The notes: generated by a model from the letters alone, not told the origin. DNA of 64,000 bases from Nocardioides donggukensis (GCF_014842875.1 NZ_JACYXZ010000001.1:186001-250000), one strand, 5' to 3'; positions 1 to 64,000 are shown, counted from the stretch's first letter. Made by a program: numbers and translations.

Positions 1-474
1 CTGGGGCGCCGGACCGGTGCCCTGCCCGGCGTCCTCCTCGGCGGCGCGCGCCAGTCGGACCAGGGTCTGCTCGATGCCGCGCCGGTTGCGCTCGGGGAAG
101 CCGGCCAGCGTGATGCCCAGCCGCCAGAAGCGGTTGTACCTGCTGTAGTCGAAGGTCTCGGTGACCTGGGTGCCGCCGTCGTCGGTCGGCTCGAGCTGGT
201 AGCGCCAGCGGTGGCCGCCGAAGTGCCGCCACGCGATGAGCCGACCCTCCTCGAACTCCACGACCCGGTTGCGGATCTTGTAGGGCATCCCGAACATCTT
301 CATGTCCACGCCGAACTCCGCACCCCGCTCGAGCCGGTCGGGTCCGGAGACAATCTCCTGCACCGACCCCGAGCCGTCGATCCGGGCGTGCTGGCGGGGG
401 TCGGCGAGGATCGCGAAGACGACCTCGGGCGGGGCCGCGATCGCGGCGCGGGAGGAGACGGTGTGGTCGGTCAT
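1..474 (-). CDS. SRPBCC family protein (partial, C-terminus outside window)
   Basis: The minus-strand frame opens with ATG at 474-472 and reads through the left edge, so the last residues are missing. The visible 158 residues begin MTDHTVSSRAAIAAPPEVVF and keep the pattern of the START/polyketide-cyclase (SRPBCC) fold: an opening beta strand with an 'AAPPEVVFAILADP' type segment, an aspartate-rich 'ARIDGSGSV' turn, curved strands with W and R residues, and a closing helix rich in arginine ('NRRGIEQTLVRLARAAEE'). Such proteins bind small hydrophobic ligands or act as cyclases or dehydratases. No ligand can be named. It diverges from the gene at 544 across about 70 bp. Confidence 0.8.
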   Translation of the reverse strand, partial: MTDHTVSSRAAIAAPPEVVFAILADPRQHARIDGSGSVQEIVSGPDRLERGAEFGVDMKMFGMPYKIRNRVVEFEEGRLIAWRHFGGHRWRYQLEPTDDGGTQVTETFDYSRYNRFWRLGITLAGFPERNRRGIEQTLVRLARAAEEDAGQGTGPAPQ

Positions 475-543
475 GCCCCCGACGTTACCCGCGGGTACCC
501 GGGTCGGGGCGGTTGCCCCGGCGAGGCGGGGGCACCATGAGCC

Positions 544-1581
544 ATGGACTTCGGACGGATCATCCGGGCGACGGTGGCGGCCACGCTCGCGTGGGTGGCG
601 GTGCAGCCCTTCGGCGGAATGATCGACGACTACCGCTACTACGCGCCCCTGGGTGCGGTCATCGCCGTCACCTCGACGGTGGCGGGCTCGATGCGGGAGT
701 CGGTCCGCACCGTGCTGGCGATGGCCCCGGGCGTGGCGCTGGCGGCGGCGGTCGCGCCGCTGCCGCAGCTGCCCGGGCTGGTGCTCGTGGTCGCGCTGGG
801 CACGGCGATCGCGGTGTCCCCGGTGGGGGAGCGGCTCGGCGCGGCCGCGAGCTGGACCCCGGTGACCGCGGTGTTCGTGCTGGTCATCGGGGGCACCGAT
901 CCCTGGGAGTACGCCGCGGCGTACGTCGGCCTGACCGGGCTCGGCGCCCTCGTCGGCACCGTGGTCAGCATGGGCTGGCCGCCCCTGCCGGCCCGCACCG
1001 AGGACCAGGCGCTGGCCCACGCGCGGGCCGACCTGTCGCGTCACCTGGAGCGGGTCGCGCAGGCCCTGGGGAGCGACCTGCCGCCGTCCCGGGAGGAGTG
1101 GCGGCAGCAGGTCGGGGAGCTCGACGAGGTCATCGACCGGCTGCGGCTGCTGGCCACCTCCTCGGCCGAGGCGCGCCGGCTGAACTGGCGGGCCCGTCGC
1201 TGGCAGGTCACCGCCGGGGCCCGCTACGAGCGGGTCCGGGCCATGGAGCGGGTCGCGCTGCTCGTGGACGACCTCAGCGACCTGGTCCGCGACCAGGAGC
1301 ACGCCGACCGGGACCTGGTGGCGCTCGGGCCGCCCCTGCGGCCGCCGGCGGCCCGCGCGCTCGGGGCGCTGGCCACGGCGCTCGGGGCGGTCGGACCGGA
1401 GCGCCCGGCGGCCCTGCGACAGGCCTACCACGAGGTCGAGCAGCTGGTGGTGGCGATGCGGGAGGTCCGGGAGGCCACCGGCGACGACCTGGTGACCGCC
1501 GGTGGCATCGTGACGGCCGCCGGCCGGGCCCTGGAGGCGCTCGCGAACCGCGGCCCGGCCCTGCCCGAGCGGCACGGCTGA
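544..1581 (+). CDS. FUSC/aromatic acid exporter-like membrane protein
   Basis: A 345-residue protein with a hydrophobic N-terminal half (about residues 5-140) that can form five to six membrane segments, including an early 'YYAPLGAVIAV' segment typical of the FUSC/ArAE family, followed by a charged helical cytoplasmic half (about 150-345). Family members export aromatic acids or other small anions, though many actinobacterial ones are uncharacterised. The ATG at 544 is chosen because the hydrophobic segment starts directly after it; an ATG at 537 is in another frame. No strong ribosome site is visible. The function is inferred from topology and family resemblance only. Confidence 0.7.
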   Translation: MDFGRIIRATVAATLAWVAVQPFGGMIDDYRYYAPLGAVIAVTSTVAGSMRESVRTVLAMAPGVALAAAVAPLPQLPGLVLVVALGTAIAVSPVGERLGAAASWTPVTAVFVLVIGGTDPWEYAAAYVGLTGLGALVGTVVSMGWPPLPARTEDQALAHARADLSRHLERVAQALGSDLPPSREEWRQQVGELDEVIDRLRLLATSSAEARRLNWRARRWQVTAGARYERVRAMERVALLVDDLSDLVRDQEHADRDLVALGPPLRPPAARALGALATALGAVGPERPAALRQAYHEVEQLVVAMREVREATGDDLVTAGGIVTAAGRALEALANRGPALPERHG

Positions 1582-1812
1582 CCCGGACCGGCGCCGCGAC
1601 GGCGGCCGGGGGACCGGGGTATCCGGGCTGCGATTGGCGGCCTCCCCGGCCGGGCGGGTAACTTGGTCTCTGCGGCAGTGTGTCCCCCGTCACAGGACGG
1701 GCCAGACGCCGCGCTCGACCCGCGGGACCCGGCGTACCACCCCTTCGTCGTCGCCGCGGGATCCCACCCCGGCACCGGTGACCCCGTGGCCCGGCGACGA
1801 GAAGGAGTGCAG

Positions 1813-2982
1813 GTGACCCACCAGGCCGAGTTCGGACCGGACCTCGCAGAGGTCTTCGGTCCGTCACACCAGGTCCGCCACGATTCCGGCGGCCCCGAGC
1901 TTGTCCAGCTGCTGACCCCCGAGGGGGAGCGCGTCGAGCACCCGGAGTTCTCCTTCGACCTCGACGACGAGGCGGTCCGCGGCTTCTACCGCGACATGGT
2001 CCTCACCCGGCGCATCGACACCGAGGCGACCGCGCTCCAGCGGCACGGCGAGCTCGGCATCTGGGCGCAGCTGCTCGGCCAGGAGGCCGCACAGATCGGC
2101 GCCGGCCGTGCCATGCGCACCCAGGACTTCGCCTTCCCGACCTACCGCGAGCACGGCGTCGCCTGGTGCAAGGGCGTCGACCCGCTGAACCTGCTCGGCC
2201 TGTTCCGCGGCGTCGACCAGGGCGGCTGGGACCCCAACGACAACAACTTCGGCCTCTACACGATCGTGATCGGGGCCCAGACCCTGCACGCGACCGGCTA
2301 CGCCATGGGCATGCAGCGCGACGGGGCGGTCGGCACCGGCGACCCCGAGCGCGACTCGGCCGTGATCGCGCACTTCGGTGACGGGGCCTCCTCGCAGGGC
2401 GACGTCAACGAGGCGTTCATCTTCGCCGCCTCCTACAACGCGCCGGTCGTCTTCTTCTGCCAGAACAACCAGTGGGCGATCTCCGAGCCGATCGAGCGCC
2501 AGACCCGGATCCCGCTCTACCAGCGGGCCCTGGGCTTCGGCTTCCCCGGTCTCCGGGTCGACGGCAACGACGTCCTGGCGACGTACGCCGTCACGAAGGC
2601 CGCGCTGGACCGGGCCCGGGACGGGCAGGGGCCGACCTTCGTCGAGGCCTACACCTACCGGATGGGCGCGCACACCACGACCGACGACCCGACCCGCTAC
2701 CGGCTCTCCGACGACGTCGAGCACTGGAAGCTCAAGGACCCGATCGCGCGGGTCGAGGTCTACCTCAAGCGCAACGGCCTGGCCGACGACGACTTCTTCG
2801 CCGGGGTCCAGCAGGAGGCGGCCGAGCTCGGCGCCCACCTGCGGGAGGGCTGCAAGGCGCTGCCGGACCCGACGCCGCTGCAGGGCTTCGAGCACGTGTA
2901 CGCCGAGATGACCGAGGAGCTGGCCGCCCAGCGTGACGGCTACGCCGACTACCTCGCGTCGTTCGAGGGGGAGGGTCACTGA
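1813..2982 (+). CDS. bkdA: 2-oxoacid dehydrogenase E1 component, alpha subunit (probably branched-chain)
   Basis: Thiamine-diphosphate-dependent decarboxylating subunit of a 2-oxoacid dehydrogenase complex; with the beta subunit it decarboxylates the oxoacid and acylates the E2 lipoyl group. The ThDP motif is clear: GDG at residues 189-191 and the closing NN at 218-219. An upstream in-frame extension to 1663 exists, but GTG at 1813 follows a good GAAGGAG site (1801-1807), giving 389 residues, the usual length. It overlaps bkdB by one base (TGATG). Heterodimeric E1 in actinobacteria is usually the branched-chain enzyme because pyruvate dehydrogenase uses AceE; that substrate call is inference, and a pyruvate-type complex is the alternative. 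Confidence 0.85.
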   Translation: MTHQAEFGPDLAEVFGPSHQVRHDSGGPELVQLLTPEGERVEHPEFSFDLDDEAVRGFYRDMVLTRRIDTEATALQRHGELGIWAQLLGQEAAQIGAGRAMRTQDFAFPTYREHGVAWCKGVDPLNLLGLFRGVDQGGWDPNDNNFGLYTIVIGAQTLHATGYAMGMQRDGAVGTGDPERDSAVIAHFGDGASSQGDVNEAFIFAASYNAPVVFFCQNNQWAISEPIERQTRIPLYQRALGFGFPGLRVDGNDVLATYAVTKAALDRARDGQGPTFVEAYTYRMGAHTTTDDPTRYRLSDDVEHWKLKDPIARVEVYLKRNGLADDDFFAGVQQEAAELGAHLREGCKALPDPTPLQGFEHVYAEMTEELAAQRDGYADYLASFEGEGH

Positions 2983-3956
2983 TGAAGATCACGCTCGCGA
3001 AGGGCCTCAACATGGGCCTGCGCAAGGCCATGGAGGACAACCCGAAGGTCCTCATGATGGGTGAGGACGTCGGCAAGCTCGGTGGCGTCTTCCGGATCAC
3101 CGACGGGCTGCAGAAGGACTTCGGCGAGGACCGGGTCATCGACAGCCCGCTCGCGGAGTCCGGGATCGTCGGCACCGCCGTCGGCATGGCGATGCGCGGC
3201 TACCGGCCGGTGGTGGAGATTCAGTTCGACGGCTTCGTCTACCCGGCCTACGACCAGATCGTCTGCCAGGTCGCGAAGATCAACTACCGCAGCCAGGGCC
3301 GGGTCCCGATGCCGATCGTGATCCGGATCCCCTACGGCGGCGGCATCGGCGCGGTCGAGCACCACTCGGAGTCCCCCGAGGCGCAGTTCGCGCACACCCC
3401 GGGGCTCAAGGTGGTCTCCTGCTCCAACCCCGTCGACGGCTACTGGATGATCCAGCAGGCCATCGCCTCCGACGACCCGGTGATCTTCCTCGAGCCGAAG
3501 CGGCAGTACCACGCCGACAAGGCCGAGCTCGACGAGGACGCCACCCCCGATCCGCTGCACGCGTCCCGGGTCATCCGCCAGGGCACCGACCTCACGCTGA
3601 TCGCCTACGGGCCGATGGTGAAGACCAGCCTCAAGGCCGCCGAGGCGGCCGCCACCGAGGGCCGGTCGATCGAGGTGATCGACCTGCGCACGCTGTCCCC
3701 GCTCGACATGGGGCCGGTGCTGGACTCGGTGCGCCGCACCGGTCGCGCGGTGATCACGCACGAGGCGCACGTCAACCTCGGCATGGGCTCGGAGGTGGCC
3801 GCCCGGATCACCGAGCAGTGCTTCTACTCCCTCGAGGCCCCGGTGCTGCGCGTCGGTGGCTTCGACACCCCCTACCCGCCGTCGCGGGTGGAGGAGGAGT
3901 GGTTGCCCGACCTCGACCGGGTGCTCGACGCCGTCGACCGTTCCCTCGCGTTCTGA
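2982..3956 (+). CDS. bkdB: 2-oxoacid dehydrogenase E1 component, beta subunit
   Basis: This 324-residue protein pairs with the alpha subunit to make the heterotetrameric E1. It has the standard beta-subunit order: an N-terminal transketolase-like pyrimidine-binding domain beginning MKITLAKGLNMGLRKAMEDN, the 'MGEDVGKLGGVFRIT' and 'AESGIVGTAVGMAMRG' segments, then a C-terminal transketolase domain ('IDLRTLSPLD', 'THEAHVNLGMGSEVAA'). The length matches the family. Its ATG overlaps the alpha stop, so translation is probably coupled, and E2 follows after 30 bp. Expression with bkdA and E2 from one promoter upstream of 1813 is likely. Confidence 0.9.
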   Translation: MKITLAKGLNMGLRKAMEDNPKVLMMGEDVGKLGGVFRITDGLQKDFGEDRVIDSPLAESGIVGTAVGMAMRGYRPVVEIQFDGFVYPAYDQIVCQVAKINYRSQGRVPMPIVIRIPYGGGIGAVEHHSESPEAQFAHTPGLKVVSCSNPVDGYWMIQQAIASDDPVIFLEPKRQYHADKAELDEDATPDPLHASRVIRQGTDLTLIAYGPMVKTSLKAAEAAATEGRSIEVIDLRTLSPLDMGPVLDSVRRTGRAVITHEAHVNLGMGSEVAARITEQCFYSLEAPVLRVGGFDTPYPPSRVEEEWLPDLDRVLDAVDRSLAF

Positions 3957-3986
3957 CGCGTTCCGACCAGGAGAGAGTGCTGATCC

Positions 3987-5489
3987 ATGGCTGAGTACAA
4001 GCTGCCCGACGTCGGCGAGGGCCTCACCGAGGCGGAGATCGTCTCGTGGAAGGTCAAGGTCGGCGACGTCATCGAGATCAACGACATCGTCGTGGAGATC
4101 GAGACCGCCAAGTCGCTGGTCGAGCTGCCGTCGCCGTACGCCGGCACGGTCCAGGCCCTGCTGGTGCCGGAGGGGGAGACGATCCCGGTCGGCACCCCGA
4201 TCATCCGGGTCGGCGCCGAGGGCGAGGAGCCCGCGGAGGAGCCGGCCCCGGAGTCCGGCGGGTCGGCCGGTGCCGAGGAGCCGGCGAGCGACGAGCACGT
4301 CGTCATCGACACCAACGTCCCACCGGCCGCGGGGGAGAACGCCACGCTGGTCGGCTACGGCCCCCGCGAGGTGACGGCCCGCCGCCGGCCCCGCAAGGGC
4401 ACGGCCTCGCCGTCGACCGAGGCGGCCGCCGCCACCCAGATGCAGGTCCAGGGCGCGTTCGCGCCCGGCGGTGCCCAGAGCCAGGCGGTCGTTGAGGCGG
4501 ACGAGCCGGCTGTCCCCGCCAGGTCCGAGGCGCCGGCCGAGCCCGGCCCGAGCGCCCCGGCGCTGGTGCCGGACCGGGCCCGGACCCCGGACGAGGCGCG
4601 GGCGCTGGCCAAGCCCCCGGTCCGCAAGCTGGCCAAGGACCTCGGCGTCGACCTCGCCCTGCTCACGCCCACGGGGCCGCACGGCACCGTCACCCGCGCC
4701 GACGTCGAGGCCGCGGCCTCCGGCGGGTCGGCCCCGGCCTCCGCCGCTCGACCCGACACCTCGGGCCGGTCGGGTGAGCGCGAGCGCCGCGAGCCGGTGA
4801 AGGGCGTGCGCAAGATGATGGCGCAGGCCATGCGCGACTCCGCGTTCACCGCCCCGCACGTCACCGAGTGGGTCACCGTCGACGTCACGGCGACGATGGA
4901 GCTGGTCGAGCGGCTCAAGGCGCGCCGCGAGCTCCGCGACGTCAAGGTCTCGCCGCTGCTGGTGCTCTCCCGCGCGGTGCTGCTCGCGATGCGTCGGACG
5001 CCGGAGATCAACTCCTTCTGGGACGAGGCCGCCCAGGAGGTCGTCTACAAGTCCTACGTGAACCTCGGGATCGCGGCGGCCACCCCGCGCGGCCTCGTCG
5101 TGCCCAACGTCAAGGACGCCCAGGACCTCTCGCTGGTGGACCTGGCGGCCGAGCTCGGCCAGCTCACGGCCACCGCGCGGGAGGGCCGCACCCAGCCGGC
5201 GGAGATGAGCGGCGGCACGTTCACGATCACGAACGTCGGGGTCTTCGGCGTCGATGCGGGGACGCCGATCATCAACCCGGGCGAGTCGGCGATCCTCTGC
5301 TTCGGCGCGGTCCGCAAGCAGCCGTGGGTGGTCACCGACGCCGACGGGCAGGACTCGCTGGCCGTCCGGCAGATCACCACGCTGGCGCTGTCCTTCGACC
5401 ACCGGCACATCGACGGCGAGAAGGGCTCCCGGTTCCTCGCCGACGTCGCCGGCATCCTGGAGGACCCGGCCTCCGCGCTGCTGTTCTAG
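3987..5489 (+). CDS. bkdC: 2-oxoacid dehydrogenase E2, dihydrolipoamide acyltransferase
   Basis: Core acyltransferase of the complex, 500 residues. In order: one lipoyl domain (about 1-78) with the lipoylated lysine K42 in 'IETAKSLVE'; a long Ala/Pro/Glu linker; a peripheral subunit-binding domain (about 208-246, 'KPPVRKLAKDLGVDL'); and a C-terminal catalytic domain with the HxxxDG motif as HRHIDG (472-477). AGGAGAG near 3969 precedes the ATG. One lipoyl domain and the adjacent heterodimeric E1 fit the branched-chain complex, while the full actinobacterial pyruvate enzyme usually has more lipoyl domains. No E3 (lipoamide dehydrogenase) is present here, so E3 must be shared from elsewhere. Confidence 0.9.
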   Translation: MAEYKLPDVGEGLTEAEIVSWKVKVGDVIEINDIVVEIETAKSLVELPSPYAGTVQALLVPEGETIPVGTPIIRVGAEGEEPAEEPAPESGGSAGAEEPASDEHVVIDTNVPPAAGENATLVGYGPREVTARRRPRKGTASPSTEAAAATQMQVQGAFAPGGAQSQAVVEADEPAVPARSEAPAEPGPSAPALVPDRARTPDEARALAKPPVRKLAKDLGVDLALLTPTGPHGTVTRADVEAAASGGSAPASAARPDTSGRSGERERREPVKGVRKMMAQAMRDSAFTAPHVTEWVTVDVTATMELVERLKARRELRDVKVSPLLVLSRAVLLAMRRTPEINSFWDEAAQEVVYKSYVNLGIAAATPRGLVVPNVKDAQDLSLVDLAAELGQLTATAREGRTQPAEMSGGTFTITNVGVFGVDAGTPIINPGESAILCFGAVRKQPWVVTDADGQDSLAVRQITTLALSFDHRHIDGEKGSRFLADVAGILEDPASALLF

Positions 5490-5499
5490 CGTTCCCCGC

Positions 5500-5549
5500 G
5501 GGTCGAGTGCTCAGGTCGTTGCTCCGGCGACCGCCTCAGCACTCGACCC
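5500..5549. terminator. Hairpin between convergent bkdC and etfA
   Basis: A 16-nt stem with one mismatch (5500-5515 with 5534-5549, GGGTCGAGTGCT core) is extended inward by GGTCG/CGACC. It lies between two convergent genes and overlaps the last codons of etfA. There is no T-run, which is common in high-GC actinobacteria. It could act in both directions. Confidence 0.65.
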
Positions 5550-6528
5550 CGGTACGCCGGCGGCGGAGCTCGGCCACGATGGCCGGCACCACCTCGTGCA
5601 TGTCGCCGACGACGGCGTAGGTCGCCTTGGTCATCATCGGCGCGTCCGGGTCGGTGTTGATCGCCAGGATCGTCTTCGAGCTCGCGCAGCCGGCCCAGTG
5701 CTGGATCGCGCCGCTGATGCCGCAGGGCACGTAGAGGTCCGGCGTGATCCGGCTACCGGTCTGGCCGACCTGCTCGTGGTGGGGCCGCCAGCCCAGGCTG
5801 GTGACGACGCGGGAGACCCCGACCGCCCCGCCGAGCAGCTCGGCGAGCTCGGCGACCGGGGCGAACCCGTCCGGCCCGCCGGCCCCGCGACCCGCGCCGA
5901 CCACCACCCGTGCCGACCGGAGCGAGTCGGAGGTGTCGGGCTCCTTCTCCGCCACGGACACGACGCTCGCGACCAGGTCCGCGGGGGCCACGTCGGGGGC
6001 GAAGGTGTGCCAGGTGGCCGGCCCGGTCGGGGCGACGGCCGCCTGCCACGCGTGACCGGCGACGGTGAACACCGCCGGCCGCTGGTCCAGTCGCATCTCC
6101 TCGAGCGCGGCCCCGCCGACCACCTGCCGGGTGACCACGAACGGCGCGAGCCCGGAGAACGCGGTCACGTTGGCCGCCATCGGCACCTGGAGCCGGGCGG
6201 CGAGGTGGGCCAGCACCTCGTTGCCGCGGACGCTTCCGGCGGCGGTCACCACGACCGAGCCGGTGGCCTCGCGGGCTTCTTGGACGGCTGCCGCCCAGGC
6301 GGCGCCGCCGAACGCGGCGACGCCGTCCCCCGTGGCCTGGTGCACCTCGGCCACCCCGTGCTCGCCGAGCTCCTCCGCGAGCGCGGCCGGGTCGGGCACC
6401 TCGCCGACGACGACCGCCTGCACCGGGACCCCGCCGCCCTCGGCGGCCAGCGCGCGGGCCAGGGCCAGGGTCTCCAGGCTGACCTCGGCGGCCGCCCCGT
6501 CGGCGGTCTCCACGAGGACCAGGATCAT
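5536..6528 (-). CDS. etfA: Electron transfer flavoprotein alpha subunit
   Basis: 330 residues, the FAD-carrying subunit of ETF. The C-terminal FAD domain is diagnostic: 'VGQTGSRITPDLYVPCGISG' followed by 'SSKTILAINTDPDAPMM'. ETF accepts electrons from flavoprotein dehydrogenases and hands them to ETF-quinone oxidoreductase. Its ATG shares ATGA with the etfB stop, and etfB in turn overlaps the DMGO-like flavoprotein by GTGA, so the three are one translationally coupled unit. This suggests a dedicated ETF for the demethylating flavoprotein rather than the housekeeping one; that is inferred from position. Confidence 0.92.
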   Translation of the reverse strand: MILVLVETADGAAAEVSLETLALARALAAEGGGVPVQAVVVGEVPDPAALAEELGEHGVAEVHQATGDGVAAFGGAAWAAAVQEAREATGSVVVTAAGSVRGNEVLAHLAARLQVPMAANVTAFSGLAPFVVTRQVVGGAALEEMRLDQRPAVFTVAGHAWQAAVAPTGPATWHTFAPDVAPADLVASVVSVAEKEPDTSDSLRSARVVVGAGRGAGGPDGFAPVAELAELLGGAVGVSRVVTSLGWRPHHEQVGQTGSRITPDLYVPCGISGAIQHWAGCASSKTILAINTDPDAPMMTKATYAVVGDMHEVVPAIVAELRRRRTGVEC

Positions 6529-7295
6529 CGGCCGACCCCCAGCCGCTCGAACAGGTCGACCACGGCCGGCGCCGCCTCCGGGCCCTCCCCGAGCACCTCG
6601 GCCGTCGCCGGCGCGGGAGGCGGCAGCAGCAGCCGCACCCGGCTCGGCCCGACCGGCTCGCGGGTCGGCTGCCGGGTCTCGACCTCGATCTTGCGGGCCG
6701 CCATCCGGCCCCGCATGGTGGGGTACCGCGGCTCGACGCCGCCCTCGAGCACCGAGACCACCGCGGGCAGCGGCACCGAGTAGGTCTCCCGGCCCTCGGG
6801 CCCGTCCGCCTCGGCGATCACCCGGTCGCCGGTCACCTCGGCGGTCGAGGCGCCCGTGACGATCGGCAGCCCGAGCCGGTAGCCGAGCCGCACCGGCACC
6901 TGGAAGTCCCCGCTGTCCGAGGCGTCGTTGCCGAGCAGCACCAGGTCGTACGCCGCCCCGGCCGCCCGGTGGTCGCGCACCACGGCGGCGATCTCGTGGG
7001 CCACGTCGTCGGGCCCGAGCCGGGCCGGGTCCGCCTGCACGTGGACGGCGGCACCGGCGCCGAGGGCCAGCGCGGCACGGAGCTGGTCGACCGCCTCGGC
7101 CGGACCCACGGTGAGCACCGTGACCGAGCCTCCGGTGGCGTCGGCGAGCCGGATCCCGAGCTCGACCGCGCAGTTCTCGTGGTCGCTGATCGTGAACCCG
7201 GCGTACCGGCCGTCCACGGCCTGCCCGTCGTCGGTGAGCACCACCTCGCCCGAGGAGTCCGGGACCCGCTTCACGCAGACCAGCACCCGGGTCAC
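6525..7295 (-). CDS. etfB: Electron transfer flavoprotein beta subunit
   Basis: The frame remains open further upstream, but the protein proper begins at GTG 7295-7293 (VTRVLVCVKRVPDSSGEVVL), which gives 256 residues, the normal EtfB length. Typical signatures are the 'CVKRVPD' start, 'SDHENCAVELGIRL' and the central 'GNDASDSGDFQVPVRLGYRL' segment. The start overlaps the stop of the flavoprotein gene by four bases (GTGA), and its own stop overlaps etfA (ATGA). The sequence looks less conserved than a housekeeping FixA, in keeping with a specialised partner. Known role: AMP-binding half of ETF and docking surface for dehydrogenases. Confidence 0.92.
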   Translation of the reverse strand: MTRVLVCVKRVPDSSGEVVLTDDGQAVDGRYAGFTISDHENCAVELGIRLADATGGSVTVLTVGPAEAVDQLRAALALGAGAAVHVQADPARLGPDDVAHEIAAVVRDHRAAGAAYDLVLLGNDASDSGDFQVPVRLGYRLGLPIVTGASTAEVTGDRVIAEADGPEGRETYSVPLPAVVSVLEGGVEPRYPTMRGRMAARKIEVETRQPTREPVGPSRVRLLLPPPAPATAEVLGEGPEAAPAVVDLFERLGVGR

Positions 7296-9805
7296 GACCG
7301 CAGCCTCTCGTTGCCGGGGTCGAAGGCCGGGGTGGCGTCCGGGCTGATCACGGTGACCGGGTACCGCTCCTCCATGTAGGAGACCGCGAGCTCGGTGCCC
7401 ACGGCCGCGAGGTCGGGGGGCAGGTAGGCCATCAGCAGGTGCCGCCCGAGGCTCGGCGCGGAGCCGGCGGAGGTGACGTAGGGGTGGAGGCCGTGCCCGT
7501 CGGTCAGCTCGCCGCCGTCGCGGGTCAGGATCGGCTCGCCGCCGAGCATGAAGCGCCGCTGCCCGGAGGCGGAGGTGTGGTCGTCGACCGCCATCGTGCA
7601 CAGCACCGCGGCCGGCGGCTCGGTGCGCTGCTTGAGGTAGGCGTCCTTGCCGACGAAGTCGGCCGACTTCACCTTGGGCCGCTGCATGCCGGCCTCGACG
7701 ATGGTCCGCTCGGCGTCCAGCTCGGCGCCGAAGGCGCGGTAGCCCTTCTCCAGCCGGCCGGTGCCGCCGTAGACGCCGATGCCGACCGGCACCGCCCCGT
7801 AGCCGTCCCCGGCCTCGTGCAGCAGGCTCCAGAGCCGGGCGCCCTGCTCCATCGGCAGGTAGAGCTCCCAGCCGAGCTCGCCGACGTAGGAGATCCGGGA
7901 GGCGAGCACGGACAGGCTTCCGATCGAGATGTCACGACAGGTGAGGAAGCCGAAGCCCTCGTGGCTGATGTCGGCGGTGGTCAGCTCGCCCAGCACGTCG
8001 CGGGCCCGCGGCCCCCACAGCCCGATCGTGGTGTACGACGAGGTGAGGTCGACCACCGTCGCCGCCCACCCGGAGACGTGCCGGGCGAACCAGGTCCGGT
8101 CCGCCATGCCGTGGGCGCCACCGGTGACGACGCGGAACCGGTCGTGGCCCAGGCGCATCACGGTGAGGTCCGCCCGGAAGCCGCCGCGCCCGTCCAGGAC
8201 GGGGGTGTAGACGACCCGCCCGTCGGCGACGTCGACCTGGGCCACCACGATCGACTGCACCGCCTGGCAGGCCTCCGGGCCGACCACGTCGAAGATCACG
8301 AACGCCGAGAGGTCGACGATGCCGGCCCGCTCGCGCATCGCGAGGTGCTCGGCGTTGATGATCGGGCTCCACCAGCGGCTGTCCCACTCGTGCTCGCGCG
8401 GCAGGACCGCGTCGCCGTAGTCGCCGAGCAGGGCCTCGTTGGCGGCGTACCACTGGGGCCGCTCCCAGCCGGCGACCTCGAAGAAGACCGCGCCGCGGGC
8501 GACCTGGTCGGTGTGCATGGGTGCCAGCCGCTTGCCGCGGTCGGAGGCCCACTGCTCGCCGGGGTGGACGATGCCGTAGGTCTTGTTGAAGGCCTCCGAG
8601 GTGCGGGCCCGGACGTGCTCGCGGGTGCGCTGGTGGGGGTGGAAGCGGGCCACGTCGCTGTGGTGCAGGTCGATCTCCGGGTGGCCGTGGGTCATCCACT
8701 CGGCCAGCGCGCGGCCGACACCCGGCCCCTCCTTGATCCAGACCGCCGCCGCCGACCAGAGCCCGCTCACCTCGGGGGTCTCGCCCAGGACCGGGGCGCC
8801 GTCCGGGGTGAGCGAGAGCAGGCCGTTGATCGCGTAGCGCATCTCGGCGCCGTCGGCACCCAGCGCGTCCGGCATCAGGTCCAGGGCCTGCTCGAGCTGG
8901 GGGTCGAAGTCGTCGGGGGTGAAGGGCATCTCGGTGGGGCTGAGCCGGGCCTGCTCGATCGAGGGGATCTCGTCGGGGTCGTGCAGGATCGCGCGGTGGG
9001 CGTAGGAGCCGACCTCCATGTCGGCGCCGTGCTGGCGCTCGTAGCAGAAGGTGTCCATGTCCCGGATGATCGGGAACGAGATCTCGCCCTCGGTGCCGGC
9101 CAGCTGGGGGATCGGGCCGACGCTGATCATCTGGTGCACTGCGGGGGTGAGTGGGATCGCGGCCCCCGCCATCGCCGCGATCCGCGGGCTCCACACGCCG
9201 CAGGCGACGACGACCACGTCGGTGGCGATGTCGCCGCCGGTGGTGCGGACCCCTCGGATCGCGCCCCGGTGCACGTCGAGGCCGGTGACCTCGACGGTCG
9301 GCACCACGGTCACGGCGCCGAGCTCCTGGGCGGCCTCCCGCATCAGGGTGCCGGCGCGCAGCGAGTCCACGACGCCCACCGACGGCGTCCAGAACGCCCC
9401 CAGCAGGTCGCCGGTCTCCAGGAACGGCACCCGCTCACGGACCTGCTCCGGGGTGACCAGCTCGCTCTCGATGCCCCAGGCCCGGGCGCTGGACATCCGC
9501 CGGCGCAGCTCCTCCATGCGGGCCTCGGTCCGGGCGATCTCGAAGCCGCCGGACCGGGTGAAGACGCCGAGCTCCTGGTACTGCCGGACCGAGTCGAGGG
9601 TCAGGTCGGTGATCTCGCGGGAGTGGTCGACGGGGAAGATGAAGTTGGAGGCGTGGCCGGTCGAGCCGCCCGGGTTCGGCAGGGCCCCCTTGTCCAGCTG
9701 GACGATGTCGCGCCAGCCGAGGCGGGCCAGGTGGTGCACGAGGCTGTTGCCGACGATGCCGGCGCCGATCACCACGGCACGGGCGGTGCTGGGAACGGTG
9801 GCCAT
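7292..9805 (-). CDS. Dimethylglycine oxidase/dehydrogenase-like flavoprotein with C-terminal GcvT folate domain
   Basis: An 837-residue protein with an N-terminal FAD-dependent amine oxidoreductase domain (GxGxxG at residues 14-19; 'GGSTGHASNF' with H51 where dimethylglycine oxidase carries its covalent FAD histidine) and a C-terminal GcvT-type folate domain ('SYVGELGWELYLP', 'RLEKGYRAFGAELDAE'). By established family chemistry it oxidises an N-methyl amine and transfers the one-carbon unit to tetrahydrofolate as 5,10-methylene-THF. Length and order match dimethylglycine oxidase (about 830 residues). ATG 9805 is chosen over an in-frame upstream start because GGGAGG precedes it. The downstream coupled ETF genes argue for a dehydrogenase rather than an O2-using oxidase. 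The exact N-methyl substrate is not proven. Confidence 0.85.
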   Translation of the reverse strand: MATVPSTARAVVIGAGIVGNSLVHHLARLGWRDIVQLDKGALPNPGGSTGHASNFIFPVDHSREITDLTLDSVRQYQELGVFTRSGGFEIARTEARMEELRRRMSSARAWGIESELVTPEQVRERVPFLETGDLLGAFWTPSVGVVDSLRAGTLMREAAQELGAVTVVPTVEVTGLDVHRGAIRGVRTTGGDIATDVVVVACGVWSPRIAAMAGAAIPLTPAVHQMISVGPIPQLAGTEGEISFPIIRDMDTFCYERQHGADMEVGSYAHRAILHDPDEIPSIEQARLSPTEMPFTPDDFDPQLEQALDLMPDALGADGAEMRYAINGLLSLTPDGAPVLGETPEVSGLWSAAAVWIKEGPGVGRALAEWMTHGHPEIDLHHSDVARFHPHQRTREHVRARTSEAFNKTYGIVHPGEQWASDRGKRLAPMHTDQVARGAVFFEVAGWERPQWYAANEALLGDYGDAVLPREHEWDSRWWSPIINAEHLAMRERAGIVDLSAFVIFDVVGPEACQAVQSIVVAQVDVADGRVVYTPVLDGRGGFRADLTVMRLGHDRFRVVTGGAHGMADRTWFARHVSGWAATVVDLTSSYTTIGLWGPRARDVLGELTTADISHEGFGFLTCRDISIGSLSVLASRISYVGELGWELYLPMEQGARLWSLLHEAGDGYGAVPVGIGVYGGTGRLEKGYRAFGAELDAERTIVEAGMQRPKVKSADFVGKDAYLKQRTEPPAAVLCTMAVDDHTSASGQRRFMLGGEPILTRDGGELTDGHGLHPYVTSAGSAPSLGRHLLMAYLPPDLAAVGTELAVSYMEERYPVTVISPDATPAFDPGNERLRS

Positions 9806-9816
9806 GGAACCTCCCG

Positions 9817-9833
9817 GTTGCGTCACTCGCAAC
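9817..9833. promoter_or_regulatory. Palindrome GTTGCG-N5-CGCAAC upstream of the flavoprotein gene
   Basis: A perfect 6-bp inverted repeat, GTTGCG TCACT CGCAAC, sits 11 bp upstream of the flavoprotein ATG and 72 bp downstream of the iclR-type gene on the same strand. IclR-family regulators bind short palindromes of this size. It is a candidate operator, overlapping the leader and ribosome site; binding is inference. Confidence 0.5.
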
Positions 9834-9904
9834 GGAACGCGCGATGCGAGACGAATCAAGCCTCACCGGCGGACCGGTGGCTGTCAAGGGTCGCGGCCGT
9901 GGGA

Positions 9905-10705
9905 CTAGCCGGCCGGGCCGTCGCCCCACCCGAGCCGCCGGGTGATCTCCTCCGCGGCCGCCTGGAGCCGCGGCAGCACCTCGCCGATCCCCGCCTCGTC
10001 GAGGCGGAACGTCGAGCCGCTGACGCTGAGGGCCGCGACCACCTCGCCGTGGGCGTCCCGGATCGGGGCGGCGACCGCGGTCAGCCCCTCCTCGAGCTCG
10101 TCGACGGCCATGGCGTAGCCGCGCTCGCGGGTCTCCTCGAGCTGGCGGCGGAGGGTGGCGGGATCGGTCACCGTCGCCTCGGTGTACGCCGTCAGCCGGG
10201 CCAGCAGCGGCCGCAGCGACCGGGCGTCCAGCCCGGAGAGCAGCACCTTGCCGTTGCTGGTGGCGTGCAGCGGGATCCGCTGGCCGACCCAGTTGTTGGG
10301 CTGCAGGGCCGAGGAGCCGGCGATCTGGTCGAGGTAGAGCGCGGAGCCCTCGGCCAGCACCGCGACGTTGACGGTCTCGCCGGTCGCCGCGGCCAGCTCC
10401 TTGCAGACCGGCCGAGCCTCCTGCACCAGGTCGAGCCGGGCCGAGGTGGCGCCGGCCAGCCGGACCAGCCCCAGCCCGGGCCGGTACTTGCCGCGGTCCT
10501 CGGACTGCTCGACCAGTCCGCGTGCCTCGAGCGTGCCGACCAGCCGGAACGCCGTACTCTTGTGCACGCCGAGCTCGCCGGCGATCTCGGTCACGCCGGC
10601 CTCGCCGGCCGCGGCCAGGATCTCCAGGATCCGGATCGCCCGGTCGACCGACTGGACGATCCCGTTGCCCGGGCCGGTCGGGGTCTCGATCTCCGCGCTC
10701 GCCAT
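9905..10705 (-). CDS. IclR family transcriptional regulator (demethylation block)
   Basis: 266 residues: an N-terminal winged helix (about 15-75; 'SVDRAIRILEILAA', 'HKSTAFRLVGTLEARGLV') and a C-terminal IclR effector domain ('NNWVGQRIPLHATSNGKVLL', 'RERGYAMAVDELEEGLTAVA'). It lies between the DmdA-like gene upstream and the flavoprotein-ETF operon downstream, all on one strand, and GTTGCG motifs occur on both sides of it. The neighbourhood suggests it controls the demethylation genes and senses the methylated substrate or a product. IclR proteins can activate or repress; which applies cannot be told. Confidence 0.88.
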   Translation of the reverse strand: MASAEIETPTGPGNGIVQSVDRAIRILEILAAAGEAGVTEIAGELGVHKSTAFRLVGTLEARGLVEQSEDRGKYRPGLGLVRLAGATSARLDLVQEARPVCKELAAATGETVNVAVLAEGSALYLDQIAGSSALQPNNWVGQRIPLHATSNGKVLLSGLDARSLRPLLARLTAYTEATVTDPATLRRQLEETRERGYAMAVDELEEGLTAVAAPIRDAHGEVVAALSVSGSTFRLDEAGIGEVLPRLQAAAEEITRRLGWGDGPAG

Positions 10706-10728
10706 ACCCCGACGCTAGCCCATCTTCC

Positions 10729-10745
10729 GTTGCGTATCGCACATT
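10729..10745. promoter_or_regulatory. GTTGCG half-site in the iclR leader
   Basis: GTTGCG followed 5 bp later by a poor right arm (CACATT) lies 24 bp upstream of the IclR start, and an inverted GTTGCG (as CGCAAC) lies nearby around 10759-10764. This matches the left arm of the palindrome at 9817 and may reflect autoregulation. Weak evidence. Confidence 0.3.
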
Positions 10746-10887
10746 CGTACTCCACAGGACGCAACAACTCGCCTCGCCACGCCTGGCCGCTCGACGGACA
10801 GGCCTGGCGGATGGTCCCGGACGTTCGACACCCCTGAGACCTGCGATCCAGGGGCCGAACGTCCGGGACCTTCCCACACGGAGCGCG

Positions 10888-12192
10888 TCAGACGGCGGCG
10901 TCGAGCCCGCGGGAGTGCAGGATCTCGCGCTGGTTGGGGTTGACCGACGGACGGAACGGCATCGACACCACCTCGGCCGGGACCGGGACGCCGGGCGAGT
11001 CGGCGTACTTGTCCGGGAGGTGCACCCACAGCGTGGTCCCGAGCGCGGACAGCCCGATCGGGACGTGGGCCATCGCGATGTTCGTGCCGAGCTCGGGGGA
11101 GTACCACGGCGAGGTGACGTAGCCGAGCGGGTCGGCCCCGTGCTCGGCGCTGACCAGCCAGAAGTCCGGCGCGTAGTCGTCGATCGGCCGGCCCTCGAGA
11201 CGCAGTCCGACCAGCGTGTGCGTCCAGGGCGGGTCGCCCGCCTCGAGCGCGGCGCGGGCCGCCTCGAGCGCCGCCTTGCCGACGTAGTCGGCCTCCTTGG
11301 TGCGCGGCACCTGGTAGCCGAGGTTCACCTGGAACGGCAGCGTCTCGGCGTCCATGTCCTGGCCCCACGAGAGGATCCCCGCGGCGATCCGGCGGTGGTG
11401 GGCGGGCGCGATGACCGCCAGGTCGTGCGGTCGCCCGGCTTCGAGGACCGCGTTCCACATCACCTCGGCGTGCAGGGTGGCGTCGCGCAGGTAGATCTCG
11501 TAGCCCTTCTCGCCGGAGAAGCCGGTCTGCGAGACGATCACCTGGCAGCCGGCAACCTCGCCGGCGAGCAGGCCGTACGGCGGCAGCTCGGCCACCTCGG
11601 GCCCGAACAGGTCGGTCATGAGGTCCACCGACTTCGGACCCTGGATCTGCACGGGGGCGACGTCGATCTCGGCGATCTCGACGTCGAAGCGGTGCCCGAC
11701 GTTGATGCCCTGGAGCCAGAACATCAGGTCGGAGTCGGAGAGGCTGAACCAGTACTCCTCCTCCGAGATCCGCAGCAGCACCGGGTCGTTGAGGATGCCG
11801 CCGGCCTCGTTGCAGAGGATGACGTAGCGGGCCCGCATCGGCGGGATCTTGGTGGCGTCGCGGGTGATGACGAAGTTGACGAAGTCGGCCGCGTCGGGGC
11901 CGAGCACCCGGATCTGCCGCTCGACGGCGACGTTCCACATCGTCACGTGGTTGACCAGCGCGTCGTACTCGACCATGGCGCCGCCGTCCTCGGGACGGAC
12001 GTAGCCGCGCGGGTGGTACATCCGGTTGTAGACCGAGGCCCGCCAGCAGCCGGCTTCGTGCGAGAGGTGCCAGTACGGCGACTTGCGGACCCGGGTGTCG
12101 ATGAGCATCTCCACCGGTGTCGGTCCGGACTGGCGCAGGTTGATGGGGACGAGTCGGCCGGACTGGTCGACGGAGGGGGCGTTGTCGTGCAT
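10888..12192 (-). CDS. DmdA/GcvT-like tetrahydrofolate-dependent demethylase (methyltransferase)
   Basis: 434 residues of GcvT fold without any FAD domain. Several segments resemble DMSP demethylase DmdA and related THF-dependent demethylases: 'YDALVNHVTMWNVAVERQI', 'AGGILNDPVLLRI', 'YWFSLSDSDLMFWLQG', 'VQIQGPKS' and 'ILSWGQDMDAETLPFQVNLG'. Such enzymes move a methyl group from a sulfonium, ammonium or methoxy donor to THF, giving 5-methyl-THF. ATG 12192 has AGGAG seven bases upstream; the longer upstream frame is not needed. The metF-like gene ends 22 bp upstream on the same strand, so the two are probably cotranscribed. A plain aminomethyltransferase is less likely because glycine-cleavage partners are absent. 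The substrate is unknown. Confidence 0.75.
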   Translation of the reverse strand: MHDNAPSVDQSGRLVPINLRQSGPTPVEMLIDTRVRKSPYWHLSHEAGCWRASVYNRMYHPRGYVRPEDGGAMVEYDALVNHVTMWNVAVERQIRVLGPDAADFVNFVITRDATKIPPMRARYVILCNEAGGILNDPVLLRISEEEYWFSLSDSDLMFWLQGINVGHRFDVEIAEIDVAPVQIQGPKSVDLMTDLFGPEVAELPPYGLLAGEVAGCQVIVSQTGFSGEKGYEIYLRDATLHAEVMWNAVLEAGRPHDLAVIAPAHHRRIAAGILSWGQDMDAETLPFQVNLGYQVPRTKEADYVGKAALEAARAALEAGDPPWTHTLVGLRLEGRPIDDYAPDFWLVSAEHGADPLGYVTSPWYSPELGTNIAMAHVPIGLSALGTTLWVHLPDKYADSPGVPVPAEVVSMPFRPSVNPNQREILHSRGLDAAV

Positions 12193-12214
12193 GGTGCTCT
12201 CCTGGGTGGCAGTG

Positions 12215-13141
12215 CTAGGACATGTCGGTGGGACCACCGGCGGCGGTCGGCGGGGCGGCTCCTCTCGTGCGGCCGAGGCGGGCGACCAGGTCACGCCGCC
12301 ATGCCTCGGTCTCGGCGACCTGGTTGAACGTGAAGACGTGCAGGCCCACCACCGCGGCGTCGGGGCGGGTCAGGGCGGGTGCGCAGTCGAGGAGGAAGCG
12401 CTCGCCGGTGAAGCCGCCGGGCGTGGTCAGCCGCGAGAGCGTGCGCCGGTGCTTGAGCAGGAAGCGGGTCGACTCCCCGACCCCGATCCGGGTGGCCACC
12501 GCCAGCAGCCGCGCCGGGTCGACCGGACCGGGCAGGCCGAGCAGCAGCGGCATGGTCACGCCGCGCGCCCGCACCCGCGCCAGCCACGTCGCCAGCACCG
12601 TCGGGTCGAAGGTCAGGTTGCTGACCAGCTCGGTGGCGTGCTGCCGCTTGTCCCACATCGCCTGGATGGTCAGGTCGTCGTGGATGGTGGGGTGCGACTC
12701 GGGGTAGGCGGTGATCCCGACCTCCGCGAAGGGGGAGCCCAGGGTCCTCAGGTCGGCGAGAAGGGCCAGCGCGTCGGCGTACGCGCCGGCGGCCTCGGCG
12801 TCGCCGCCGGGGACGAACACGCGGCGTACGCCGTGGGAGGTGAGCCGGTCGCAGATCTCCGCCAGCTCGTCCCGGCCGCTGATCATCCGGGCGGCGAGGT
12901 GGGGCACCACGTCGTACCCGTGTCCGGCCAGGCGCTCGGTCAGGTCGAGCGTGGCTCCCAGCCCGCGCCGCGGCGAGGCGGTGACGGTCACGGTGCGCTC
13001 GGTGGGTACGTGCGCGAGCACGGCCTCCTCGATCCCCTCGGTCGGGAGCACCTCGTAGCGGGCGTGGTCGAGCAGCGAGAGCAGCTTCATCCGCTCGCGC
13101 GGCCGTCCAGGACGGCTCAGGAGGTGCAAAGTGTTGCGCAT
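12215..13141 (-). CDS. Methylenetetrahydrofolate reductase-like protein
   Basis: 308 residues starting at ATG 13141. It resembles MetF/MTHFR TIM barrels: 'ERTVTVTASPRRG', 'YDVVPHLAARMI', 'GVRRVFVPGGDAEAAGAY', 'VGITAYPESHPTI' and 'ELVSNLTFDPTVLATWL'. It is divergent: where classical MetF has a glutamine in its 'ITQFFFD' motif, an asparagine is present here. With the THF demethylase directly downstream it may run oxidatively, turning 5-methyl-THF to 5,10-methylene-THF, as in known methyl-group catabolism. A biosynthetic role for methionine is less likely by context. An alternative start is ATG 13090, which lacks a ribosome site. Confidence 0.75.
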   Translation of the reverse strand: MRNTLHLLSRPGRPRERMKLLSLLDHARYEVLPTEGIEEAVLAHVPTERTVTVTASPRRGLGATLDLTERLAGHGYDVVPHLAARMISGRDELAEICDRLTSHGVRRVFVPGGDAEAAGAYADALALLADLRTLGSPFAEVGITAYPESHPTIHDDLTIQAMWDKRQHATELVSNLTFDPTVLATWLARVRARGVTMPLLLGLPGPVDPARLLAVATRIGVGESTRFLLKHRRTLSRLTTPGGFTGERFLLDCAPALTRPDAAVVGLHVFTFNQVAETEAWRRDLVARLGRTRGAAPPTAAGGPTDMS

Positions 13142-13296
13142 GCCACGACCAGTTTCGTTATACGCACCCGACGTGGTCAGGGTAGGACGCGACCACCCTC
13201 GCGAGAAAGAGGTGCGAGGCATCGATTTTCTGGCATGTCGGAGCGCCGGGTCGGGTGCTGGGTGGCGGCCTCGGGCGACCCCCCCCGCCAACGGGG

Positions 13297-14772
13297 CTAC
13301 AGGTAGCGGGCGGTGCGCTCGGCGAGCGGGCCCGGGCCCGTGGACAGCAGCGCCGCGAGCTCGAACTCCAGGACCCGGCCCATCCGCCGGCAGAACTCCT
13401 CCGGCTCGTCCGCCGCGTCCGGCTGCTCGGCGACGATCCGGTCGACGATGCCGCGCTCGTGCAGGTCGATCGCCCGCACCAGCTGGGCCCGCGCCATCTC
13501 CGGCGCGTGGTCGGTGTCCCGGTGCACGATGGCACTGGCCCCCTCCGGCGGCAGTGGCGACAGCCAGGCGTGCTGGGCGGCGACCAGCCGGTCGGCCGGG
13601 AGCAGGGCCAGGGCGCCGCCGCCGTTCCCCTCGCCGAGCATCAGGCACAGGGTCGGCGCGTCCAGCGTCACCAGGTCCGAGAGGCAGCGCGCGATCTCGC
13701 CGGCCAGCCCGCCCTCCTCGGCCTCCACCGAGAGCGCCGCCCCCTGGGTGTCGATGACCGTGACCAGCGGCAGTCCGAGCTCGGAGGCCAGCCGCATCCC
13801 GCGGCGGGCCTCGCGCAGCGCCTCGGGCCCCATCGGGTGCTCGGGGGTCTGGCCGCGGCGGTCCTGGCCGAGGAACACGCACGGGGCATCCCCGAACCGG
13901 GCGAGCGCGATCAGCAGCCCCGGGTCCGACTCGCCCTCGCCGGTGCCGTTGAGCGGGACCACGTCGGAGGCGGCGTACCGGAGCAGGCGTCGGACGCCGG
14001 GGCGCTGGGGGTTGCGGGACCGGGTGACCACGTCCCAGGCGTCCACGTCGGGGACGGGCAGGGTCACGGACTCGGCGACGGGCGCGATCCCGGTGCGGGG
14101 TGCCAGCAGGATCCGCAGCGCCCGGTCGAGGATGTCGGCGATCTGCTCCGGCGGCACCACCGCATCGATGATCCCGTGCGCGTAGAGGTTCTCAGCTGTC
14201 TGCACGCCGTCCGGGAAGGCCCTCCCGTAGAGCGCCTCGTAGACCCGGGGGCCGAGGAAGCCGGTGAGCGCTCCCGGCTCGGCGACCGTGACCTGGCCGA
14301 GCGAGCCCCAGGACGCCATCACCCCGCCGGTGGTGGGGTTGCGCAGGTAGACGAGGTAGGGCAGGCCGGCCGCCTTGTGCGCGGCGACGGCGCCGCTGAT
14401 CCGGACCATCTGCACGAAGGCCGGCGTGCCCTCCTGCATGCGGGTGCCGCCGCTGGTCGGGGCCGCCAGCAGCGGCAGGCCCTCCGCCGTCGCGCGCTCG
14501 ACCGCGGCCACCAGCCGGTCGGCGGCGTCGCGCCCGATCGAGCCGGCGAGGAAGCCGAACTCGCAGACCACGACCGCCACCCGACGGCCGCGCATCAGGC
14601 CCTCGCCGCTGAGCACCGACTCATCGACGCCGCTGCGCGCCTCGGCCGCCGCCAGCTCGGCGGCGTACTCGGGGCTGATCCCCGTGCGTCGCGGCGGCAC
14701 GTCCCACGAGGTCCAGGAGCCCTCGTCGAGGACGAGGTCGATGAGGTCGGCGGCGGAGAGGCGGTCGGTCAC
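13297..14772 (-). CDS. accD3: Acetyl/acyl-CoA carboxylase carboxyltransferase, beta-alpha fusion (AccD3 type)
   Basis: 491 residues carrying both crotonase-like halves of the carboxyltransferase in one chain. The N-terminal AccD-like half has 'MRGRRVAVVVCEFGFLAGSIG', 'PTSGGTRMQEGT' and 'NPTTGGVMASWG'. The C-terminal AccA-like half has 'GMRLASELGLPLVTVIDTQG', 'GEGNGGGALALLPADRLVA' and 'LSPLPPEGASAI'. This architecture and length match mycobacterial AccD3. It would transfer carboxyl from carboxybiotin to an acyl-CoA; no biotin carboxylase is in the window. The start is GTG 14772, overlapping the upstream epimerase stop by GTGA, so the two are coupled. Confidence 0.88.
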   Translation of the reverse strand: MTDRLSAADLIDLVLDEGSWTSWDVPPRRTGISPEYAAELAAAEARSGVDESVLSGEGLMRGRRVAVVVCEFGFLAGSIGRDAADRLVAAVERATAEGLPLLAAPTSGGTRMQEGTPAFVQMVRISGAVAAHKAAGLPYLVYLRNPTTGGVMASWGSLGQVTVAEPGALTGFLGPRVYEALYGRAFPDGVQTAENLYAHGIIDAVVPPEQIADILDRALRILLAPRTGIAPVAESVTLPVPDVDAWDVVTRSRNPQRPGVRRLLRYAASDVVPLNGTGEGESDPGLLIALARFGDAPCVFLGQDRRGQTPEHPMGPEALREARRGMRLASELGLPLVTVIDTQGAALSVEAEEGGLAGEIARCLSDLVTLDAPTLCLMLGEGNGGGALALLPADRLVAAQHAWLSPLPPEGASAIVHRDTDHAPEMARAQLVRAIDLHERGIVDRIVAEQPDAADEPEEFCRRMGRVLEFELAALLSTGPGPLAERTARYL

Positions 14773-15752
14773 TGGCGCAGGCTATGCCAGGCGGCGAGCA
14801 GAGCGGCCTCGTCCCTGCGGGTGAGACCGGTGCGGGGCGGCTCGGGGGTGGCGCGCAGCCACGCCAGCGTGTCCCGGGCGGTCTCCTCGACGGGCCGGGT
14901 GGTCAGACCCGCGGCGCGGGCGGGCGAGGCGTCGTGCGCCATGAGTCCGGCGTGCTCCGGCAGGGGCAGCCACAGCGGGAGGGACCGCGGCCCCATCCAC
15001 GGCTCGACCTGCTGCTCGAGGAGGAACTCCTGCGGCACCCAGGTCGCCCGCAGCGGCACGCCGACCCCGGTGGCGATCGCGTCCAGGACGGCGCCGCGGG
15101 AGCCGACCGGTCCGACGGCGTCGAGCGTCCCGGTACGCCGCCGCTCGGCGCCGTCGACCAGCCAGGCCGCCAGGTCGCGGACGTCGACCACCTGCACGGC
15201 GTCGTCCGGCGAGCCGGGCGCCAGCACCTCGCCGCCGTCCGCGATCCGTTCCGGCCAGTAGGAGAACCGGCCCGAGGGGTCGCCCGGCCCGACGATGAGG
15301 CCCGGCCGGGCGATCAGCGACGAGGCCGCTCCGGCGGCGACCGCCTGCTCGCACGCGACCTTCATCGCGCCGTAGGTCTCCGGCGAGCTCATCGGGTCCT
15401 CGTCGGTGGTGACCGGGTCGAGCAGCGGCAGCGTGTCCGGCGTGCCGCCGGGGACCGAGCTGTCGGCGTACACGCTGATCGTGGAGACGAAGACCCAGTG
15501 CGCCTCCGGCAGCGCGGCGACCGCCGCCCGCACCCGTGAGGGGTGCCGGGCTACGTCGATGACCGCGTCGTGGTCCTGCCCGAGGTCGGGCGGCGGTGGC
15601 TGGTCGCGGTCCCAGGCGACGTGCCGGACCCCGTCCGGCAGCGGGCCGGAGGTGCCCCGGCAGGCGCAGGTGACCCGGTGGCCGCGCTCGACCGCCTGCC
15701 GGGCCACCTCCCGGGAGAGGAACGCCGAGCCGCCGAGCACGAGGAGCCGCAT
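14769..15752 (-). CDS. NAD-dependent epimerase/dehydratase family protein
   Basis: 327 residues, extended short-chain dehydrogenase fold. The Rossmann motif is at the N-terminus (MRLLVLGGSAFLSREVARQA, a GGSxFLS variant of GxxGxxG). The catalytic Tyr/Lys pair appears as 'SSPETYGAMKVACEQAV', and 'SLIARPGLIVGPGD' is a family signature. It resembles actinobacterial reductases acting on sugar nucleotides or isoflavone-reductase-like substrates, but no substrate can be named. It is coupled to accD3 downstream by a GTGA overlap and lies 15 bp after the GNAT gene on the same strand. Confidence 0.82.
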   Translation of the reverse strand: MRLLVLGGSAFLSREVARQAVERGHRVTCACRGTSGPLPDGVRHVAWDRDQPPPPDLGQDHDAVIDVARHPSRVRAAVAALPEAHWVFVSTISVYADSSVPGGTPDTLPLLDPVTTDEDPMSSPETYGAMKVACEQAVAAGAASSLIARPGLIVGPGDPSGRFSYWPERIADGGEVLAPGSPDDAVQVVDVRDLAAWLVDGAERRRTGTLDAVGPVGSRGAVLDAIATGVGVPLRATWVPQEFLLEQQVEPWMGPRSLPLWLPLPEHAGLMAHDASPARAAGLTTRPVEETARDTLAWLRATPEPPRTGLTRRDEAALLAAWHSLRQ

Positions 15753-15767
15753 GGTCGGAGCCGCCGC

Positions 15768-16265
15768 TCAGCTCGGTCCGGCGAGCTCGCGGGTCATCAG
15801 CGCCACCGTCTTGCCGGCGCCGCCGAGCCGGCCGACCTCGGTGTAGCCGCGTCGGCGGTGGAAGGCGAGCGACCCCTCGTTGGGGGGCTCGAGGTTGACC
15901 TCCAGCGCCATCCGGGAGTACGCCGCGGCGCGGCGCTCGAGCTCGTCGTAGACGGCCCGCCCGATGCCGGTGCGCCGGAACTCCTCGTCGAGCACGATCC
16001 GGTCGAGGTAGTAGAAGTCCGGGCCGTACTCCCGGCTGAACCAGCGGTAGTTGTCGGAGTCGTAGTCGACGCCGGGCCCGAAGGTCAGCACGAAGCCGGC
16101 CGAGCGGCCGTCGTACTCCACGACGTCGGCCCGGTCGGCGAGGCCGATGAGGGCGTCGAGCCGGGCCGGGTCCAACGGGGAGAGCACCTCGACGTTGCGC
16201 TGGTTGAGCTCGAGCACGAACGCACGGTCGTCGGCCTCGATGGGCCGCAGGGTCTCCTCGATCAC
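15768..16265 (-). CDS. GNAT family N-acetyltransferase
   Basis: 165 residues beginning at GTG 16265 (VIEETLRPIEADDRAFVLEL); the open frame continues upstream but without homology. GNAT hallmarks: strand beta4 'FYYLDRIVLDEEFRRTGIGRA' (the R-x-x-G-x-G/A acetyl-CoA loop as RRTGIGR), 'MALEVNLEPPNEGSLAFH' and the closing 'RRRGYTEVGRL'. It acetylates an amine of unknown identity. It heads a possible three-gene unit with the epimerase and accD3. Confidence 0.8.
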   Translation of the reverse strand: MIEETLRPIEADDRAFVLELNQRNVEVLSPLDPARLDALIGLADRADVVEYDGRSAGFVLTFGPGVDYDSDNYRWFSREYGPDFYYLDRIVLDEEFRRTGIGRAVYDELERRAAAYSRMALEVNLEPPNEGSLAFHRRRGYTEVGRLGGAGKTVALMTRELAGPS

Positions 16266-16398
16266 GGGCCAACTCTGACACGCCGGCCCAGCACCGGAGT
16301 AGCGTCGAGGGTGCCGCGGGTTTCTCGTACCCGGCCCTCCTCGGCCGCGTCGTCTTCGGTTCTCCATGGTCGGTGGGATCCGGACGGGCGCTGGTGGC

Positions 16399-17181
16399 AT
16401 GAGCGGCATCGACGACGACTTCGTGGCGGCGCTCGGTGCGCTGCACGGACTGCTGCTCGGGACCCCGCAGATGGAGGAGTTCCTCGGCGGCCTCGCCGCG
16501 CTGGCGGCGACGGCCGTGGAGCCGCACGCGTCGTGCGGGATCACCGTCCGGCACGACGGCGAGCCGATCACGGTCGCGTCCAGTGACGAGCGAGCCAGCC
16601 TCATCGACGAGCACCAGTACGGCGCGGGGGAGGGGCCCTGCCTGGAGGCGATGGGCAGCGGACGCGTCGTGGAGGTGGTCGACCAGCGCACGGACCGGCG
16701 GTGGGAGGTCTACCGCGAGGCGGCGGTGGCGCAGGGTGTGCGCTCCTCACTGAGCCTCCCGTTGCTGGTGGACGGCCGGTCCATGGGGGCGATGAACCTC
16801 TACCACTACGGTCGCGCGCACGCCTTCGACGGGCCCGAGCGGCAGCGCGCCGACGCGTTCGCCGCCCAGGCCTGCGCGGCGCTGACGACGCGGATCCGGT
16901 TCGCCGAGCAGCAGGACCTCACGGCCCAGCTCCACCAGGCCCTGCTGTCGCGGACCCTGATCGACCAGGCGGTCGGGATCCTGATGGCCGAGCAGCGGAT
17001 CCCGGCCCGGGCGGCGTTCGAGGCGCTGCGGCACCACTCCCAGTCGCACAACCGCAAGCTGCGGGCGGTGGCCGCCGAGATCGTGCGGCGGGTCGGCGGT
17101 GAGCCGCCGACGCCGTCGGCGCCGTTCGAGACGGGTGGACCGGGCTCGGGCCGCGGCGGCGCGGGCGCTCCCCGGGGCTGA
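16399..17181 (+). CDS. GAF-ANTAR domain transcription antiterminator/regulator
   Basis: About 260 residues. The N-terminal GAF domain (about 5-150) includes 'YGAGEGPCLEAM' and 'GVRSSLSLPLLVDGRSMGAM'. The C-terminal ANTAR domain (about 185-235) reads 'LIDQAVGILMAEQRIPARAA', the RNA-hairpin-binding antiterminator fold common in actinobacteria. A Gly/Pro-rich tail follows. It would respond to a small ligand or stress and bind dual-hexaloop RNA hairpins. ATG 16399 is preferred as close to the conserved start; ATG 16366 is in frame and possible. It is divergent from the GNAT gene. Confidence 0.82.
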   Translation: MSGIDDDFVAALGALHGLLLGTPQMEEFLGGLAALAATAVEPHASCGITVRHDGEPITVASSDERASLIDEHQYGAGEGPCLEAMGSGRVVEVVDQRTDRRWEVYREAAVAQGVRSSLSLPLLVDGRSMGAMNLYHYGRAHAFDGPERQRADAFAAQACAALTTRIRFAEQQDLTAQLHQALLSRTLIDQAVGILMAEQRIPARAAFEALRHHSQSHNRKLRAVAAEIVRRVGGEPPTPSAPFETGGPGSGRGGAGAPRG

Positions 17182-17247
17182 GCGGCGGGCGCCGCGCACC
17201 GGTCCCACGGGGGCTCGTCGGGACCACGTCAACGCGCCGGGGCGCAG

Positions 17248-17280
17248 CAGGAGCCCGGCCTGCGTGAGGCCGGGCTCCTG
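17248..17280. terminator. Perfect 14-bp hairpin after the GAF-ANTAR gene
   Basis: CAGGAGCCCGGCCT (17248-17261) pairs perfectly with 17267-17280 around a GCGTG loop, 67 bp past the GAF-ANTAR stop. There is no T-run. It is probably the transcription terminator of that gene. Confidence 0.65.
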
Positions 17281-17574
17281 GTCCCCCGATCCCCCCGGTG
17301 GCAGGTGCGTCCGCCGCCACTGGTGAGGAAGGATCGTCTCAACCGGTGTCGGGACCGGGAGTGCGGCCGAAGAGATGGCCTGAGAGGTGCTGGGCCTCGT
17401 CGCGCATCGGGAGGTGTCCTCGCGGTGATGAGCCGGTCGCGGCTGACTGCCGCCGGCTGACCTCCCAACCACCGGTCACACTACGCCGACGCGCACGGCA
17501 TGACCAGAGTTCGTCGAACGTCGCCGGAGGCCGCGGGGACGACCGGGTGCGGTCGGGGGTCCCGGGGGATTGGT

Positions 17575-17587
17575 GATGTGACACATC
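17575..17587. promoter_or_regulatory. Palindrome GATGTG-A-CACATC upstream of paaN
   Basis: A perfect 6-bp inverted repeat around one base ends 17 bp before the paaN ATG. It is a reasonable operator for a TetR/GntR-type repressor of phenylacetate genes, but the regulator is not in the window. Confidence 0.4.
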
Positions 17588-17604
17588 TGTGCCAGAGTTG
17601 CATC

Positions 17605-19302
17605 ATGGTGTCACAGACCGATGTCCCCCCGGCCGCCTCGTTCCTCGACCGGCACCGCGACCGCCTCGACGGCGCGAAGGCCGCCTCCGCGGGGCGGACC
17701 TGGTTCTCGGCGTTCGACGAGTCGCCGTCCCCGCGCGTGTACGGCGAGGGCGCTGCCGCCGAGGGCAAGGCCGCGTTCGAGGCGCACCTCGGCACCGCGT
17801 TCCCGCTGACGACGCCCGGCGCCGAGGGCGACGTGGCGACCGAGACCTCGCCGTACGGCTTCGAGCTCGGGGTGCGCTACCCCCGGGCCCACGACGTCGA
17901 CGCCCTGCTGGAGGGGGTGTCGGCGGGTGCGCGGGCCTGGCGCGACGCCGGGCCGGACGGGCGCACGGGCGTCTGCCTCGAGATCCTCGACCGGCTGCAC
18001 GGCCGGGTCTTCGAGCTCGCCAACGCGGTGCAGCACACCAGCGGCCAGGCGTTCGTGATGGCCTTCCAGGCCGGCGGCGCGCACGCCCTGGACCGGGCCC
18101 TGGAAGCGATCGCCTACGCCCACACGGAGATGACCCGCACGCCGGCGACCGCGGTGTGGGAGAAGCCCGGCCCCAAGCCGGGTGCCGAGCCGCTGCGCAT
18201 GGAGAAGACCTTCACCGTCGTGCCGCGCGGCACCGCGCTGGTCATCGGCTGCAACACGTTCCCGACCTGGAACTCCTGGCCCGGCCTGTTCGCGAGCCTG
18301 GTGACGGGCAACCCGGTCGTGGTCAAGCCGCACCCGCAGGCGGTCCTGCCGCTCGCGATCACCGTGCAGGTCTGCCAGGAGGTGCTCGCCGAGGCCGGCT
18401 TCGACCCCCGGCTGGTCACGCTGGCCGCCGAGGCGCCCGACGACAGGCTGGCCTCCACGCTGGCGGTGCACCCGCAGATCCGGCTCGTCGACTACACCGG
18501 CGGCAACGCCTTCGGCGACTGGCTCGAGGAGAACGCCCGCCAGGCGATCGTCTTCACCGAGAAGGCCGGCGTCAACACGGTGGTGGTCGACTCGACCGAC
18601 TCCTTCCGTGCCATGTGCGGCAACCTCGCCTTCTCATTCGCGCTGTACAGCGGCCAGATGTGCACCGCTCCGCAGAACGTCTACCTGCCCGCGTCGGGCA
18701 TCCGAACCGAGGACGGCACCAAGTCCCCGGCCGAGGTGGCGCAGGGCATCGGCGCAGCGTTCGAGAAGCTGCTCGGCGACGACGCCCGCGCCGTCGAGCT
18801 GCTCGGCGGGGTCGTGAACTCCGGGGTACTCGAGCGGCTCGCGGAGGCCCCCTCCAAGGGCGAGGTGCTGGTGCCCTCGCGCGAGGTCACGCACCCGGCG
18901 TACGACGACGCCACCGTCCGCACCCCGACCCTGGTGGGACTCACCGCCGCCGACGCGGAGGTCTACGAGAGCGAGTGCTTCGGGCCGGTCGGGTTCCTGA
19001 TCTCCACCGATGGCACCGACGAGTCGATCGACCTCTTCCGCGACACCGTCCAGCGTCGCGGGGCGATGACCGCCGCGGTCTACTCGACCTCCGACGAGGT
19101 GGTGCAGCGGATGCGCGAGGCGGCGCTCGACGCCGGGGTCGCGCTGAGTGAGAACCTGCACGGCGCGGTCTTCGTCAACCAGTCGGCCGCCTTCTCCGAC
19201 TTCCACGGCACCGGGGCCAACCCGGCCGCGAACGCGTCGTACACCGACGGCGCCTACGTCGCGAGTCGGTTCCGGGTCGTGCAGTCCCGACGCCACATCT
19301 GA
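17605..19302 (+). CDS. paaN: Phenylacetic acid degradation protein PaaN (aldehyde dehydrogenase family)
   Basis: 565 residues from ATG 17605. It belongs to the PaaN branch of aldehyde dehydrogenases: 'VPRGTALVIGCNTFPTWNSW', 'GNPVVVKPHPQAVLPLAITV', 'IVFTEKAGVNTVVVDSTD' and the cysteine region 'ALYSGQMCTAPQNVYLP' (C353). In phenylacetate catabolism this family oxidises the ring-opened semialdehyde or a related aldehyde with NAD(P). No other paa gene is nearby, so it is either the edge of a dispersed regulon or has a related role. A longer in-frame N-terminus to 17500 is unlikely because it would include the palindrome and has no similarity. Confidence 0.88.
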   Translation: MVSQTDVPPAASFLDRHRDRLDGAKAASAGRTWFSAFDESPSPRVYGEGAAAEGKAAFEAHLGTAFPLTTPGAEGDVATETSPYGFELGVRYPRAHDVDALLEGVSAGARAWRDAGPDGRTGVCLEILDRLHGRVFELANAVQHTSGQAFVMAFQAGGAHALDRALEAIAYAHTEMTRTPATAVWEKPGPKPGAEPLRMEKTFTVVPRGTALVIGCNTFPTWNSWPGLFASLVTGNPVVVKPHPQAVLPLAITVQVCQEVLAEAGFDPRLVTLAAEAPDDRLASTLAVHPQIRLVDYTGGNAFGDWLEENARQAIVFTEKAGVNTVVVDSTDSFRAMCGNLAFSFALYSGQMCTAPQNVYLPASGIRTEDGTKSPAEVAQGIGAAFEKLLGDDARAVELLGGVVNSGVLERLAEAPSKGEVLVPSREVTHPAYDDATVRTPTLVGLTAADAEVYESECFGPVGFLISTDGTDESIDLFRDTVQRRGAMTAAVYSTSDEVVQRMREAALDAGVALSENLHGAVFVNQSAAFSDFHGTGANPAANASYTDGAYVASRFRVVQSRRHI

Positions 19303-19336
19303 GTCCCGCCGATCCAGGGTCGAGCGCGCCTCGCCC

Positions 19337-19582
19337 TCGGTGGTTGAGGGGCCAGCGTCGCGGTATCGGTGGTTGAGGAGCGAGCGCCTCATTATCGGTG
19401 GTTGAGGGGCCAGCGCCGCGCCCTCGGTGGTTGAGGAGCGAGCGCCGCGCCATCGGTGGTTGAGGAGCCAGCGCCTCGCCCTCGGTGGTTGAGGAGCGAG
19501 CGCCGCGCCATCGGTGGTTGAGGAGCCAGCGCCTCGCCCTCGGTGGTTGAGGAGCGAGCGCCAGCGAGCGTCTCGAAACCAC
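19337..19582. repeat. Eight-copy 29-bp tandem repeat array
   Basis: Units starting with TCGGTGGTTGAGG begin at 19337, 19366, 19395, 19424, 19453, 19482, 19511 and 19540, exactly 29 bp apart. Two variants alternate (…GAGCGAGCGC and …GAGCCAGCGC), so units 4/6 and 5/7 are identical and give a 58-bp higher-order period. The last unit runs into GAGCGTCTCGAAACCAC. There are no spacers, so it is not CRISPR. Read on the minus strand the element starts GTGGTTTCGAGACGCTCGCT and ends in CTCAACC. Confidence 0.92.
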
Positions 19583-19760
19583 GCGGTGCTCTGGTGCGCG
19601 TGCACAACGACGTACAGCCGCCGGGCGGACTGGCCGCCACCGCCTTCGGGGGCGGGCGCTGCACGTAGTTCTGCCCGTGGCCGCGACGCCCTTGCTCCAG
19701 CCCCGGGCATGCCGCTGCCCCCACCCGATGCTGCCCAGGGTGGGGTGAGGGGCGTGGTCC

Positions 19761-21254
19761 TCATCGCTCGGGCGGGTCGCCGAGCGGGCGGTCGGTGATG
19801 TCCACCGTGCCGGTGCGATCGCGGAGGAACCTCAGCCCGTGCGGTGAGGTCCACTCGAACACCCCCGCCTCGGGGCTGACACAGGTCCAGGCGCCGTGGG
19901 TCTTGAGCCGGTGGTGTCGCCGGCACAGCGCGCCGAGCTTGCTCACCGCGGTCTGGCCCGGCGGGCCGTCGGGGTCGTAGGGCCGCACGTGGTCGGCATC
20001 GCACGACCTCGCCGGTCGGGTGCACCACGGGAACACGCACGTCCCGTCCCGGAGCCGGACCGCCTCGGCCATCCGGGCCGGCACCTCGTAGGCGTCGACC
20101 GGCACCAGGCCGTCGTGGTCCAGGACCGGCTTCACGACCACCTGCGCGTCGGGGTGGGCCAACCAGGCCCGGACCTGGTCCCCGGTGACCGGGGACCGGG
20201 TCTGCTCGCACCGCCCCACCACCCCGTCGCGACCGTCGCCGCCGCGGCCGCCGCCGGTGGTGTGGGTGCCGGTGATCGCGTCCGCGGCCAGGTGCACGTA
20301 GAGCACCGCCTGCCGCGGCTTCAATCCCGCACCTGCCCGGCCGGCACGCATGGGGTCGGCCAGTACGGGTGTGCCGTCGCTGCCGGTGCTGGGGGAGCGA
20401 CCGGACGCTTCGCCGTCGTCGCCGTCAGCGCCGTCGTGGGTGTCGCGATCGTCGGCAGCCGTGTCGCCGGTGACATCCCGAGTCGGATTGAGGTCCAGGG
20501 CGAGCTGTCTGCGGGCGAGTTCGCCGACCGCGGTCGCCCGCCGCGCCTCCACCGGCTCGGTCGACCCCAGTGCCTTCAGGACCGCGGCGCCGTGGGTGAC
20601 CGCGGCATCCAGGTCCAGCGCATCGGCCAGGTCCAGGATCCCGTGCACCTGACTGGTGCCGTCGAAGGAGACCTGCTGATGGGTGACGTCGAAGTACCGG
20701 CCCGCGACCGCCCGGTCCGCCCGCTCCTGCGCCAGCTCGGGGTCACATCGCCCGATCGCCTCCGAGACCAGCCGGTCCACCTGCCCCCGGCTCACCTTGT
20801 GCGCCACCGGGGTGACCGCCACGTCCACGAACGACGCCGCCTCGGCCGAGAGGGGGACCGTGGCCGCCGCCACCCGACGCGCCTTCCACGCCGGCAGATC
20901 CTCGGCCTGGACCCGGCCCCAGAGGTTGGGGAGCCGGTGCCGCAGCTCCAGTGCCTCCCCGATCAGCGCCTTCCCGGCCTCGGTGCCCAGCCCGACCGCG
21001 GAGGCGAACTCCGCCACGCAGAACTCCGCCACCTCCGGCGCCCCCACGCCGGCCACCGGCAGCCCGGTGTCCCCGAACAACCGACACGACATCGTCGCCG
21101 CCGGGGCGATGCCCTCCGGCGGGTGCAGGTCCGCCCAGCGGCAGGCCTGCACCAGCAGCCCGGCCTCGGCTCGGTCGGCGGTCCGGCGAAGATCCCGCGC
21201 CGACGCCAGCACCGCGTCAGCGGTGTCGGTCTCCGGGGCGGTCGTCGTCTTCAT
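19761..21254 (-). CDS. DUF222 domain / HNH endonuclease signature protein (13E12 repeat family)
   Basis: About 497 residues. The long N-terminal helical region is of DUF222 type (residues about 10-250: 'CRWADLHPPEG', 'LPAWKARRVAAATVPLS', 'RYFDVTHQQVSFDGTSQVHG'). A C-terminal HNH nuclease motif follows: 'CVFPWCTRPARSCDADHVRP' then 'LCRRHHRLKTHGAW'. These proteins are multicopy in actinobacteria and known in mycobacteria as the 13E12 repeat family; they are probably DNA nucleases of selfish or competence-linked type, with function unsettled. ATG 21254 is preferred: TAGCGT sits as a -10-like box just upstream, suggesting a leaderless transcript; GTG 21278 is an alternative. Repeat arrays lie on both sides. 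Confidence 0.85.
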   Translation of the reverse strand: MKTTTAPETDTADAVLASARDLRRTADRAEAGLLVQACRWADLHPPEGIAPAATMSCRLFGDTGLPVAGVGAPEVAEFCVAEFASAVGLGTEAGKALIGEALELRHRLPNLWGRVQAEDLPAWKARRVAAATVPLSAEAASFVDVAVTPVAHKVSRGQVDRLVSEAIGRCDPELAQERADRAVAGRYFDVTHQQVSFDGTSQVHGILDLADALDLDAAVTHGAAVLKALGSTEPVEARRATAVGELARRQLALDLNPTRDVTGDTAADDRDTHDGADGDDGEASGRSPSTGSDGTPVLADPMRAGRAGAGLKPRQAVLYVHLAADAITGTHTTGGGRGGDGRDGVVGRCEQTRSPVTGDQVRAWLAHPDAQVVVKPVLDHDGLVPVDAYEVPARMAEAVRLRDGTCVFPWCTRPARSCDADHVRPYDPDGPPGQTAVSKLGALCRRHHRLKTHGAWTCVSPEAGVFEWTSPHGLRFLRDRTGTVDITDRPLGDPPER

Positions 21255-21317
21255 AGAGACCACGCTAGGGGAAGCCACTGACAGTCGGATGCGATCGGGA
21301 ACCCCTTATGCACAACG

Positions 21318-21534
21318 GGTTTCGACTCGCTCGCGGGGCTCGCGGCTCAACCGGCGGGGGCTCGCGGGGCGACCGGCGGTGGTGGGTTTCGACTCGCTCG
21401 CGGGGCTCGCGGCTCAACCGGCGGAGTGTGGGGCTCGCGGCTCAACCGGCGGCCACGGGGCTCGCGGCTCAACCGGCGGGGGCTCGCGGGGCAACCGGCG
21501 GAGTACGGGGCTCGTGGCTCATCCACCACGGCCC
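21318..21534. repeat. Degenerate repeat array, about seven units, inverted relative to the 19337 array
   Basis: Units like GGGGCTCGCGGCTCAACCGG recur at about 21335, 21357, 21402, 21430, 21457, 21479 and 21506, with two copies of the longer head GGGTTTCGACTCGCTCGCGG (near 21318 and 21385). The order TTTCGA…CTCGC…CTCAACC matches the minus-strand reading of the 19337 array, so the two arrays face each other across the DUF222/HNH gene. Confidence 0.8.
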
Positions 21535-21539
21535 ACGGC

Positions 21540-22952
21540 TCAAGGGGCCGACATGGTGGCGAACGCCAGCCCCTGCTCGACCGCCCGGGCGAACGGCGCT
21601 GACGTGGTCGGCGTGTAGTCGGCGACCACGCGGCGTACGTGTGCCTCGAGCTCCCCGGCCGTGGCGGCGTCCCGGATCCCGGCCAGGACCTGCTCGAGGG
21701 CCCAGTGGTTGTGCCCGACCCGGGCGTGGTCGACGGCGTCCCGGCGCTCCCCGCCCGGAGGCTCCGAGAAGAGCGGGTACGCCTCGAACAGGCCCCCGCC
21801 CGGGCGCAGATCCGCCGCGTCGGGCTCGTGGTCCGGGTGCGCCAGGTGGAAGGCGTGGCCCGCGGCGTAGTCGAAGGGGAACCGGAGCACGAAGGCTCGG
21901 CAGAACGGGCACGGGCAGTCCCACCGCCGGGTCGGGTCCGCCCCCAGCCAGGCGGCGCTGCGGCGGAGCCGGATCTTGAGGTACGACGGGGTGGTCACGT
22001 ACAGGACCCCGTCGCGCAGCGCGTCCTTGATCGGGCTGGTCGCGTCGAAGGTCAGCTCCGTCGTCGGATCTGCGGCGAGGGCGACCAGCGGCAGCATGAT
22101 CGGTGCGCCGAGGCCGAGGTGGTGCAGCCCGGCCATGGGCCGGCCGGTGGCGGCCCGGTAGCCGTGGTGCAGGCCGCGGGCGGCCAGCACGGTGCGGGTG
22201 TAGCGGTTCGGCAGCCTGCCCCCGAAGTCGATCCGGCGACCGGCGACCCGGACGTGGTCGGTGTAGTTGCCGTCGGCCATGTAGGCGCCGAAGCCGGCCG
22301 CGACCCGGGAGAGGCCGTGCTCCCCGAAGATCCGCCCGGCGTCGACCGCCGTGTCGTAGGACTCCGCGGAGGCGACCGGGTAGTAGGACTCCCGCAGCCC
22401 GGCGGGGAGGTCGGGCAGCCGGGCGGCGGCCCGACGCGCCGTGCCGGCGTTGAGGCGGGCCCAGTCCCGCCGTCGTCGCCCCGTGTAGGCGCGCTCGAGG
22501 TCGAGCGCCAGCCAGCAGGCGGGGGTGATGTCCTCGACGCCGATCAGGATCGTGGGGTCCAGCCCGAGCTGGTCCGGCAGACCCCTCTCCCCGTCGCCGG
22601 CGAGGCGTCGGGCCTCCTCGCGGGCCGCGACCGACAGCGCGAGGTAGTCACGGGTGAGGTCGTCCGGGAGGTCGCCGGGCCGCACCGACCGGCCGAGGCG
22701 GTCCTCCACCTCGCGCAACCGCGCGCGCATTATGGTCGCCCGTCCCCGCAGCGCCGAGGCGACCTGGCCGATGAGCGCGAAGTTGCCGTTGTCGGCCATC
22801 AGCGGCAGCCCCCGGCCGCGGACCTGCGCGGCCAGCCCCGCCAGCTGCGGGGTGGCGTTGTTCGGGGCCAGCAGGTAGCCGAACGGGTGCGTGGCGGCCA
22901 GTGTCTCCTCGGTGAACGTGTCCGGTGAGAGGTTGTAGACGAAGCGCGCCAC
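21540..22952 (-). CDS. TGT-superfamily (tRNA/DNA-guanine transglycosylase-like) protein
   Basis: 470 residues starting at GTG 22952. The C-terminal half has TGT hallmarks: 'HHLGLGAPIMLPLVALA', a 'LTFDATSPIKDALRDGVLY' segment in the position of the catalytic-aspartate strand, 'SYLKIRLRR', then a CxCxxC motif (CPCPFC) and a later His ('GHNHW') as expected zinc ligands. The N-terminus has 'LPLMADNGNFALIGQ' in place of the usual TDSGGFQ. Known TGT family members exchange guanine for a 7-deazaguanine in tRNA, or in DNA (DpdA). It is too divergent to be ordinary queuine TGT, no 7-deazaguanine biosynthesis gene is near, and its operon partners at 22974 and 23303 are uncharacterised. Function inferred from motifs only. 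Confidence 0.65.
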   Translation of the reverse strand: MARFVYNLSPDTFTEETLAATHPFGYLLAPNNATPQLAGLAAQVRGRGLPLMADNGNFALIGQVASALRGRATIMRARLREVEDRLGRSVRPGDLPDDLTRDYLALSVAAREEARRLAGDGERGLPDQLGLDPTILIGVEDITPACWLALDLERAYTGRRRRDWARLNAGTARRAAARLPDLPAGLRESYYPVASAESYDTAVDAGRIFGEHGLSRVAAGFGAYMADGNYTDHVRVAGRRIDFGGRLPNRYTRTVLAARGLHHGYRAATGRPMAGLHHLGLGAPIMLPLVALAADPTTELTFDATSPIKDALRDGVLYVTTPSYLKIRLRRSAAWLGADPTRRWDCPCPFCRAFVLRFPFDYAAGHAFHLAHPDHEPDAADLRPGGGLFEAYPLFSEPPGGERRDAVDHARVGHNHWALEQVLAGIRDAATAGELEAHVRRVVADYTPTTSAPFARAVEQGLAFATMSAP

Positions 22953-22973
22953 GGTGACCCCACGCCTGCGGCG

Positions 22974-23303
22974 TCAGCCGCGCTTGTGGTCGTTGAGGCA
23001 CGCGAGGTACGCCGCTTGGGCGGCGGCCGCCTGCTCGGCGGCAGCGCCGGTGCCGCGCGCGGAGTCGCGGGCGTCGCACCACGAGGTCACCGCCTCCCAC
23101 GCCGAGGACACGCAGGCGGGAGCGGCGGCCAGTCCGGCGGCCACCCCGGCGGCGAAGCCCCCGGCAGCCGCCCCGCACACGGAGATCGCCTGCAGCGTGT
23201 CGGTGCGGGCCTCCTGCAGCTCGTCCTTGGTCTCGGCGGCGGCCTCCTCGGCCCGCTCGCGGGCCTCCTCGGCCTCCTCGGCGAGGGCGTCACAGGCAGC
23301 CAT
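22974..23303 (-). CDS. Small Ala/Glu-rich protein with coiled coil and glycine-zipper-like segment
   Basis: 109 residues, not recognised. Residues 1-40 form a charged coiled coil (MAACDALAEEAEEARERAEE and onward). Residues about 40-65 are hydrophobic Ala/Gly-rich ('CGAAAGGFAAGVAAGLAAA'), able to form a glycine-zipper or membrane-associating helix. Five cysteines are spread along the protein. ATG 23303 overlaps the stop of the upstream gene by one base (TGATG), and the TGT-like gene starts 21 bp downstream, so it is the middle gene of a tight three-gene operon. A role as adaptor or membrane anchor is only a guess. Confidence 0.7.
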   Translation of the reverse strand: MAACDALAEEAEEARERAEEAAAETKDELQEARTDTLQAISVCGAAAGGFAAGVAAGLAAAPACVSSAWEAVTSWCDARDSARGTGAAAEQAAAAQAAYLACLNDHKRG

Positions 23304-24760
23304 CACAGGTTCTCCGTTCGGGTGAAGGGGGTGAGGATCAGCTCGGCGGCCCCGCGGGTCGCGTCCTCGAAGTCGTCCGGGCCGGCGGAGTGGGTGCCGA
23401 GGGACCAGTCGAGGTGCAGGCGCCCGCGCCACGGGTGCAGCCAGGGTGTCGCGGAGAACCACAACCGGGCCTGCCACGACTCCCGGGACAGGGCGGTCGG
23501 GGCGAGCACATCGACCTCGACCCCGGGACCTCCGTCCAGCCGCTCCGAGGCGGATCGGTACCTGCCGTGGGCGACGGCGTAGCCGTCCAGGGTGAGCCCC
23601 GCGTGCGCGGGATGCACGAACAGCAGCGAGAGCTCCACGCTGCTGCCGCTCGAGGGGTCGAGGAGCGTGACCCGGCCGACCAGCTTGCCGTCCGGCTCGC
23701 GGGCGGCGCTCGCCGCGGTCACGAACCCGGCGACCTCGACGAGGTCGCCGTCGTCGTCGGGGCCGAGGTGGGCGATCTCGGTGTTGCGCCCGTCCGGCAG
23801 TGCCGCGGCGAAGGCGAGCCCCGCGGTGTCCGTCAGGTCGGCCACGGCGGGCGGGAGCACCCGCAGGGCGAGGTCCAGGTCGAGTCGGGTGCCGACTGCG
23901 GCGTCGGCGACGGCGCGGCGTACGAGTCGCCCGCCGCGGGCCAGAGCCCGGCCGACCCGCTCCGCGTCGGCGTTGCGGCCCGCCGACCGCAGCGTCCGGG
24001 CGAGCGCCGCTCCCTCGGCCTGCGCGGCCGCGAAGTGAACCAGCAGGTCCTGCGCCCGGCGCGCCAGCGCCACTGCCGCGGCGGCGATCTCGTCACGCTC
24101 GCCTCCGGCACACGCGTCGAACAGCGAGCGCTCGGCGGTGGTGAGGGCGCCGTCCACGCGGTCGACGATCGAGCGCAGCGTCGCCAGCCGACGCTCGGCC
24201 CCCGCCGGGTCGGGGTCCGTGGGTCGAGTGGTGTTCAGGGTGCCGTGGACCACGCCGAGGAGGCCTCGAGTCACCGCGGCCACGCAGAGGCCGGCCTCGA
24301 CGTCGGTGCCGGGGGCCTGCCCCAGCAGGTCGGCGAGCCGCTCGCCCTCCTCGAACGCCGACGGGTCCACGGCGCCGGCCGCCACCTGGTCCAGCAGTGG
24401 CGCGGCGCGCGCGGCCAGACCCGCGTCGCTCTCCTGGAGCAGCGCACGGATCCCCTCGGCCTGGGCCTCGTGGTCGGGTCGCGCGGCCAGCTGACGGAGC
24501 CCGTCGAGGACCTCGCCGACCCCCGTCAGCGCGTCCTCGGCCAGCGTGCCGTCGCTGGAGCGCACGGCTCGCACGGCCACGGCGTGCCCCTGTCCCGCAC
24601 CCAGCAGGGTCAGCGAGGTTCCGAGCAGGGCCGGCCAGTCGGCGTCCCGCGCGGCCTGGCGCTGTGCAGCGAGCAGGTCGCCGAGGACCCTGCCGCTGTG
24701 CCGCGAGATCCCCGGCAGGGGGACCGCCCGCAACTCCCGAAGGCCCTCGTCCGCGACCAT
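23303..24760 (-). CDS. Hypothetical protein, first gene of the TGT-like operon
   Basis: 485 residues from ATG 24760, preceded by GAGAGGA. I do not recognise it. The first two thirds are Ala/Leu/Arg-rich and probably all-helical (about 1-320). The last third (about 325-485) turns to beta-rich sequence: 'VEVAGFVTAASAAREPDGKL', 'VGRVTLLDPSSGSSVELSLL', 'WQARLWFSATPWLHPWRGRL', reminiscent of an OB-like or Ig-like barrel with many aromatics. No signal peptide or membrane segment is seen. It is translationally coupled to the small protein downstream. Composition and codon use match the host. Confidence 0.75.
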   Translation of the reverse strand: MVADEGLRELRAVPLPGISRHSGRVLGDLLAAQRQAARDADWPALLGTSLTLLGAGQGHAVAVRAVRSSDGTLAEDALTGVGEVLDGLRQLAARPDHEAQAEGIRALLQESDAGLAARAAPLLDQVAAGAVDPSAFEEGERLADLLGQAPGTDVEAGLCVAAVTRGLLGVVHGTLNTTRPTDPDPAGAERRLATLRSIVDRVDGALTTAERSLFDACAGGERDEIAAAAVALARRAQDLLVHFAAAQAEGAALARTLRSAGRNADAERVGRALARGGRLVRRAVADAAVGTRLDLDLALRVLPPAVADLTDTAGLAFAAALPDGRNTEIAHLGPDDDGDLVEVAGFVTAASAAREPDGKLVGRVTLLDPSSGSSVELSLLFVHPAHAGLTLDGYAVAHGRYRSASERLDGGPGVEVDVLAPTALSRESWQARLWFSATPWLHPWRGRLHLDWSLGTHSAGPDDFEDATRGAAELILTPFTRTENL

Positions 24761-24917
24761 CGTCCACGTCCTCTCGTGCGCACCCGCGCCGACCACGGGT
24801 GCTCCACCGGACAGGAGCGGACAGGGGGCGCGCTGATACGAGGAGTCGGCACGCGGCGCGAACCGATCCCGTTGACGTGCCGCCTACGGTGGAGGTCCGT
24901 CCACCGAGAGGCCTCCC

Positions 24918-25211
24918 ATGAGCCAGCTGCACGTCGTCGCCACCATCCCTGCGAGGTCGGGATCGGAGGCGGTGATCCGAGAGGCCCTCACGACGCTGGT
25001 CGCGGCGACCCGTGATGAGGAGGGTTGCCTCTCCTACGACCTCTACGAGTCGGCCGCGGCGCCGGGCACGTTCGTGACCGTGGAGCGCTGGTCCGGCCAG
25101 GAGGCTCTCGACGCGCACATGGCCACCCCGCACGTCGGTGCGGCGTTCGCGGCCGCCGCGGACCACCTCGGCGGCGAGGTCGCCATCCACCCCCTGGCCC
25201 CGGTCTCCTGA
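24918..25211 (+). CDS. Antibiotic biosynthesis monooxygenase (ABM) domain protein
   Basis: 97 residues, one ferredoxin-like ABM domain: 'LHVVATIPARSGSEAVIREA', 'TRDEEGCLSYDLYES', 'FVTVERWSGQEALDAHMATP'. The spacing of E/C/Y and W/H residues is that of the YgiN/putative quinol monooxygenase group. Such proteins oxidise quinols or other aromatics without metal or flavin, or act as small oxygen-stress proteins. It stands alone, divergent from the TGT-like operon and convergent with the SDR gene. Confidence 0.85.
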   Translation: MSQLHVVATIPARSGSEAVIREALTTLVAATRDEEGCLSYDLYESAAAPGTFVTVERWSGQEALDAHMATPHVGAAFAAAADHLGGEVAIHPLAPVS

Positions 25212-25248
25212 CCCACGGCCGTCGGGGTCCGACCCGCTGGACTCGGGC

Positions 25249-26175
25249 TCACGGCCAGCGGAGGCCGACGACCTCCTCACTGAGGTCCCAGAGCGCCTTC
25301 TGAGCGCGGGGGCTGCGGGCCAGCTGTGAGGCGGTCACCACGCGCGGGAGGCCCCGCACCTCGCCGAGCCCGCTCGGCCCGCAGTACGTCGACCCCGGCA
25401 GGTCGGCGGTGGCCGCCATCAGGGTCGGCAGCGCGCCCATCTGGGGCGACTGGGCGGTGGCCCGCATCGCGGCGTCGAGGATGGCCTTCGCCGAGCCGGA
25501 CTGCTTCGTGGTCCGCCCGGAGGAGAGCAGGTGGGTGGCGGTGTAGCCGGGGTGCGCGGCCAGCGCCGTGACCGGCAGGTCCTCGGCCCGGGCGCGTCGG
25601 TCCAATTCGTGGGTGAACAGCAGGTTCGCCAGCTTGGACTGGCCGTAGACCTGCCAGCGGCGGTACCGGCCCTTCGAGGTGCGCGGGTCGCCGACCGGGG
25701 CCGTCCGCGCCATCCGGTGCGCGTTCGAGGAGACGCTGACCACCCGCGCGTCCTCGGACGCGACGAGCTGTGGCAGCAGCAGCCCGGTGAGCAGGAACGG
25801 GCCGAAGTGGTTCGTGGCCATCTGCAGGTCGAGGCCGTCGCCGGTGCGCTGCTCGGGGGTGGCCATCACCCCGGCGTTGTTCACGAGCAGGTGGATCGGG
25901 CCGACCCGGGTCGCGGTCGCCCCGGCGCGGCGCACCGAGGAGAGGTCGGAGAGGTCGACCAGGAGCGAGTCCAGGTCGGCACCGGGCACCTCCTGGGTGA
26001 TCGCGGCGGCCGTGGCGGCCAGCTTGTCCTCCGAGCGGGCGGCCAGCACCACCCGGGCGCCGTGCCGGGCCAGCTCCAGCGCCGTCCAGCGGCCGATGCC
26101 GCTGGTCGCGCCGGTCACCAGGCAGGTCCGGCCGGTGAGGTCGGGGATGTCGTCGGGGTGCCAGGCCGTGCTCAC
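25249..26175 (-). CDS. Short-chain dehydrogenase/reductase (retinol dehydrogenase-like)
   Basis: 308 residues from GTG 26175, which overlaps the stop of the upstream gene by GTGA. The SDR motifs are complete: TGATSGIG cofactor loop, NNAGVM, the catalytic serine in 'VVSVSSNAH', and YGQSK for Tyr/Lys. The C-terminal part resembles the actinobacterial 'oxidoreductase SDR / retinol dehydrogenase-like' group. The likely cofactor is NADP(H) because of the arginine in 'AARSEDKL'. The substrate is unknown; coupling to a mycothiol-dependent enzyme may link it to detoxification. Confidence 0.85.
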   Translation of the reverse strand: MSTAWHPDDIPDLTGRTCLVTGATSGIGRWTALELARHGARVVLAARSEDKLAATAAAITQEVPGADLDSLLVDLSDLSSVRRAGATATRVGPIHLLVNNAGVMATPEQRTGDGLDLQMATNHFGPFLLTGLLLPQLVASEDARVVSVSSNAHRMARTAPVGDPRTSKGRYRRWQVYGQSKLANLLFTHELDRRARAEDLPVTALAAHPGYTATHLLSSGRTTKQSGSAKAILDAAMRATAQSPQMGALPTLMAATADLPGSTYCGPSGLGEVRGLPRVVTASQLARSPRAQKALWDLSEEVVGLRWP

Positions 26176-26993
26176 GGCGTCACCGCCAGCGCGTCGACGA
26201 CCCGGCGGCCGAGCTCCTCGTCGCCCTCCAGCCGCACCTGCCGCGGGGCCCGTCGGCCCCCGGCGAGCACGATGAAGTCCTCCCGGGAGAGGGAGATGAG
26301 CACGGTCGGCCCCGTGGGCGGCGGCACCGGTGTCGCCCGGCCGTCGTCGCCGACGCGGACGGCGTACGGCGTGCTGCCGGCGACGTCGAGCACGACCGTG
26401 CTGCCGGCCGGCGGTCCGACCCGCTTGCCCACGACCATGCCCAGGCTCTCGAGCAGGTAGTCGGCCGTGTGCCGGGCCGGTGCGCTGTCCAGGCCGCCGG
26501 GGCGGCCGACCGCGCGGCGTACGTCCTGCTCGTGCATCCAGATGTCGAGCGGGCGGTTGCGCAGGAGCCGCTCCCACGTCCACGGCATGCCGCCGAAGGT
26601 CCGGGCGGGGGAGGCGGAGGCGTCCCGCGGCGGGTCGGCGAGCAGCTCGGTCTTGCGGCGGGTCGCGGACTCGCGGAGCTCGGTGATCAGCTCGTCGGGC
26701 GTGCGGTCGCGTCGGGCGGCGACGCCCTGCTCGGTGTAGAGGCCCATGAGGCCGCGGGCGTGCTCGGGCTCCCCGACCTCGACGGTCTCCTCCGGGGCGC
26801 CGGCGAGCACCGCCTCGAGGTGCGCGGTGTGCGCGACGATCGCGTGCACGTCCCAGCCCGGCAGGTCGGTGTGCGTGTGCCACTCCTCGGCGGGGAGGCC
26901 CTCCAGGACGGCAGTGAAGTCGTCGACCGCCTGCCACCAGACCTCGACGTACCCCGCGAGCCGGTCGGCGTCGTCGGTGCTCTCCTCGTTCAT
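26172..26993 (-). CDS. Maleylpyruvate isomerase family mycothiol-dependent enzyme
   Basis: 273 residues from ATG 26993. The N-terminal DinB-like four-helix domain has 'EEWHTHTDLPGWDVHAIVAH' and 'PLDIWMHEQDVRRAVGRPGG', supplying the metal-binding histidines (near 'AHTAHLEAV' and 'WMHEQDVR') of the MDMPI_N family. A smaller C-terminal domain follows with 'TPTGPTVLISLSREDFIVLA'-like sequence. Mycothiol-dependent isomerases and S-transferases of this family occur only in actinobacteria, supporting the taxonomic call. It forms a coupled pair with the SDR gene. Confidence 0.85.
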   Translation of the reverse strand: MNEESTDDADRLAGYVEVWWQAVDDFTAVLEGLPAEEWHTHTDLPGWDVHAIVAHTAHLEAVLAGAPEETVEVGEPEHARGLMGLYTEQGVAARRDRTPDELITELRESATRRKTELLADPPRDASASPARTFGGMPWTWERLLRNRPLDIWMHEQDVRRAVGRPGGLDSAPARHTADYLLESLGMVVGKRVGPPAGSTVVLDVAGSTPYAVRVGDDGRATPVPPPTGPTVLISLSREDFIVLAGGRRAPRQVRLEGDEELGRRVVDALAVTP

Positions 26994-27045
26994 GGGCTGC
27001 ACCCTAGCGGCGCCAGCACCGGCCCACGGCGGGCAGGATGGCGTC

Positions 27046-27333
27046 ATGACTGCCTACTGGATCACCGAGTACCGCGAGATCGTCGACGAGGCCAAGGTGG
27101 CGGCGTACGCGGCGCTGGCCGGCCCCGCCCTGGAGGGGGCCGGCGGCACCTTCCTGGTCCGAGGTCTGCCCGAGCAGACCTACGAGGCCGGTGAGCTGAC
27201 CCGAACGGTGGTCATCGCCTTCGACTCCGTCGAGGCGGCCCGGGCCGCGCACGACAGCCCGGCCTACCAGGCGGCGCTGGCCGCGCTGGACGGCGGCGCC
27301 GTGCGGGACATGCGCGTCGTTCCCGGCGCCTGA
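27046..27333 (+). CDS. DUF1330 domain-containing protein
   Basis: 95 residues with the DUF1330 (dimeric alpha-beta barrel) signature: 'YWITEYREIVDEAKVAAYAA', 'FLVRGLPEQTYEAGELTRTV', 'IAFDSVEAARAAHDSPAYQA'. Function of the family is unknown. The ATG at 27046 is preceded by AGGATG, and the gene is divergent from the mycothiol-dependent enzyme across about 50 bp. Confidence 0.88.
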   Translation: MTAYWITEYREIVDEAKVAAYAALAGPALEGAGGTFLVRGLPEQTYEAGELTRTVVIAFDSVEAARAAHDSPAYQAALAALDGGAVRDMRVVPGA

Positions 27334-27348
27334 GCCGGCCGGGTACAC

Positions 27349-27987
27349 CTAGGCCGGGTCCACGGCCATCGTGGCCAGCAGGCCCCGCAACCGCAGCAGC
27401 CCGTCCCGGATGCGGGTCTTGGCGGTGCCGAGGGGGAGCTCGAGCAGCCGCGAGACCTCGGTGTGGGTGTACCCGCCGAAGTAGGCGAGCTCGAGGGCCT
27501 CACGCTGGACCGGCGAGAGCCGGGCGAGGGCGGCGTGGACGCTCTGGGCGTCGATGGTCGCGTGCGCCGTCTCCGCGGTCTGGTCGAACGCGGCCGGTCG
27601 GCTCCGCTCGGCGTCCCGGGTGTCACGGCGGCGCCGCGCCTCGGAGCCGCGGACGCGGTCCACCGCCCGATGGTGCGCCAGGGTCATCAGCCACGACAGG
27701 GCCGTGCCGCGGTCCGGATCGAAGCGGTGGCAGGTCTGCCAGATCTCGAGGAACACCTCCTGGGTGACCTCCTCGGCCTGGTGCTCGTCGCGCAGGATCC
27801 GCAGGACGAGTCCGTGCAGGCGCGGGGCGAGGTCCTCGTAGAGCTCGGCGAAGGCCGAGGTGTCACCCGCGCCCGAGGCCACGAGCTGCGACTCGACCGG
27901 GCTGATCAGCCGATGACTGGCACCCGGCGGACTGGCAACCGGACGACTGGCAACCGACGGGGCGTCCCCGGGCGGCCGAGCGGGCAT
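27349..27987 (-). CDS. ECF RNA polymerase sigma factor (SigK-like)
   Basis: 212 residues. Region 2: 'FAELYEDLAPRLHGLVLRIL', 'EEVTQEVFLEIWQTCHRFDP', 'TALSWLMTLAHHRAVDRVRG'. Region 4: 'LSPVQREALELAYFGGYTHT' and 'LPLGTAKTRIRDGLLRLR'. These match SigK/SigL-type ECF factors. No anti-sigma gene (RskA type) follows; the next gene is convergent, so regulation must come from elsewhere. A low-complexity 28-residue N-terminal tail precedes region 2, so a later start is possible. It is divergent from an OhrR-like regulator, suggesting an oxidative-stress context. Confidence 0.88.
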   Translation of the reverse strand: MPARPPGDAPSVASRPVASPPGASHRLISPVESQLVASGAGDTSAFAELYEDLAPRLHGLVLRILRDEHQAEEVTQEVFLEIWQTCHRFDPDRGTALSWLMTLAHHRAVDRVRGSEARRRRDTRDAERSRPAAFDQTAETAHATIDAQSVHAALARLSPVQREALELAYFGGYTHTEVSRLLELPLGTAKTRIRDGLLRLRGLLATMAVDPA

Positions 27988-28031
27988 GGTCGTCCTTCGG
28001 GGCAGGCGGCAATAGGTCATGCGCGAGTATC

Positions 28032-28041
28032 TTGTGCGCAA
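28032..28041. promoter_or_regulatory. Candidate OhrR/MarR operator TTGTGCGCAA
   Basis: A near-palindromic TTGTGCGCAA lies in the 84-bp divergent region between the sigma gene and the MarR-type gene, about 30 bp before the latter's ATG. MarR/OhrR repressors bind such sites close to their own start. Candidate only. Confidence 0.4.
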
Positions 28042-28071
28042 ACTATCATTGCTCGTGGCAGAATTCGGGAT

Positions 28072-28506
28072 ATGGCCGAAACTCAGACACCACCGCTTAC
28101 CGATCAGGTGTGCTTCGACCTGTACGCCGCGTCGCGAGCGGTGACCGGCGCCTACCGCCCGGTGCTCAGCGAGCTCGGCCTGACCTTCCCGCAGTACCTC
28201 GTCCTGATCGTGCTCTGGGACGAGGGCACCTGCCGGGTCCGGACGCTCGCCGACCTCCTCCGGCTCGACCACGCCACGCTGACCCCGTTGCTGCGTCGGA
28301 TGGAGACCCACGGGTTGATCACCCGGCGCCGGCTGAGCAGCGACGAGCGGTTCGTGGAGATCGCCCTGACGCCCAGCGGCGACGCGCTGCGGGTCCACGC
28401 CACGAGGATCCACTGCGGCATGAAGGAGGCCATGGGCCTCGACGACGCCGAGCTGGCGAGCCTGCAGACCGCGCTCCGGACGCTCACCGGCAGCGTCACG
28501 AGGTAG
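28072..28506 (+). CDS. ohrR: MarR family regulator, OhrR-like organic hydroperoxide sensor
   Basis: 144 residues. The N-terminal helix reads 'LTDQVCFDLYAASRAVTGAY', which is the OhrR signature with the peroxide-reactive cysteine near residue 14 and nearby tyrosines. The winged helix follows ('VRTLADLLRLDHATLTPLLR', 'LITRRRLSSDERFVEIALTP'). OhrR proteins repress ohr until the cysteine is oxidised by organic hydroperoxides. No ohr peroxidase gene is adjacent; the neighbours are an ECF sigma (divergent) and a thioredoxin-like protein downstream, which could be its target. Confidence 0.8.
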   Translation: MAETQTPPLTDQVCFDLYAASRAVTGAYRPVLSELGLTFPQYLVLIVLWDEGTCRVRTLADLLRLDHATLTPLLRRMETHGLITRRRLSSDERFVEIALTPSGDALRVHATRIHCGMKEAMGLDDAELASLQTALRTLTGSVTR

Positions 28507-28552
28507 CGCGCCCCGCGTGGGTCGGCGTGCCGCCTCCGGGGAGAATGTCGAC

Positions 28553-30349
28553 GTGAGCACCCGACCCCGCGTCCGCGCCCCCGAGCTCCAGGGACGCGGC
28601 TGGCTCAACACCGCCGGCCCGCTGTCCCTGCGCGAGCTGCGCGGCCGGTTCGTGCTGCTCGACTTCTGGACCTTCTGCTGCATCAACTGCCTGCACGTGC
28701 TCGACGAGCTGCGCTGGGTCGAGGAGAAGCACGCCGACGCGCTGGTCGTGGTCGGCGTGCACTCCCCGAAGTTCGTGCACGAGGCGGACGCCGACGCGCT
28801 GGCGGCGGCCGTCGAGCGGTACGGCGTCACCCACCCGGTGCTGGACGACCCCGACCTGGACACCTGGCAGGCGTACGCCGCCCGGGCCTGGCCGACGCTC
28901 GTGCTGGTGGACCCCGAGGGGTACGTCGTGGCGCACTACGCCGGCGAGGGCCACGCCCACGCGATCGACGCGCTGCTGGAGGAGCTCACCGCCGTGCACC
29001 GGGAGCGGGGGACCCTCCAGCCCGGGGACTCGCCGTACGTGCCGCCCGAGCCGGAGCAGACCGACCTGCGGTTCCCGGCCGACGCCGTGGCGCTGCCGGG
29101 TGGGAGCCTCCTGGTCGCCGACGCCGGCCACCACCAGCTGGTGGAGCTGGCCGGGGGTCGGGTCGTGCGCCGGTACGGGTCCGGGGAGCGGGGCCTGGGG
29201 CCCGAGTCGCTCAACGAGCCGAACGGCCTGTGCCTGCTGCCCGACGCCGTGGCCGCCCGGGTCGGCTACGACGTCGTGGTCGCCGACACCGTCAACCACG
29301 CGCTCCGCGGGCTGCACCTCGCCTCCGGTCGGCTGAGCACCCTGGCCGGGGACGGCCGACAGGCGATGGCCGACCCCGGCCGGGACGAGGGGGCCCGGCT
29401 CTCCAGCCCGTGGGCGGTCACCTGGTGGCGGGACCGGGTCTGGGTGGCGATGGCCGGCGTCCACCAGCTCTGGACCTTCGACCCGGAGACCGGGGTCGTC
29501 GAGGTCGCCGCCGGCACCGGCCACGAGGGGCTGGTCGACGGGCCGCTGGCCGAGGCGTGGTTCGCCCAGACCGGCGGGCTCGCGCCGGACGGCGACCGGC
29601 TGTGGCTGGTCGACAGCGAGACCTCCTCCCTGCGCCACCTCGCCCCCGGGCCGGACGGCGCGTTGGCGGTGACCACCGTGGTCGGCCACGGCCTGTTCGA
29701 CTTCGGCTTCCGCGACGGGGACCGGGAGCGGGCCCGCCTGCAGCACCCGCTCGGCGTCCTCCTCCTGCCCGACGGAGCGGGGGTCGCGGTCGCCGACACC
29801 TACAACGGCGCGGTCCGCCGCTACGACGCCGCGACCGGGCTGCTCTCGACGATGGCGACCGGGCTGGGCGAACCGTCCGGGCTGGTGTCCTTCGACGGCG
29901 AGGTGCACGCGGTGGAGTCGACCGGGCACCGGGTGACCCGGCTGGACGGCGCCGCGGGGGAGCAGGCCGCGGACGGCTTCGCGGCCGCCACCCAGCGCCC
30001 GGTGACGGAGGTGGCGGCGGGGCTCACGCTGACGGTGCCGTTCACGCCGCCGCCCGGGCAGACGGTGGACGACCGCTTCGGTCCGTCCGCCCAGCTGGTG
30101 GTCACCGCGACGCCACCGGCGCTGCTGCGCGGAGGCGACGGGCGGGGGGTCGAGCTGGGCCGGGAGCTGGTCCTGGACCCCGCCGTCGGCGAGGGCGTGC
30201 TGCACGTCGCGGCCCGGGCGGCCACGTGCGACGAGGGCGGTGGCGAGGGCGCCGCCTGCCGGATGCACCAGCAGGACTGGGGGATCCCGGTCCGGGTGGC
30301 CACGGACGGCTCGGCCGAGCTGGTGCTGCCGCTGGGCGGGGTCACCTGA
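28553..30349 (+). CDS. NHL repeat/thioredoxin-like domain protein
   Basis: 598 residues from GTG 28553 (GGGGAGA about ten bases upstream). The N-terminal thioredoxin-like domain has the redox motif 'FWTFCCINCLHVLDEL', with a C-x-x-C (C-I-N-C). It is followed by a beta-propeller of NHL type (about 160-480) with repeats such as 'LLVADAGHHQLVEL', 'VVVADTVNHALRGL' and 'VAVADTYNGAVRRY'. A C-terminal beta domain ends the protein. It is the bacterial homologue of NHLRC2-type proteins. A thiol-disulfide role is expected from the CxxC; partners are unknown. It lies 46 bp behind the OhrR-like gene. Confidence 0.88.
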   Translation: MSTRPRVRAPELQGRGWLNTAGPLSLRELRGRFVLLDFWTFCCINCLHVLDELRWVEEKHADALVVVGVHSPKFVHEADADALAAAVERYGVTHPVLDDPDLDTWQAYAARAWPTLVLVDPEGYVVAHYAGEGHAHAIDALLEELTAVHRERGTLQPGDSPYVPPEPEQTDLRFPADAVALPGGSLLVADAGHHQLVELAGGRVVRRYGSGERGLGPESLNEPNGLCLLPDAVAARVGYDVVVADTVNHALRGLHLASGRLSTLAGDGRQAMADPGRDEGARLSSPWAVTWWRDRVWVAMAGVHQLWTFDPETGVVEVAAGTGHEGLVDGPLAEAWFAQTGGLAPDGDRLWLVDSETSSLRHLAPGPDGALAVTTVVGHGLFDFGFRDGDRERARLQHPLGVLLLPDGAGVAVADTYNGAVRRYDAATGLLSTMATGLGEPSGLVSFDGEVHAVESTGHRVTRLDGAAGEQAADGFAAATQRPVTEVAAGLTLTVPFTPPPGQTVDDRFGPSAQLVVTATPPALLRGGDGRGVELGRELVLDPAVGEGVLHVAARAATCDEGGGEGAACRMHQQDWGIPVRVATDGSAELVLPLGGVT

Positions 30350-30364
30350 GGCCACCGGGACGCA

Positions 30365-30399
30365 CGACGGCCGGCGTACCTGCGGTACGCCGGCCGTCG
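30365..30399. terminator. 16-bp perfect hairpin between convergent genes
   Basis: CGACGGCCGGCGTACC (30365-30380) pairs perfectly with 30384-30399 around a TGC loop, between the NHL-thioredoxin gene (plus) and the small membrane protein (minus). It is a bidirectional terminator candidate without a T-run. Confidence 0.75.
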
Positions 30400-30423
30400 G
30401 GTGCGGTTCGCCTGTGCTGCGCC

Positions 30424-30648
30424 TCAGGCGGGCGGCGGCGGCCGACGGTCGTCGACCACGGTGGTGCTGCGGGTGCGCTGCTGGTTCATGACCAGGGCCA
30501 GCACGATCGCCAGCACCCCGACCACGATGAAGATCCAGCCCAGCGTCTCGGCCGCGATCGCGTCATCCACGCTTGCCGGCAAGTCGATCGCGCCGGTCGC
30601 GAAGATCAGACCGATGACGAGCAGCACGATTCCGATACCGATGCCCAT
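30424..30648 (-). CDS. Small two-helix membrane protein (DUF6458-like)
   Basis: 74 residues from ATG 30648, with AGGAG eight bases upstream. There are two membrane helices (about 2-22, 'MGIGIGIVLLVIGLIFATGA'; and 36-56, 'TLGWIFIVVGVLAIVLALVM') joined by a short acidic loop, then a basic tail ending in polyproline. It fits the small actinobacterial DUF6458 family, whose function is unknown. It resembles the 47-residue protein at 53808 in style but not in sequence. Confidence 0.82.
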   Translation of the reverse strand: MGIGIGIVLLVIGLIFATGAIDLPASVDDAIAAETLGWIFIVVGVLAIVLALVMNQQRTRSTTVVDDRRPPPPA

Positions 30649-30730
30649 GTGAGCACTCCTTAGCGTTGCGGACGTTGTGCACACCGTCGACCGGCGGGCA
30701 CGTCTTGTCAATCACCCTCGGGGGTGGCGC

Positions 30731-32590
30731 TCAGAAGGCGTCTTCGGGGAGATCCATCAGCGAGAGGTCGGTCGCCTCGGCGATGGCCCGCTCGGCGGCG
30801 ATCCTCGGCAGCACGTTGCGCGCGAAGAACTGCGCCGCGGCGACCTTGCCCTCGTAGAACGACTGGTCCTTCCCGGCGTCGCCGGCGAGCTTGCCCAGGG
30901 CGACCTCGGCCTGACGCAGCAGCAGCCACGCGCAGACGATGTCACCGAGCACCATGAGCAGGCGGCTGGTGTTCAGCCCGACCTTGTAGATGTTGCGCAG
31001 GTCGCCGCCCTCGGCGCTGGCGTCGGCGCTCATGAGCTGGTTGATCAGCTCGCCGACGATCGCGTTGCCGTCCTCGAGGGCGGTGGCGAGCAGCTCGCGC
31101 TCGACCTTCAGTCGGCCGTTGCCGGCCTCGGACTTGATGAAGGCCTCGATCTCGCCGGCGACGTGCCCCAGTGCGGTGGCCTGGTCCTTCACGATCTTGC
31201 GGAAGAACAGGTCCTGGCCCTGGATCGCGGTGGTGCCCTCGTAGAGGGTGTCGATCTTGGCGTCGCGCACGTACTGCTCGACCGGGTACTCCTGCAGGAA
31301 GCCGGAGCCGCCGAAGGTCTGCAGCGACTCGGTGCCCAGCAGCACCCAGGACCGCTCCGAGCCGTAGCCCTTGACGATCGGCAGCAGCAGGTCGTTGACC
31401 TTCTCGGCCAGCTCGTCCCGCTCGCCGGTGTGCTCGGCGATCTGCACCTTGTCCTGCCAGCTCGCGGTGTAGAGGACCAGCGCGCGCATCGCCTCGGCGT
31501 ACGACTTCTGGGTCATCAGCGACCGGCGGACGTCGGGGTGGTGGGTGATCGTGACCCGCGGGGCGGTCTTGTCCGCGGCCTCGGTGAGGTCGGCGCCCTG
31601 CACCCGCTGCTTGGCGTAGTCGAGCGCGTTGAGGTAGCCGGTGGAGAGGGTGGCGATGGCCTTCGTGCCGACCATCATCCGGGCGTTCTCGATCACCTGG
31701 AACATCTGGGCGATGCCCTCGTGCACCTCGCCCAGCAGCCAGCCCTTCGCCGGCTCCTTCTCGCCGAGGGTCAGCTCGCAGGTGTTCGAGACCTTGAGGC
31801 CCATCTTGTGCTCGACGTTGGTGACGTAGACGCCGTTGCGCTCGCCGGTGAGGTCGCCGGTCTCGAGGTCGAAGTCGAACTTCGGCACGATGAACAGCGA
31901 CAGGCCCTTGGTGCCCGGGCCGCCGACGCCCTCGACGCCGACCGGGCGGGCCAGGACGAGGTGGATGATGTTCTCGGACATGTCGTGCTCGGCCGAGGTG
32001 ATGAACCGCTTGACGCCCTCGACGTTCCAGGTGCCGTCGTCGTTCATCGTGGCCTTGGCCCGGCCGGCGCCGACGTCGGAGCCGGCGTCGGGCTCGGTCA
32101 GCACCATCGTGCAGCCCCACTGGCGGTCGACCATGAACTGCGCGATGCGCTTGTCCCGCTCGTTGCCGTTGCGGTGCACGACGCCCGCGAAGGGCGCGCC
32201 CGCGGCGTACATGTGGATCGGTGCGTTGGACCCGAGCACCAGCTCGCCGATCGCCCAGTTCAGCGACGACGGGGCGGGGGTGCCGCCGAGGTCCTCGGTG
32301 ATCTGGAGCCGCCAGTACTCGGCGTCCATCCAGGTCTGGTAGCTCTTCTTGAACGACTCGGGGATCGGTGCCGTGCTGGTCTCGGGGTCGAAGACCGGGG
32401 GGTTGCGGTCGCTGTCCTCGTAGGAGGCGGCCAGGTCCTCGCGGGCCAGCCGGTCGACCTCGCCGAGGATGTAGCGCGCGGTCTCGCCGTCGACCTCGCC
32501 GAAGGGGCCCTGGCCCAGGACGTCGTCCCGGCCGAGCACCTCGAAGAGGTTGAACTCGATGTCGCGCAGATTGCTCTTGTAGTGGCTCAC
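30731..32590 (-). CDS. Acyl-CoA dehydrogenase, FadE5 type
   Basis: 619 residues from GTG 32590 ([20 protein letters not shown]). Domain order is that of FadE5-like long acyl-CoA dehydrogenases: N-terminal extension, helical domain, the FAD/substrate beta domain ('[20 protein letters not shown]'), the helical domain with '[20 protein letters not shown]' and '[19 protein letters not shown]', and an extra C-terminal domain with '[14 protein letters not shown]'-like sequence. It catalyses the first step of beta-oxidation for broad chain lengths and passes electrons to ETF. The 289-bp region upstream, shared with the divergent TauE gene, is the least GC-rich part here and probably holds both promoters. 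Confidence 0.9.
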
Positions 32591-32879
32591 GGACCCACCC
32601 TTTTCGCTGTTTCGGGGCACCGGTCCCGGCGCGGGATCCGGTCCTTCTTCGCGGTCCAGCAGGCCGTCATCGGTGCCCGGCTACTGGTCGGTAACAAAAT
32701 CATCCTACGTCGGGACGCCGACCGCAAGGAGCAGACCCCGGGAAGTGACGCAGAACGCGCGTCCGGGCGTGATCGCCGTCACGCGGCGGCGGGTCGGAGT
32801 TGACGTCGGCGCTGATCCGATGTCCACTAAGCCAGTAATAAAACTACATTGGTAGACATTGAAGAGAAAGGCGCTCCTC

Positions 32880-33773
32880 ATGCGCAAGCTGATCGTGCTC
32901 GGTGTCGTCGGGCTGCTGGCCCAGCTCATCGACGGCTCCCTCGGGATGGCGTACGGCGTCACCTCCTCGACGCTGCTGCTCGCGGCCGGGGTAGCGCCGG
33001 CCGCGGCCTCGGCGGCCGTGCACTTCTCCGAGATCGGCACCTCGCTGGTCTCGGGGGTGGCGCACAGCCGGTTCGGCAACGTCGACTGGCGGACCGTGGG
33101 CATCCTCGCGGTGCCGGGCTTCGTGGGCGCCTTCGCCGGCGCCACGTTCCTGGTCGGGCTGGACGGTGACGCTGCCAAGCCCTGGGTGGCGGGCCTGCTG
33201 CTCGGGCTCGGCGGCTACGTGATCTGGCGCTTCCTCGCGCTCGGTGGCCGCCGACCGCAGTTCCGGGGCAGGCCGTCGGTCGGCTTCCTGGCGCCGATGG
33301 GACTGTTCGGCGGAGCGCTCGACGCGATCGGCGGGGGCGGCTGGGGTCCGGTCGGCACCACGTCGCTGCTCTCCTCCGGCCGACTGGAGCCGCGCAAGGT
33401 GGTCGGGTCCATCGACACCTCGGAGTTCGTCGTGGCGGTCGGAGGCTCGCTCGGCTTCCTGCTGGCCCTGGGGTCGGCCGGCATCGAGTGGGGCTACGTC
33501 GTCGCGCTGCTCGTCGGCGGCGTGCTGGCCGCCCCGGTCGCGGCCTGGCTGGTGCGGATCATGCCGGCCCGGATCCTCGGCGTCGCCGCGGGCGGGCTGA
33601 TCGTGCTGACCAACGCGCGGACCGTCGCCGACTCCCTCGGCGCCGACGGCGCCACCGTCGGGATGCTCTGCCTGGGCCTGTTCGTCCTCTGGGTCGCCGG
33701 CATCGTGTGGGCGGTACGCCAGGAGCGTGGGGTGCGGGCCGTGGCCGACCGGGAGCCGGTGCTCGTGGCGTGA
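32880..33773 (+). CDS. Sulfite exporter TauE/SafE family membrane protein
   Basis: 297 residues with eight or nine hydrophobic segments in two TauE-type halves, each with the typical glycine-rich motif: 'LIDGSLGMAYGVTSSTLLLA' and 'GALDAIGGGGWGPVGTTSLL'. The family exports sulfite or other sulfur/organic anions. ATG 32880 follows GAGAAAGG; an upstream TTG at 32859 is less likely. A Rrf2-family regulator lies 80 bp downstream in the same direction, which suggests control by cysteine or sulfur status. Confidence 0.88.
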   Translation: MRKLIVLGVVGLLAQLIDGSLGMAYGVTSSTLLLAAGVAPAAASAAVHFSEIGTSLVSGVAHSRFGNVDWRTVGILAVPGFVGAFAGATFLVGLDGDAAKPWVAGLLLGLGGYVIWRFLALGGRRPQFRGRPSVGFLAPMGLFGGALDAIGGGGWGPVGTTSLLSSGRLEPRKVVGSIDTSEFVVAVGGSLGFLLALGSAGIEWGYVVALLVGGVLAAPVAAWLVRIMPARILGVAAGGLIVLTNARTVADSLGADGATVGMLCLGLFVLWVAGIVWAVRQERGVRAVADREPVLVA

Positions 33774-33853
33774 GCGTCGCTCCCGGCCCGCCGTCGTGGG
33801 CGAAGTGCAGTGAACAAGGTGACCTGGTGCAGAACTCTGGGAGACTGGGCACC

Positions 33854-34312
33854 ATGCGCGTCTCCGCGAAGTCCGACTACGCCCTCCGCGCGCTCATCGA
33901 GATCGCCGGCCGCTCCGACGGCCGTCCGGTGAGCGCGGAGGAGATCGGCCGACTGCAGGAGATCCCGCACGGCTTCCTGCAGGCGATCCTGGCCGACCTG
34001 CGGCGGGCCGGGATCCTGGTGTCGCAGCGCGGGCAGGCCGGGGGCTGGCGGCTCGCCGGGGAGGCGACACGGGTCACCGTCGCCGACGTCATCCGCGCGG
34101 TGGACGGGCCGCTGGTCTCGGTCTACGGGCTGCGGCCGGAGGCGGTCACCTACAACGACCGCGCCGATGTGCTGCAGCACGTGTGGATCGCGGCCCGGCA
34201 CTCGCTGCGCGACGTCTTCGAGCAGGTCAGCATCGCCGACCTCGCCGGGCGGGCGCTCCCCGACGCGGTGACCGCCCGGACCGCCGACGAGGACGCTTGG
34301 CAGTCGCACTGA
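33854..34312 (+). CDS. Rrf2 family transcriptional regulator
   Basis: 152 residues: winged-helix N-terminus 'MRVSAKSDYALRALIEIAGR' and 'IPHGFLQAILADLRRAGILV', with the signature 'GGWRLAGEATRVTVADVIRA'. No cysteines are present, so it does not carry an Fe-S cluster like IscR or NsrR. It resembles CymR-type members instead, which act through a protein or metabolite partner. Next to a TauE exporter it is likely a sulfur-metabolism regulator. That link is from position only. Confidence 0.88.
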   Translation: MRVSAKSDYALRALIEIAGRSDGRPVSAEEIGRLQEIPHGFLQAILADLRRAGILVSQRGQAGGWRLAGEATRVTVADVIRAVDGPLVSVYGLRPEAVTYNDRADVLQHVWIAARHSLRDVFEQVSIADLAGRALPDAVTARTADEDAWQSH

Positions 34313-34327
34313 CCGGCCGGCTCCTCC

Positions 34328-34903
34328 TCAGGAGGCGACGAGCAGGTCGCGTTGCTCGCGCGGGGCCACCCACCGGCGCAGGCGCGTGACGACCGGGTTC
34401 CTGCGCTCGAGTCGGCGGCGCCGGACGGTGAGCACGACCCCGGCCAGCTGCTCGGCCAGGTCGACCGAGCCGGCTCCCTCCTCCAGGCGACGCACGTGCA
34501 CCCGCCCGGCCGGCAGCAGAGGCGCCCAGGTCTCGAGCGGGCCCGCGACCGGTGCGGAGTCGGCGTACGTCGTGAGGACGAGGTGCACCTCGAAGCCGGC
34601 GAGGGCGTCGAGGATCAGGGCCGCCTGCTCCTCGGTCGCCTCGGCGAAGCGCGGCTGGCTGAGCACGGTGTCGCGCCCGGCCCGGTGCGCCCGACGGCAG
34701 AGCCCGGCCCAGGCGCCCTCGACGTCGCGACGGCGCAGGCCGGCCTCCCGGTGCCGGCGGAGCATCTCGACCGCCGCCGTCTCCACGGCGGTGCCGTCGG
34801 TGGGCGTGAGGCAGCCGGCGCGGGCGAGGAGCTCGTGGTGGTCGGCGAGCGGGCGGTGCGGCGCCCGCGGGCCCACGTGCAGCAGTGCGATGCGACGTCC
34901 CAT
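34328..34903 (-). CDS. Hypothetical protein, possible degenerate sulfotransferase-like fold
   Basis: 191 residues, ATG 34903. The layout faintly resembles actinobacterial sulfotransferase-like proteins: an opening strand 'RIALLHVGPRAPHRPLADHH', a mid-segment 'TVLSQPRFAEATEEQAALIL' and 'FEVHLVLTTYADSAPVAGPL' where family members have the PAPS-binding serine/arginine strands. The usual P-loop-like K-x-G-T-T sequence after the first strand is missing, so catalysis is doubtful. The C-terminus is Arg-rich. Without a search the relationship is tentative. It is convergent with the Rrf2 gene, 15 bp apart. Confidence 0.5.
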   Translation of the reverse strand: MGRRIALLHVGPRAPHRPLADHHELLARAGCLTPTDGTAVETAAVEMLRRHREAGLRRRDVEGAWAGLCRRAHRAGRDTVLSQPRFAEATEEQAALILDALAGFEVHLVLTTYADSAPVAGPLETWAPLLPAGRVHVRRLEEGAGSVDLAEQLAGVVLTVRRRRLERRNPVVTRLRRWVAPREQRDLLVAS

Positions 34904-34993
34904 GCCGGGAGCGTCTCAGCGGCAGTCGTCGGCCCGGTGAACCACCGGCGAACGGGTCGGCTCGGGTCGGTGACCGGTGCCCCGCATCTGACC

Positions 34994-35057
34994 GAGCCCG
35001 ACACAAGCGACGGGTCGGCGGTGCTGAGCCCGACACAAGCGACGGGTCGGCGGGGCA
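34994..35057. repeat. 32-bp tandem duplication plus partial third copy
   Basis: GAGCCCGACACAAGCGACGG starts at 34994 and again at 35026 (period 32), followed by a partial ACGCGACGGGTCAGCGG. It fills the space between two minus-strand genes. No function is evident. Confidence 0.8.
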
Positions 35058-35066
35058 CGCGACGGG

Positions 35067-35702
35067 TCAGCGGTCGGTGCGCTCGCTGATCCAGGACACG
35101 AGCGGGCGGAGCTCGCGCCAGTCCGCCCGGACGACGTCGAGCAGCTCGGGGGTGTGGATCACCGGCTCGAAGCCGTGCGAGCGGCCCACCGTGAGGGAGC
35201 GGTGCCGCAGCAGCTCGATCCGGGGGTGGTCGGCCGGGTAGCCGCGGGGGCTGGTCTTGAGTCGGTCCCCGCCCACCTCCCAGCCGCCCCGGCGGAGCGT
35301 GGCGAGCACTCGCTCGAGCGCTCGCCCGGTGCGCTCGTCGTCGATCGCCTCCCGGACCGCCGCCAGCCGGGGGCCGGTCGCCTCGTAGAAGCCGGCGCCG
35401 GTGCGGACCCCGCGCGGCGAGACCTCGACGTACCAGCCGGTCGACGGGCCGGCGGCGACGAACGCGCCCTGGTGTGTCTTGTACGGCGTCTTGTCCTTGG
35501 CGAACCGCACGTCCCGGTAGGGCCGGAACACCTTCGCCGGCCCGAACTCGTCGGCCAGCGCGGAGGTCAGCGCGGTCATCGGCGCCAGGACCGACTCCCG
35601 GTAGACGTGCTTGTGGGCCTCCCAGAAGGACTTGGTGTTGTCGACCTCGAGGTCGTCGTAGAAGTCGAGGGCGGCTGGGGGGAAGCCGGCGAAGTCGCTC
35701 AC
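35067..35702 (-). CDS. DUF2461 domain-containing protein
   Basis: 211 residues from GTG 35702 (VSDFAGFPPAALDFYDDLEV). The family signature is clear: 'NTKSFWEAHKHVYRESV', 'KVFRPYRDVRFAKDKTPYKT' and 'WYVEVSPRGVRTGAGFYEAT'. DUF2461 proteins are widespread but uncharacterised, and are thought to be nucleic-acid- or stress-related. The frame extends upstream to 35876 but that part would cover a terminator hairpin. Confidence 0.88.
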   Translation of the reverse strand: MSDFAGFPPAALDFYDDLEVDNTKSFWEAHKHVYRESVLAPMTALTSALADEFGPAKVFRPYRDVRFAKDKTPYKTHQGAFVAAGPSTGWYVEVSPRGVRTGAGFYEATGPRLAAVREAIDDERTGRALERVLATLRRGGWEVGGDRLKTSPRGYPADHPRIELLRHRSLTVGRSHGFEPVIHTPELLDVVRADWRELRPLVSWISERTDR

Positions 35703-35744
35703 CCGGGAAACGGTAGCCGAGCGCGGAGAGGGCACGGAACGCGC

Positions 35745-35772
35745 GAAGCCCCCGGCCGGGGCCGGGGGCTTC
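35745..35772. terminator. 13-bp GC-rich hairpin downstream of the AAA ATPase gene
   Basis: GAAGCCCCCGGCC (35745-35757) pairs with 35760-35772. On the minus strand it lies about 120 bp past the ATPase stop and before the DUF2461 start. Probable terminator. Confidence 0.65.
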
Positions 35773-35889
35773 CCTGGTTGGATCGCGTGGAGGGGTAGTT
35801 GCGAAACCTCGCTCACCTGCAGTGATGCGATCCCGGTTGGGACCGGTTTCCCCGCGACCAATTGGGAACATCTCACGAGCCGTGACGAC

Positions 35890-37161
35890 TTAGCCCTGGT
35901 TGGTGGGCTCGTTAGAGTCCCGCAGGCTCAGTCGGTCTTGGCTCAGCAGACCGGAAGCAAACCCTTGCATGAGCACGAAAGGCTTCATGAGGGGATTGCG
36001 GAACCTGTACCTAGGTGTTCGAGTAACCGAAGTTGACTCCAAGATGTACGGCGGTTCGCTACTGAACCTCTTCAGGTGTGCGTTGAAGTCAGAGTTCCGT
36101 CGCGGCACCCCGAGCAACTCCTCCAGGGGCGGCCGCACGTCAGACGCGGTGAAGTGGCCCAAGTGATCGGGCACCGCCATGGCGCACGCGAGAATGGTCT
36201 TGTCGAACGTGGCGTCGCTTCGCGCGGCAATCGTGGCCTTGTAGTAATTCTCCTTGATACTTGGCTCGGCGTCGTCCTTCGCCTGCATGAGGGCATCGAA
36301 CACCTGCTCGAAGGTGATGACGTGTTCATTCGCGTAGATCGACCGCTTGCCGACGGAACTGGCCAGAAGGTGCGTGTAATAGGGGAAGCCTTGAGACAGG
36401 TTCGCGATCGCGCTTACGGCGCTTGCGTCGATGTCCAGGGTGTACCCGGACCTCTCCCCGAACGCCTGGAAGCCGCGGGTAACGATCTCGGACAACTCAT
36501 CCTGTGTCATGCGGGGCATCGCGATCTGACGTAACGACCGGTCGACCGAGGCGTGGCCTGCGATGAGGCCGGAAACATCGTCTGCCACCCCGACGAGGCA
36601 GACGGTGCATTCGACCAGGTCGTCTGAGATCTGCTTGACGAGATCGGCGAACGCGTCGCCGTGTGCGTAGCCGTTGATGCGATCGAACTCGTCCACCACC
36701 ACGAGGAGCGGGGCGCGGGATGCGAGGAGGTGAAGGGCGCGGCCAACACTCTCGGGCGTGGGCGCATCCATGAACATGTCCTCGATGCGGTCGATCGTCC
36801 CGGCGAGGCTCGCGCGGACCTCATCGTCTGTGGTGTCTAAGAACTGCTGAAGACGAGGCACCAACTTCTGCCACACAGTGCTGAAGTCGTCCTCGGCTCC
36901 ACAGGTGAGGCGTAGGCGGATGCCGTCTGGAGCCTGGATGCCAAAGATGGCCATGCCCATGTACGCGAGCGAAGTCTTACCCACTCCACGCTCGCCGAAC
37001 ACGATGGCGTGCTGGCCTTCTTCCTGCATGGCCGACACGAGGCTGCTCAGTTGCTGGGCCCGGCCTCGGAACAGTTGGCGGTCGTCTGTTGGAGCCGATG
37101 GCTTGAAGATCTTGCTGAGCGTGGCCACGTGCACGCTTGCGGCAACGACGTCAGATTCCAT
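35890..37161 (-). CDS. Solitary AAA/Orc1-like ATPase on a lower-GC islet
   Basis: About 423 residues from ATG 37161. Walker A 'GERGVGKTSL' (near residue 57), Walker B 'LLVVVDEFDRI' (near 155), sensor-type 'LVGVADDVSGLIAGHASVDR', and a C-terminal winged-helix-like region ('FTASDVRPPLEELLGVPRRN', 'SVTRTPRYRFRNPLMKPFVL'). Overall it looks like Orc1/Cdc6- or STAND-type P-loop ATPases. GC content and codon use are visibly lower than all neighbours, with A/T third positions frequent, pointing to recent transfer. It sits beside tRNA-Gly without an integrase. Function unknown; a defence or mobile-element maintenance role is conceivable. Confidence 0.75.
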   Translation of the reverse strand: MESDVVAASVHVATLSKIFKPSAPTDDRQLFRGRAQQLSSLVSAMQEEGQHAIVFGERGVGKTSLAYMGMAIFGIQAPDGIRLRLTCGAEDDFSTVWQKLVPRLQQFLDTTDDEVRASLAGTIDRIEDMFMDAPTPESVGRALHLLASRAPLLVVVDEFDRINGYAHGDAFADLVKQISDDLVECTVCLVGVADDVSGLIAGHASVDRSLRQIAMPRMTQDELSEIVTRGFQAFGERSGYTLDIDASAVSAIANLSQGFPYYTHLLASSVGKRSIYANEHVITFEQVFDALMQAKDDAEPSIKENYYKATIAARSDATFDKTILACAMAVPDHLGHFTASDVRPPLEELLGVPRRNSDFNAHLKRFSSEPPYILESTSVTRTPRYRFRNPLMKPFVLMQGFASGLLSQDRLSLRDSNEPTNQG

Positions 37162-37171
37162 GCGACACAAT

Positions 37172-37220
37172 CTATCATGCCGGTATATAAGATATCAAAG
37201 TGAACTTTATTGTGTTATTA
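37172..37220 (-). promoter_or_regulatory. AT-rich promoter region of the ATPase gene
   Basis: This is among the most AT-rich stretches of the window. On the minus strand TTCACT and TATATACC-like boxes precede the ATPase ATG by 20-50 bp. Exact boxes are uncertain. Confidence 0.4.
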
Positions 37221-37462
37221 ATTGCGTCTGGGGCTTCTAGTTCCTTCGATGAGCCCTACGTTTCTTTCGCGAGTTCGGAGGGCCGGGATCATCCTCCTGT
37301 GCTCGCTGTCGCCCTTGGCCAGGTCGCAAATCGCCGCGGTCGACCCTGCTCACGCGGCTAGTGGGATGGTCGGTGACTGTCCGGCGTTCCGACGTCGCTC
37401 TCGGAAGGTGGCGCGGCGGCAAGCGCAACGCCGCGGGGACGGCCGCGGGGCTCATCTCCGTG

Positions 37463-37481
37463 GCTAGGTTTCGCACCTAGC
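37463..37481 (-). terminator. Hairpin just downstream of tRNA-Gly
   Basis: GCTAGGT (37463-37469) pairs with ACCTAGC (37475-37481) around TTCGC, directly 3' of the tRNA on the minus strand. Short stem, probable tRNA terminator. Confidence 0.5.
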
Positions 37482-37484
37482 ACG

Positions 37485-37560
37485 TGGAGCGGATGACGAG
37501 ATTCGAACTCGCGACATCGACCTTGGGAAGGTCGCGCTCTACCAGCTGAGCTACATCCGC
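37485..37560 (-). tRNA. tRNA-Gly (anticodon CCC)
   Basis: A 76-nt cloverleaf on the minus strand. The acceptor stem GCGGATG/CATCCGC is perfect, the D-arm has AGCTCAGCTGGTAGAGC, the anticodon stem CGACC/GGTCG encloses the loop TTCCCAA (anticodon CCC), and the T-arm contains GTTCGAATC. Discriminator T and an encoded CCA follow (37488-37485). tRNA genes are common integration targets, and the low-GC ATPase gene lies just beyond its 3' end. Confidence 0.95.
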
Positions 37561-37588
37561 AGGACCGGCGGACCGGTCGGAGGAGATG

Positions 37589-38350
37589 TTACGCGAACGG
37601 GCCGAGGTCCGGGTGCCGTGGGGTCACCGTGTCGCCGCTGGAGCGGCCGGTCAGGCGTCGGTGCACCCACGGCACCGCGAACGACCGGGTCCACGCGAGG
37701 TCGGCCGCCAGTCGCTGCGCCCGGCCCGGGGTCTCCCGCTCGGGCAGCGTGGGCAGTGGCAGGTCGTGGCTCACGTCGAGGGTGTCGAGCACGTGGACCG
37801 CCATCCGCTGGTGGCCGAGCGTGCTCATGTGCATCCGGTCGGTGTCCCAGTAGCGCCAGTCGCGGTAGTCGCGCATCCGCCAGAAGTCGACGACCGTGGC
37901 CCCGTGCCGGTCGGCGCTCTCGCGCACCAGCTCGTTGTAGAGCGCGAACCGCCCCCGCAGTGCCCGGTAGATCGCCGAGCCGCCCGGGTCGAACGCGGTC
38001 CACACGAGCAGCCGGGCGCCGGTGGCCGCGATCCGCCCCAGCCCCGCGTCGTACGCCGCCACGAGGGCGTCGAGGTCGACCTGCGGCCGCATGATGTCGT
38101 TCGCGCCCGCATAGACGGTGACCAGGTCCGGGCGCATCGCCAGCGCCGGCTCGAGCTGCTGGTCGAGGATCTGACCCAGCTTGCGGCCCCGGACGGCGAG
38201 GTTGGCGTAGCCGAGGTCCGGCTGGTGGACGGCGAGGGCCTCGGCGACCCGGTCCGCCCACCCGCGCAGGCCGTTCGGGCGGTGCGGGTCCGGATCGCCC
38301 ACGCCCTCGGTGAAGGAGTCGCCGAGGGCGACGTAGCGGTGGAAACCCAT
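37589..38350 (-). CDS. SGNH/GDSL hydrolase family protein
   Basis: 253 residues. SGNH blocks are clear: block I '[14 protein letters not shown]' (nucleophile Ser in GDSF), block II glycine, block III '[13 protein letters not shown]' (G-x-N-D), and block V '[19 protein letters not shown]' with D-x-x-H as 'DRMH'. No signal peptide, so it is a cytoplasmic esterase or lipase-like enzyme of unknown substrate. It begins with ATG 38350, divergent from dcd, and ends about 30 bp before the tRNA 5' end. Confidence 0.9.
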
Positions 38351-38366
38351 GCCGGGAGCCTACGAG

Positions 38367-38404
38367 TGGTTTCGAGACGCGTGGCGCGGGCCCTCCTCAC
38401 CGAC
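38367..38404. repeat. Solo degenerate copy of the TTTCGA…CTCAACC repeat family
   Basis: TGGTTTCGAGACGC at 38367 followed by GGCGC…CCTCCTCACCG matches the order of the 19337 array read on its minus strand. It lies in the 80-bp promoter gap between the SGNH gene and dcd. Confidence 0.5.
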
Positions 38405-38430
38405 GGCGGCCGCTGGGTAGGGTGCCACCC

Positions 38431-39006
38431 GTGCTGCTCTCCGATCGCGACATCCTGGCCGAGATCGACGCCGGCCGGGTCCGGCTCGATCCCTTCGAGG
38501 AGGGCATGGTGCAGCCGTCGTCGATCGACGTCCGGCTGGACCGCTACTTCCGGGTGTTCGAGAACCACAAGTACCCGCACATCGACCCGGCGGCCGACCA
38601 GTCGGACCTGACCCGGATGGTCGAGCCCGACGGCGACGAGGCGTTCATCCTGCATCCGGGCGAGTTCGTGCTGGGGTCCACCTACGAGGTGGTCTCGCTG
38701 CCCGACGACATCGCCGCGCGGGTGGAGGGCAAGTCGTCGCTGGGCCGGCTGGGCCTGCTCACCCACGCCACCGCCGGCTTCGTCGACCCCGGCTTCTCCG
38801 GGCACGTGACCCTGGAACTGGCGAACGTCGCGACCCTGCCGATCAAGCTCTACCCGGGGATGAAGATCGGGCAGTTCTGCTTCTTCCGGCTCTCCTCGTC
38901 CTCCGAGCACCCCTACGGCTCGGCGAAGTACGGCTCCCGCTACCAGGGTCAGCGCGGTCCGACGCCGTCCCGGTCGTTCCAGAACTTCCACCGCACCTCG
39001 ATCTGA
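38431..39006 (+). CDS. dcd: dCTP deaminase (possibly bifunctional deaminase/dUTPase)
   Basis: 191 residues. It closely follows actinobacterial Dcd: '[20 protein letters not shown]', '[20 protein letters not shown]', '[20 protein letters not shown]', '[19 protein letters not shown]' and the C-terminal '[14 protein letters not shown]'-type lid. It deaminates dCTP; the mycobacterial enzyme also hydrolyses the product to dUMP. GTG 38431 ([12 protein letters not shown]) matches the family start; an in-frame GTG at 38422 would add three residues. Confidence 0.95.
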
Positions 39007-39045
39007 GGGCGGCCGCCGGCCGCTTCCCGACCCGCCGCCGGCGGA

Positions 39046-39219
39046 TCAGGTGTCGATCACGTCGGCGAGCCGGCGTACGCCGCGGGCCAGCGCCCGCCGC
39101 GGGGAGCGGGGGGCGCTCGCCGGGGCGTCGCCCGGCCGGTTCGTCCGGGAGGCGGACCGGACCGTGCGCTGGTCGATGCGGTGCCGGGCCTGGGCCTCGT
39201 GGGTGATGTGGTCGATCAT
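39046..39219 (-). CDS. Small basic hypothetical protein after the DUF4097 gene
   Basis: 57 residues from ATG 39219, with AAGGAG seven bases upstream. Rich in Arg/Ala, no membrane segment: 'MIDHITHEAQARHRIDQRTV' then a basic region ending 'LARGVRRLADVIDT'. It starts 11 bp after the DUF4097 stop and is probably the last gene of the RHH-DUF4097 operon. Not recognised. Confidence 0.65.
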   Translation of the reverse strand: MIDHITHEAQARHRIDQRTVRSASRTNRPGDAPASAPRSPRRALARGVRRLADVIDT

Positions 39220-39230
39220 GGGGTGCTCCT

Positions 39231-40055
39231 TCAGCTCTGCTTGAGGACAATGTCGCCGCTGACGCTGCGGGCGCGGATCTCGATGTGCTGCTCGCCGTCC
39301 TGGGGGCGGCCGACAGCGGCCAGTTCGGAGGCGACGTGGCCGGTGAGCGTGGACACGTCGGTCCACACCGGCACGCCGGCGGGCACGCCGACGACGACGT
39401 CGCCCGAGACGTTCTTGGCCTGGAGCCCCCCGGCGTGCAGGGTCCCGACCTCCAGGTCGCCGCTGGCCGCGCTCAGGCTGATGTCGCCGTCGGCGTGCGC
39501 GATCGTGAGGCTGCCGGAGCCGGACTTCAGCACCGAGGAGTCCTGGGTGCGGCCGATGGTGACGTCGCCGCTGCCGGTGGAGACGCCGCTGGTGCCGGCG
39601 ATGCTGCCGACCTCGACGTCACCGGACCCGCTCTTGACCCGCAGGTCGCCTCCGATGTCGACCAGGTCGATGTCCCCGGAGCCGGTGTCGATGACCGTGA
39701 CGCCGATGCTGCGCTCGACCCGCACGTCGCCGGACCCCGACTTGAGCCGGACCGTGCCGAACGTGCCGTCGGCGACCTGGTCGGCGGAGCCGGTGCGGGT
39801 CTCGAGGTCGGAGCCGGTCGGGACGCTCACCACCACCCGGAGGCCGGACTCGTGGCCTCCGAGGAAGCCGAGCCTCTGCCGCGGGGCCAGGACCGTGATC
39901 CGGCGTCCGGTCTGCTCGATCACCACGTCGTCGGACTGGTCGCCGGTGACGGTGACGGTGCTCCGCGAGGTCTCGGTCGCGGTCACGGTGAGGGTGCCCT
40001 TGCCGAGCTCGACGTACAGCTCGACCGGCTCCGGTGTCTCGTAGGTGCGTTCCAT
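39231..40055 (-). CDS. DUF4097 (toastrack) beta-repeat protein
   Basis: 274 residues almost entirely of short beta-strand repeats with the recurring motif 'KSGSGDVxV' / 'TGSGDIDL', about 22 residues per turn ('VRLKSGSGDVRVERSIG', 'VKSGSGDVEVGSIAG', 'VSTGSGDVTIGRTQ'). This is the right-handed helix of DUF4097, often linked to envelope-stress sensing. No signal peptide or transmembrane segment, so it is cytoplasmic here. It follows a ribbon-helix-helix gene (about 85 bp) in an operon with a phased operator. Confidence 0.88.
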   Translation of the reverse strand: MERTYETPEPVELYVELGKGTLTVTATETSRSTVTVTGDQSDDVVIEQTGRRITVLAPRQRLGFLGGHESGLRVVVSVPTGSDLETRTGSADQVADGTFGTVRLKSGSGDVRVERSIGVTVIDTGSGDIDLVDIGGDLRVKSGSGDVEVGSIAGTSGVSTGSGDVTIGRTQDSSVLKSGSGSLTIAHADGDISLSAASGDLEVGTLHAGGLQAKNVSGDVVVGVPAGVPVWTDVSTLTGHVASELAAVGRPQDGEQHIEIRARSVSGDIVLKQS

Positions 40056-40140
40056 GGCTCCTCCAGGGTGTGCTGGTCCGCCGGGCCGGCCGGAGCCGGT
40101 CCGCGGAGGGTGTGGGTGGTGGGTGGTGGTGCGGGGCCGG

Positions 40141-40677
40141 TCAGACCCAGCCGGTCATGCGGTTGCCGCGGCGGCCGCCCCGCCCGAACGGGTCGCCGCC
40201 GAGGAACGGGATGCTGGACAGGTCGATGTCGACGTTGATCGACTGGTCGGCCGTGGTCGCACCGCGGACCACGTTGACCAGCCAGGTGTTGAGGGAGTGG
40301 CCGGACCGGGCGGCGAGCTCCTCGGCGCGGCTCTTGACCGACTCGGGCAGGCGCAGGGTGATCCGGGCGATCGCGCCGTCCTCCTCGGTCTCCTCGGCGG
40401 CGGGGGCCGGATTCGGTGGCGGGGGCGGTGCCGGCGCCGGCAGGTCGAGGACGAAGCCCAGCTCCCGGCCGTTGAGCCGCACGTCGACTGAGCCGGCCGG
40501 CATCTCGGCGGTGATCTCGCTCGCGGCCTGCGAGACGGCCTCCATCAGCGCCAGCCGGGCGGCGGGCTCGAGGGCGGCGACCAGCCGGTCGGCCGCGGAC
40601 CGGATGTCGTCCCCGCCGGCTTCGGCGGCCGCGACCAGGTCGCGGCGGAGGCTCTCGACGTACGGCGTGATGTCCAT
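40141..40677 (-). CDS. Ribbon-helix-helix (Arc/HicB-like) DNA-binding protein
   Basis: About 178 residues from ATG 40677. The N-terminal helical half is probably a sensor or dimer domain. After an Ala/Pro-rich linker comes a ribbon-helix-helix: 'IARITLRLPESVKSRAEELA' then 'SGHSLNTWLVNVVRG', the classic strand-helix-helix of CopG/HicB antitoxin-like proteins. A Gly/Arg tail ends it. It precedes the DUF4097 gene and three TGACGTCA-type boxes lie just upstream of its start, so it is probably autoregulated. No HicA toxin is near. Confidence 0.8.
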   Translation of the reverse strand: MDITPYVESLRRDLVAAAEAGGDDIRSAADRLVAALEPAARLALMEAVSQAASEITAEMPAGSVDVRLNGRELGFVLDLPAPAPPPPPNPAPAAEETEEDGAIARITLRLPESVKSRAEELAARSGHSLNTWLVNVVRGATTADQSINVDIDLSSIPFLGGDPFGRGGRRGNRMTGWV

Positions 40678-40688
40678 GCGCATCACTA

Positions 40689-40729
40689 TGACATCACTCT
40701 GACGTCATGACAAGATCCTTGTGACGTCA
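40689..40729. promoter_or_regulatory. Three phased TGACGTCA boxes, operator of the RHH operon
   Basis: TGACATCA (40689), TGACGTCA (40700) and TGACGTCA (40722), spaced 11 and 22 bp, so all lie on one face of the helix. The first ends 12 bp upstream of the RHH ATG at 40677. Ribbon-helix-helix proteins bind short palindromes in tandem in this way. Confidence 0.7.
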
Positions 40730-40733
40730 CAGA

Positions 40734-40786
40734 CGACAGCGCGGTGGATCCCAGGCACCAGGTGCCCGCGATCCACCGCGCTGTCG
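40734..40786. terminator. 17-bp perfect hairpin downstream of the Fe-S oxidoreductase gene
   Basis: CGACAGCGCGGTGGATC (40734-40750) pairs perfectly with 40770-40786; the 19-nt loop contains GGCACC/GGTGCC. It lies 32 bp past the Fe-S gene stop (minus strand) and directly behind the RHH operator. Confidence 0.8.
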
Positions 40787-40817
40787 GGGTGAACCTCGTC
40801 CGCTCCGGTGGAACGGC

Positions 40818-43800
40818 TCAGAGATCGAAGAGCGAACCGGCCTCGTCGATGTCGGCGGCCTTCGGCGTGTGCTCGGCGCCGCTCGGCCTGCCTTCCGGTT
40901 CGTCCTTGGCTGCGGCCTCCGGCTCCGGCTCGGGCTCTGCCTCGGTCTCCGGCTCGGCCTTGTCCTCTGCCTCCGGCTCTGCCTCTGCCTCCGGCTCTGC
41001 CTCTGCCTCCGGCTCGGGCTCTGCCTCGGTCTCCGGCTCGGGCTCGGCGACCGGCTTGGCCGCCGGAGCGGCCGGCTCGGGTGCGGCGATGTCGAACAGC
41101 GAGCCGTCCTCGGGGATCTCCGGGGCCGGCTCCGAGGCGGCCTCGACCTGTGGCTCCGACTCGACCTGAGGCTCCGGTGCGGAGGTGTCGCTGTCCGCGA
41201 CGGTCTCGGGCCCCGACGGCACCGCGGCCGGCTCGGGCTCCGGGTCGTCCTCGGTCGCGGCGGACTCCGCCGCCTCCGGCTCGACGGCCGGTGCCGTGGA
41301 GGCCGTGGAGGTCGCAGAAGCCGCCGGGGCCGCGGGCTCCGGGGCGGCGATGTCGAACAGCGACCCGCCGTCGGGGATCTCGGTGGACGGCTCCGGTGCC
41401 GGCTCGGCGCCGACGGCCTGCGCGGGCTCGGCGGCGGTCTCGGGCTCCGCCGCAGGCTGGTCCTGCGCTGCATCGGTCTCCGGCTCCGGCTCGGCGACCG
41501 ACGCCGCCGGAGTATCAGGGGTGGGCTGGCCGGCCGCGGCCGTCGCGCTCGGGTCCGGTTCGCCACCGAGGTCGAACAGCGACCCGCTGCTGCCCAGGGG
41601 CTCGTCCTCGTCGGCCTGGTCGACGCTCGTCGCCGGCCCCGCCTCGTCGGCGCCGGCCGGCTCCGCGCTCGCAGCCGGCTCGTCGCCGGCCACGGGCTCC
41701 GGCGCCTCGGCGGCGGGAGCCCCCGCCCCGTCGTCGGCCCCGTCGTTGACCCCGTCCTTGTCCATGTCGCCGCCGAGGTCGAACAGCGACCCGCCGGCCT
41801 GGGCGGCCGGCTCCTCGGCAGGCTCCTCGGACTGCTTCGGAGCCTCGGTGTCGGCGGGCGTGTCGAAGAGCGAGGACCCCCCGCCTGCCTCGGCGGCGGG
41901 CCCGGGCTCGGCCGGGGTGTCGAACAGCGAGGACCCGCCGCTCGCCTTGGCGGCCGGGCCCACGTCCTCGGTGTCGGTGACCGTCTCCTCGGTCTGCGTG
42001 ACGTCGCCGGCGTCCGGCTCGGCCTTGGTCGCGACGTCGGTGGCCGCCCCGGCCCCCGCCGCCCCGGTCCCTACGGCCCCGGCCTTGGCGGCCGGCTGCG
42101 CCTTCGGGCCGGCCCGCTCCGCCGGCTTGGTCCGGGTCGCGGTCTCACCCTTCACCGAGGCGAGCAGCATCTGTGCGACGTCGAGGACCTCGACCTCCTC
42201 GCGGGCGTTGCCGTTCGCCTGCTCCGAGGTCAGGCCGTCGGAGAGCATCACCCGGCAGAACGGGCAGCCGACCGCGATCTGGTCGGCCCCGGTGCCCACC
42301 GCCTCCTTGGTGCGGTTGAGGTTGATCCGCTCCCCGATGTTCTCCTCCATCCACATCCGGGCGCCGCCGGCACCGCAGCAGAAGGACTTCTCGGAGTTGC
42401 GCTCCATCTCCACGACCTCGGCCCCGGGCATGATCTGCAGGAGCTCGCGCGGCGGGGAGTAGACCTGGTTGTGCCGTCCGAGGAAGCACGGGTCGTGGTA
42501 GGTGATCGAGCGCTTGGCCGCGCCGGCCCCGTCGGTGACCGGGGTCAGCTTGCCCTCGCGGACCAGCCGGTTGAGCAGTTGGGTGTGGTGGACCACCTCG
42601 AGCTCGACGCCGAAGTCGGCGTACTCGTTCTTGAGGGTGTTGAAGCAGTGGGCGCAGGTCGAGACGACCTTCTTGACCTTGAACTCCTTGAACGACTCGG
42701 CGTTCTGCTGCGCGAGCCCCTGGAAGACGAACTCGTTGCCGGCCCGGCGGGCCGGGTCGCCGGTGCAGGTCTCGCCCTTGCCGAGCACGCCGAAGCTGAC
42801 GCCGGCCAGGTCGAGCAGCTCGGCGACCGCGCGGGTGGTCTTCTTGGCACGGTCCTCGTAGGCGCCCGCACAGCCGACCCAGAACAGCCAGTCGACCTCG
42901 TCGAGGGACTCCAGGTCCTCTCCGACGACCTTGACGTCGAAGGGCAGGTCCTTGGCCCAGTCCAGCCGGGCGCTGCCGGCCATGTTCCACGGGTTGCCCT
43001 TGTTCTCCAGCCCCTTGAAGAGCTGGTTCAGCTCGGCCGGGAAGTTCGCCTCGACGAGCACCTGGTAGCGACGCATGTCCATGATGTGGTCGACGTGCTC
43101 GATGTCCACCGGGCACTGCTGGACGCAGGCGCCGCACGAGGTGCAGGACCAGAGCACGTCGTCGTCGATCACGGCGCCGCCCTCGGGCATCCACGCCCAC
43201 TCGCCCTCGGTGGCGCCGACGAGCGGCCGCTCCGCCTCGACCAGCACGTCGCCGGGCAGCTCGGCGCGGGCCTCCTCGGAGTCCGCCTGCAGGTACGGCG
43301 CCTTCGCGTAGGCGTGGTCGCGCAGCATCGTGATGAGCAGCTTCGGCGACAGCGGCTTCTCGGTGTTCCAGGCCGGGCACTGCGACTGGCAGCGGCCGCA
43401 CTCGGTACAGGAGGTGAAGTCGAGGATCCCCTTCCAGGAGAAGTCCTCCACCTTGCCGACGCCGAGCACCGAGTCCTCGTCGAGGTCGTCGATGTCGTCG
43501 AGGGTGATCGCTTTCCCCTCAGAGGTCAGCGGCTTCATGGCGCCCAGCGCCGTGCCGCCGGACGACTCGCGCTTGAACCAGATGTTGAAGAAGGCGGTGA
43601 ACCGGTGCCAGGCCACGCCCATGGTGGTGTTGAGCGAGATGACGATCATCCAGGTGAAGGAGATGACGATCTTCAGCATCGCGATCGCGTAGATCCAGCT
43701 CTCGATGCCCGAGGTCGACATCCCCGAGAACGCCTCGCCCAGCCAGGCCGAGAACGGGAAGTGGAACGCGGTCGCGTCCTCCGAGTGCTCGCCGCCCTTG

Positions 43801-44333
43801 GCCAGTAGGGCGTACTCGAGTCCGCGCAGCGTCATGATGCACAGGCCGACGCCGAGGATCACGGCCTCGACGAAGTACCCCTGCCACATCGTCGAGCCGA
43901 AGAGCCGACCCTTGGCTCCACGGGTGCGCTCGGTGGGCCGGCTGGCGCGGTAGCCGATGAAGCCGACGATCGCGACGATCATCACGACCGTGAAGAACTC
44001 GGTCACCCACTCCCACAGGAAGAAGTGGCCGATCAGGGGCAGGGCGAAGTGCGCGTCGAACAGCTGGCCGAACGCCGTGACCAGGGTGAAGAAGAGCAGC
44101 CCGAAGCCGACGAACACGAACCAGTGGGCGGCCCCCACCACGGTCCACTGCAGCATCCGGGTGTGGCCGAGCGTCTCCTTGACCAGCGTCACCGTGCGGG
44201 CCGCCGGGTCGTCGGTGCGGGACACCGGCTGACCGACCCGGACCACGCCGAGCATGCTCCGGATCGCGCGGACGAACAGCGCCACGCCGACGACGGCAAT
44301 GGCCAGGGAAACGACGATCGCGAAGATCTGCAT
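40818..44333 (-). CDS. Membrane-bound heterodisulfide reductase-related Fe-S oxidoreductase with long acidic tail
   Basis: 1171 residues. The N-terminus has about six membrane helices (about 1-250). Two [4Fe-4S] ferredoxin motifs follow, 'CTECGRCQSQCP' (near 308) and 'CTSCGACVQQCP' (near 394). Then come two CCG-type domains ending in 'SFCCGAGGARMWMEE', the HdrD/GlpC signature. The catalytic part resembles mycobacterial Rv0338c-type Fe-S reductases. From about residue 740 the chain is intrinsically disordered, Glu/Pro/Ala-rich, with seven copies of an SLFD motif, the last being the C-terminus (GSLFDL). It probably links a soluble dehydrogenase to the quinone pool; the donor is unknown. Confidence 0.85.
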   Translation of the reverse strand: MQIFAIVVSLAIAVVGVALFVRAIRSMLGVVRVGQPVSRTDDPAARTVTLVKETLGHTRMLQWTVVGAAHWFVFVGFGLLFFTLVTAFGQLFDAHFALPLIGHFFLWEWVTEFFTVVMIVAIVGFIGYRASRPTERTRGAKGRLFGSTMWQGYFVEAVILGVGLCIMTLRGLEYALLAKGGEHSEDATAFHFPFSAWLGEAFSGMSTSGIESWIYAIAMLKIVISFTWMIVISLNTTMGVAWHRFTAFFNIWFKRESSGGTALGAMKPLTSEGKAITLDDIDDLDEDSVLGVGKVEDFSWKGILDFTSCTECGRCQSQCPAWNTEKPLSPKLLITMLRDHAYAKAPYLQADSEEARAELPGDVLVEAERPLVGATEGEWAWMPEGGAVIDDDVLWSCTSCGACVQQCPVDIEHVDHIMDMRRYQVLVEANFPAELNQLFKGLENKGNPWNMAGSARLDWAKDLPFDVKVVGEDLESLDEVDWLFWVGCAGAYEDRAKKTTRAVAELLDLAGVSFGVLGKGETCTGDPARRAGNEFVFQGLAQQNAESFKEFKVKKVVSTCAHCFNTLKNEYADFGVELEVVHHTQLLNRLVREGKLTPVTDGAGAAKRSITYHDPCFLGRHNQVYSPPRELLQIMPGAEVVEMERNSEKSFCCGAGGARMWMEENIGERINLNRTKEAVGTGADQIAVGCPFCRVMLSDGLTSEQANGNAREEVEVLDVAQMLLASVKGETATRTKPAERAGPKAQPAAKAGAVGTGAAGAGAATDVATKAEPDAGDVTQTEETVTDTEDVGPAAKASGGSSLFDTPAEPGPAAEAGGGSSLFDTPADTEAPKQSEEPAEEPAAQAGGSLFDLGGDMDKDGVNDGADDGAGAPAAEAPEPVAGDEPAASAEPAGADEAGPATSVDQADEDEPLGSSGSLFDLGGEPDPSATAAAGQPTPDTPAASVAEPEPETDAAQDQPAAEPETAAEPAQAVGAEPAPEPSTEIPDGGSLFDIAAPEPAAPAASATSTASTAPAVEPEAAESAATEDDPEPEPAAVPSGPETVADSDTSAPEPQVESEPQVEAASEPAPEIPEDGSLFDIAAPEPAAPAAKPVAEPEPETEAEPEPEAEAEPEAEAEPEAEDKAEPETEAEPEPEPEAAAKDEPEGRPSGAEHTPKAADIDEAGSLFDL

Positions 44334-44480
44334 GAAGGAACTGCTCCTCGTCCGGCGGGTGGGCCACCTGGTCAGGCGTGGGGCGAGCCTAGGGCGACCG
44401 ACGCGCCCGCGTCAGTGCCACGGCCCTGTGAGGAGGATCCTACTTGGAGGTAACTTCGCGGCCGCGTCAGACCGTGCGCA

Positions 44481-44690
44481 TCAGACCCGCGGGGAGACCG
44501 GCTCGTTCTCCAGGACCCGCAGGGCGACGGGCTCGTTCTCGAGGGTGCGCGGGGCGACGGGCTCGTTCTCGAGGGTGCGCGGGGCGACGGGCTCGTTCTC
44601 GAGGGAGACCGCGGTGGCCGGGCCGGCGAGCCCGACGGAGAGGACCGCGAGGGTGGCGGCGCTGGCGACGGTGGTGAGGATGCGCATCAT
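44481..44690 (-). CDS. Small secreted decapeptide-repeat protein
   Basis: 69 residues from ATG 44690 (ATG 44687 is an alternative). The first 27 residues form a signal peptide ending GPATA. The mature part is only 42 residues: four tandem copies of LENEPVxxRx (LENEPVAPRT twice, LENEPVALRV, LENEPVSPRV). AGGAG lies upstream. It is divergent from nothing close and follows the Fe-S gene start by about 150 bp on the same strand. I know no matching family. It could be a peptide precursor cut at the arginines, or a surface adhesin-like tag. Confidence 0.7.
   Translation of the reverse strand: MMRILTTVASAATLAVLSVGLAGPATAVSLENEPVAPRTLENEPVAPRTLENEPVALRVLENEPVSPRV
44491..44610. repeat. Four 30-bp tandem units inside the secreted peptide gene
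   Basis: Units start at 44491, 44521, 44551 and 44581 (core CGACGGGCTCGTTCTCGAG). The middle two differ by one base. Each encodes one decapeptide, so the array can change length without breaking the frame. Confidence 0.9.
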
Positions 44691-44821
44691 GGGTGGAGGC
44701 TCCTGGGTGGGTGCTGACGGGCCGGTGCGGTTCACCGGGCCCGGGGTAGCACACCCTGCAGACGCGGCTGGCACAACACCTGCGGTCCCTCACGTTTCTG
44801 CAATGCAGGAACCTGCACAAG

Positions 44822-47428
44822 TCAGCCCCGTCGGACCTCGCGCACCCGACCCTCCGCGCCGAACAGCATCTCCATCGGCACCCGGGCCGACGACCGGCTC
44901 CGCGCACACAGGCCGTAGGTGTCGCCGAGCCGGGTGTAGGGCTGACCGACGGCGCGCATGACCGCCACTGGCGTCATCCCGGGCCGGACCAGGTCCCGGA
45001 CGGTCGAGACCCGCCGGCGCAGCTCCGGGTTCCGGCACGAGTCCGCGGCGATCCCGAACCCGCGCTCCCAGGTCTGCAGGTACGCCTCGGCGCCACGGCT
45101 CATGTCCTCCACGATCGCCTCGCCGTCCTCCGGGCCGCCGACCTGGCGGAGGTCCTCGATCCAGTCCGGGTACAGGCCGTAGTGGGACACCCCGTCGACG
45201 TTGAGGTCGTAGACCCGCTCGCCGCTGCGCTGGCGGTCGACCCGCACCCCGTTCAGCCCCGTGAACGGGTAGCGCACCGGGTTCGCGACGTCGGCGCCTC
45301 GGGGGTCGCCCTGCGCGCCCAGGCCGTTGATGTCGGCGCCGAACCCGAAGCCGAAGTAGTAGCGCTCGTCGGCCCAACCGAGGTGTCGCCGCCACTTGGC
45401 GACGAAGCCCTCCGAGTCCCCGGCGTACGGCGCCACGAAGCCGCCCAGCGCGTAGATCCGGGGGTAGGCGTCCGGGGTCGCCCAGGAGTGGCTGGAGAGC
45501 ACGCCCGGGTAGTCCCGGGCCTCCAGGAGGTCGAGCAGGCTGTTGCGTGCCTTGACGCTCATGTGGTCGGGGTCGATCAGCATCCGCCGGTCGGCCAGCC
45601 GGTCCACCACGTGCTCGCCGAGTCCGGTCAGGCCGCGGGCGTTGCAGTGGGCGGGCGTCGGGTACGCCGGCACGGCCGGGGCGTTGAGCAGGCCGCCCAG
45701 CTCGGCGACCGCACCGAACAGTGCGTCCTGCTGGCCGGCGCTGATGTCGGGGGCGGCCAGCTGGGTGCGGTCCGCGGACTCGCCGTCGGCCGGCTCGCAG
45801 TGCCGCATGTCCCAGAACGACAGGGTCTCGAGGAAGTTCGCGGAGTTCACCGCCACGCCGGTCTCGCCGGCGTCGCCGGCCACCCCCGACAGGGCGTTGT
45901 CGAACTTGTTGACCAGCTCCATCTGGCGGACGCCCAGGCGCCACATCTCGTCGATCTGCCGGTTCACCGACGCCTCGTCGCACTCGGCCCGGTCCCCGCC
46001 GACGACCCGCTTGACGCTGCACCCGAACGGCACGCTGGTCTCGATGCCCATGATCACCGCCAGCTTGCCCTCGTTGATGACCCGCCGGGCCTCCCACGGG
46101 GTGGTGACGATCCGGTACCAGCCGCGACCGGGGCCGCCGTACTGCGCGTCGACGTAGCGCTCGAGCTCGCGCATCCTCCGGGCCTGCAGCCGCACCGAGG
46201 TCATCTCGTCGCACGAGTTGCGCTTGAGCGGGTAGACGGTGCACAGCTGGCCGTTCTCGACCAGCAGGTTCACGAACACCCGCTGGCCGCCGCGCCAGGC
46301 CCGCTCCAGCCAGGAGTGGTAGGTGCCCTCGTGGGTGAGCGAGTTCGGCGCCGGCCAGTCCACGAGCGTCGGCCAGCCGGCCGGGTCGTGCGAGGGTTCC
46401 CCGGACAGCGCCGACTCCAGCACCGCGCCCTTGCCGTCGGTGAGGGTGTGGTCCTCGCAGTCCACCAGCGCGTGCGCGACGCCGTACTTGTCCCAGGGCT
46501 TGCCGCAGTGCACCTCGCCGCCGAGGAACTCGTACGCCATCCCGTGGGTGTGCGCGTCGACGTAGCCCCTGACCTCCTGGAACGGCGTCACGCCGGCGTG
46601 CGGGTCGCCGGTCACACCCACCCGCGGCTCGGGGTAGGCCGGACACCCGCGGGTCCGGCGGAGGGCGAACCGACTCGGCTCGCCGCCGGTGCCCAGGCCG
46701 TCCGCGGTGCGGGTCAGGGCCCGGCCGTCGGGCAGGCGGAACGTGAACCGCCCGTCCCGGCGGCGGGTCGTCCACTCCGCGTCCGGCGACGGCTCGGCGG
46801 CCCAGGTCACGGTGCCGTCCGGGCGGGCAGTGAGGAAGCGACGGGCGGTGTCGTAGAGCAGGTGGATCCCCAGGTCGGTGGCCCGGAACCGGACCGGGTC
46901 GCCCTCGAGGGTGTAGCAGCCGCCCGCGACCGCGTAGCGGGTCCGGGGTGTCCGGTGGCGCGGGGTGCGGGGCGGCACCGTGGTCAGCTCCGGGTCGGCC
47001 GTCCTCCGGCTGCGGGCGACGTACTCGACGCTCGCACGGGCCTCGTCGGCCGTGGTCGGGTCCGCACTGCCGGCCGCCCGCCCGGCCCGCGAGATCGCGT
47101 TCTTGGTGGTGGGGTCGGTGTGGTCGTGCCCGTGCCCGTCCGGTGCGTCGACGGGTGCGCTCGGTGCCGACCCGGCCGGCGCGGCACCGGTCTCGGCGGC
47201 CATCCGGGCGCGGAAGCCGGTGCCCGGAGCGGAGCCGCCCGCGTCGCCGGGGTCGGGGACCAGCAGCGCGCCGCCCACCAGGGTCAGGGCGAGGACGCCC
47301 GCGACCGCGAGCCGCCGTCGGGCCGGGCGGCCGGCGGACCCGTCCACGAGGTGGTCTCCGGGACGGTCGGCCCGGTGGTCCGCGTCGTGGGAGGCGGGGC
47401 GGGTGGCAGCGTGGTCTGCAGGGGGCAC
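44822..47428 (-). CDS. Exported M19-like membrane dipeptidase / amidohydrolase
   Basis: 868 residues from GTG 47428. A membrane or signal segment lies near residues 38-60 ('RRRLAVAGVLALTLVGGALL'). An uncharacterised beta-rich region follows, and then a TIM-barrel part with metal-site motifs: 'GYVDAHTHGMAYEF', 'KLAVIMGIETSVPFG', 'MLIDPDHMSVKARNSLLDLL', 'GVLSSHSWATPDAYPRIYAL'. This resembles peptidase M19 with large insertions. It would hydrolyse a dipeptide or related amide outside the membrane. It lies between the secreted repeat peptide and the hut-region IclR gene. Confidence 0.75.
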   Translation of the reverse strand: MPPADHAATRPASHDADHRADRPGDHLVDGSAGRPARRRLAVAGVLALTLVGGALLVPDPGDAGGSAPGTGFRARMAAETGAAPAGSAPSAPVDAPDGHGHDHTDPTTKNAISRAGRAAGSADPTTADEARASVEYVARSRRTADPELTTVPPRTPRHRTPRTRYAVAGGCYTLEGDPVRFRATDLGIHLLYDTARRFLTARPDGTVTWAAEPSPDAEWTTRRRDGRFTFRLPDGRALTRTADGLGTGGEPSRFALRRTRGCPAYPEPRVGVTGDPHAGVTPFQEVRGYVDAHTHGMAYEFLGGEVHCGKPWDKYGVAHALVDCEDHTLTDGKGAVLESALSGEPSHDPAGWPTLVDWPAPNSLTHEGTYHSWLERAWRGGQRVFVNLLVENGQLCTVYPLKRNSCDEMTSVRLQARRMRELERYVDAQYGGPGRGWYRIVTTPWEARRVINEGKLAVIMGIETSVPFGCSVKRVVGGDRAECDEASVNRQIDEMWRLGVRQMELVNKFDNALSGVAGDAGETGVAVNSANFLETLSFWDMRHCEPADGESADRTQLAAPDISAGQQDALFGAVAELGGLLNAPAVPAYPTPAHCNARGLTGLGEHVVDRLADRRMLIDPDHMSVKARNSLLDLLEARDYPGVLSSHSWATPDAYPRIYALGGFVAPYAGDSEGFVAKWRRHLGWADERYYFGFGFGADINGLGAQGDPRGADVANPVRYPFTGLNGVRVDRQRSGERVYDLNVDGVSHYGLYPDWIEDLRQVGGPEDGEAIVEDMSRGAEAYLQTWERGFGIAADSCRNPELRRRVSTVRDLVRPGMTPVAVMRAVGQPYTRLGDTYGLCARSRSSARVPMEMLFGAEGRVREVRRG

Positions 47429-47458
47429 GCCGGGCTCAACGACCGACCGGCCCCGGCG

Positions 47459-48256
47459 TCACTGGGACTGTCGCGGCCCGGCCGTCGCCGGGCGGGAGGG
47501 CCGGCCCCCGAGCCGGGCGGTGAGTCGTCCCGCGGCCCGGCGCACCTGAGCGACGACGCCGGCCAGGTCGACGACCTCGTCCGACCCGCTCGGGAAGGTC
47601 ACCGCCACCCCGGCGACCGGGTAGTCGTTGTGGTCGAGCACCGCGGCGGCGACGCTCGCCAGCCCCGGGGTGACCTCGCCGTCCTCCATGGCGTAGCCAC
47701 GGCCCCGGGTCTCCTGGAGCAGGGTGCGCAGCGCGCTCAGGCTGGTCGGCCCGGTGCCGTGCCGCTGCACGAAGGCGGCCCGATCCGGGAACAGCGCCCG
47801 CACCTGGGGGAGCGGCAGCGCGGCCAGCACCGCCCGGCCGCTCGCTGTGAGCTGGGCCGGGAGGCGCACCCCCACGTCGGTGACGAGGGGTGGCCGCCCC
47901 GGGGCCCGCTCCTCCACGACGTAGAGCACGTCGCGACCGTGCAGGACCGCCAGGTGTGCGCTCTGCCGGGTGCCGTCGACCAGGTCGGCCAGCGGTCGGC
48001 GGGCGATCCGCTGCAGCGGCTCCTGGCGGGAGTAGCCGCTCCCCACCTCGAACGCGGCCACCCCCAGCCCGTACCGCCGCTCCTCGCCGAGGTGGATCAC
48101 GAATCCCTCGTCGATCATGGCGTTGAGCAGGTGGTACGCCGTGCTCCGCGGCAGGTCGCAGGCCCGCATGATCCGGTCCAGCGGGACCGGATCGGGCTGG
48201 CTGGCGAGGAAGCGGAGCACGCGCAGCGCGCGGGTCGCTGCCGGGACCTGGGTCAC
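47459..48256 (-). CDS. IclR family regulator, probable histidine-utilisation regulator
   Basis: 265 residues from GTG 48256. Winged helix (about 5-65; 'TRALRVLRFLASQPDPVPLD', 'LPRSTAYHLLNAMIDEGFVI') and effector domain ('RQSAHLAVLHGRDVLYVVEE', 'LPAQLTASGRAVLAALPLPQ', 'RGYAMEDGEVTPGLASVAAA'). It lies less than 1 kb from hutH and the same 16-bp palindrome precedes both hut transcription units, which makes this regulator the best candidate to bind it. That link is inference; the effector would be histidine or urocanate. Confidence 0.85.
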   Translation of the reverse strand: MTQVPAATRALRVLRFLASQPDPVPLDRIMRACDLPRSTAYHLLNAMIDEGFVIHLGEERRYGLGVAAFEVGSGYSRQEPLQRIARRPLADLVDGTRQSAHLAVLHGRDVLYVVEERAPGRPPLVTDVGVRLPAQLTASGRAVLAALPLPQVRALFPDRAAFVQRHGTGPTSLSALRTLLQETRGRGYAMEDGEVTPGLASVAAAVLDHNDYPVAGVAVTFPSGSDEVVDLAGVVAQVRRAAGRLTARLGGRPSRPATAGPRQSQ

Positions 48257-48304
48257 GGGCGACAGGATCGCACGCCCGACGGCCCGGCGACTCTCAGCGG
48301 GCTC

Positions 48305-48787
48305 TCAGCGGGGAGGCGTGCCCTCGCGGTGGCTGCCGGGGGTCCCGGGAGCGTCCGTGGGCCGGCCGTCGGTCGGCTCGCCGGGAGCGGTGCCCGCGTC
48401 GGCGGTCCCGTCCTGGGGAACGTCGCGGTCCAGCCGTGGCGCGTAGTCGTCGGTCTTGTGGTCGACGTCCGGGTCGAGCCGGTCCGCCTCCCTGACCTGG
48501 TCCTCCTGCTCCGCGTGCTGCATGTCCCGGGCGCGGGCTGCCTCGGCGGCCCGGTGGTCGGCCTGCTCGGCCTCGGCGCGGAGCTTGTCGGCCTCCGCCT
48601 TCGCGGCGCGTGCCTGGGCCTCCTCCTGAGCCAGGCCCCCACTCTGGGCGCGGGCCTCGGACCGCAGCTCCGTGGCCTGGTCCCGACGGCGAGACTTGTT
48701 CTGCTTGCTCATCAACGTCGCGGCCACTGCGACGACGGCGAGCAGGATCACCGCAGCGATGATGATCCAGACCAAGGTCGAGCTCAT
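48305..48787 (-). CDS. Single-pass membrane protein with charged coiled-coil tail
   Basis: 160 residues from ATG 48787, with GGAGGGAG upstream. One N-terminal membrane helix ('TLVWIIIAAVILLAVVAVAA'), then a basic stretch ('SKQNKSRRRDQ'), a long Glu/Ala coiled coil (about 40-100) and an acidic Pro/Gly/Asp-rich tail. Topology would put the coil in the cytoplasm. Similar actinobacterial proteins are annotated as hypothetical. No enzymatic motif is seen. It lies between the IclR gene and the hutH operator. Confidence 0.8.
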   Translation of the reverse strand: MSSTLVWIIIAAVILLAVVAVAATLMSKQNKSRRRDQATELRSEARAQSGGLAQEEAQARAAKAEADKLRAEAEQADHRAAEAARARDMQHAEQEDQVREADRLDPDVDHKTDDYAPRLDRDVPQDGTADAGTAPGEPTDGRPTDAPGTPGSHREGTPPR

Positions 48788-48930
48788 GGAATCTCCCTCC
48801 ACAGCGGGCCCGGGGGTACCCGGGCGAAGTCCGCACTCCTGCTCTTACCCGGATCGGACGCGGAGCATGCATGCCGCCCGGGCACGGCGGCCGGCCGCGC
48901 CTACGGACCTGCCACCCTGCTGACCTGGAA

Positions 48931-48946
48931 GTCTCGGATCCGAGAC
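48931..48946. promoter_or_regulatory. 16-bp perfect palindrome upstream of hutH (hut operator 1)
   Basis: GTCTCGGATCCGAGAC is fully palindromic and lies 55 bp before the hutH ATG. One base differs from the copy at 55266 before the second hut operon. Confidence 0.75.
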
Positions 48947-49001
48947 ATAGTGGGTCGCTCGGGCGTGGTGCGCGGGCGGTCCCGGGAGTTTGGATGGAGC
49001 C

Positions 49002-50563
49002 ATGACTCGAGTCCCTGTCGTGGTCGGCACCGGCCCGCTCGCCTTCGACGACGTGCTCGCGGTGGCGCGGGACGGCGCCCCCGTGACGCTCGCCCCCGAG
49101 GCCCGGGCCGCCATCGACGCCTCACGACGCGTGGTCGAGGCGCTCGCCGGCGCCGAGACCCCGGCGTACGGCATCTCGACGGGGTTCGGTGCCCTCGCCA
49201 CCCGGCACATCCCCACCGAGCAGCGGGCCCAGCTCCAGCGGTCGCTCGTGCGCTCGCACGCCGCCGGCTCCGGACCCGAGGTCGAGCGCGAGGTGACCCG
49301 GGGGCTGATGCTGCTGCGGCTCTCCACGCTGGCCACCGGGCGCACCGGGATCCGGCTCGAGACCGCGCAGCTGCTCGCGGACCTGCTCAGTCACGGGATC
49401 ACCCCGGTCGTCCACGAGTACGGCTCGCTCGGCTGCTCCGGCGACCTGGCGCCGCTCTCGCACTGCGCGCTGGCCCTCATGGGCGAGGGGTCCGTGCGCG
49501 ACGCGGTCGGTGAGCTGATGCCCGCGGCCGCCGCCCTGTCGGGCGCCGGACTGGCGCCGGTGCGGCTCGCCGAGAAGGAGGGCCTGGCGCTGATCAACGG
49601 CACCGACGGCATGCTCGGGATGCTGGTGCTGGCGATCCTCGACCTGCGCCGGCTGCTGCGCACTGCCGACGTCGCCGCCGCCATGTCGGTCGAGGGCCAG
49701 CTCGGCACCGACCGGGTCTTCGCCCCCGAGCTGCAGGCGATCCGGCCGCACCCCGGCCAGGCGTCGTCGGCGGCGAACCTGGTCCGCCTGCTGGCCGACT
49801 CCGGCGTCGTCGCCTCGCACCGGGGGCCGGACTGCAACCGGGTGCAGGACGCCTACTCGCTGCGCTGCTCGCCGCAGGTGCACGGCGCGGCCCGCGACAC
49901 CGTGGAGCACGCCGCCACGGTCGCCGGCCGGGAGCTGTCCGCCGCGGTCGACAACCCGGTGGTGCTCCTCGACGAGGACCTCGCGGCCGGCGGGCGCGTG
50001 GAGTCCAACGGCAACTTCCACGGAGCGCCGGTCGGCTACGTGCTCGACTTCCTGGCCATCGTCGCCGCGGACGTCGCCTCGATGAGCGAGCGGCGCACCG
50101 ACCGGTTCCTCGACCGGGCCCGCAACCACGGGCTCCCGCCGTTCCTGGCCGACGACCCCGGCGTCGACTCGGGGCACATGATCGCGCAGTACACCCAGGC
50201 CGCGGTCGTCTCGGAGCTCAAGCGGCTCGCGGTCCCGGCCTCGGTCGACTCGATCCCGTCCTCGGCGATGCAGGAGGACCACGTGTCGATGGGCTGGTCG
50301 GCGGCCCGCAAGCTGCGGCGCAGCATCGACGGCCTGACCCGCGTCGTCGCGGTCGAGGTGCTCACCGCCACCCGCGCCCTCGACCTGAGGGCACCGCTGG
50401 AGCCGTCGCCGGCCACCGGCGCCGTCGTACGCCGGCTGCGGGAGGCCGGCATCGAGGGCCCCGGGCCGGACCGGCACCTGTCCCCGGAGATCGAGGTCGC
50501 GGTGGACCTCGTCTCCTCCGGCGCCGTGCTCGCGGCCGCCGAAGACGTGATCGGAGAACTCGC

Positions 50564-50567
<4 letters not shown>
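49002..50567 (+). CDS. hutH: Histidine ammonia-lyase
   Basis: 521 residues. It deaminates histidine to urocanate using the MIO cofactor formed from a tripeptide in '[14 protein letters not shown]' (here Cys-Ser-Gly rather than the common Ala-Ser-Gly, a variant I recall from actinobacterial HutH). Other signatures are '[16 protein letters not shown]', '[20 protein letters not shown]' and '[20 protein letters not shown]'. GGATGGAG precedes ATG 49002; a TTG four codons upstream is possible. The stop overlaps hutU by ATGA. A palindromic operator lies 55 bp upstream. Confidence 0.96.
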
Positions 50568-52261
<1,694 letters not shown>

Positions 52262-52281
52262 GACCCCCGCCCGGGGTCCCA

Positions 52282-52299
52282 GCCGGCCCTCAGGCCGGC
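52282..52299. terminator. Hairpin between convergent hutU and the nuclease fusion gene
   Basis: GCCGGCC (52282-52288) pairs with GGCCGGC (52293-52299) around CTCA, about 20 bp past the hutU stop. Probable terminator for one or both genes. Confidence 0.6.
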
Positions 52300-52309
52300 C
52301 GGGTCCGGG

Positions 52310-53590
52310 TCAGTCGGCCAGGTGCGTCCGCGCCAGCACCAGCGGGTGGTCGGTGATCTGCTTCGGCTTCATGCTGGTGTCGACGCTGAGCGTGGTGAAC
52401 CGGGCCTGCCCGGCGGCGAAGATCCAGTCGACCCAGTAGTACTTCGGCATCGCGCAGTCGAACGAGGGGATGCTGTTCGGCGAGATCATCAGCTTGCCCT
52501 CGGTGAGCGGGCAGAAGGCCTTCTCCCGGTCGTTGAAGTCGCCGGTGAGGAACACCGGTCGGCCGCTCGCCCGCAGGTCGATGACCAGCTGCCGCTCACG
52601 CTTGAGCGCCTCGACCCGCCACTTGGCCGACCCGGGGTGGGAGGGCGTGGTGGCCGGGTTGTGCACGTTGATGACGTACGCCGTCCGGCCGGTCTGCTTG
52701 TCCTGGAGCAGGACGTAGGGCATCTGCCGGATCCGACCCTCGAAGTAGGGGACCGGGAAGGTCGCACCCTCGAGCCGACGGAACTGCGACTTGCGCCAGA
52801 CGATCGAGTTCTCCGGGTCGGCCTTCGTGCCCTTCGGGAAGATGCCCCAGCGCCGCTCGGTCAGCTCCTTGAAGAGCGCGCGCTGCTTGCGCTGGAACTC
52901 CTGCAGCCCCACGACGTCGGCGCCGGCGGACTCCAACGCGTCGATGGCCTTGGGCAGGCGGACGTGGTAGTCGGGCCACTTCGCCTTGTTGCCGCCCTTG
53001 GCCGTGTGGCTGGCACCGAGCACGTTGAACGACCCCAGCGTGAAGCCGTCGTCCTTGAACAGCCCCGACGAGTCGACCGGCTTGCCGACGCGTCGGTCCA
53101 GCCAGTCGACCGGGTCGACGCGCCGGCCCTGGGCCACCACGCGCATCCGCATGCCGCACCGGGTCGCCTTGCCCTCGGCGCCGACCCGGCCGATCTCCTG
53201 GCCGGCCTGGATCAGCTGGCCGTCGGCGACCGAGGCGGAGGCGAGGTAGCCGTACTCAGTGCGCACCCCGCCCTGCGTGGTGATCTTGACGTGGTGCTCG
53301 CCGGCCCACGGTGTGCTGGTCAGCCTGGCCACGCCGGGGTGCGCGGCGACGACCGGCGTGCCGCAGGAGGCCCGGAACTCGGCGCTCGGCTTGGTGACCC
53401 GTCCGCTCACGACCCCGTCGGAGGCGGTGGCGGGCAGCGGACGGGAGACGAACGGCGGTCCGGGGTCGTAGGCGGCCGAGGCGCTGCCGGTCGTGCCAGC
53501 CACGAGGGCGACGGGGCCGAGCAGGGCCAGGGTCACGGCGGCGGCGCGTGCGGATCGGCGGCGACGGATGACGAGGTCGAGCGGGGTCAT
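52310..53590 (-). CDS. Exported degenerate LytM/M23 domain fused to endonuclease/exonuclease/phosphatase domain
   Basis: 426 residues. A signal peptide (about 1-40, '…VALVAGTTGSASAA') is followed by an M23-like beta domain (about 65-145; 'GTPVVAAHPGVARLTS', 'VRTEYGYLASASVADGQLIQ', 'QEIGRVGAEGKATRCGMRMR'), in which the usual zinc residues (HxxxD, HxH) are missing. Then comes an EEP domain (about 165-426) with the DNase I-like residues: 'LGSFNVLGASHTAK', 'VVGLQEFQRKQ', 'VFLTGDFNDREKAFC', 'ITDHPLVLARTHL'. An extracellular nuclease or phosphatase tethered by a sugar-binding relic of LytM is the simplest reading. Confidence 0.78.
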   Translation of the reverse strand: MTPLDLVIRRRRSARAAAVTLALLGPVALVAGTTGSASAAYDPGPPFVSRPLPATASDGVVSGRVTKPSAEFRASCGTPVVAAHPGVARLTSTPWAGEHHVKITTQGGVRTEYGYLASASVADGQLIQAGQEIGRVGAEGKATRCGMRMRVVAQGRRVDPVDWLDRRVGKPVDSSGLFKDDGFTLGSFNVLGASHTAKGGNKAKWPDYHVRLPKAIDALESAGADVVGLQEFQRKQRALFKELTERRWGIFPKGTKADPENSIVWRKSQFRRLEGATFPVPYFEGRIRQMPYVLLQDKQTGRTAYVINVHNPATTPSHPGSAKWRVEALKRERQLVIDLRASGRPVFLTGDFNDREKAFCPLTEGKLMISPNSIPSFDCAMPKYYWVDWIFAAGQARFTTLSVDTSMKPKQITDHPLVLARTHLAD

Positions 53591-53711
53591 GGGCGGGTTC
53601 CTCACGGCACATCTCGTGGTCGGGACCGCCCCAATGTGCCGCAACGACTGGCCATTCGTGGTGCTGATGGGAAACTTGTTATATTACACGGTTGTCATTC
53701 AGGCGGGGAGC

Positions 53712-53749
53712 GACGACACCCGTCCGGAACGACGACATCCGTCCGGAAC
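53712..53749. repeat. 19-bp tandem duplication
   Basis: GACGACAcCCGTCCGGAAC at 53712 is repeated at 53731 with one change, followed by GACG. It lies next to the terminator hairpin between two divergently placed minus-strand genes. No function evident. Confidence 0.7.
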
Positions 53750-53755
53750 GACGCC

Positions 53756-53784
53756 GGCCCCCGGACCACAGGGGTCCGGGGGCC
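53756..53784. terminator. 12-bp perfect hairpin after the 47-residue protein gene
   Basis: GGCCCCCGGACC (53756-53767) pairs with 53773-53784 around ACAGG, 24 bp past the stop of the small membrane protein gene on the minus strand. Confidence 0.75.
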
Positions 53785-53807
53785 GAGGTCGCACGTCAGT
53801 GGGTCGA

Positions 53808-53951
53808 TCAATAGACGCGGCGCTTGCTGCCGCCGATCGGGACCAGGTTCAGGATCAGGCCGACGACGAGCAGGATCGCTCCGATCGTCGTCAGGATCGA
53901 GATGCTCGCCACGAGCCCGATGATGAGCAGGATGAGTCCAAGCACGACCAT
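53808..53951 (-). CDS. 47-residue two-helix membrane protein
   Basis: ATG 53951 with GGAGGGAG eight bases upstream. The product is 47 residues with two hydrophobic helices joined by Thr-Thr: 'MVVLGLILLIIGLVASISIL' and 'GAILLVVGLILNLVPIGG', then a basic end SKRRVY. Codon use matches the host. It resembles very small DUF6131-like proteins of actinobacteria. A terminator follows directly, so it is monocistronic. Function unknown. Confidence 0.8.
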   Translation of the reverse strand: MVVLGLILLIIGLVASISILTTIGAILLVVGLILNLVPIGGSKRRVY

Positions 53952-54010
53952 GGGTGTTGCTCCCTCCTTGTAGGTGGGACAGGTCTACCACTATCCGGCG
54001 ACACGTGCGC

Positions 54011-54610
54011 TCACCCCTCGGGGTGGTGTCGGCGCCGGAGCCACCCCCGGCGGCGCCGGGGGGCCGGGTCGCCGGAGTCGGGTCGGTCGCCCTGAGCCCG
54101 GTCGCCCTGGCCTGCGCGGCCGGCCCCTGCCGCGGGTGCGGACCCGGCCCGGCGGCGTACCCGCCGGCGCTCGGCCCACCGGGCCACCTCGGCCTCGACG
54201 TCGCGCTCGGAGGTCACCATCGGCGGCCCGCCGAGCGGCTGGATCCGGGCCGATCGCACCCGCGCGTTGAACTCCTCCACCTCGCGGCGCACCTCGCGCT
54301 CGACGGAGATCCGGTCGAGGACGGCGTCCAGTGCGGCGTCCTCCCGACGGATCGCCAGCGCCGGCGGCAGCACCGAGATGTGCTCCCGCTCCACCAACCG
54401 CTTGAGCCACCAGTCCGGGTCGTGGGCCTCGCCCAGCCCCTCGATCGGCTTGCCGAGCCCGGGCAGGTCGTCGAAGTCGCCGCGCTCCCGGGCGATCCTG
54501 AGCTGCTCCTCGACCCACTGGCCCTGGTGCCGGATGCGGTTCGCCGCGGCGCTGCGGCCGGTGCGGGCGTCGCGGTCGGTCGGCGGGCGTGGAGTCTCCC
54601 GTTCCTCCAT
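54011..54610 (-). CDS. DUF1992 (DnaJ homologue subfamily C28-like) protein
   Basis: 199 residues. The conserved DUF1992 block is complete: 'QWVEEQLRIARERGDFDDLP' followed by 'GLGKPIEGLGEAHDPDWWLK' and 'LVEREHISVLPPALAIRRED'. The C-terminus is a helical arm and an Arg/Gly/Pro tail. The family has no assigned biochemical role; in eukaryotes the domain is part of DNAJC28. It is preceded 24 bp upstream by the nitroreductase gene on the same strand. Confidence 0.88.
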   Translation of the reverse strand: MEERETPRPPTDRDARTGRSAAANRIRHQGQWVEEQLRIARERGDFDDLPGLGKPIEGLGEAHDPDWWLKRLVEREHISVLPPALAIRREDAALDAVLDRISVEREVRREVEEFNARVRSARIQPLGGPPMVTSERDVEAEVARWAERRRVRRRAGSAPAAGAGRAGQGDRAQGDRPDSGDPAPRRRRGWLRRRHHPEG

Positions 54611-54634
54611 GGGCCCACTGTAGGTCGCCGCGGG

Positions 54635-55237
54635 TCACCAGGAGCCGCGGTGGACGACCTCCCCGGTGCCCCGGCGCGACCTGCGCGCGGCCGACCCCGC
54701 GGTGCCGGCGTCCGGCAGCCGGTGGCCCACCGTGATCGCGCCGATGGGGGAGTACTGCTCGGGGACCTCGAACTCCGCCCGGAGCGCGGCCACGCGCTCC
54801 GGCGGGATCCCGAAGAAGCAGGCGCCCAGGCCCTCGTCGACCGCGGTCTGGAGGATCAGCAGGGCGGCCATGCCGGTGTCGATGTCCCAGTACGGCGCCG
54901 GCCAGCGGTCCTCGCTGCGGTCCGCGAAGCCCTTGTCCGGCTCGGCGTACCGGTCCAGGTAGGCGCTCTTGTTCGACAGTGGCACCAGCACGACCGGCGC
55001 GGTGCGCATCCCCTCGAGCCAGTCCGTCTCCGCGCCCGGGTCGGGCGAGGAGGAGCGCCAGAAGCGGTCGACGTCGTCGGGGGTGTCCAGGCGCAGGAAC
55101 GCCCAGCCCTGGCTGAACCCGGCACTGGGGGCGCGGATCGCGTGCTCGAGCATCCGGTCGACGATCGCCTCGTCGACCGGCCGGGCGTCGTACCTGCGGA
55201 TCATTCGGCGTCGTCGGACGACCTCTCGGAACTCCAT
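54635..55237 (-). CDS. Nitroreductase family protein
   Basis: 200 residues, FMN-dependent nitroreductase fold: 'EVVRRRRMIRRYDARPVDEA' (Arg-rich FMN phosphate site), 'HAIRAPSAGFSQGWAFLRLD', 'DIDTGMAALLILQTAVDEGL' and 'GACFFGIPPERVAALRAEFE'. It reduces quinones, nitro compounds or flavins with NAD(P)H. Its start lies about 30 bp from the hut operator at 55266, so the operator could in principle also act on this divergent gene. Confidence 0.85.
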   Translation of the reverse strand: MEFREVVRRRRMIRRYDARPVDEAIVDRMLEHAIRAPSAGFSQGWAFLRLDTPDDVDRFWRSSSPDPGAETDWLEGMRTAPVVLVPLSNKSAYLDRYAEPDKGFADRSEDRWPAPYWDIDTGMAALLILQTAVDEGLGACFFGIPPERVAALRAEFEVPEQYSPIGAITVGHRLPDAGTAGSAARRSRRGTGEVVHRGSW

Positions 55238-55265
55238 GTGGACACCCTGCCATCCCGCGGACCGC

Positions 55266-55281
55266 GTCTCGTATCCGAGAC
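55266..55281. promoter_or_regulatory. 16-bp near-perfect palindrome upstream of the second hut operon (hut operator 2)
   Basis: GTCTCGTATCCGAGAC differs by one base from the copy at 48931 and ends 54 bp before the GTG at 55336, nearly the same distance as upstream of hutH. It supports joint control and the 55336 start. Confidence 0.75.
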
Positions 55282-55335
55282 GGGCCGGGCGGGAGCGTCG
55301 TTGACCGGGTGCCGGCGGGCCGGTGGGATGAGCGG

Positions 55336-56604
55336 GTGAGCTTCGAACAGATGTGGCGCGACCTCGCCCCCGTCGGCCGCTCGGCCGCGAGCGGCGGCTA
55401 CTTCCGCCAGCCCTTCGGCTCGGCCGAGCGCGAGTGCCAGGCCTGGTTCCTCGAGCAGTGCGCCGCCCGCGACCTCGACGTCCGCACCGACGGGAACGGC
55501 AACACCGTCGCCTGGTGGCACCCGCACCCCGCCGCCTTTTCGATAGTCCACGAAGATCGAGTCGCCGGAAGCGCTGATCAGGGGTCCGATCTTCGTGGAC
55601 TATCGGTTGAGGGCGGGGTGGTGACGGGGTCGCACCTGGACTCGGTGCTCGACGGCGGGGCGTACGACGGGCCGTTGGGGGTGGTCTCCGCGCTGGCGGC
55701 GGTGGACCTGCTCCGCGAGCGCGGGATCCGACCGGGCCGGCCGATCGGGGTGGCGACCTTCGCCGAGGAGGAGGGGTCCCGCTTCGGCCTGGCGTGCCTG
55801 GGCTCCCGTCTGCTGACCGGTGCGACCACCCCCGAGCAGGCCCGCGAGCTGCGGGACCGTGACGGCGTGCCGCTGCTCGACGCCATGGCCGGCGCCGGGG
55901 TGGAGCCGGACCTCGGTCGCTCCTCGCTGCTCGACGGCATCGACTGCTTCGTGGAGCTGCACGTCGAGCAGGGCCGGGACCTGGTCCACCGGGACGCGCC
56001 GGTCGGGGTGGCCAGCGAGATCTGGCCGCACGGGCGCTACCGCTTCGACTTCACCGGCGAGGCGAACCACGCGGGCAGCACCCGCATGGAGGACCGGCAC
56101 GACCCGATGCTGACCTATGCGACGACCGTGCTGACGGCCAACGAGCAGGCCCGGGTGCTCGGCCAACGGGCCACCTTCGGCCGGGTCGAGGCGGTCCCCA
56201 ACGGCACCAACGCGGTGCCGTCCCGGGTGACCGCCTGGCTGGACGCCCGCGCCGAGACCGACGCCGCCCTGGCCGACCTGGTGGCCGGGATCGACCGCCT
56301 CGCCCGGGAGCGGGCGGACCGGGACGGCACCGGCCTGGCCGTGACCGCCGAGTCCGTCTCCGGGGCGGTCGGCTTCGCCCCCGACCTGGCGGAGCGGATC
56401 GTCGCCGGACGCGACTGGCCGGTGATCCCGACCCAGGCCGGGCACGATGCCGGTGTGCTCTCGGCGGCCGGCATCCCCAGCGCCATGCTGTTCGTCCGCA
56501 ACCCCACCGGCGTCTCGCACTCGCCGGCCGAGTCGGCGGGGGTCGAGGACTGCCTGGCCGGTGTCGAGGCGCTCGCGGACGTGCTCGCCGGGCTCGCCCG
56601 GTGA
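55336..56604 (+). CDS. M20 family amidohydrolase (allantoate amidohydrolase-like), possible N-formylglutamate hydrolase role
   Basis: 422 residues from GTG 55336; an in-frame GTG at 55309 is less likely. Metal and active-site motifs of the allantoate/N-carbamoyl amidohydrolase group are present: 'VVTGSHLDSVLDGGAYDGPL', 'TFAEEEGSRFG', 'ELHVEQGRDLVHRDAPVGV', 'EANHAGSTRMEDR', 'PTQAGHDAGVL'. Between 'VAWWHPHPAA' and 'VVTGSHLD' about 26 residues are inserted, encoded by a 65-bp palindromic element. It is coupled to hutF (GTGA) and sits where HutG would be expected, so it may release glutamate from N-formylglutamate. That function is inferred. Confidence 0.85.
   Translation: MSFEQMWRDLAPVGRSAASGGYFRQPFGSAERECQAWFLEQCAARDLDVRTDGNGNTVAWWHPHPAAFSIVHEDRVAGSADQGSDLRGLSVEGGVVTGSHLDSVLDGGAYDGPLGVVSALAAVDLLRERGIRPGRPIGVATFAEEEGSRFGLACLGSRLLTGATTPEQARELRDRDGVPLLDAMAGAGVEPDLGRSSLLDGIDCFVELHVEQGRDLVHRDAPVGVASEIWPHGRYRFDFTGEANHAGSTRMEDRHDPMLTYATTVLTANEQARVLGQRATFGRVEAVPNGTNAVPSRVTAWLDARAETDAALADLVAGIDRLARERADRDGTGLAVTAESVSGAVGFAPDLAERIVAGRDWPVIPTQAGHDAGVLSAAGIPSAMLFVRNPTGVSHSPAESAGVEDCLAGVEALADVLAGLAR
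55541..55605. repeat. In-frame palindromic element inside the M20 amidohydrolase gene
   Basis: CGATAGTCCACGAAGATCG (55541-55559) and its exact complement (55587-55605) form a 19-bp perfect stem around 27 nt. GC is clearly lower than the flanks. It replaces a short loop in the protein and keeps the frame open. No other copy is visible in the window. It looks like a small mobile palindrome similar in principle to the Rickettsia palindromic elements. Confidence 0.85.
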
Positions 56605-58007
56605 GCCCGGCGAGCCAAGTGAGCCCGGCGATCGAGGGGGGCGTCGGCTGGCTGCTCGAGCGGGCCTGGGTCGACGGCGCGGTCCGCGACGAGGTGCTGG
56701 TCGAGGTCGCCGACGGCCGGTTCTCGCGGGTGCAGGTCTCCGCCGGCGCGGCGCCGGCGGCCGAGCGGGTCCCCGGCCTGACGCTGCCGGGGCTGGCGAA
56801 CTGCCACTCGCACGCCTTCCACCGGGCGCTGCGCGGCCGCACCCAGCGCGAGCGCGGCAGCTTCTGGACCTGGCGCGAGCAGATGTACGCCGTCGCGGCC
56901 AGGCTGGACCCGGACTCGTACTTCGCGCTGGCCCGGGCGACGTACCGGGAGATGGTCGCCGCGGGGATCAGCACCGTGGGCGAGTTCCACTACCTGCACC
57001 ACCAGCCGGACGGCACGCCGTACGACGAGCCCGACGCCATGGGCCAGGCCCTGGTCGCCGCCGCCCGCGAGGCGGGGCTGCGGATCGCCCTGCTCGACAC
57101 CGCCTACCTCAGCAGCGGATTCGGGAGCCCGGTCGAGGGCGTGCAGCGGCGCTACAGCGACGGTGACGTCGCCGGCTGGGTGGAGCGGTCGACGCGACTG
57201 GCGCGGTCGGTCGCGACCCGGGACGACGTCGTCGCCGGCCGGGCGCTGCACTCGGTGCGGGCGGCCTCCGCGGACCAGATCGCCGACCTCGCGGGCCACA
57301 TCGGGCAGGTCGGGCAGGTCGGGCAGGTCGGGCAGGTCGGGCAGCGTGCCGACCCGCTGCACGTCCACCTCTCCGAGCAGGTCGCCGAGAACGACGCCTG
57401 CCTGGCGGCGCACGGTGTCACCCCGACCCGGCTGCTGCACGACGCCGGCCTGCTCGGCGAGCGGACCACCGTCGTCCACGCCACGCACCTCACCGACGAC
57501 GACATCGCCCGGCTCGGCGGGACCCGGACCCGGGCCTGCTTCTGCCCGACCACCGAGCGCGACCTCGGGGACGGCATCGGCCCCAGTCGCCGGCTCCGGG
57601 ACGCCGGCTCCCCGCTCACCCTGGGCTCGGACAGCCACGCGGTGATCGACCTGTTCGAGGAGATGCGGGCGGTCGAGCTCGATGAGCGGCTGGCGACCCG
57701 GAGGCGCGGCCACTGGTCGGCGGCCGAGCTGCTCGAGGCCGCCACCGGCACCGGGCAGGACAGCCTCGGCTTCCCCGACGCCGGTCGGATCGCGGTGGGG
57801 AACCGCGCCGACCTGGTCACGCTGGACACCGCCTCGGTGCGCACCGCCGGCACCGGGGGCGACGAGGGCACGGCGGTCTTCGCGGCCGCCGCGGAGGACG
57901 TCACCCGGGTGGTGGTCGACGGTCGGGTCGTGGTGCGGCAGGGTGACCGGGAGCAGATCGGCCGTGAGCTCGCGGCGGCCGTCGACCGCCTGTGGGAGGA
58001 CACCTGA
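56601..58007 (+). CDS. hutF: Formimidoylglutamate deiminase
   Basis: 468 residues, amidohydrolase superfamily. It deaminates N-formimino-L-glutamate to N-formyl-L-glutamate. Metal motifs: '[20 protein letters not shown]', '[20 protein letters not shown]', '[17 protein letters not shown]', '[20 protein letters not shown]'. The start GTG 56601 overlaps the upstream stop (GTGA); GTG 56622 is an alternative. Just before 'LHVHLSEQ' the sequence carries an unusual (GQV) repeat from a 9-bp minisatellite. The TGATG overlap with hutI makes this the middle gene of the operon. Confidence 0.93.
57303..57344. repeat. 9-bp minisatellite inside hutF
   Basis: GGGCAGGTC is repeated four times in a row and followed by GGGCAG. 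It encodes a Gly-Gln-Val tract ([14 protein letters not shown]). Copy number changes would keep the frame. Confidence 0.9.
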
Positions 58008-59161
58008 TGCCCGCCGGAACCAGCACCGTGCTCACCGGCATCGGCGAGCTGACCACCTGGGCGCCGGACCGCCCGGTGCTGGCCGACGCCGCGCTGGTCG
58101 TCGAGGCCGGCCACGTCGCCTGGGTGGGTCCGAGGGCCGAGGTGCCGGCCGCGGACACGGCGTACGACGTGGGCGGGCGCGCGGTCGTCCCCGGCTTCGT
58201 CGACAGCCACAGCCACCTGGTGTTCGCGGGCGAGCGGTCCGCGGAGTTCACCGCGCGCATGGCCGGGGAGGCCTACGCGGCGGGCGGGATCCGGACCACG
58301 GTGCGCGCCACCCGCGCCGCCACCGACGAGCAGCTCACCTCGCACGTGGCCCGGCTCGTGGCGGAGATGCGCCGCCAGGGCACGACCACGGTGGAGATCA
58401 AGAGCGGCTACGGGCTGACCGTGGCCGACGAGGCCCGCTCCTTGGCCGTGGCCGCGCAGTTCACCGACGAGACCACGTTCCTCGGCGCCCACGTGGTGCC
58501 CGAGGGCAGCACCCCGGAGGAGTACGTCGCCCTGGTCACCGGCCCGATGCTGGCCGCCGCCGCCCCCCATGCCCGGTGGGTCGACGCGTTCTGCGAGCGG
58601 GGGGCCTTCGACGCCGACCAGGCTCGCGCGGTGCTCGCCGCCGGCGCCGACGCGGGCCTCCGCGGGCGGCTGCACGCCAACCAGCTGGGCCCCGGCCCCG
58701 GTGTCCGCCTCGCCTGCGAGCTGGGGCTGGTCGCGGTCGACCACTGCACCTACCTCGACGATGCCGACGTGTCCGCCCTGCGCGACAGCGGCACGATCGC
58801 GACGCTGCTGCCCGGCGTGGAGTTCTCCACCAGGCAGCCCTACCCCGATGCCCGGTCGTTGCTGGACGCCGGCGTGCGGGTCGCGATCGCGAGCGACTGC
58901 AACCCCGGATCGTGCTTCACCAGCTCGGTGCCGTTCTGCCTGGCGCTGGCGGTCCGGGAGATGGGGATGACGCCCACCGAGGCGCTGCACGCCGCCACCG
59001 CGATGGGGGCGGCGGCGCTCGGGCGCGAGGACGTCGGTCACCTGGGCGTCGGAGCGAGGGCGGACCTCGCCGTGCTGGACGCGCCGGGACATGCCCACCT
59101 CGCCTACCGACCGGGGGTGCCCCTGGTGGCCGAGACCTGGGTCGCCGGTCGACCCGCGTGA
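58007..59161 (+). CDS. hutI: Imidazolonepropionase
   Basis: 384 residues from ATG 58007, overlapping the hutF stop (TGATG). It opens the imidazolone ring to give N-formimino-L-glutamate. Signatures: '[20 protein letters not shown]', '[20 protein letters not shown]', '[11 protein letters not shown]', '[20 protein letters not shown]' and '[18 protein letters not shown]'. Length is typical. In pathway order it acts before hutF although it lies behind it. Confidence 0.95.
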
Positions 59162-59190
59162 GGTCGCGGCCTGAGGTGTCGGCCCGTCGT

Positions 59191-59258
59191 CTGAGGTAGT
59201 CGGGCCCCGCGCGGCAGGTCGATGTACGCCGCTCGCCCGATGTCCCCGGCTACCTCAG
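59191..59258. promoter_or_regulatory. Long-range inverted repeat CTGAGGTAG…CTACCTCAG
   Basis: CTGAGGTAG (59191-59199) and its exact complement (59250-59258) are 50 bp apart, downstream of hutI and upstream of the small basic gene. A further CTGAGGTGT lies at 59171. They could be a paired operator or a large RNA hairpin. Low certainty. Confidence 0.35.
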
Positions 59259-59265
59259 GCGCGCA

Positions 59266-59287
59266 CTCTCGAGTCATCAGTCGAGAG
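59266..59287 (+). promoter_or_regulatory. 5' leader hairpin of the small basic protein gene
   Basis: CTCTCGA (59266-59272) pairs with TCGAGAG (59281-59287) around GTCATCAG, 15 bp before the ATG at 59303. It may affect translation or be an operator. Confidence 0.35.
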
Positions 59288-59302
59288 CAGCGGAGCCGAG
59301 CG

Positions 59303-59446
59303 ATGTACTTCACCACGATCGAGGCCGTCCGGGCCGAGATGGACTACCGCAACGAGCAGTCGCACCGGGGGCGCACCGCGCCCCGTCGTCGGGCACGGGA
59401 GACCCGGTCCCGCAAGCCACGCCGCGCGGACCTCGGAGACACCTGA
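59303..59446 (+). CDS. Small basic hypothetical protein
   Basis: 47 residues: MYFTTIEAVRAEMDYRNEQS followed by a strongly basic Arg-rich tail ending in RRADLGDT. Nearly every codon ends in G or C, as in real genes of this genome, and a GGAG lies about 12 bases upstream. Not recognised; the basic tail could bind nucleic acid. A structured leader and a pair of inverted repeats precede it, and a large LuxR-type regulator starts 37 bp downstream, so they may share a transcript. Confidence 0.6.
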   Translation: MYFTTIEAVRAEMDYRNEQSHRGRTAPRRRARETRSRKPRRADLGDT

Positions 59447-59483
59447 GCCGACGATGCGCCGGCCCCGCCCCGAGGCGCCGGGC

Positions 59484-62435
59484 ATGATGGGTGACGTGGC
59501 TCCCGCAGGTCAGCATCAGGCCCTCGTGGGCCGGGACTCCGAGCTCGGCGAGCTGAGCTCGCTGCTCGGCGTGCGGCCGTCGCGCGCGTGGCCGTCGGCA
59601 CTGCCGAACGTCGTGCTGCTCGCCGGTGACGCCGGGGTCGGCAAGACCCGGCTGCTGACCGAGCTGCGTGACGTGGCGTTCGGCGCCGGGTGGCAGGTGG
59701 TGGCCGGTCACTGCGTGGACTTCGGCGACTCCGCCCTGCCCTATCTCCCGTTCTCCGAGGTGGTCTCCCGCCTCGCCTCCGACCTGCCCGACGTCGTCGA
59801 GGCCGTCGGGCGGGCCCACCCGGCCCTGGCCCGACTCCAGCCGCGGCGACGACCGCTCCCGACGGCCACCGAGGGCCCCTCCCTCGACCGGGCCGACCTG
59901 TTCGCCGCGATCCACGCGCTGCTCGAGGCCGCCGCCGGGGCGGCCCCGCTGCTGCTCGTCGTCGAGGACGCCCACTGGGCCGACCGGTCCACGCGCGACC
60001 TCGTGAGCTTCCTGATCTCGCGGCCGTTCGCCGCGCCGGTGGGCATCGTGGTCAGCTACCGGGCCGAGGACCTGCACCGACGACACCCGCTGCGGGGCAC
60101 GGTCGCGGAGTGGTCCCGGGTGCGGGGGGTGCAGCGGCTCCAGCTCGGTCCCCTGTCCGAGCGCGCCGTGCGGGCCCTGGTCCGCGAGCTGCACCCGGAG
60201 CCGCTCGCGGAGGCCGACGTCGCCGACGTGGTGGGCCGGGCGGAGGGCAACGCGTTCTTCGTCGAGGAGCTGGTCGGCGCGCTGCGGCAGTCCGCGGGTG
60301 GGGGCATCCCGGAGGACCTGGCCGACGTGCTGCTGGTTCGCCTGGAGCGGTTGGACGAGGCCGCGACCCAGGTCGTGCGGGCGATGTCGGTGGCCGGGCG
60401 GCGGGTGACGCACGCCCTGCTGAGCGCGGCCAGCGGCCTGCCGGCCGGGACGCTCGACGCGGCGCTGCGCTCGGCGGTCGAGTCCCACGTCCTGGTGATC
60501 TCCAAGGACGACAGCTACTCCTTCCGCCACGCGCTGCTGGCCGAGGCGGTCTACGACGACCTGCTGCCCGGCGAGCGGGTGCGGCTGCACGCGGCGTACG
60601 CCGCGGCGTTGTGCGACGACGACGGCCGGGGGACCGCGGCGGAGCTGGCCCGGCACGCCCGCGCCGCCATGGACCTGCCCACGGCCCTGCGGGCCAGTGT
60701 CCGGGCCGGCGAGGAGGCCATGGCCGTCGGCGGCCCCGACGAGGCGGCCCGTCACTACGAGCGGGCCCTGGAGCTCGCCGCCGACCGCCAGGCGTCCGCC
60801 GAGGTGGATGTCTCCGCCCTGGTGGCGGCCACGGCCGAGGCGCTGGTGGCGGCCGGCCTGGTGCACCGCGCCGCCAGCCTCGTCGAACGGCACCTGGCCG
60901 CCGTGCCGGAGGACGCCGCACCGGCCGTGCGCGCCCAGCTGCACCTGCACCTGGCGTACACCGCCTCGCTCTTCGACAACGAGATCGACTGGTCCGACCA
61001 CGCCGAGCGCGCGCTGGCCCTGGGCCCGGCCGAGCCGGGGGCGGACCGGGCCCGGATGCTCGCGGCCTACGCCCGGGTGCAGGCCATGCACCGCCGACCG
61101 CAGGCCAGGGAGGCCGCTCTCGAGGCGTTGGCCCTCGCTGAGCAGCATCACCTGCCCCGGACCGCGTCCGACGCGACCACCACGCTGGTCGGGCTCGACC
61201 AGCGCACCGCCCCGCAGGAGGAGCTGGCCACGGCGCTCGACGAGGCCGCTCGCCGGGCCGCCGAGACCGGTGCCGTCCAGGCCGAGCTGCGGGCGCTGTA
61301 CCTCCTCGGCCGAACCCACCAGGACCGGGGCGACCACGAGGCCGCCCGGGCGGCCTTCCAGCGCGCCGCCGAGCGGGGCCGGGCCGGGGGCGTGCCGTGG
61401 GCGCCGTACGCGTTCGACGGGCGCTTCATGCACGCCCAGGTCGACTACGTCTCCGGGGCGTGGGACCGGGCGCTGGAGCTGACCGACGTGGACGGGCAGG
61501 CGCCGCCGCCGGTGGCCGAGGCGATGCTCTCGGCCCTCCGCTCGGCGATCCTGGTCGCCCGGGGCGAGCCGCAGGAGGCGGCCTTCGCCCGGATGCGCCG
61601 CTCCTGGGACAGGGAGGGGCTGATCGCGATCCTCGCCGGGCCGGCCGAGATGGAGGCCCTGGGCCGGGCCGGCGACGTCGACGGCGTGCTCACCGTGCAC
61701 GACGAGGTCGTCCGGACCCTGGCACCCACCTGGGGCCCGCACTTCCAGGCCCGGGTCCGGCTGGCGGCCACCGCGGTGGCCGCAGTGTCCGCGGCGCTCC
61801 CGGCTACCTCGACGCAGGACCGGGCACCGCTCGCCCAGCGGGCCGCGCAGCTCTACGCCGAGGGTCGGCAGACGTTCGCCTTCCACGCCGAGTCCGGCCT
61901 GGTCTGGGGGCCCGAGGGCAGGGCGTGGGTGGCCCGCCTCGACGCCGAGCACCTGCGGCTGCGCTGGCTGCTCGACGCCGACCCCCCGTCGTACGACGCC
62001 CTGGTGGCGGGCTGGCGCAAGGCCGAGGCCGCCTTCGTCGAGCTGGCGCACGTGCACGAGCTCGCGGTCACCCGCAGTCGGCTCGCCGCCGTCCTCCGGG
62101 CCGCCGGCGACACGGCCGCGGCGCGGGAGGTGGCGGACCTGGCCCGGGCCGCGGCCACCGAGCTCGGCGCGGTCACCGTCCTCGGCGACCTGCGGCTCCT
62201 CGGGAGCTCCCCGCAGCGCGCCGAGCCGGCGGGCGGGGTCGGGCTGACGCCCCGCGAGACCGAGATCCTCACGCTGGTCGCGGCCGGGCGCAGCAACGGC
62301 GAGATCGGACGACAGCTCTTCATCAGCACCAAGACGGTCAGCGTCCACGTGTCCAACATCCTCGGGAAGCTCGGCGCCGCGGGGCGGACCGAGGCGGCGG
62401 CGATCGGCCGGAGGCGGGGGCTCATCGACGCCTGA
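59484..62435 (+). CDS. Large ATP-binding LuxR family transcriptional regulator (LAL type)
   Basis: 983 residues from ATG 59484 (an ATG follows directly at 59487). The N-terminal AAA/NACHT-like P-loop has Walker A 'GDAGVGKTRLLTEL' (near residues 48-60) and Walker B 'LLLVVEDAHWADRSTRD'. A long TPR-like helical middle part follows (about 400-900), and a C-terminal LuxR helix-turn-helix: 'LTPRETEILTLVAAGRSNGE', 'RQLFISTKTVSVHVSNILGK'. Such MalT-type regulators respond to an inducer bound by the TPR part. Targets cannot be told; the downstream P450 is the closest candidate. Confidence 0.9.
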   Translation: MMGDVAPAGQHQALVGRDSELGELSSLLGVRPSRAWPSALPNVVLLAGDAGVGKTRLLTELRDVAFGAGWQVVAGHCVDFGDSALPYLPFSEVVSRLASDLPDVVEAVGRAHPALARLQPRRRPLPTATEGPSLDRADLFAAIHALLEAAAGAAPLLLVVEDAHWADRSTRDLVSFLISRPFAAPVGIVVSYRAEDLHRRHPLRGTVAEWSRVRGVQRLQLGPLSERAVRALVRELHPEPLAEADVADVVGRAEGNAFFVEELVGALRQSAGGGIPEDLADVLLVRLERLDEAATQVVRAMSVAGRRVTHALLSAASGLPAGTLDAALRSAVESHVLVISKDDSYSFRHALLAEAVYDDLLPGERVRLHAAYAAALCDDDGRGTAAELARHARAAMDLPTALRASVRAGEEAMAVGGPDEAARHYERALELAADRQASAEVDVSALVAATAEALVAAGLVHRAASLVERHLAAVPEDAAPAVRAQLHLHLAYTASLFDNEIDWSDHAERALALGPAEPGADRARMLAAYARVQAMHRRPQAREAALEALALAEQHHLPRTASDATTTLVGLDQRTAPQEELATALDEAARRAAETGAVQAELRALYLLGRTHQDRGDHEAARAAFQRAAERGRAGGVPWAPYAFDGRFMHAQVDYVSGAWDRALELTDVDGQAPPPVAEAMLSALRSAILVARGEPQEAAFARMRRSWDREGLIAILAGPAEMEALGRAGDVDGVLTVHDEVVRTLAPTWGPHFQARVRLAATAVAAVSAALPATSTQDRAPLAQRAAQLYAEGRQTFAFHAESGLVWGPEGRAWVARLDAEHLRLRWLLDADPPSYDALVAGWRKAEAAFVELAHVHELAVTRSRLAAVLRAAGDTAAAREVADLARAAATELGAVTVLGDLRLLGSSPQRAEPAGGVGLTPRETEILTLVAAGRSNGEIGRQLFISTKTVSVHVSNILGKLGAAGRTEAAAIGRRRGLIDA

Positions 62436-62605
62436 CCGACGCCCGCCCCTACGCCTCCCCGACGTCCCGGGTCGGCGTCGTCGGGACCCGCGTCGGCCCG
62501 CTGCGGGCCTGCGTCCGGCCCGGGGTCGTGCCTGCGTCGGGCCTGCGGGCTCCGGGTGACCGGCGCCACAGCCGGGCACTGCTACCCGCGCGTAGCATCA
62601 CCGGC

Positions 62606-63994
62606 ATGGCCCTCACCGACGAGCAGGTCGACCGCCTGACCGACGAACGCTTCGCCCACACCCGACCGACCTCGGGACGGCGGCGGATCCCGGCCGCCGA
62701 GCTCCCGCCGGGCCTGCCGTGGCCGGCGTTCCTGCAGAGCGTGGGCCTGCTGCGCTTCCGGCACAGGTTCGTGCCGTGGATGCACCGGCGCTACGGCGAC
62801 GTGTTCACGGTCCGGCTCATCCCGGGCGGGCAGCCGCTGGTGCTGTTCGCCCGCCCCGAGCACGCCAAGGAGATCTTCGCCGGGGACCCGGAGGTCTTCC
62901 ACGCCGGCAAGGGCAACGCCGTCCTGGGGCCGATCATGGGCGAGCACTCCCTGCTGCTCCAGGACAGCACCGAGCACAAGCGGGCCCGCAAGCTGCTGAT
63001 GCCGGCCTTCAACGGCGCCGCCCTGCGCGGCTACGAGTCGCTGGTCACCGAGCTGGCGCGGGACGAGGTGTCCCGATGGCAGGACGGTTCGACCTTCCGC
63101 TCGCTGGACCGGATGAACGCGCTGACCCTCGAGGTGATCCTCCGGGTGGTGTTCGGGGTGACCGACGAGGCGCGGCTGGCGACCCTGCGGCCGCGGGTCA
63201 ACGAGACCGTCAACATCAGCCCGGCGATCCTGCTCGGCTGGGGGTGGCCGCGGCTCCAGCGGTTCGGCCCCTGGAAGGCGCAGGTCGAGAACCAGCGGGA
63301 GCTGGACCGGCTGATCTACGCCGAGATCGGCGAGCGGCGGGCGGCCGAGGACCTGGCCGAGCGCAGCGACGTACTCTCCCGCCTCATCCGAGCCGACGAC
63401 GACGGGGACGCGCTCAGCGACGCCGAGCTGCGCGACCAGCTCGTGACCCTGCTGCTGGCCGGCCACGAGACCACGGCGACCGCGTTGGCCTGGGCGCTGC
63501 ACGAGCTGGGGCGCGACCCGGTCCAGCTGGAGCGGGCCCGCGCCGCCGCGCTCGCGGAGGACGACGGCCACCTCGAGGCGGTGATGAAGGAGTCGATGCG
63601 GCTGCACCCGGTGATCCCCATGGTCGTGCGGACCCTGATGCGGCCCGTGACGATCGGCGGGGTCGACCTGCCCGCCGGGGCCACGATCGGGCCCTCGATC
63701 CTGCTGGCCCACGCGCGGGAGGAGAACCACCAGGACCCGACCACGTTCCGTCCCGAGCGGTTCCTCGAGCACCACGACAACCGGGTGGGCCCGGCGCCGA
63801 ACACCTGGCTGCCGTTCGGCGGTGGGGTGCGCCGCTGCATCGGCGCCGGCTTCTCGCTGATGGAGGGCGTCGCCGTGCTGCGCGAGGTGCTGCTCGCCGT
63901 CGACGTCACCGCGATCGGCGAGGACGAGCCGAAGGTCCGCAACATCACCTCGGTGCCTCGCCGCGGCGCGCAGATCCGGGTCGCCCGCCACTGA
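62606..63994 (+). CDS. Cytochrome P450
   Basis: 462 residues from ATG 62606. Hallmarks: I-helix 'LLLAGHETTATALAWALHEL', K-helix ExxR in 'VMKESMRLHPVIPMVVRTLM', and the heme loop 'FGGGVRRCIGAGFSLMEG' with the cysteine ligand. The long N-terminus and 'HRFVPWMHRRYGDVFTVRLI' suggest a soluble bacterial P450 with class-E-like (CYP1-like, e.g. CYP110/CYP120-type) sequence. No ferredoxin or reductase is present. The substrate is unknown. The stop lies six bases from the window edge. Confidence 0.93.
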   Translation: MALTDEQVDRLTDERFAHTRPTSGRRRIPAAELPPGLPWPAFLQSVGLLRFRHRFVPWMHRRYGDVFTVRLIPGGQPLVLFARPEHAKEIFAGDPEVFHAGKGNAVLGPIMGEHSLLLQDSTEHKRARKLLMPAFNGAALRGYESLVTELARDEVSRWQDGSTFRSLDRMNALTLEVILRVVFGVTDEARLATLRPRVNETVNISPAILLGWGWPRLQRFGPWKAQVENQRELDRLIYAEIGERRAAEDLAERSDVLSRLIRADDDGDALSDAELRDQLVTLLLAGHETTATALAWALHELGRDPVQLERARAAALAEDDGHLEAVMKESMRLHPVIPMVVRTLMRPVTIGGVDLPAGATIGPSILLAHAREENHQDPTTFRPERFLEHHDNRVGPAPNTWLPFGGGVRRCIGAGFSLMEGVAVLREVLLAVDVTAIGEDEPKVRNITSVPRRGAQIRVARH

Positions 63995-64000
63995 GGTCGC

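Follow-up and report, generated by a model that had tools for sequence, protein, structure and literature searches.

Three tightly packed open reading frames occupy positions 21540-24760 on the minus strand of the window, by which we mean the whole 64,000-nucleotide stretch of Nocardioides donggukensis DNA that was analysed. The first, P0002 (24760-23303), encodes 485 aa comprising a helical N-terminal part and a C-terminal OB-fold domain, the latter placed by the predicted model and Foldseek at residues about 333-431 (window about 23468-23764, minus strand). It is followed on the same strand by P0003 (23303-22974), whose 109-aa product is a predicted Cys-bearing, Ala/Gly-rich helical hairpin, and by P0001 (22952-21540), which has a GTG start and encodes a predicted 470-aa enzyme of the tRNA-guanine transglycosylase (TGT) superfamily. 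The stop TGA of P0002 overlaps the ATG of P0003 by one base (TGATG) and 21 nt lie between the end of P0003 and the start of P0001, an arrangement that fits one translationally coupled unit. With a GC3 of 0.92-0.95 they match the neighbouring genes, so base composition gives no sign of recent arrival. The original prediction had claimed ORFs of 485, 109 and 470 aa here, and they are found at exactly the positions given; the motifs that it read in P0001 (MADNGNF, FDATSP, CPCPFC and a later His, in HN) are likewise all present.

Sequence family searches of the three proteins covered Pfam, NCBIfam, PHROGs, PADLOC and the PDB (phmmer/hmmsearch). P0001 drew no family match in Pfam, NCBIfam, PADLOC or PHROGs up to E 10 and nothing meaningful among PDB sequences. 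A different member of its alignment gave one stray match (PilJ, E 0.32), and PF01702 scored just 7.7 bits on the window's own genome, at the C-terminal helix of P0001. The protein falls below every Pfam and NCBIfam threshold and does not reach the curated cut-offs of the TGT models (PF01702, NCBIfam); on that score it is not a canonical TGT. Across the three proteins these searches gave no usable match, and the weak similarities that did turn up (methane monooxygenase, BRCA1-A, myoglobin, DUF883, viral fusion proteins) were put down to composition.

An AlphaFold2 model of P0001, built from a five-sequence alignment, has a mean pLDDT of 88.8 and a pTM of 0.87. When it was searched against the PDB with Foldseek, all 50 of the matches listed, with E values starting at 1.7e-4 and prob 1.00, were tRNA-guanine transglycosylases. 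The best VIA-align score was to the archaeosine TGT of P. horikoshii (ArcTGT, 1iq8), with Z 24.9 over 310 residues, and Z was about 22.5 against the Z. mobilis TGT. The match to ArcTGT takes in the catalytic domain alone (residues 33-355 of 577), so nothing in P0001 points to the RNA-binding domains that ArcTGT has at its C terminus. In BFVD, a viral fold library, the second-ranked match was R9TGF0 from phage nt-1, which we take to be the DpdA2 for which nt-1 is named as the source (PMC6884629). The TGT fold that had been claimed is thus the one that structure prediction returns. By its predicted TIM-barrel fold and active site, P0001 is a member of the TGT superfamily, within which it forms a new clade that has diverged deeply and whose three-gene setting has not been described; our search of the open-licence literature found no description of such a module.

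The joint alignment of the five module proteins with four canonical TGTs leaves eleven positions invariant, namely D54, G56, F58, F302, D303, P307, C346, C348, C351, H414 and N415, and because these residues are shared with genuine TGTs the motifs cannot be put down to chance. HHalign of P0001 with TGT brings LGLGAP, FDATSP, CPCPFC and HNHW into register, at an E value (0.055) that would be weak alone. D303 aligns with the Asp280 nucleophile of TGT and D54 with its acid/base Asp102 (roles as in PMC6165067), while Cys346, Cys348, Cys351 and His414, all invariant, are the predicted zinc ligands. The catalytic Asp and zinc-site signatures first noted in the sequence are therefore those that P0001 holds in common with canonical TGTs.

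The base pocket is probably less well preserved. Among the TGT pocket residues Tyr106, Asp156 and Gln203 (PMC5395182), the stacking Tyr106 has F58 in its place and E140/D141 fall at the Asp156 position. Barrel strand 5 of P0001, as assigned by strand order in the model, ends in PVASA where TGT has IIQGG with Gln203, so that the invariant base-reading glutamine appears to have been lost; since strand order offers no counterpart for it, one cannot take for granted that the base is of the guanine type. The RNA-reading PTRNARNG of TGT is also replaced, by SPIKDALRDG. Taken as a whole, the alignment suggests that P0001 has kept the chemistry and altered the reading of its substrate.

The AlphaFold2 model of P0002 is helical over about 310 residues and then forms a C-terminal beta-barrel, with model strands at 340-416 and a pLDDT of about 65-80 for this domain; beyond it pLDDT is mostly below 60 and the model was left uninterpreted. 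Foldseek matched the barrel to the OB domains of RPA (3dm3), the MCM N-terminal domain and AspRS (prob 1.00, E about 1e-2). The two actinobacterial subfamilies of P0002, those of the window and of Cellulomonas, aligned in HHalign at E 5.9e-4 precisely over the OB domain, and the P0002 profile matched the OB domain of a DnaE from a distantly related member of the same phylum at E 6.4e-5. As modelled, the C-terminal domain is a five-stranded OB-fold, and P0002 is predicted to be a nucleic-acid-binding protein. Its N-terminal 310 residues have no recognised relatives in the families searched.

Nor does any part of P0003 have a recognised relative in the families searched. Its Cys residues lie at 4, 43, 64, 76 and 102, and the pairs 4/102 and 43/64 are near-symmetrical around one turn, an arrangement that would suit a disulfide-stapled helical hairpin. 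Near-symmetrical pairs are also present in all four P0003 relatives. The chance probability of the symmetry is about 0.04 to 0.25 per sequence, and it should accordingly be read as a lead and not as proof.

A scan for further copies (genome_contigs, 84,980 species) found just four: in a Propionibacteriales MAG (L006; 69% in the genome scan), in a deltaproteobacterial MAG (L007; 46%), and in the isolates Cellulomonas carbonis (L008; 48%) and Cellulomonas endophytica (L009; 46%). All three genes occur together at each of the five loci, which span two phyla. The order is OB protein, small protein, TGT in the window and L006, and TGT, OB protein, small protein in L007 to L009. P0002 has a counterpart at every locus, although in L007 the link is weaker and rests on position or synteny, length and pattern. 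The P0003 counterparts, also present in five of five, share an N-terminal and a C-terminal Cys and a Cys-flanked Ala/Gly stretch, with low pairwise significance, and that of L007 was matched mainly through synteny, length and pattern. The coupling of the enzyme to two partners, as originally proposed, therefore extends to every locus found, and no copy of the enzyme was seen without them. None of the window's tested flanking genes was matched at the other loci, so to all appearances the module goes no further than these three. With all three genes kept together at five of five loci, in two orders and with no further gene found in common, we consider from this comparison that they form a real, rare, laterally moving and co-inherited module.

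Searches closer to the known hosts added no real copy to those already known. They took in 150 genomes from the family to which the window belongs, 395 from its class and 396 from its phylum, together with 150 from the Cellulomonas family and 297 from the deltaproteobacterial phylum. Two weak A2 matches in Cellulomonas relatives (21-22 bits, each with an internal stop) were judged to be chance. Phages, plasmids and IMG/VR (including tblastn against phages and plasmids) yielded no copy of P0001, and a viral search yielded none of P0002. Two observations fit lateral gain. In a genome of the same genus without the module, the two genes that flank the site (aldehyde dehydrogenase and maleylpyruvate-isomerase-like) are separated by 965 bp, whereas the window has 6.9 kb between them. 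The L007 module lies between the copies of a diverged direct repeat (9720-9840 and 13648-13764, the best stretches about 90% identical), which corresponds to the 5' end of a gene that fuses a nitrilase with a cytidylyltransferase. The L007 repeat looks as if an insertion had brought its own copy of the start of the target gene. Integration beside a tRNA was considered and gained no support, as the other loci have no tRNA and the window's sole tRNA is 13 kb away.

An HNH-type gene and repeat arrays had been reported next to the three genes, and both are there. The gene (21278-19761) encodes 505 aa; its product carries an HNH-like motif in the C-terminal part (CVFPWCTRPARSCDADHVRPYDPDG...CRRHHRLKTHGAWT) and has no Pfam family match at E<=1. 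GC-rich tandem arrays of 27-29-bp units flank it on both sides, at window positions 19297-19586 and 21317-21501, the units of the second array containing ...GCTCAACCGGCGG.... Arrays and gene look like a unit independent of the TGT module. That they form part of the module could not be upheld: the HNH gene is missing within ~10 kb either side of the other module loci, and for this reason gene and repeats are best regarded as bystanders outside the module.

No queuosine or preQ0 synthesis genes lie near the module, as had been noted, and the lack extends genome-wide: canonical TGT, a clear QueC, QueD and YhhQ were all not found in the window's genome, which is 100% complete. The same four were not found in the draft genome of C. 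endophytica. The C. carbonis genome has a QueC-like gene, the Propionibacteriales MAG has QueD, and the deltaproteobacterial MAG has TGT, QueC and QueD; the preQ0 transporter YhhQ is absent from all five host genomes. The incoming base is therefore probably not home-made preQ0 or preQ1, the window's host being without that pathway, and the module would seem to be independent of a home-made supply in at least two hosts, with the proviso that the genome of C. endophytica is a draft.

Comparison with known TGT-type systems places P0001 close in fold and distant in context. It shares with bacterial and archaeal TGTs (PF01702) the TIM-barrel TGT fold (Z 22-25), the Asp102/Asp280 pair (D54/D303), the CxCxxC and HN zinc site, and a stacking residue, here Phe58. 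It differs from the canonical enzymes in having about 20% identity to them in the joint alignment, large extra helices between strands 3 and 4, a Cys351-His414 stretch of 62 residues as against 25 in the TGT of L010, fixed OB and hairpin partners, and hosts without a Q or archaeosine pathway. To our knowledge all characterised TGT-superfamily enzymes handle 7-deazaguanines. DpdA and DpdA2 resemble P0001 in being strongly divergent members of the superfamily with a small accessory cluster. However, the phage 9g-type DpdA is without CxCxxC and comes with preQ0 genes, whereas P0001 keeps the TGT zinc site; on these grounds P0001 is not a 9g-type DpdA, and the original suggestion of a DpdA-type enzyme is not borne out. 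Neither tblastn against phages and plasmids nor the PADLOC and PHROG models gave any similarity to DpdA. Genes for preQ0 synthesis, or else ParB-like/DUF328 partners, accompany the enzyme at Dpd and phage loci (PMC6884629, PMC12839542), whereas the module has neither, nor does it have DpdB or DpdC. TGT domains are found in the defence systems Dpd and BRC (BREX-related capture; PMC12839542). Like the module, BRC occurs as sparse cross-phylum clusters, some of its loci having a TGT domain (PMC12839542), but none of the three genes found in common between the module loci belongs to the BRC core (PglZ, BrxC-like DUF6079, STAND NTPase, HerA and DUF4007). In Microbacterium phage Megan (L029, 1-1473) two adjacent queuine tRNA-ribosyltransferase genes of the DpdA type, tandem paralogues, are followed by a QueC-like gene.

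We infer the activity, target and base donor of P0001, and the roles of P0002 and P0003, as follows. In the manner of the TGT ping-pong reaction, Asp303 of P0001 would attack C1' and expel the old base, giving a covalent enzyme-nucleic acid intermediate, and Asp54 would activate the incoming base. The OB domain of P0002 probably presents a single-stranded target region, and P0003 probably either tethers the complex to a partner or a membrane or acts as its effector. On balance we think it probable that the module carries out base exchange on single-stranded nucleic acid by P0001, with P0002 presenting the target and a donor base that is probably not home-made preQ0 or preQ1. That the enzyme inserts a non-7-deazaguanine (or scavenged) base, guided by a dedicated OB protein and a Cys-stapled hairpin protein, is put forward tentatively.

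A role in defence is possible but a guess, and we are doubtful of it: an OB-guided TGT-like enzyme would act on invader nucleic acid, with the hairpin protein as a membrane-active effector. The sporadic cross-phylum spread of compact, co-inherited genes, the small protein with its hydrophobic Ala/Gly stretch and the known TGT domains of Dpd and BRC (PMC12839542) would all agree with it. However, that stretch is only moderately hydrophobic in the window's P0003 (maximum KD19 1.67), phage or plasmid copies were not found, and PADLOC gave no more than a single match among the three proteins, at E 0.52. The tested flanking genes at the other loci include no defence gene, the sole PADLOC match among them being a generic cold-shock domain, and the defence or signalling system suggested at the outset thus gains nothing from its neighbours.

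Less likely still are two readings that turn on the base itself. Loss of the base-reading Gln could have left P0001 as a glycosylase of nucleic acids, toxin-like or repair-like, whose action creates abasic sites and puts in no new base. The retention of the nucleophile and acid/base Asp while the Gln203 position (by strand order) has changed, and a window host without a known 7-deazaguanine donor source, are consistent with such an enzyme, which we nevertheless consider unlikely. The stacking Phe58 and the acidic E140/D141 at the Asp156 position are kept, suggesting that a base is still bound; moreover the covalent intermediate of TGT is released by the incoming base, and we know of no TGT that hydrolyses it efficiently. 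Least likely in our view is salvage-type modification, in which hosts no longer able to make Q would use the module to supply their tRNA with a queuine-like base that has been scavenged. The fold and zinc site are those of tRNA-type TGTs and an archaeosine TGT is the best structural match, but that match stops short of the C-terminal RNA-binding domains, TRNARNG has given way to SPIKDALRDG and the base pocket is probably different. The lack of YhhQ in all five genomes also speaks against salvage, as does the presence of QueC and a canonical TGT in the deltaproteobacterial host.

A TGT-fold module conserved in hosts without a 7-deazaguanine pathway implies one of two things not described so far, a donor base or a way of using TGT chemistry, and base exchange by P0001, which we prefer, may produce a modification so far undescribed. 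The module would also bring its own OB-fold nucleic-acid adaptor. As its proteins escape the libraries searched here, it would go unflagged by annotation and defence-finding pipelines built on them. The two isolates, C. carbonis and C. endophytica, make it experimentally testable now. Just upstream of the TGT-like gene of C. carbonis (L008, 9764-9902) is a tandem array of 11-bp units of the GTGCCGCCGCC / CAGTCGCAGCG type; an array of this type was not found at the C. endophytica locus. Directly past the module in C. carbonis, at 13271-14281, lies a gene for a 336-aa protein made up of four cold-shock domains.
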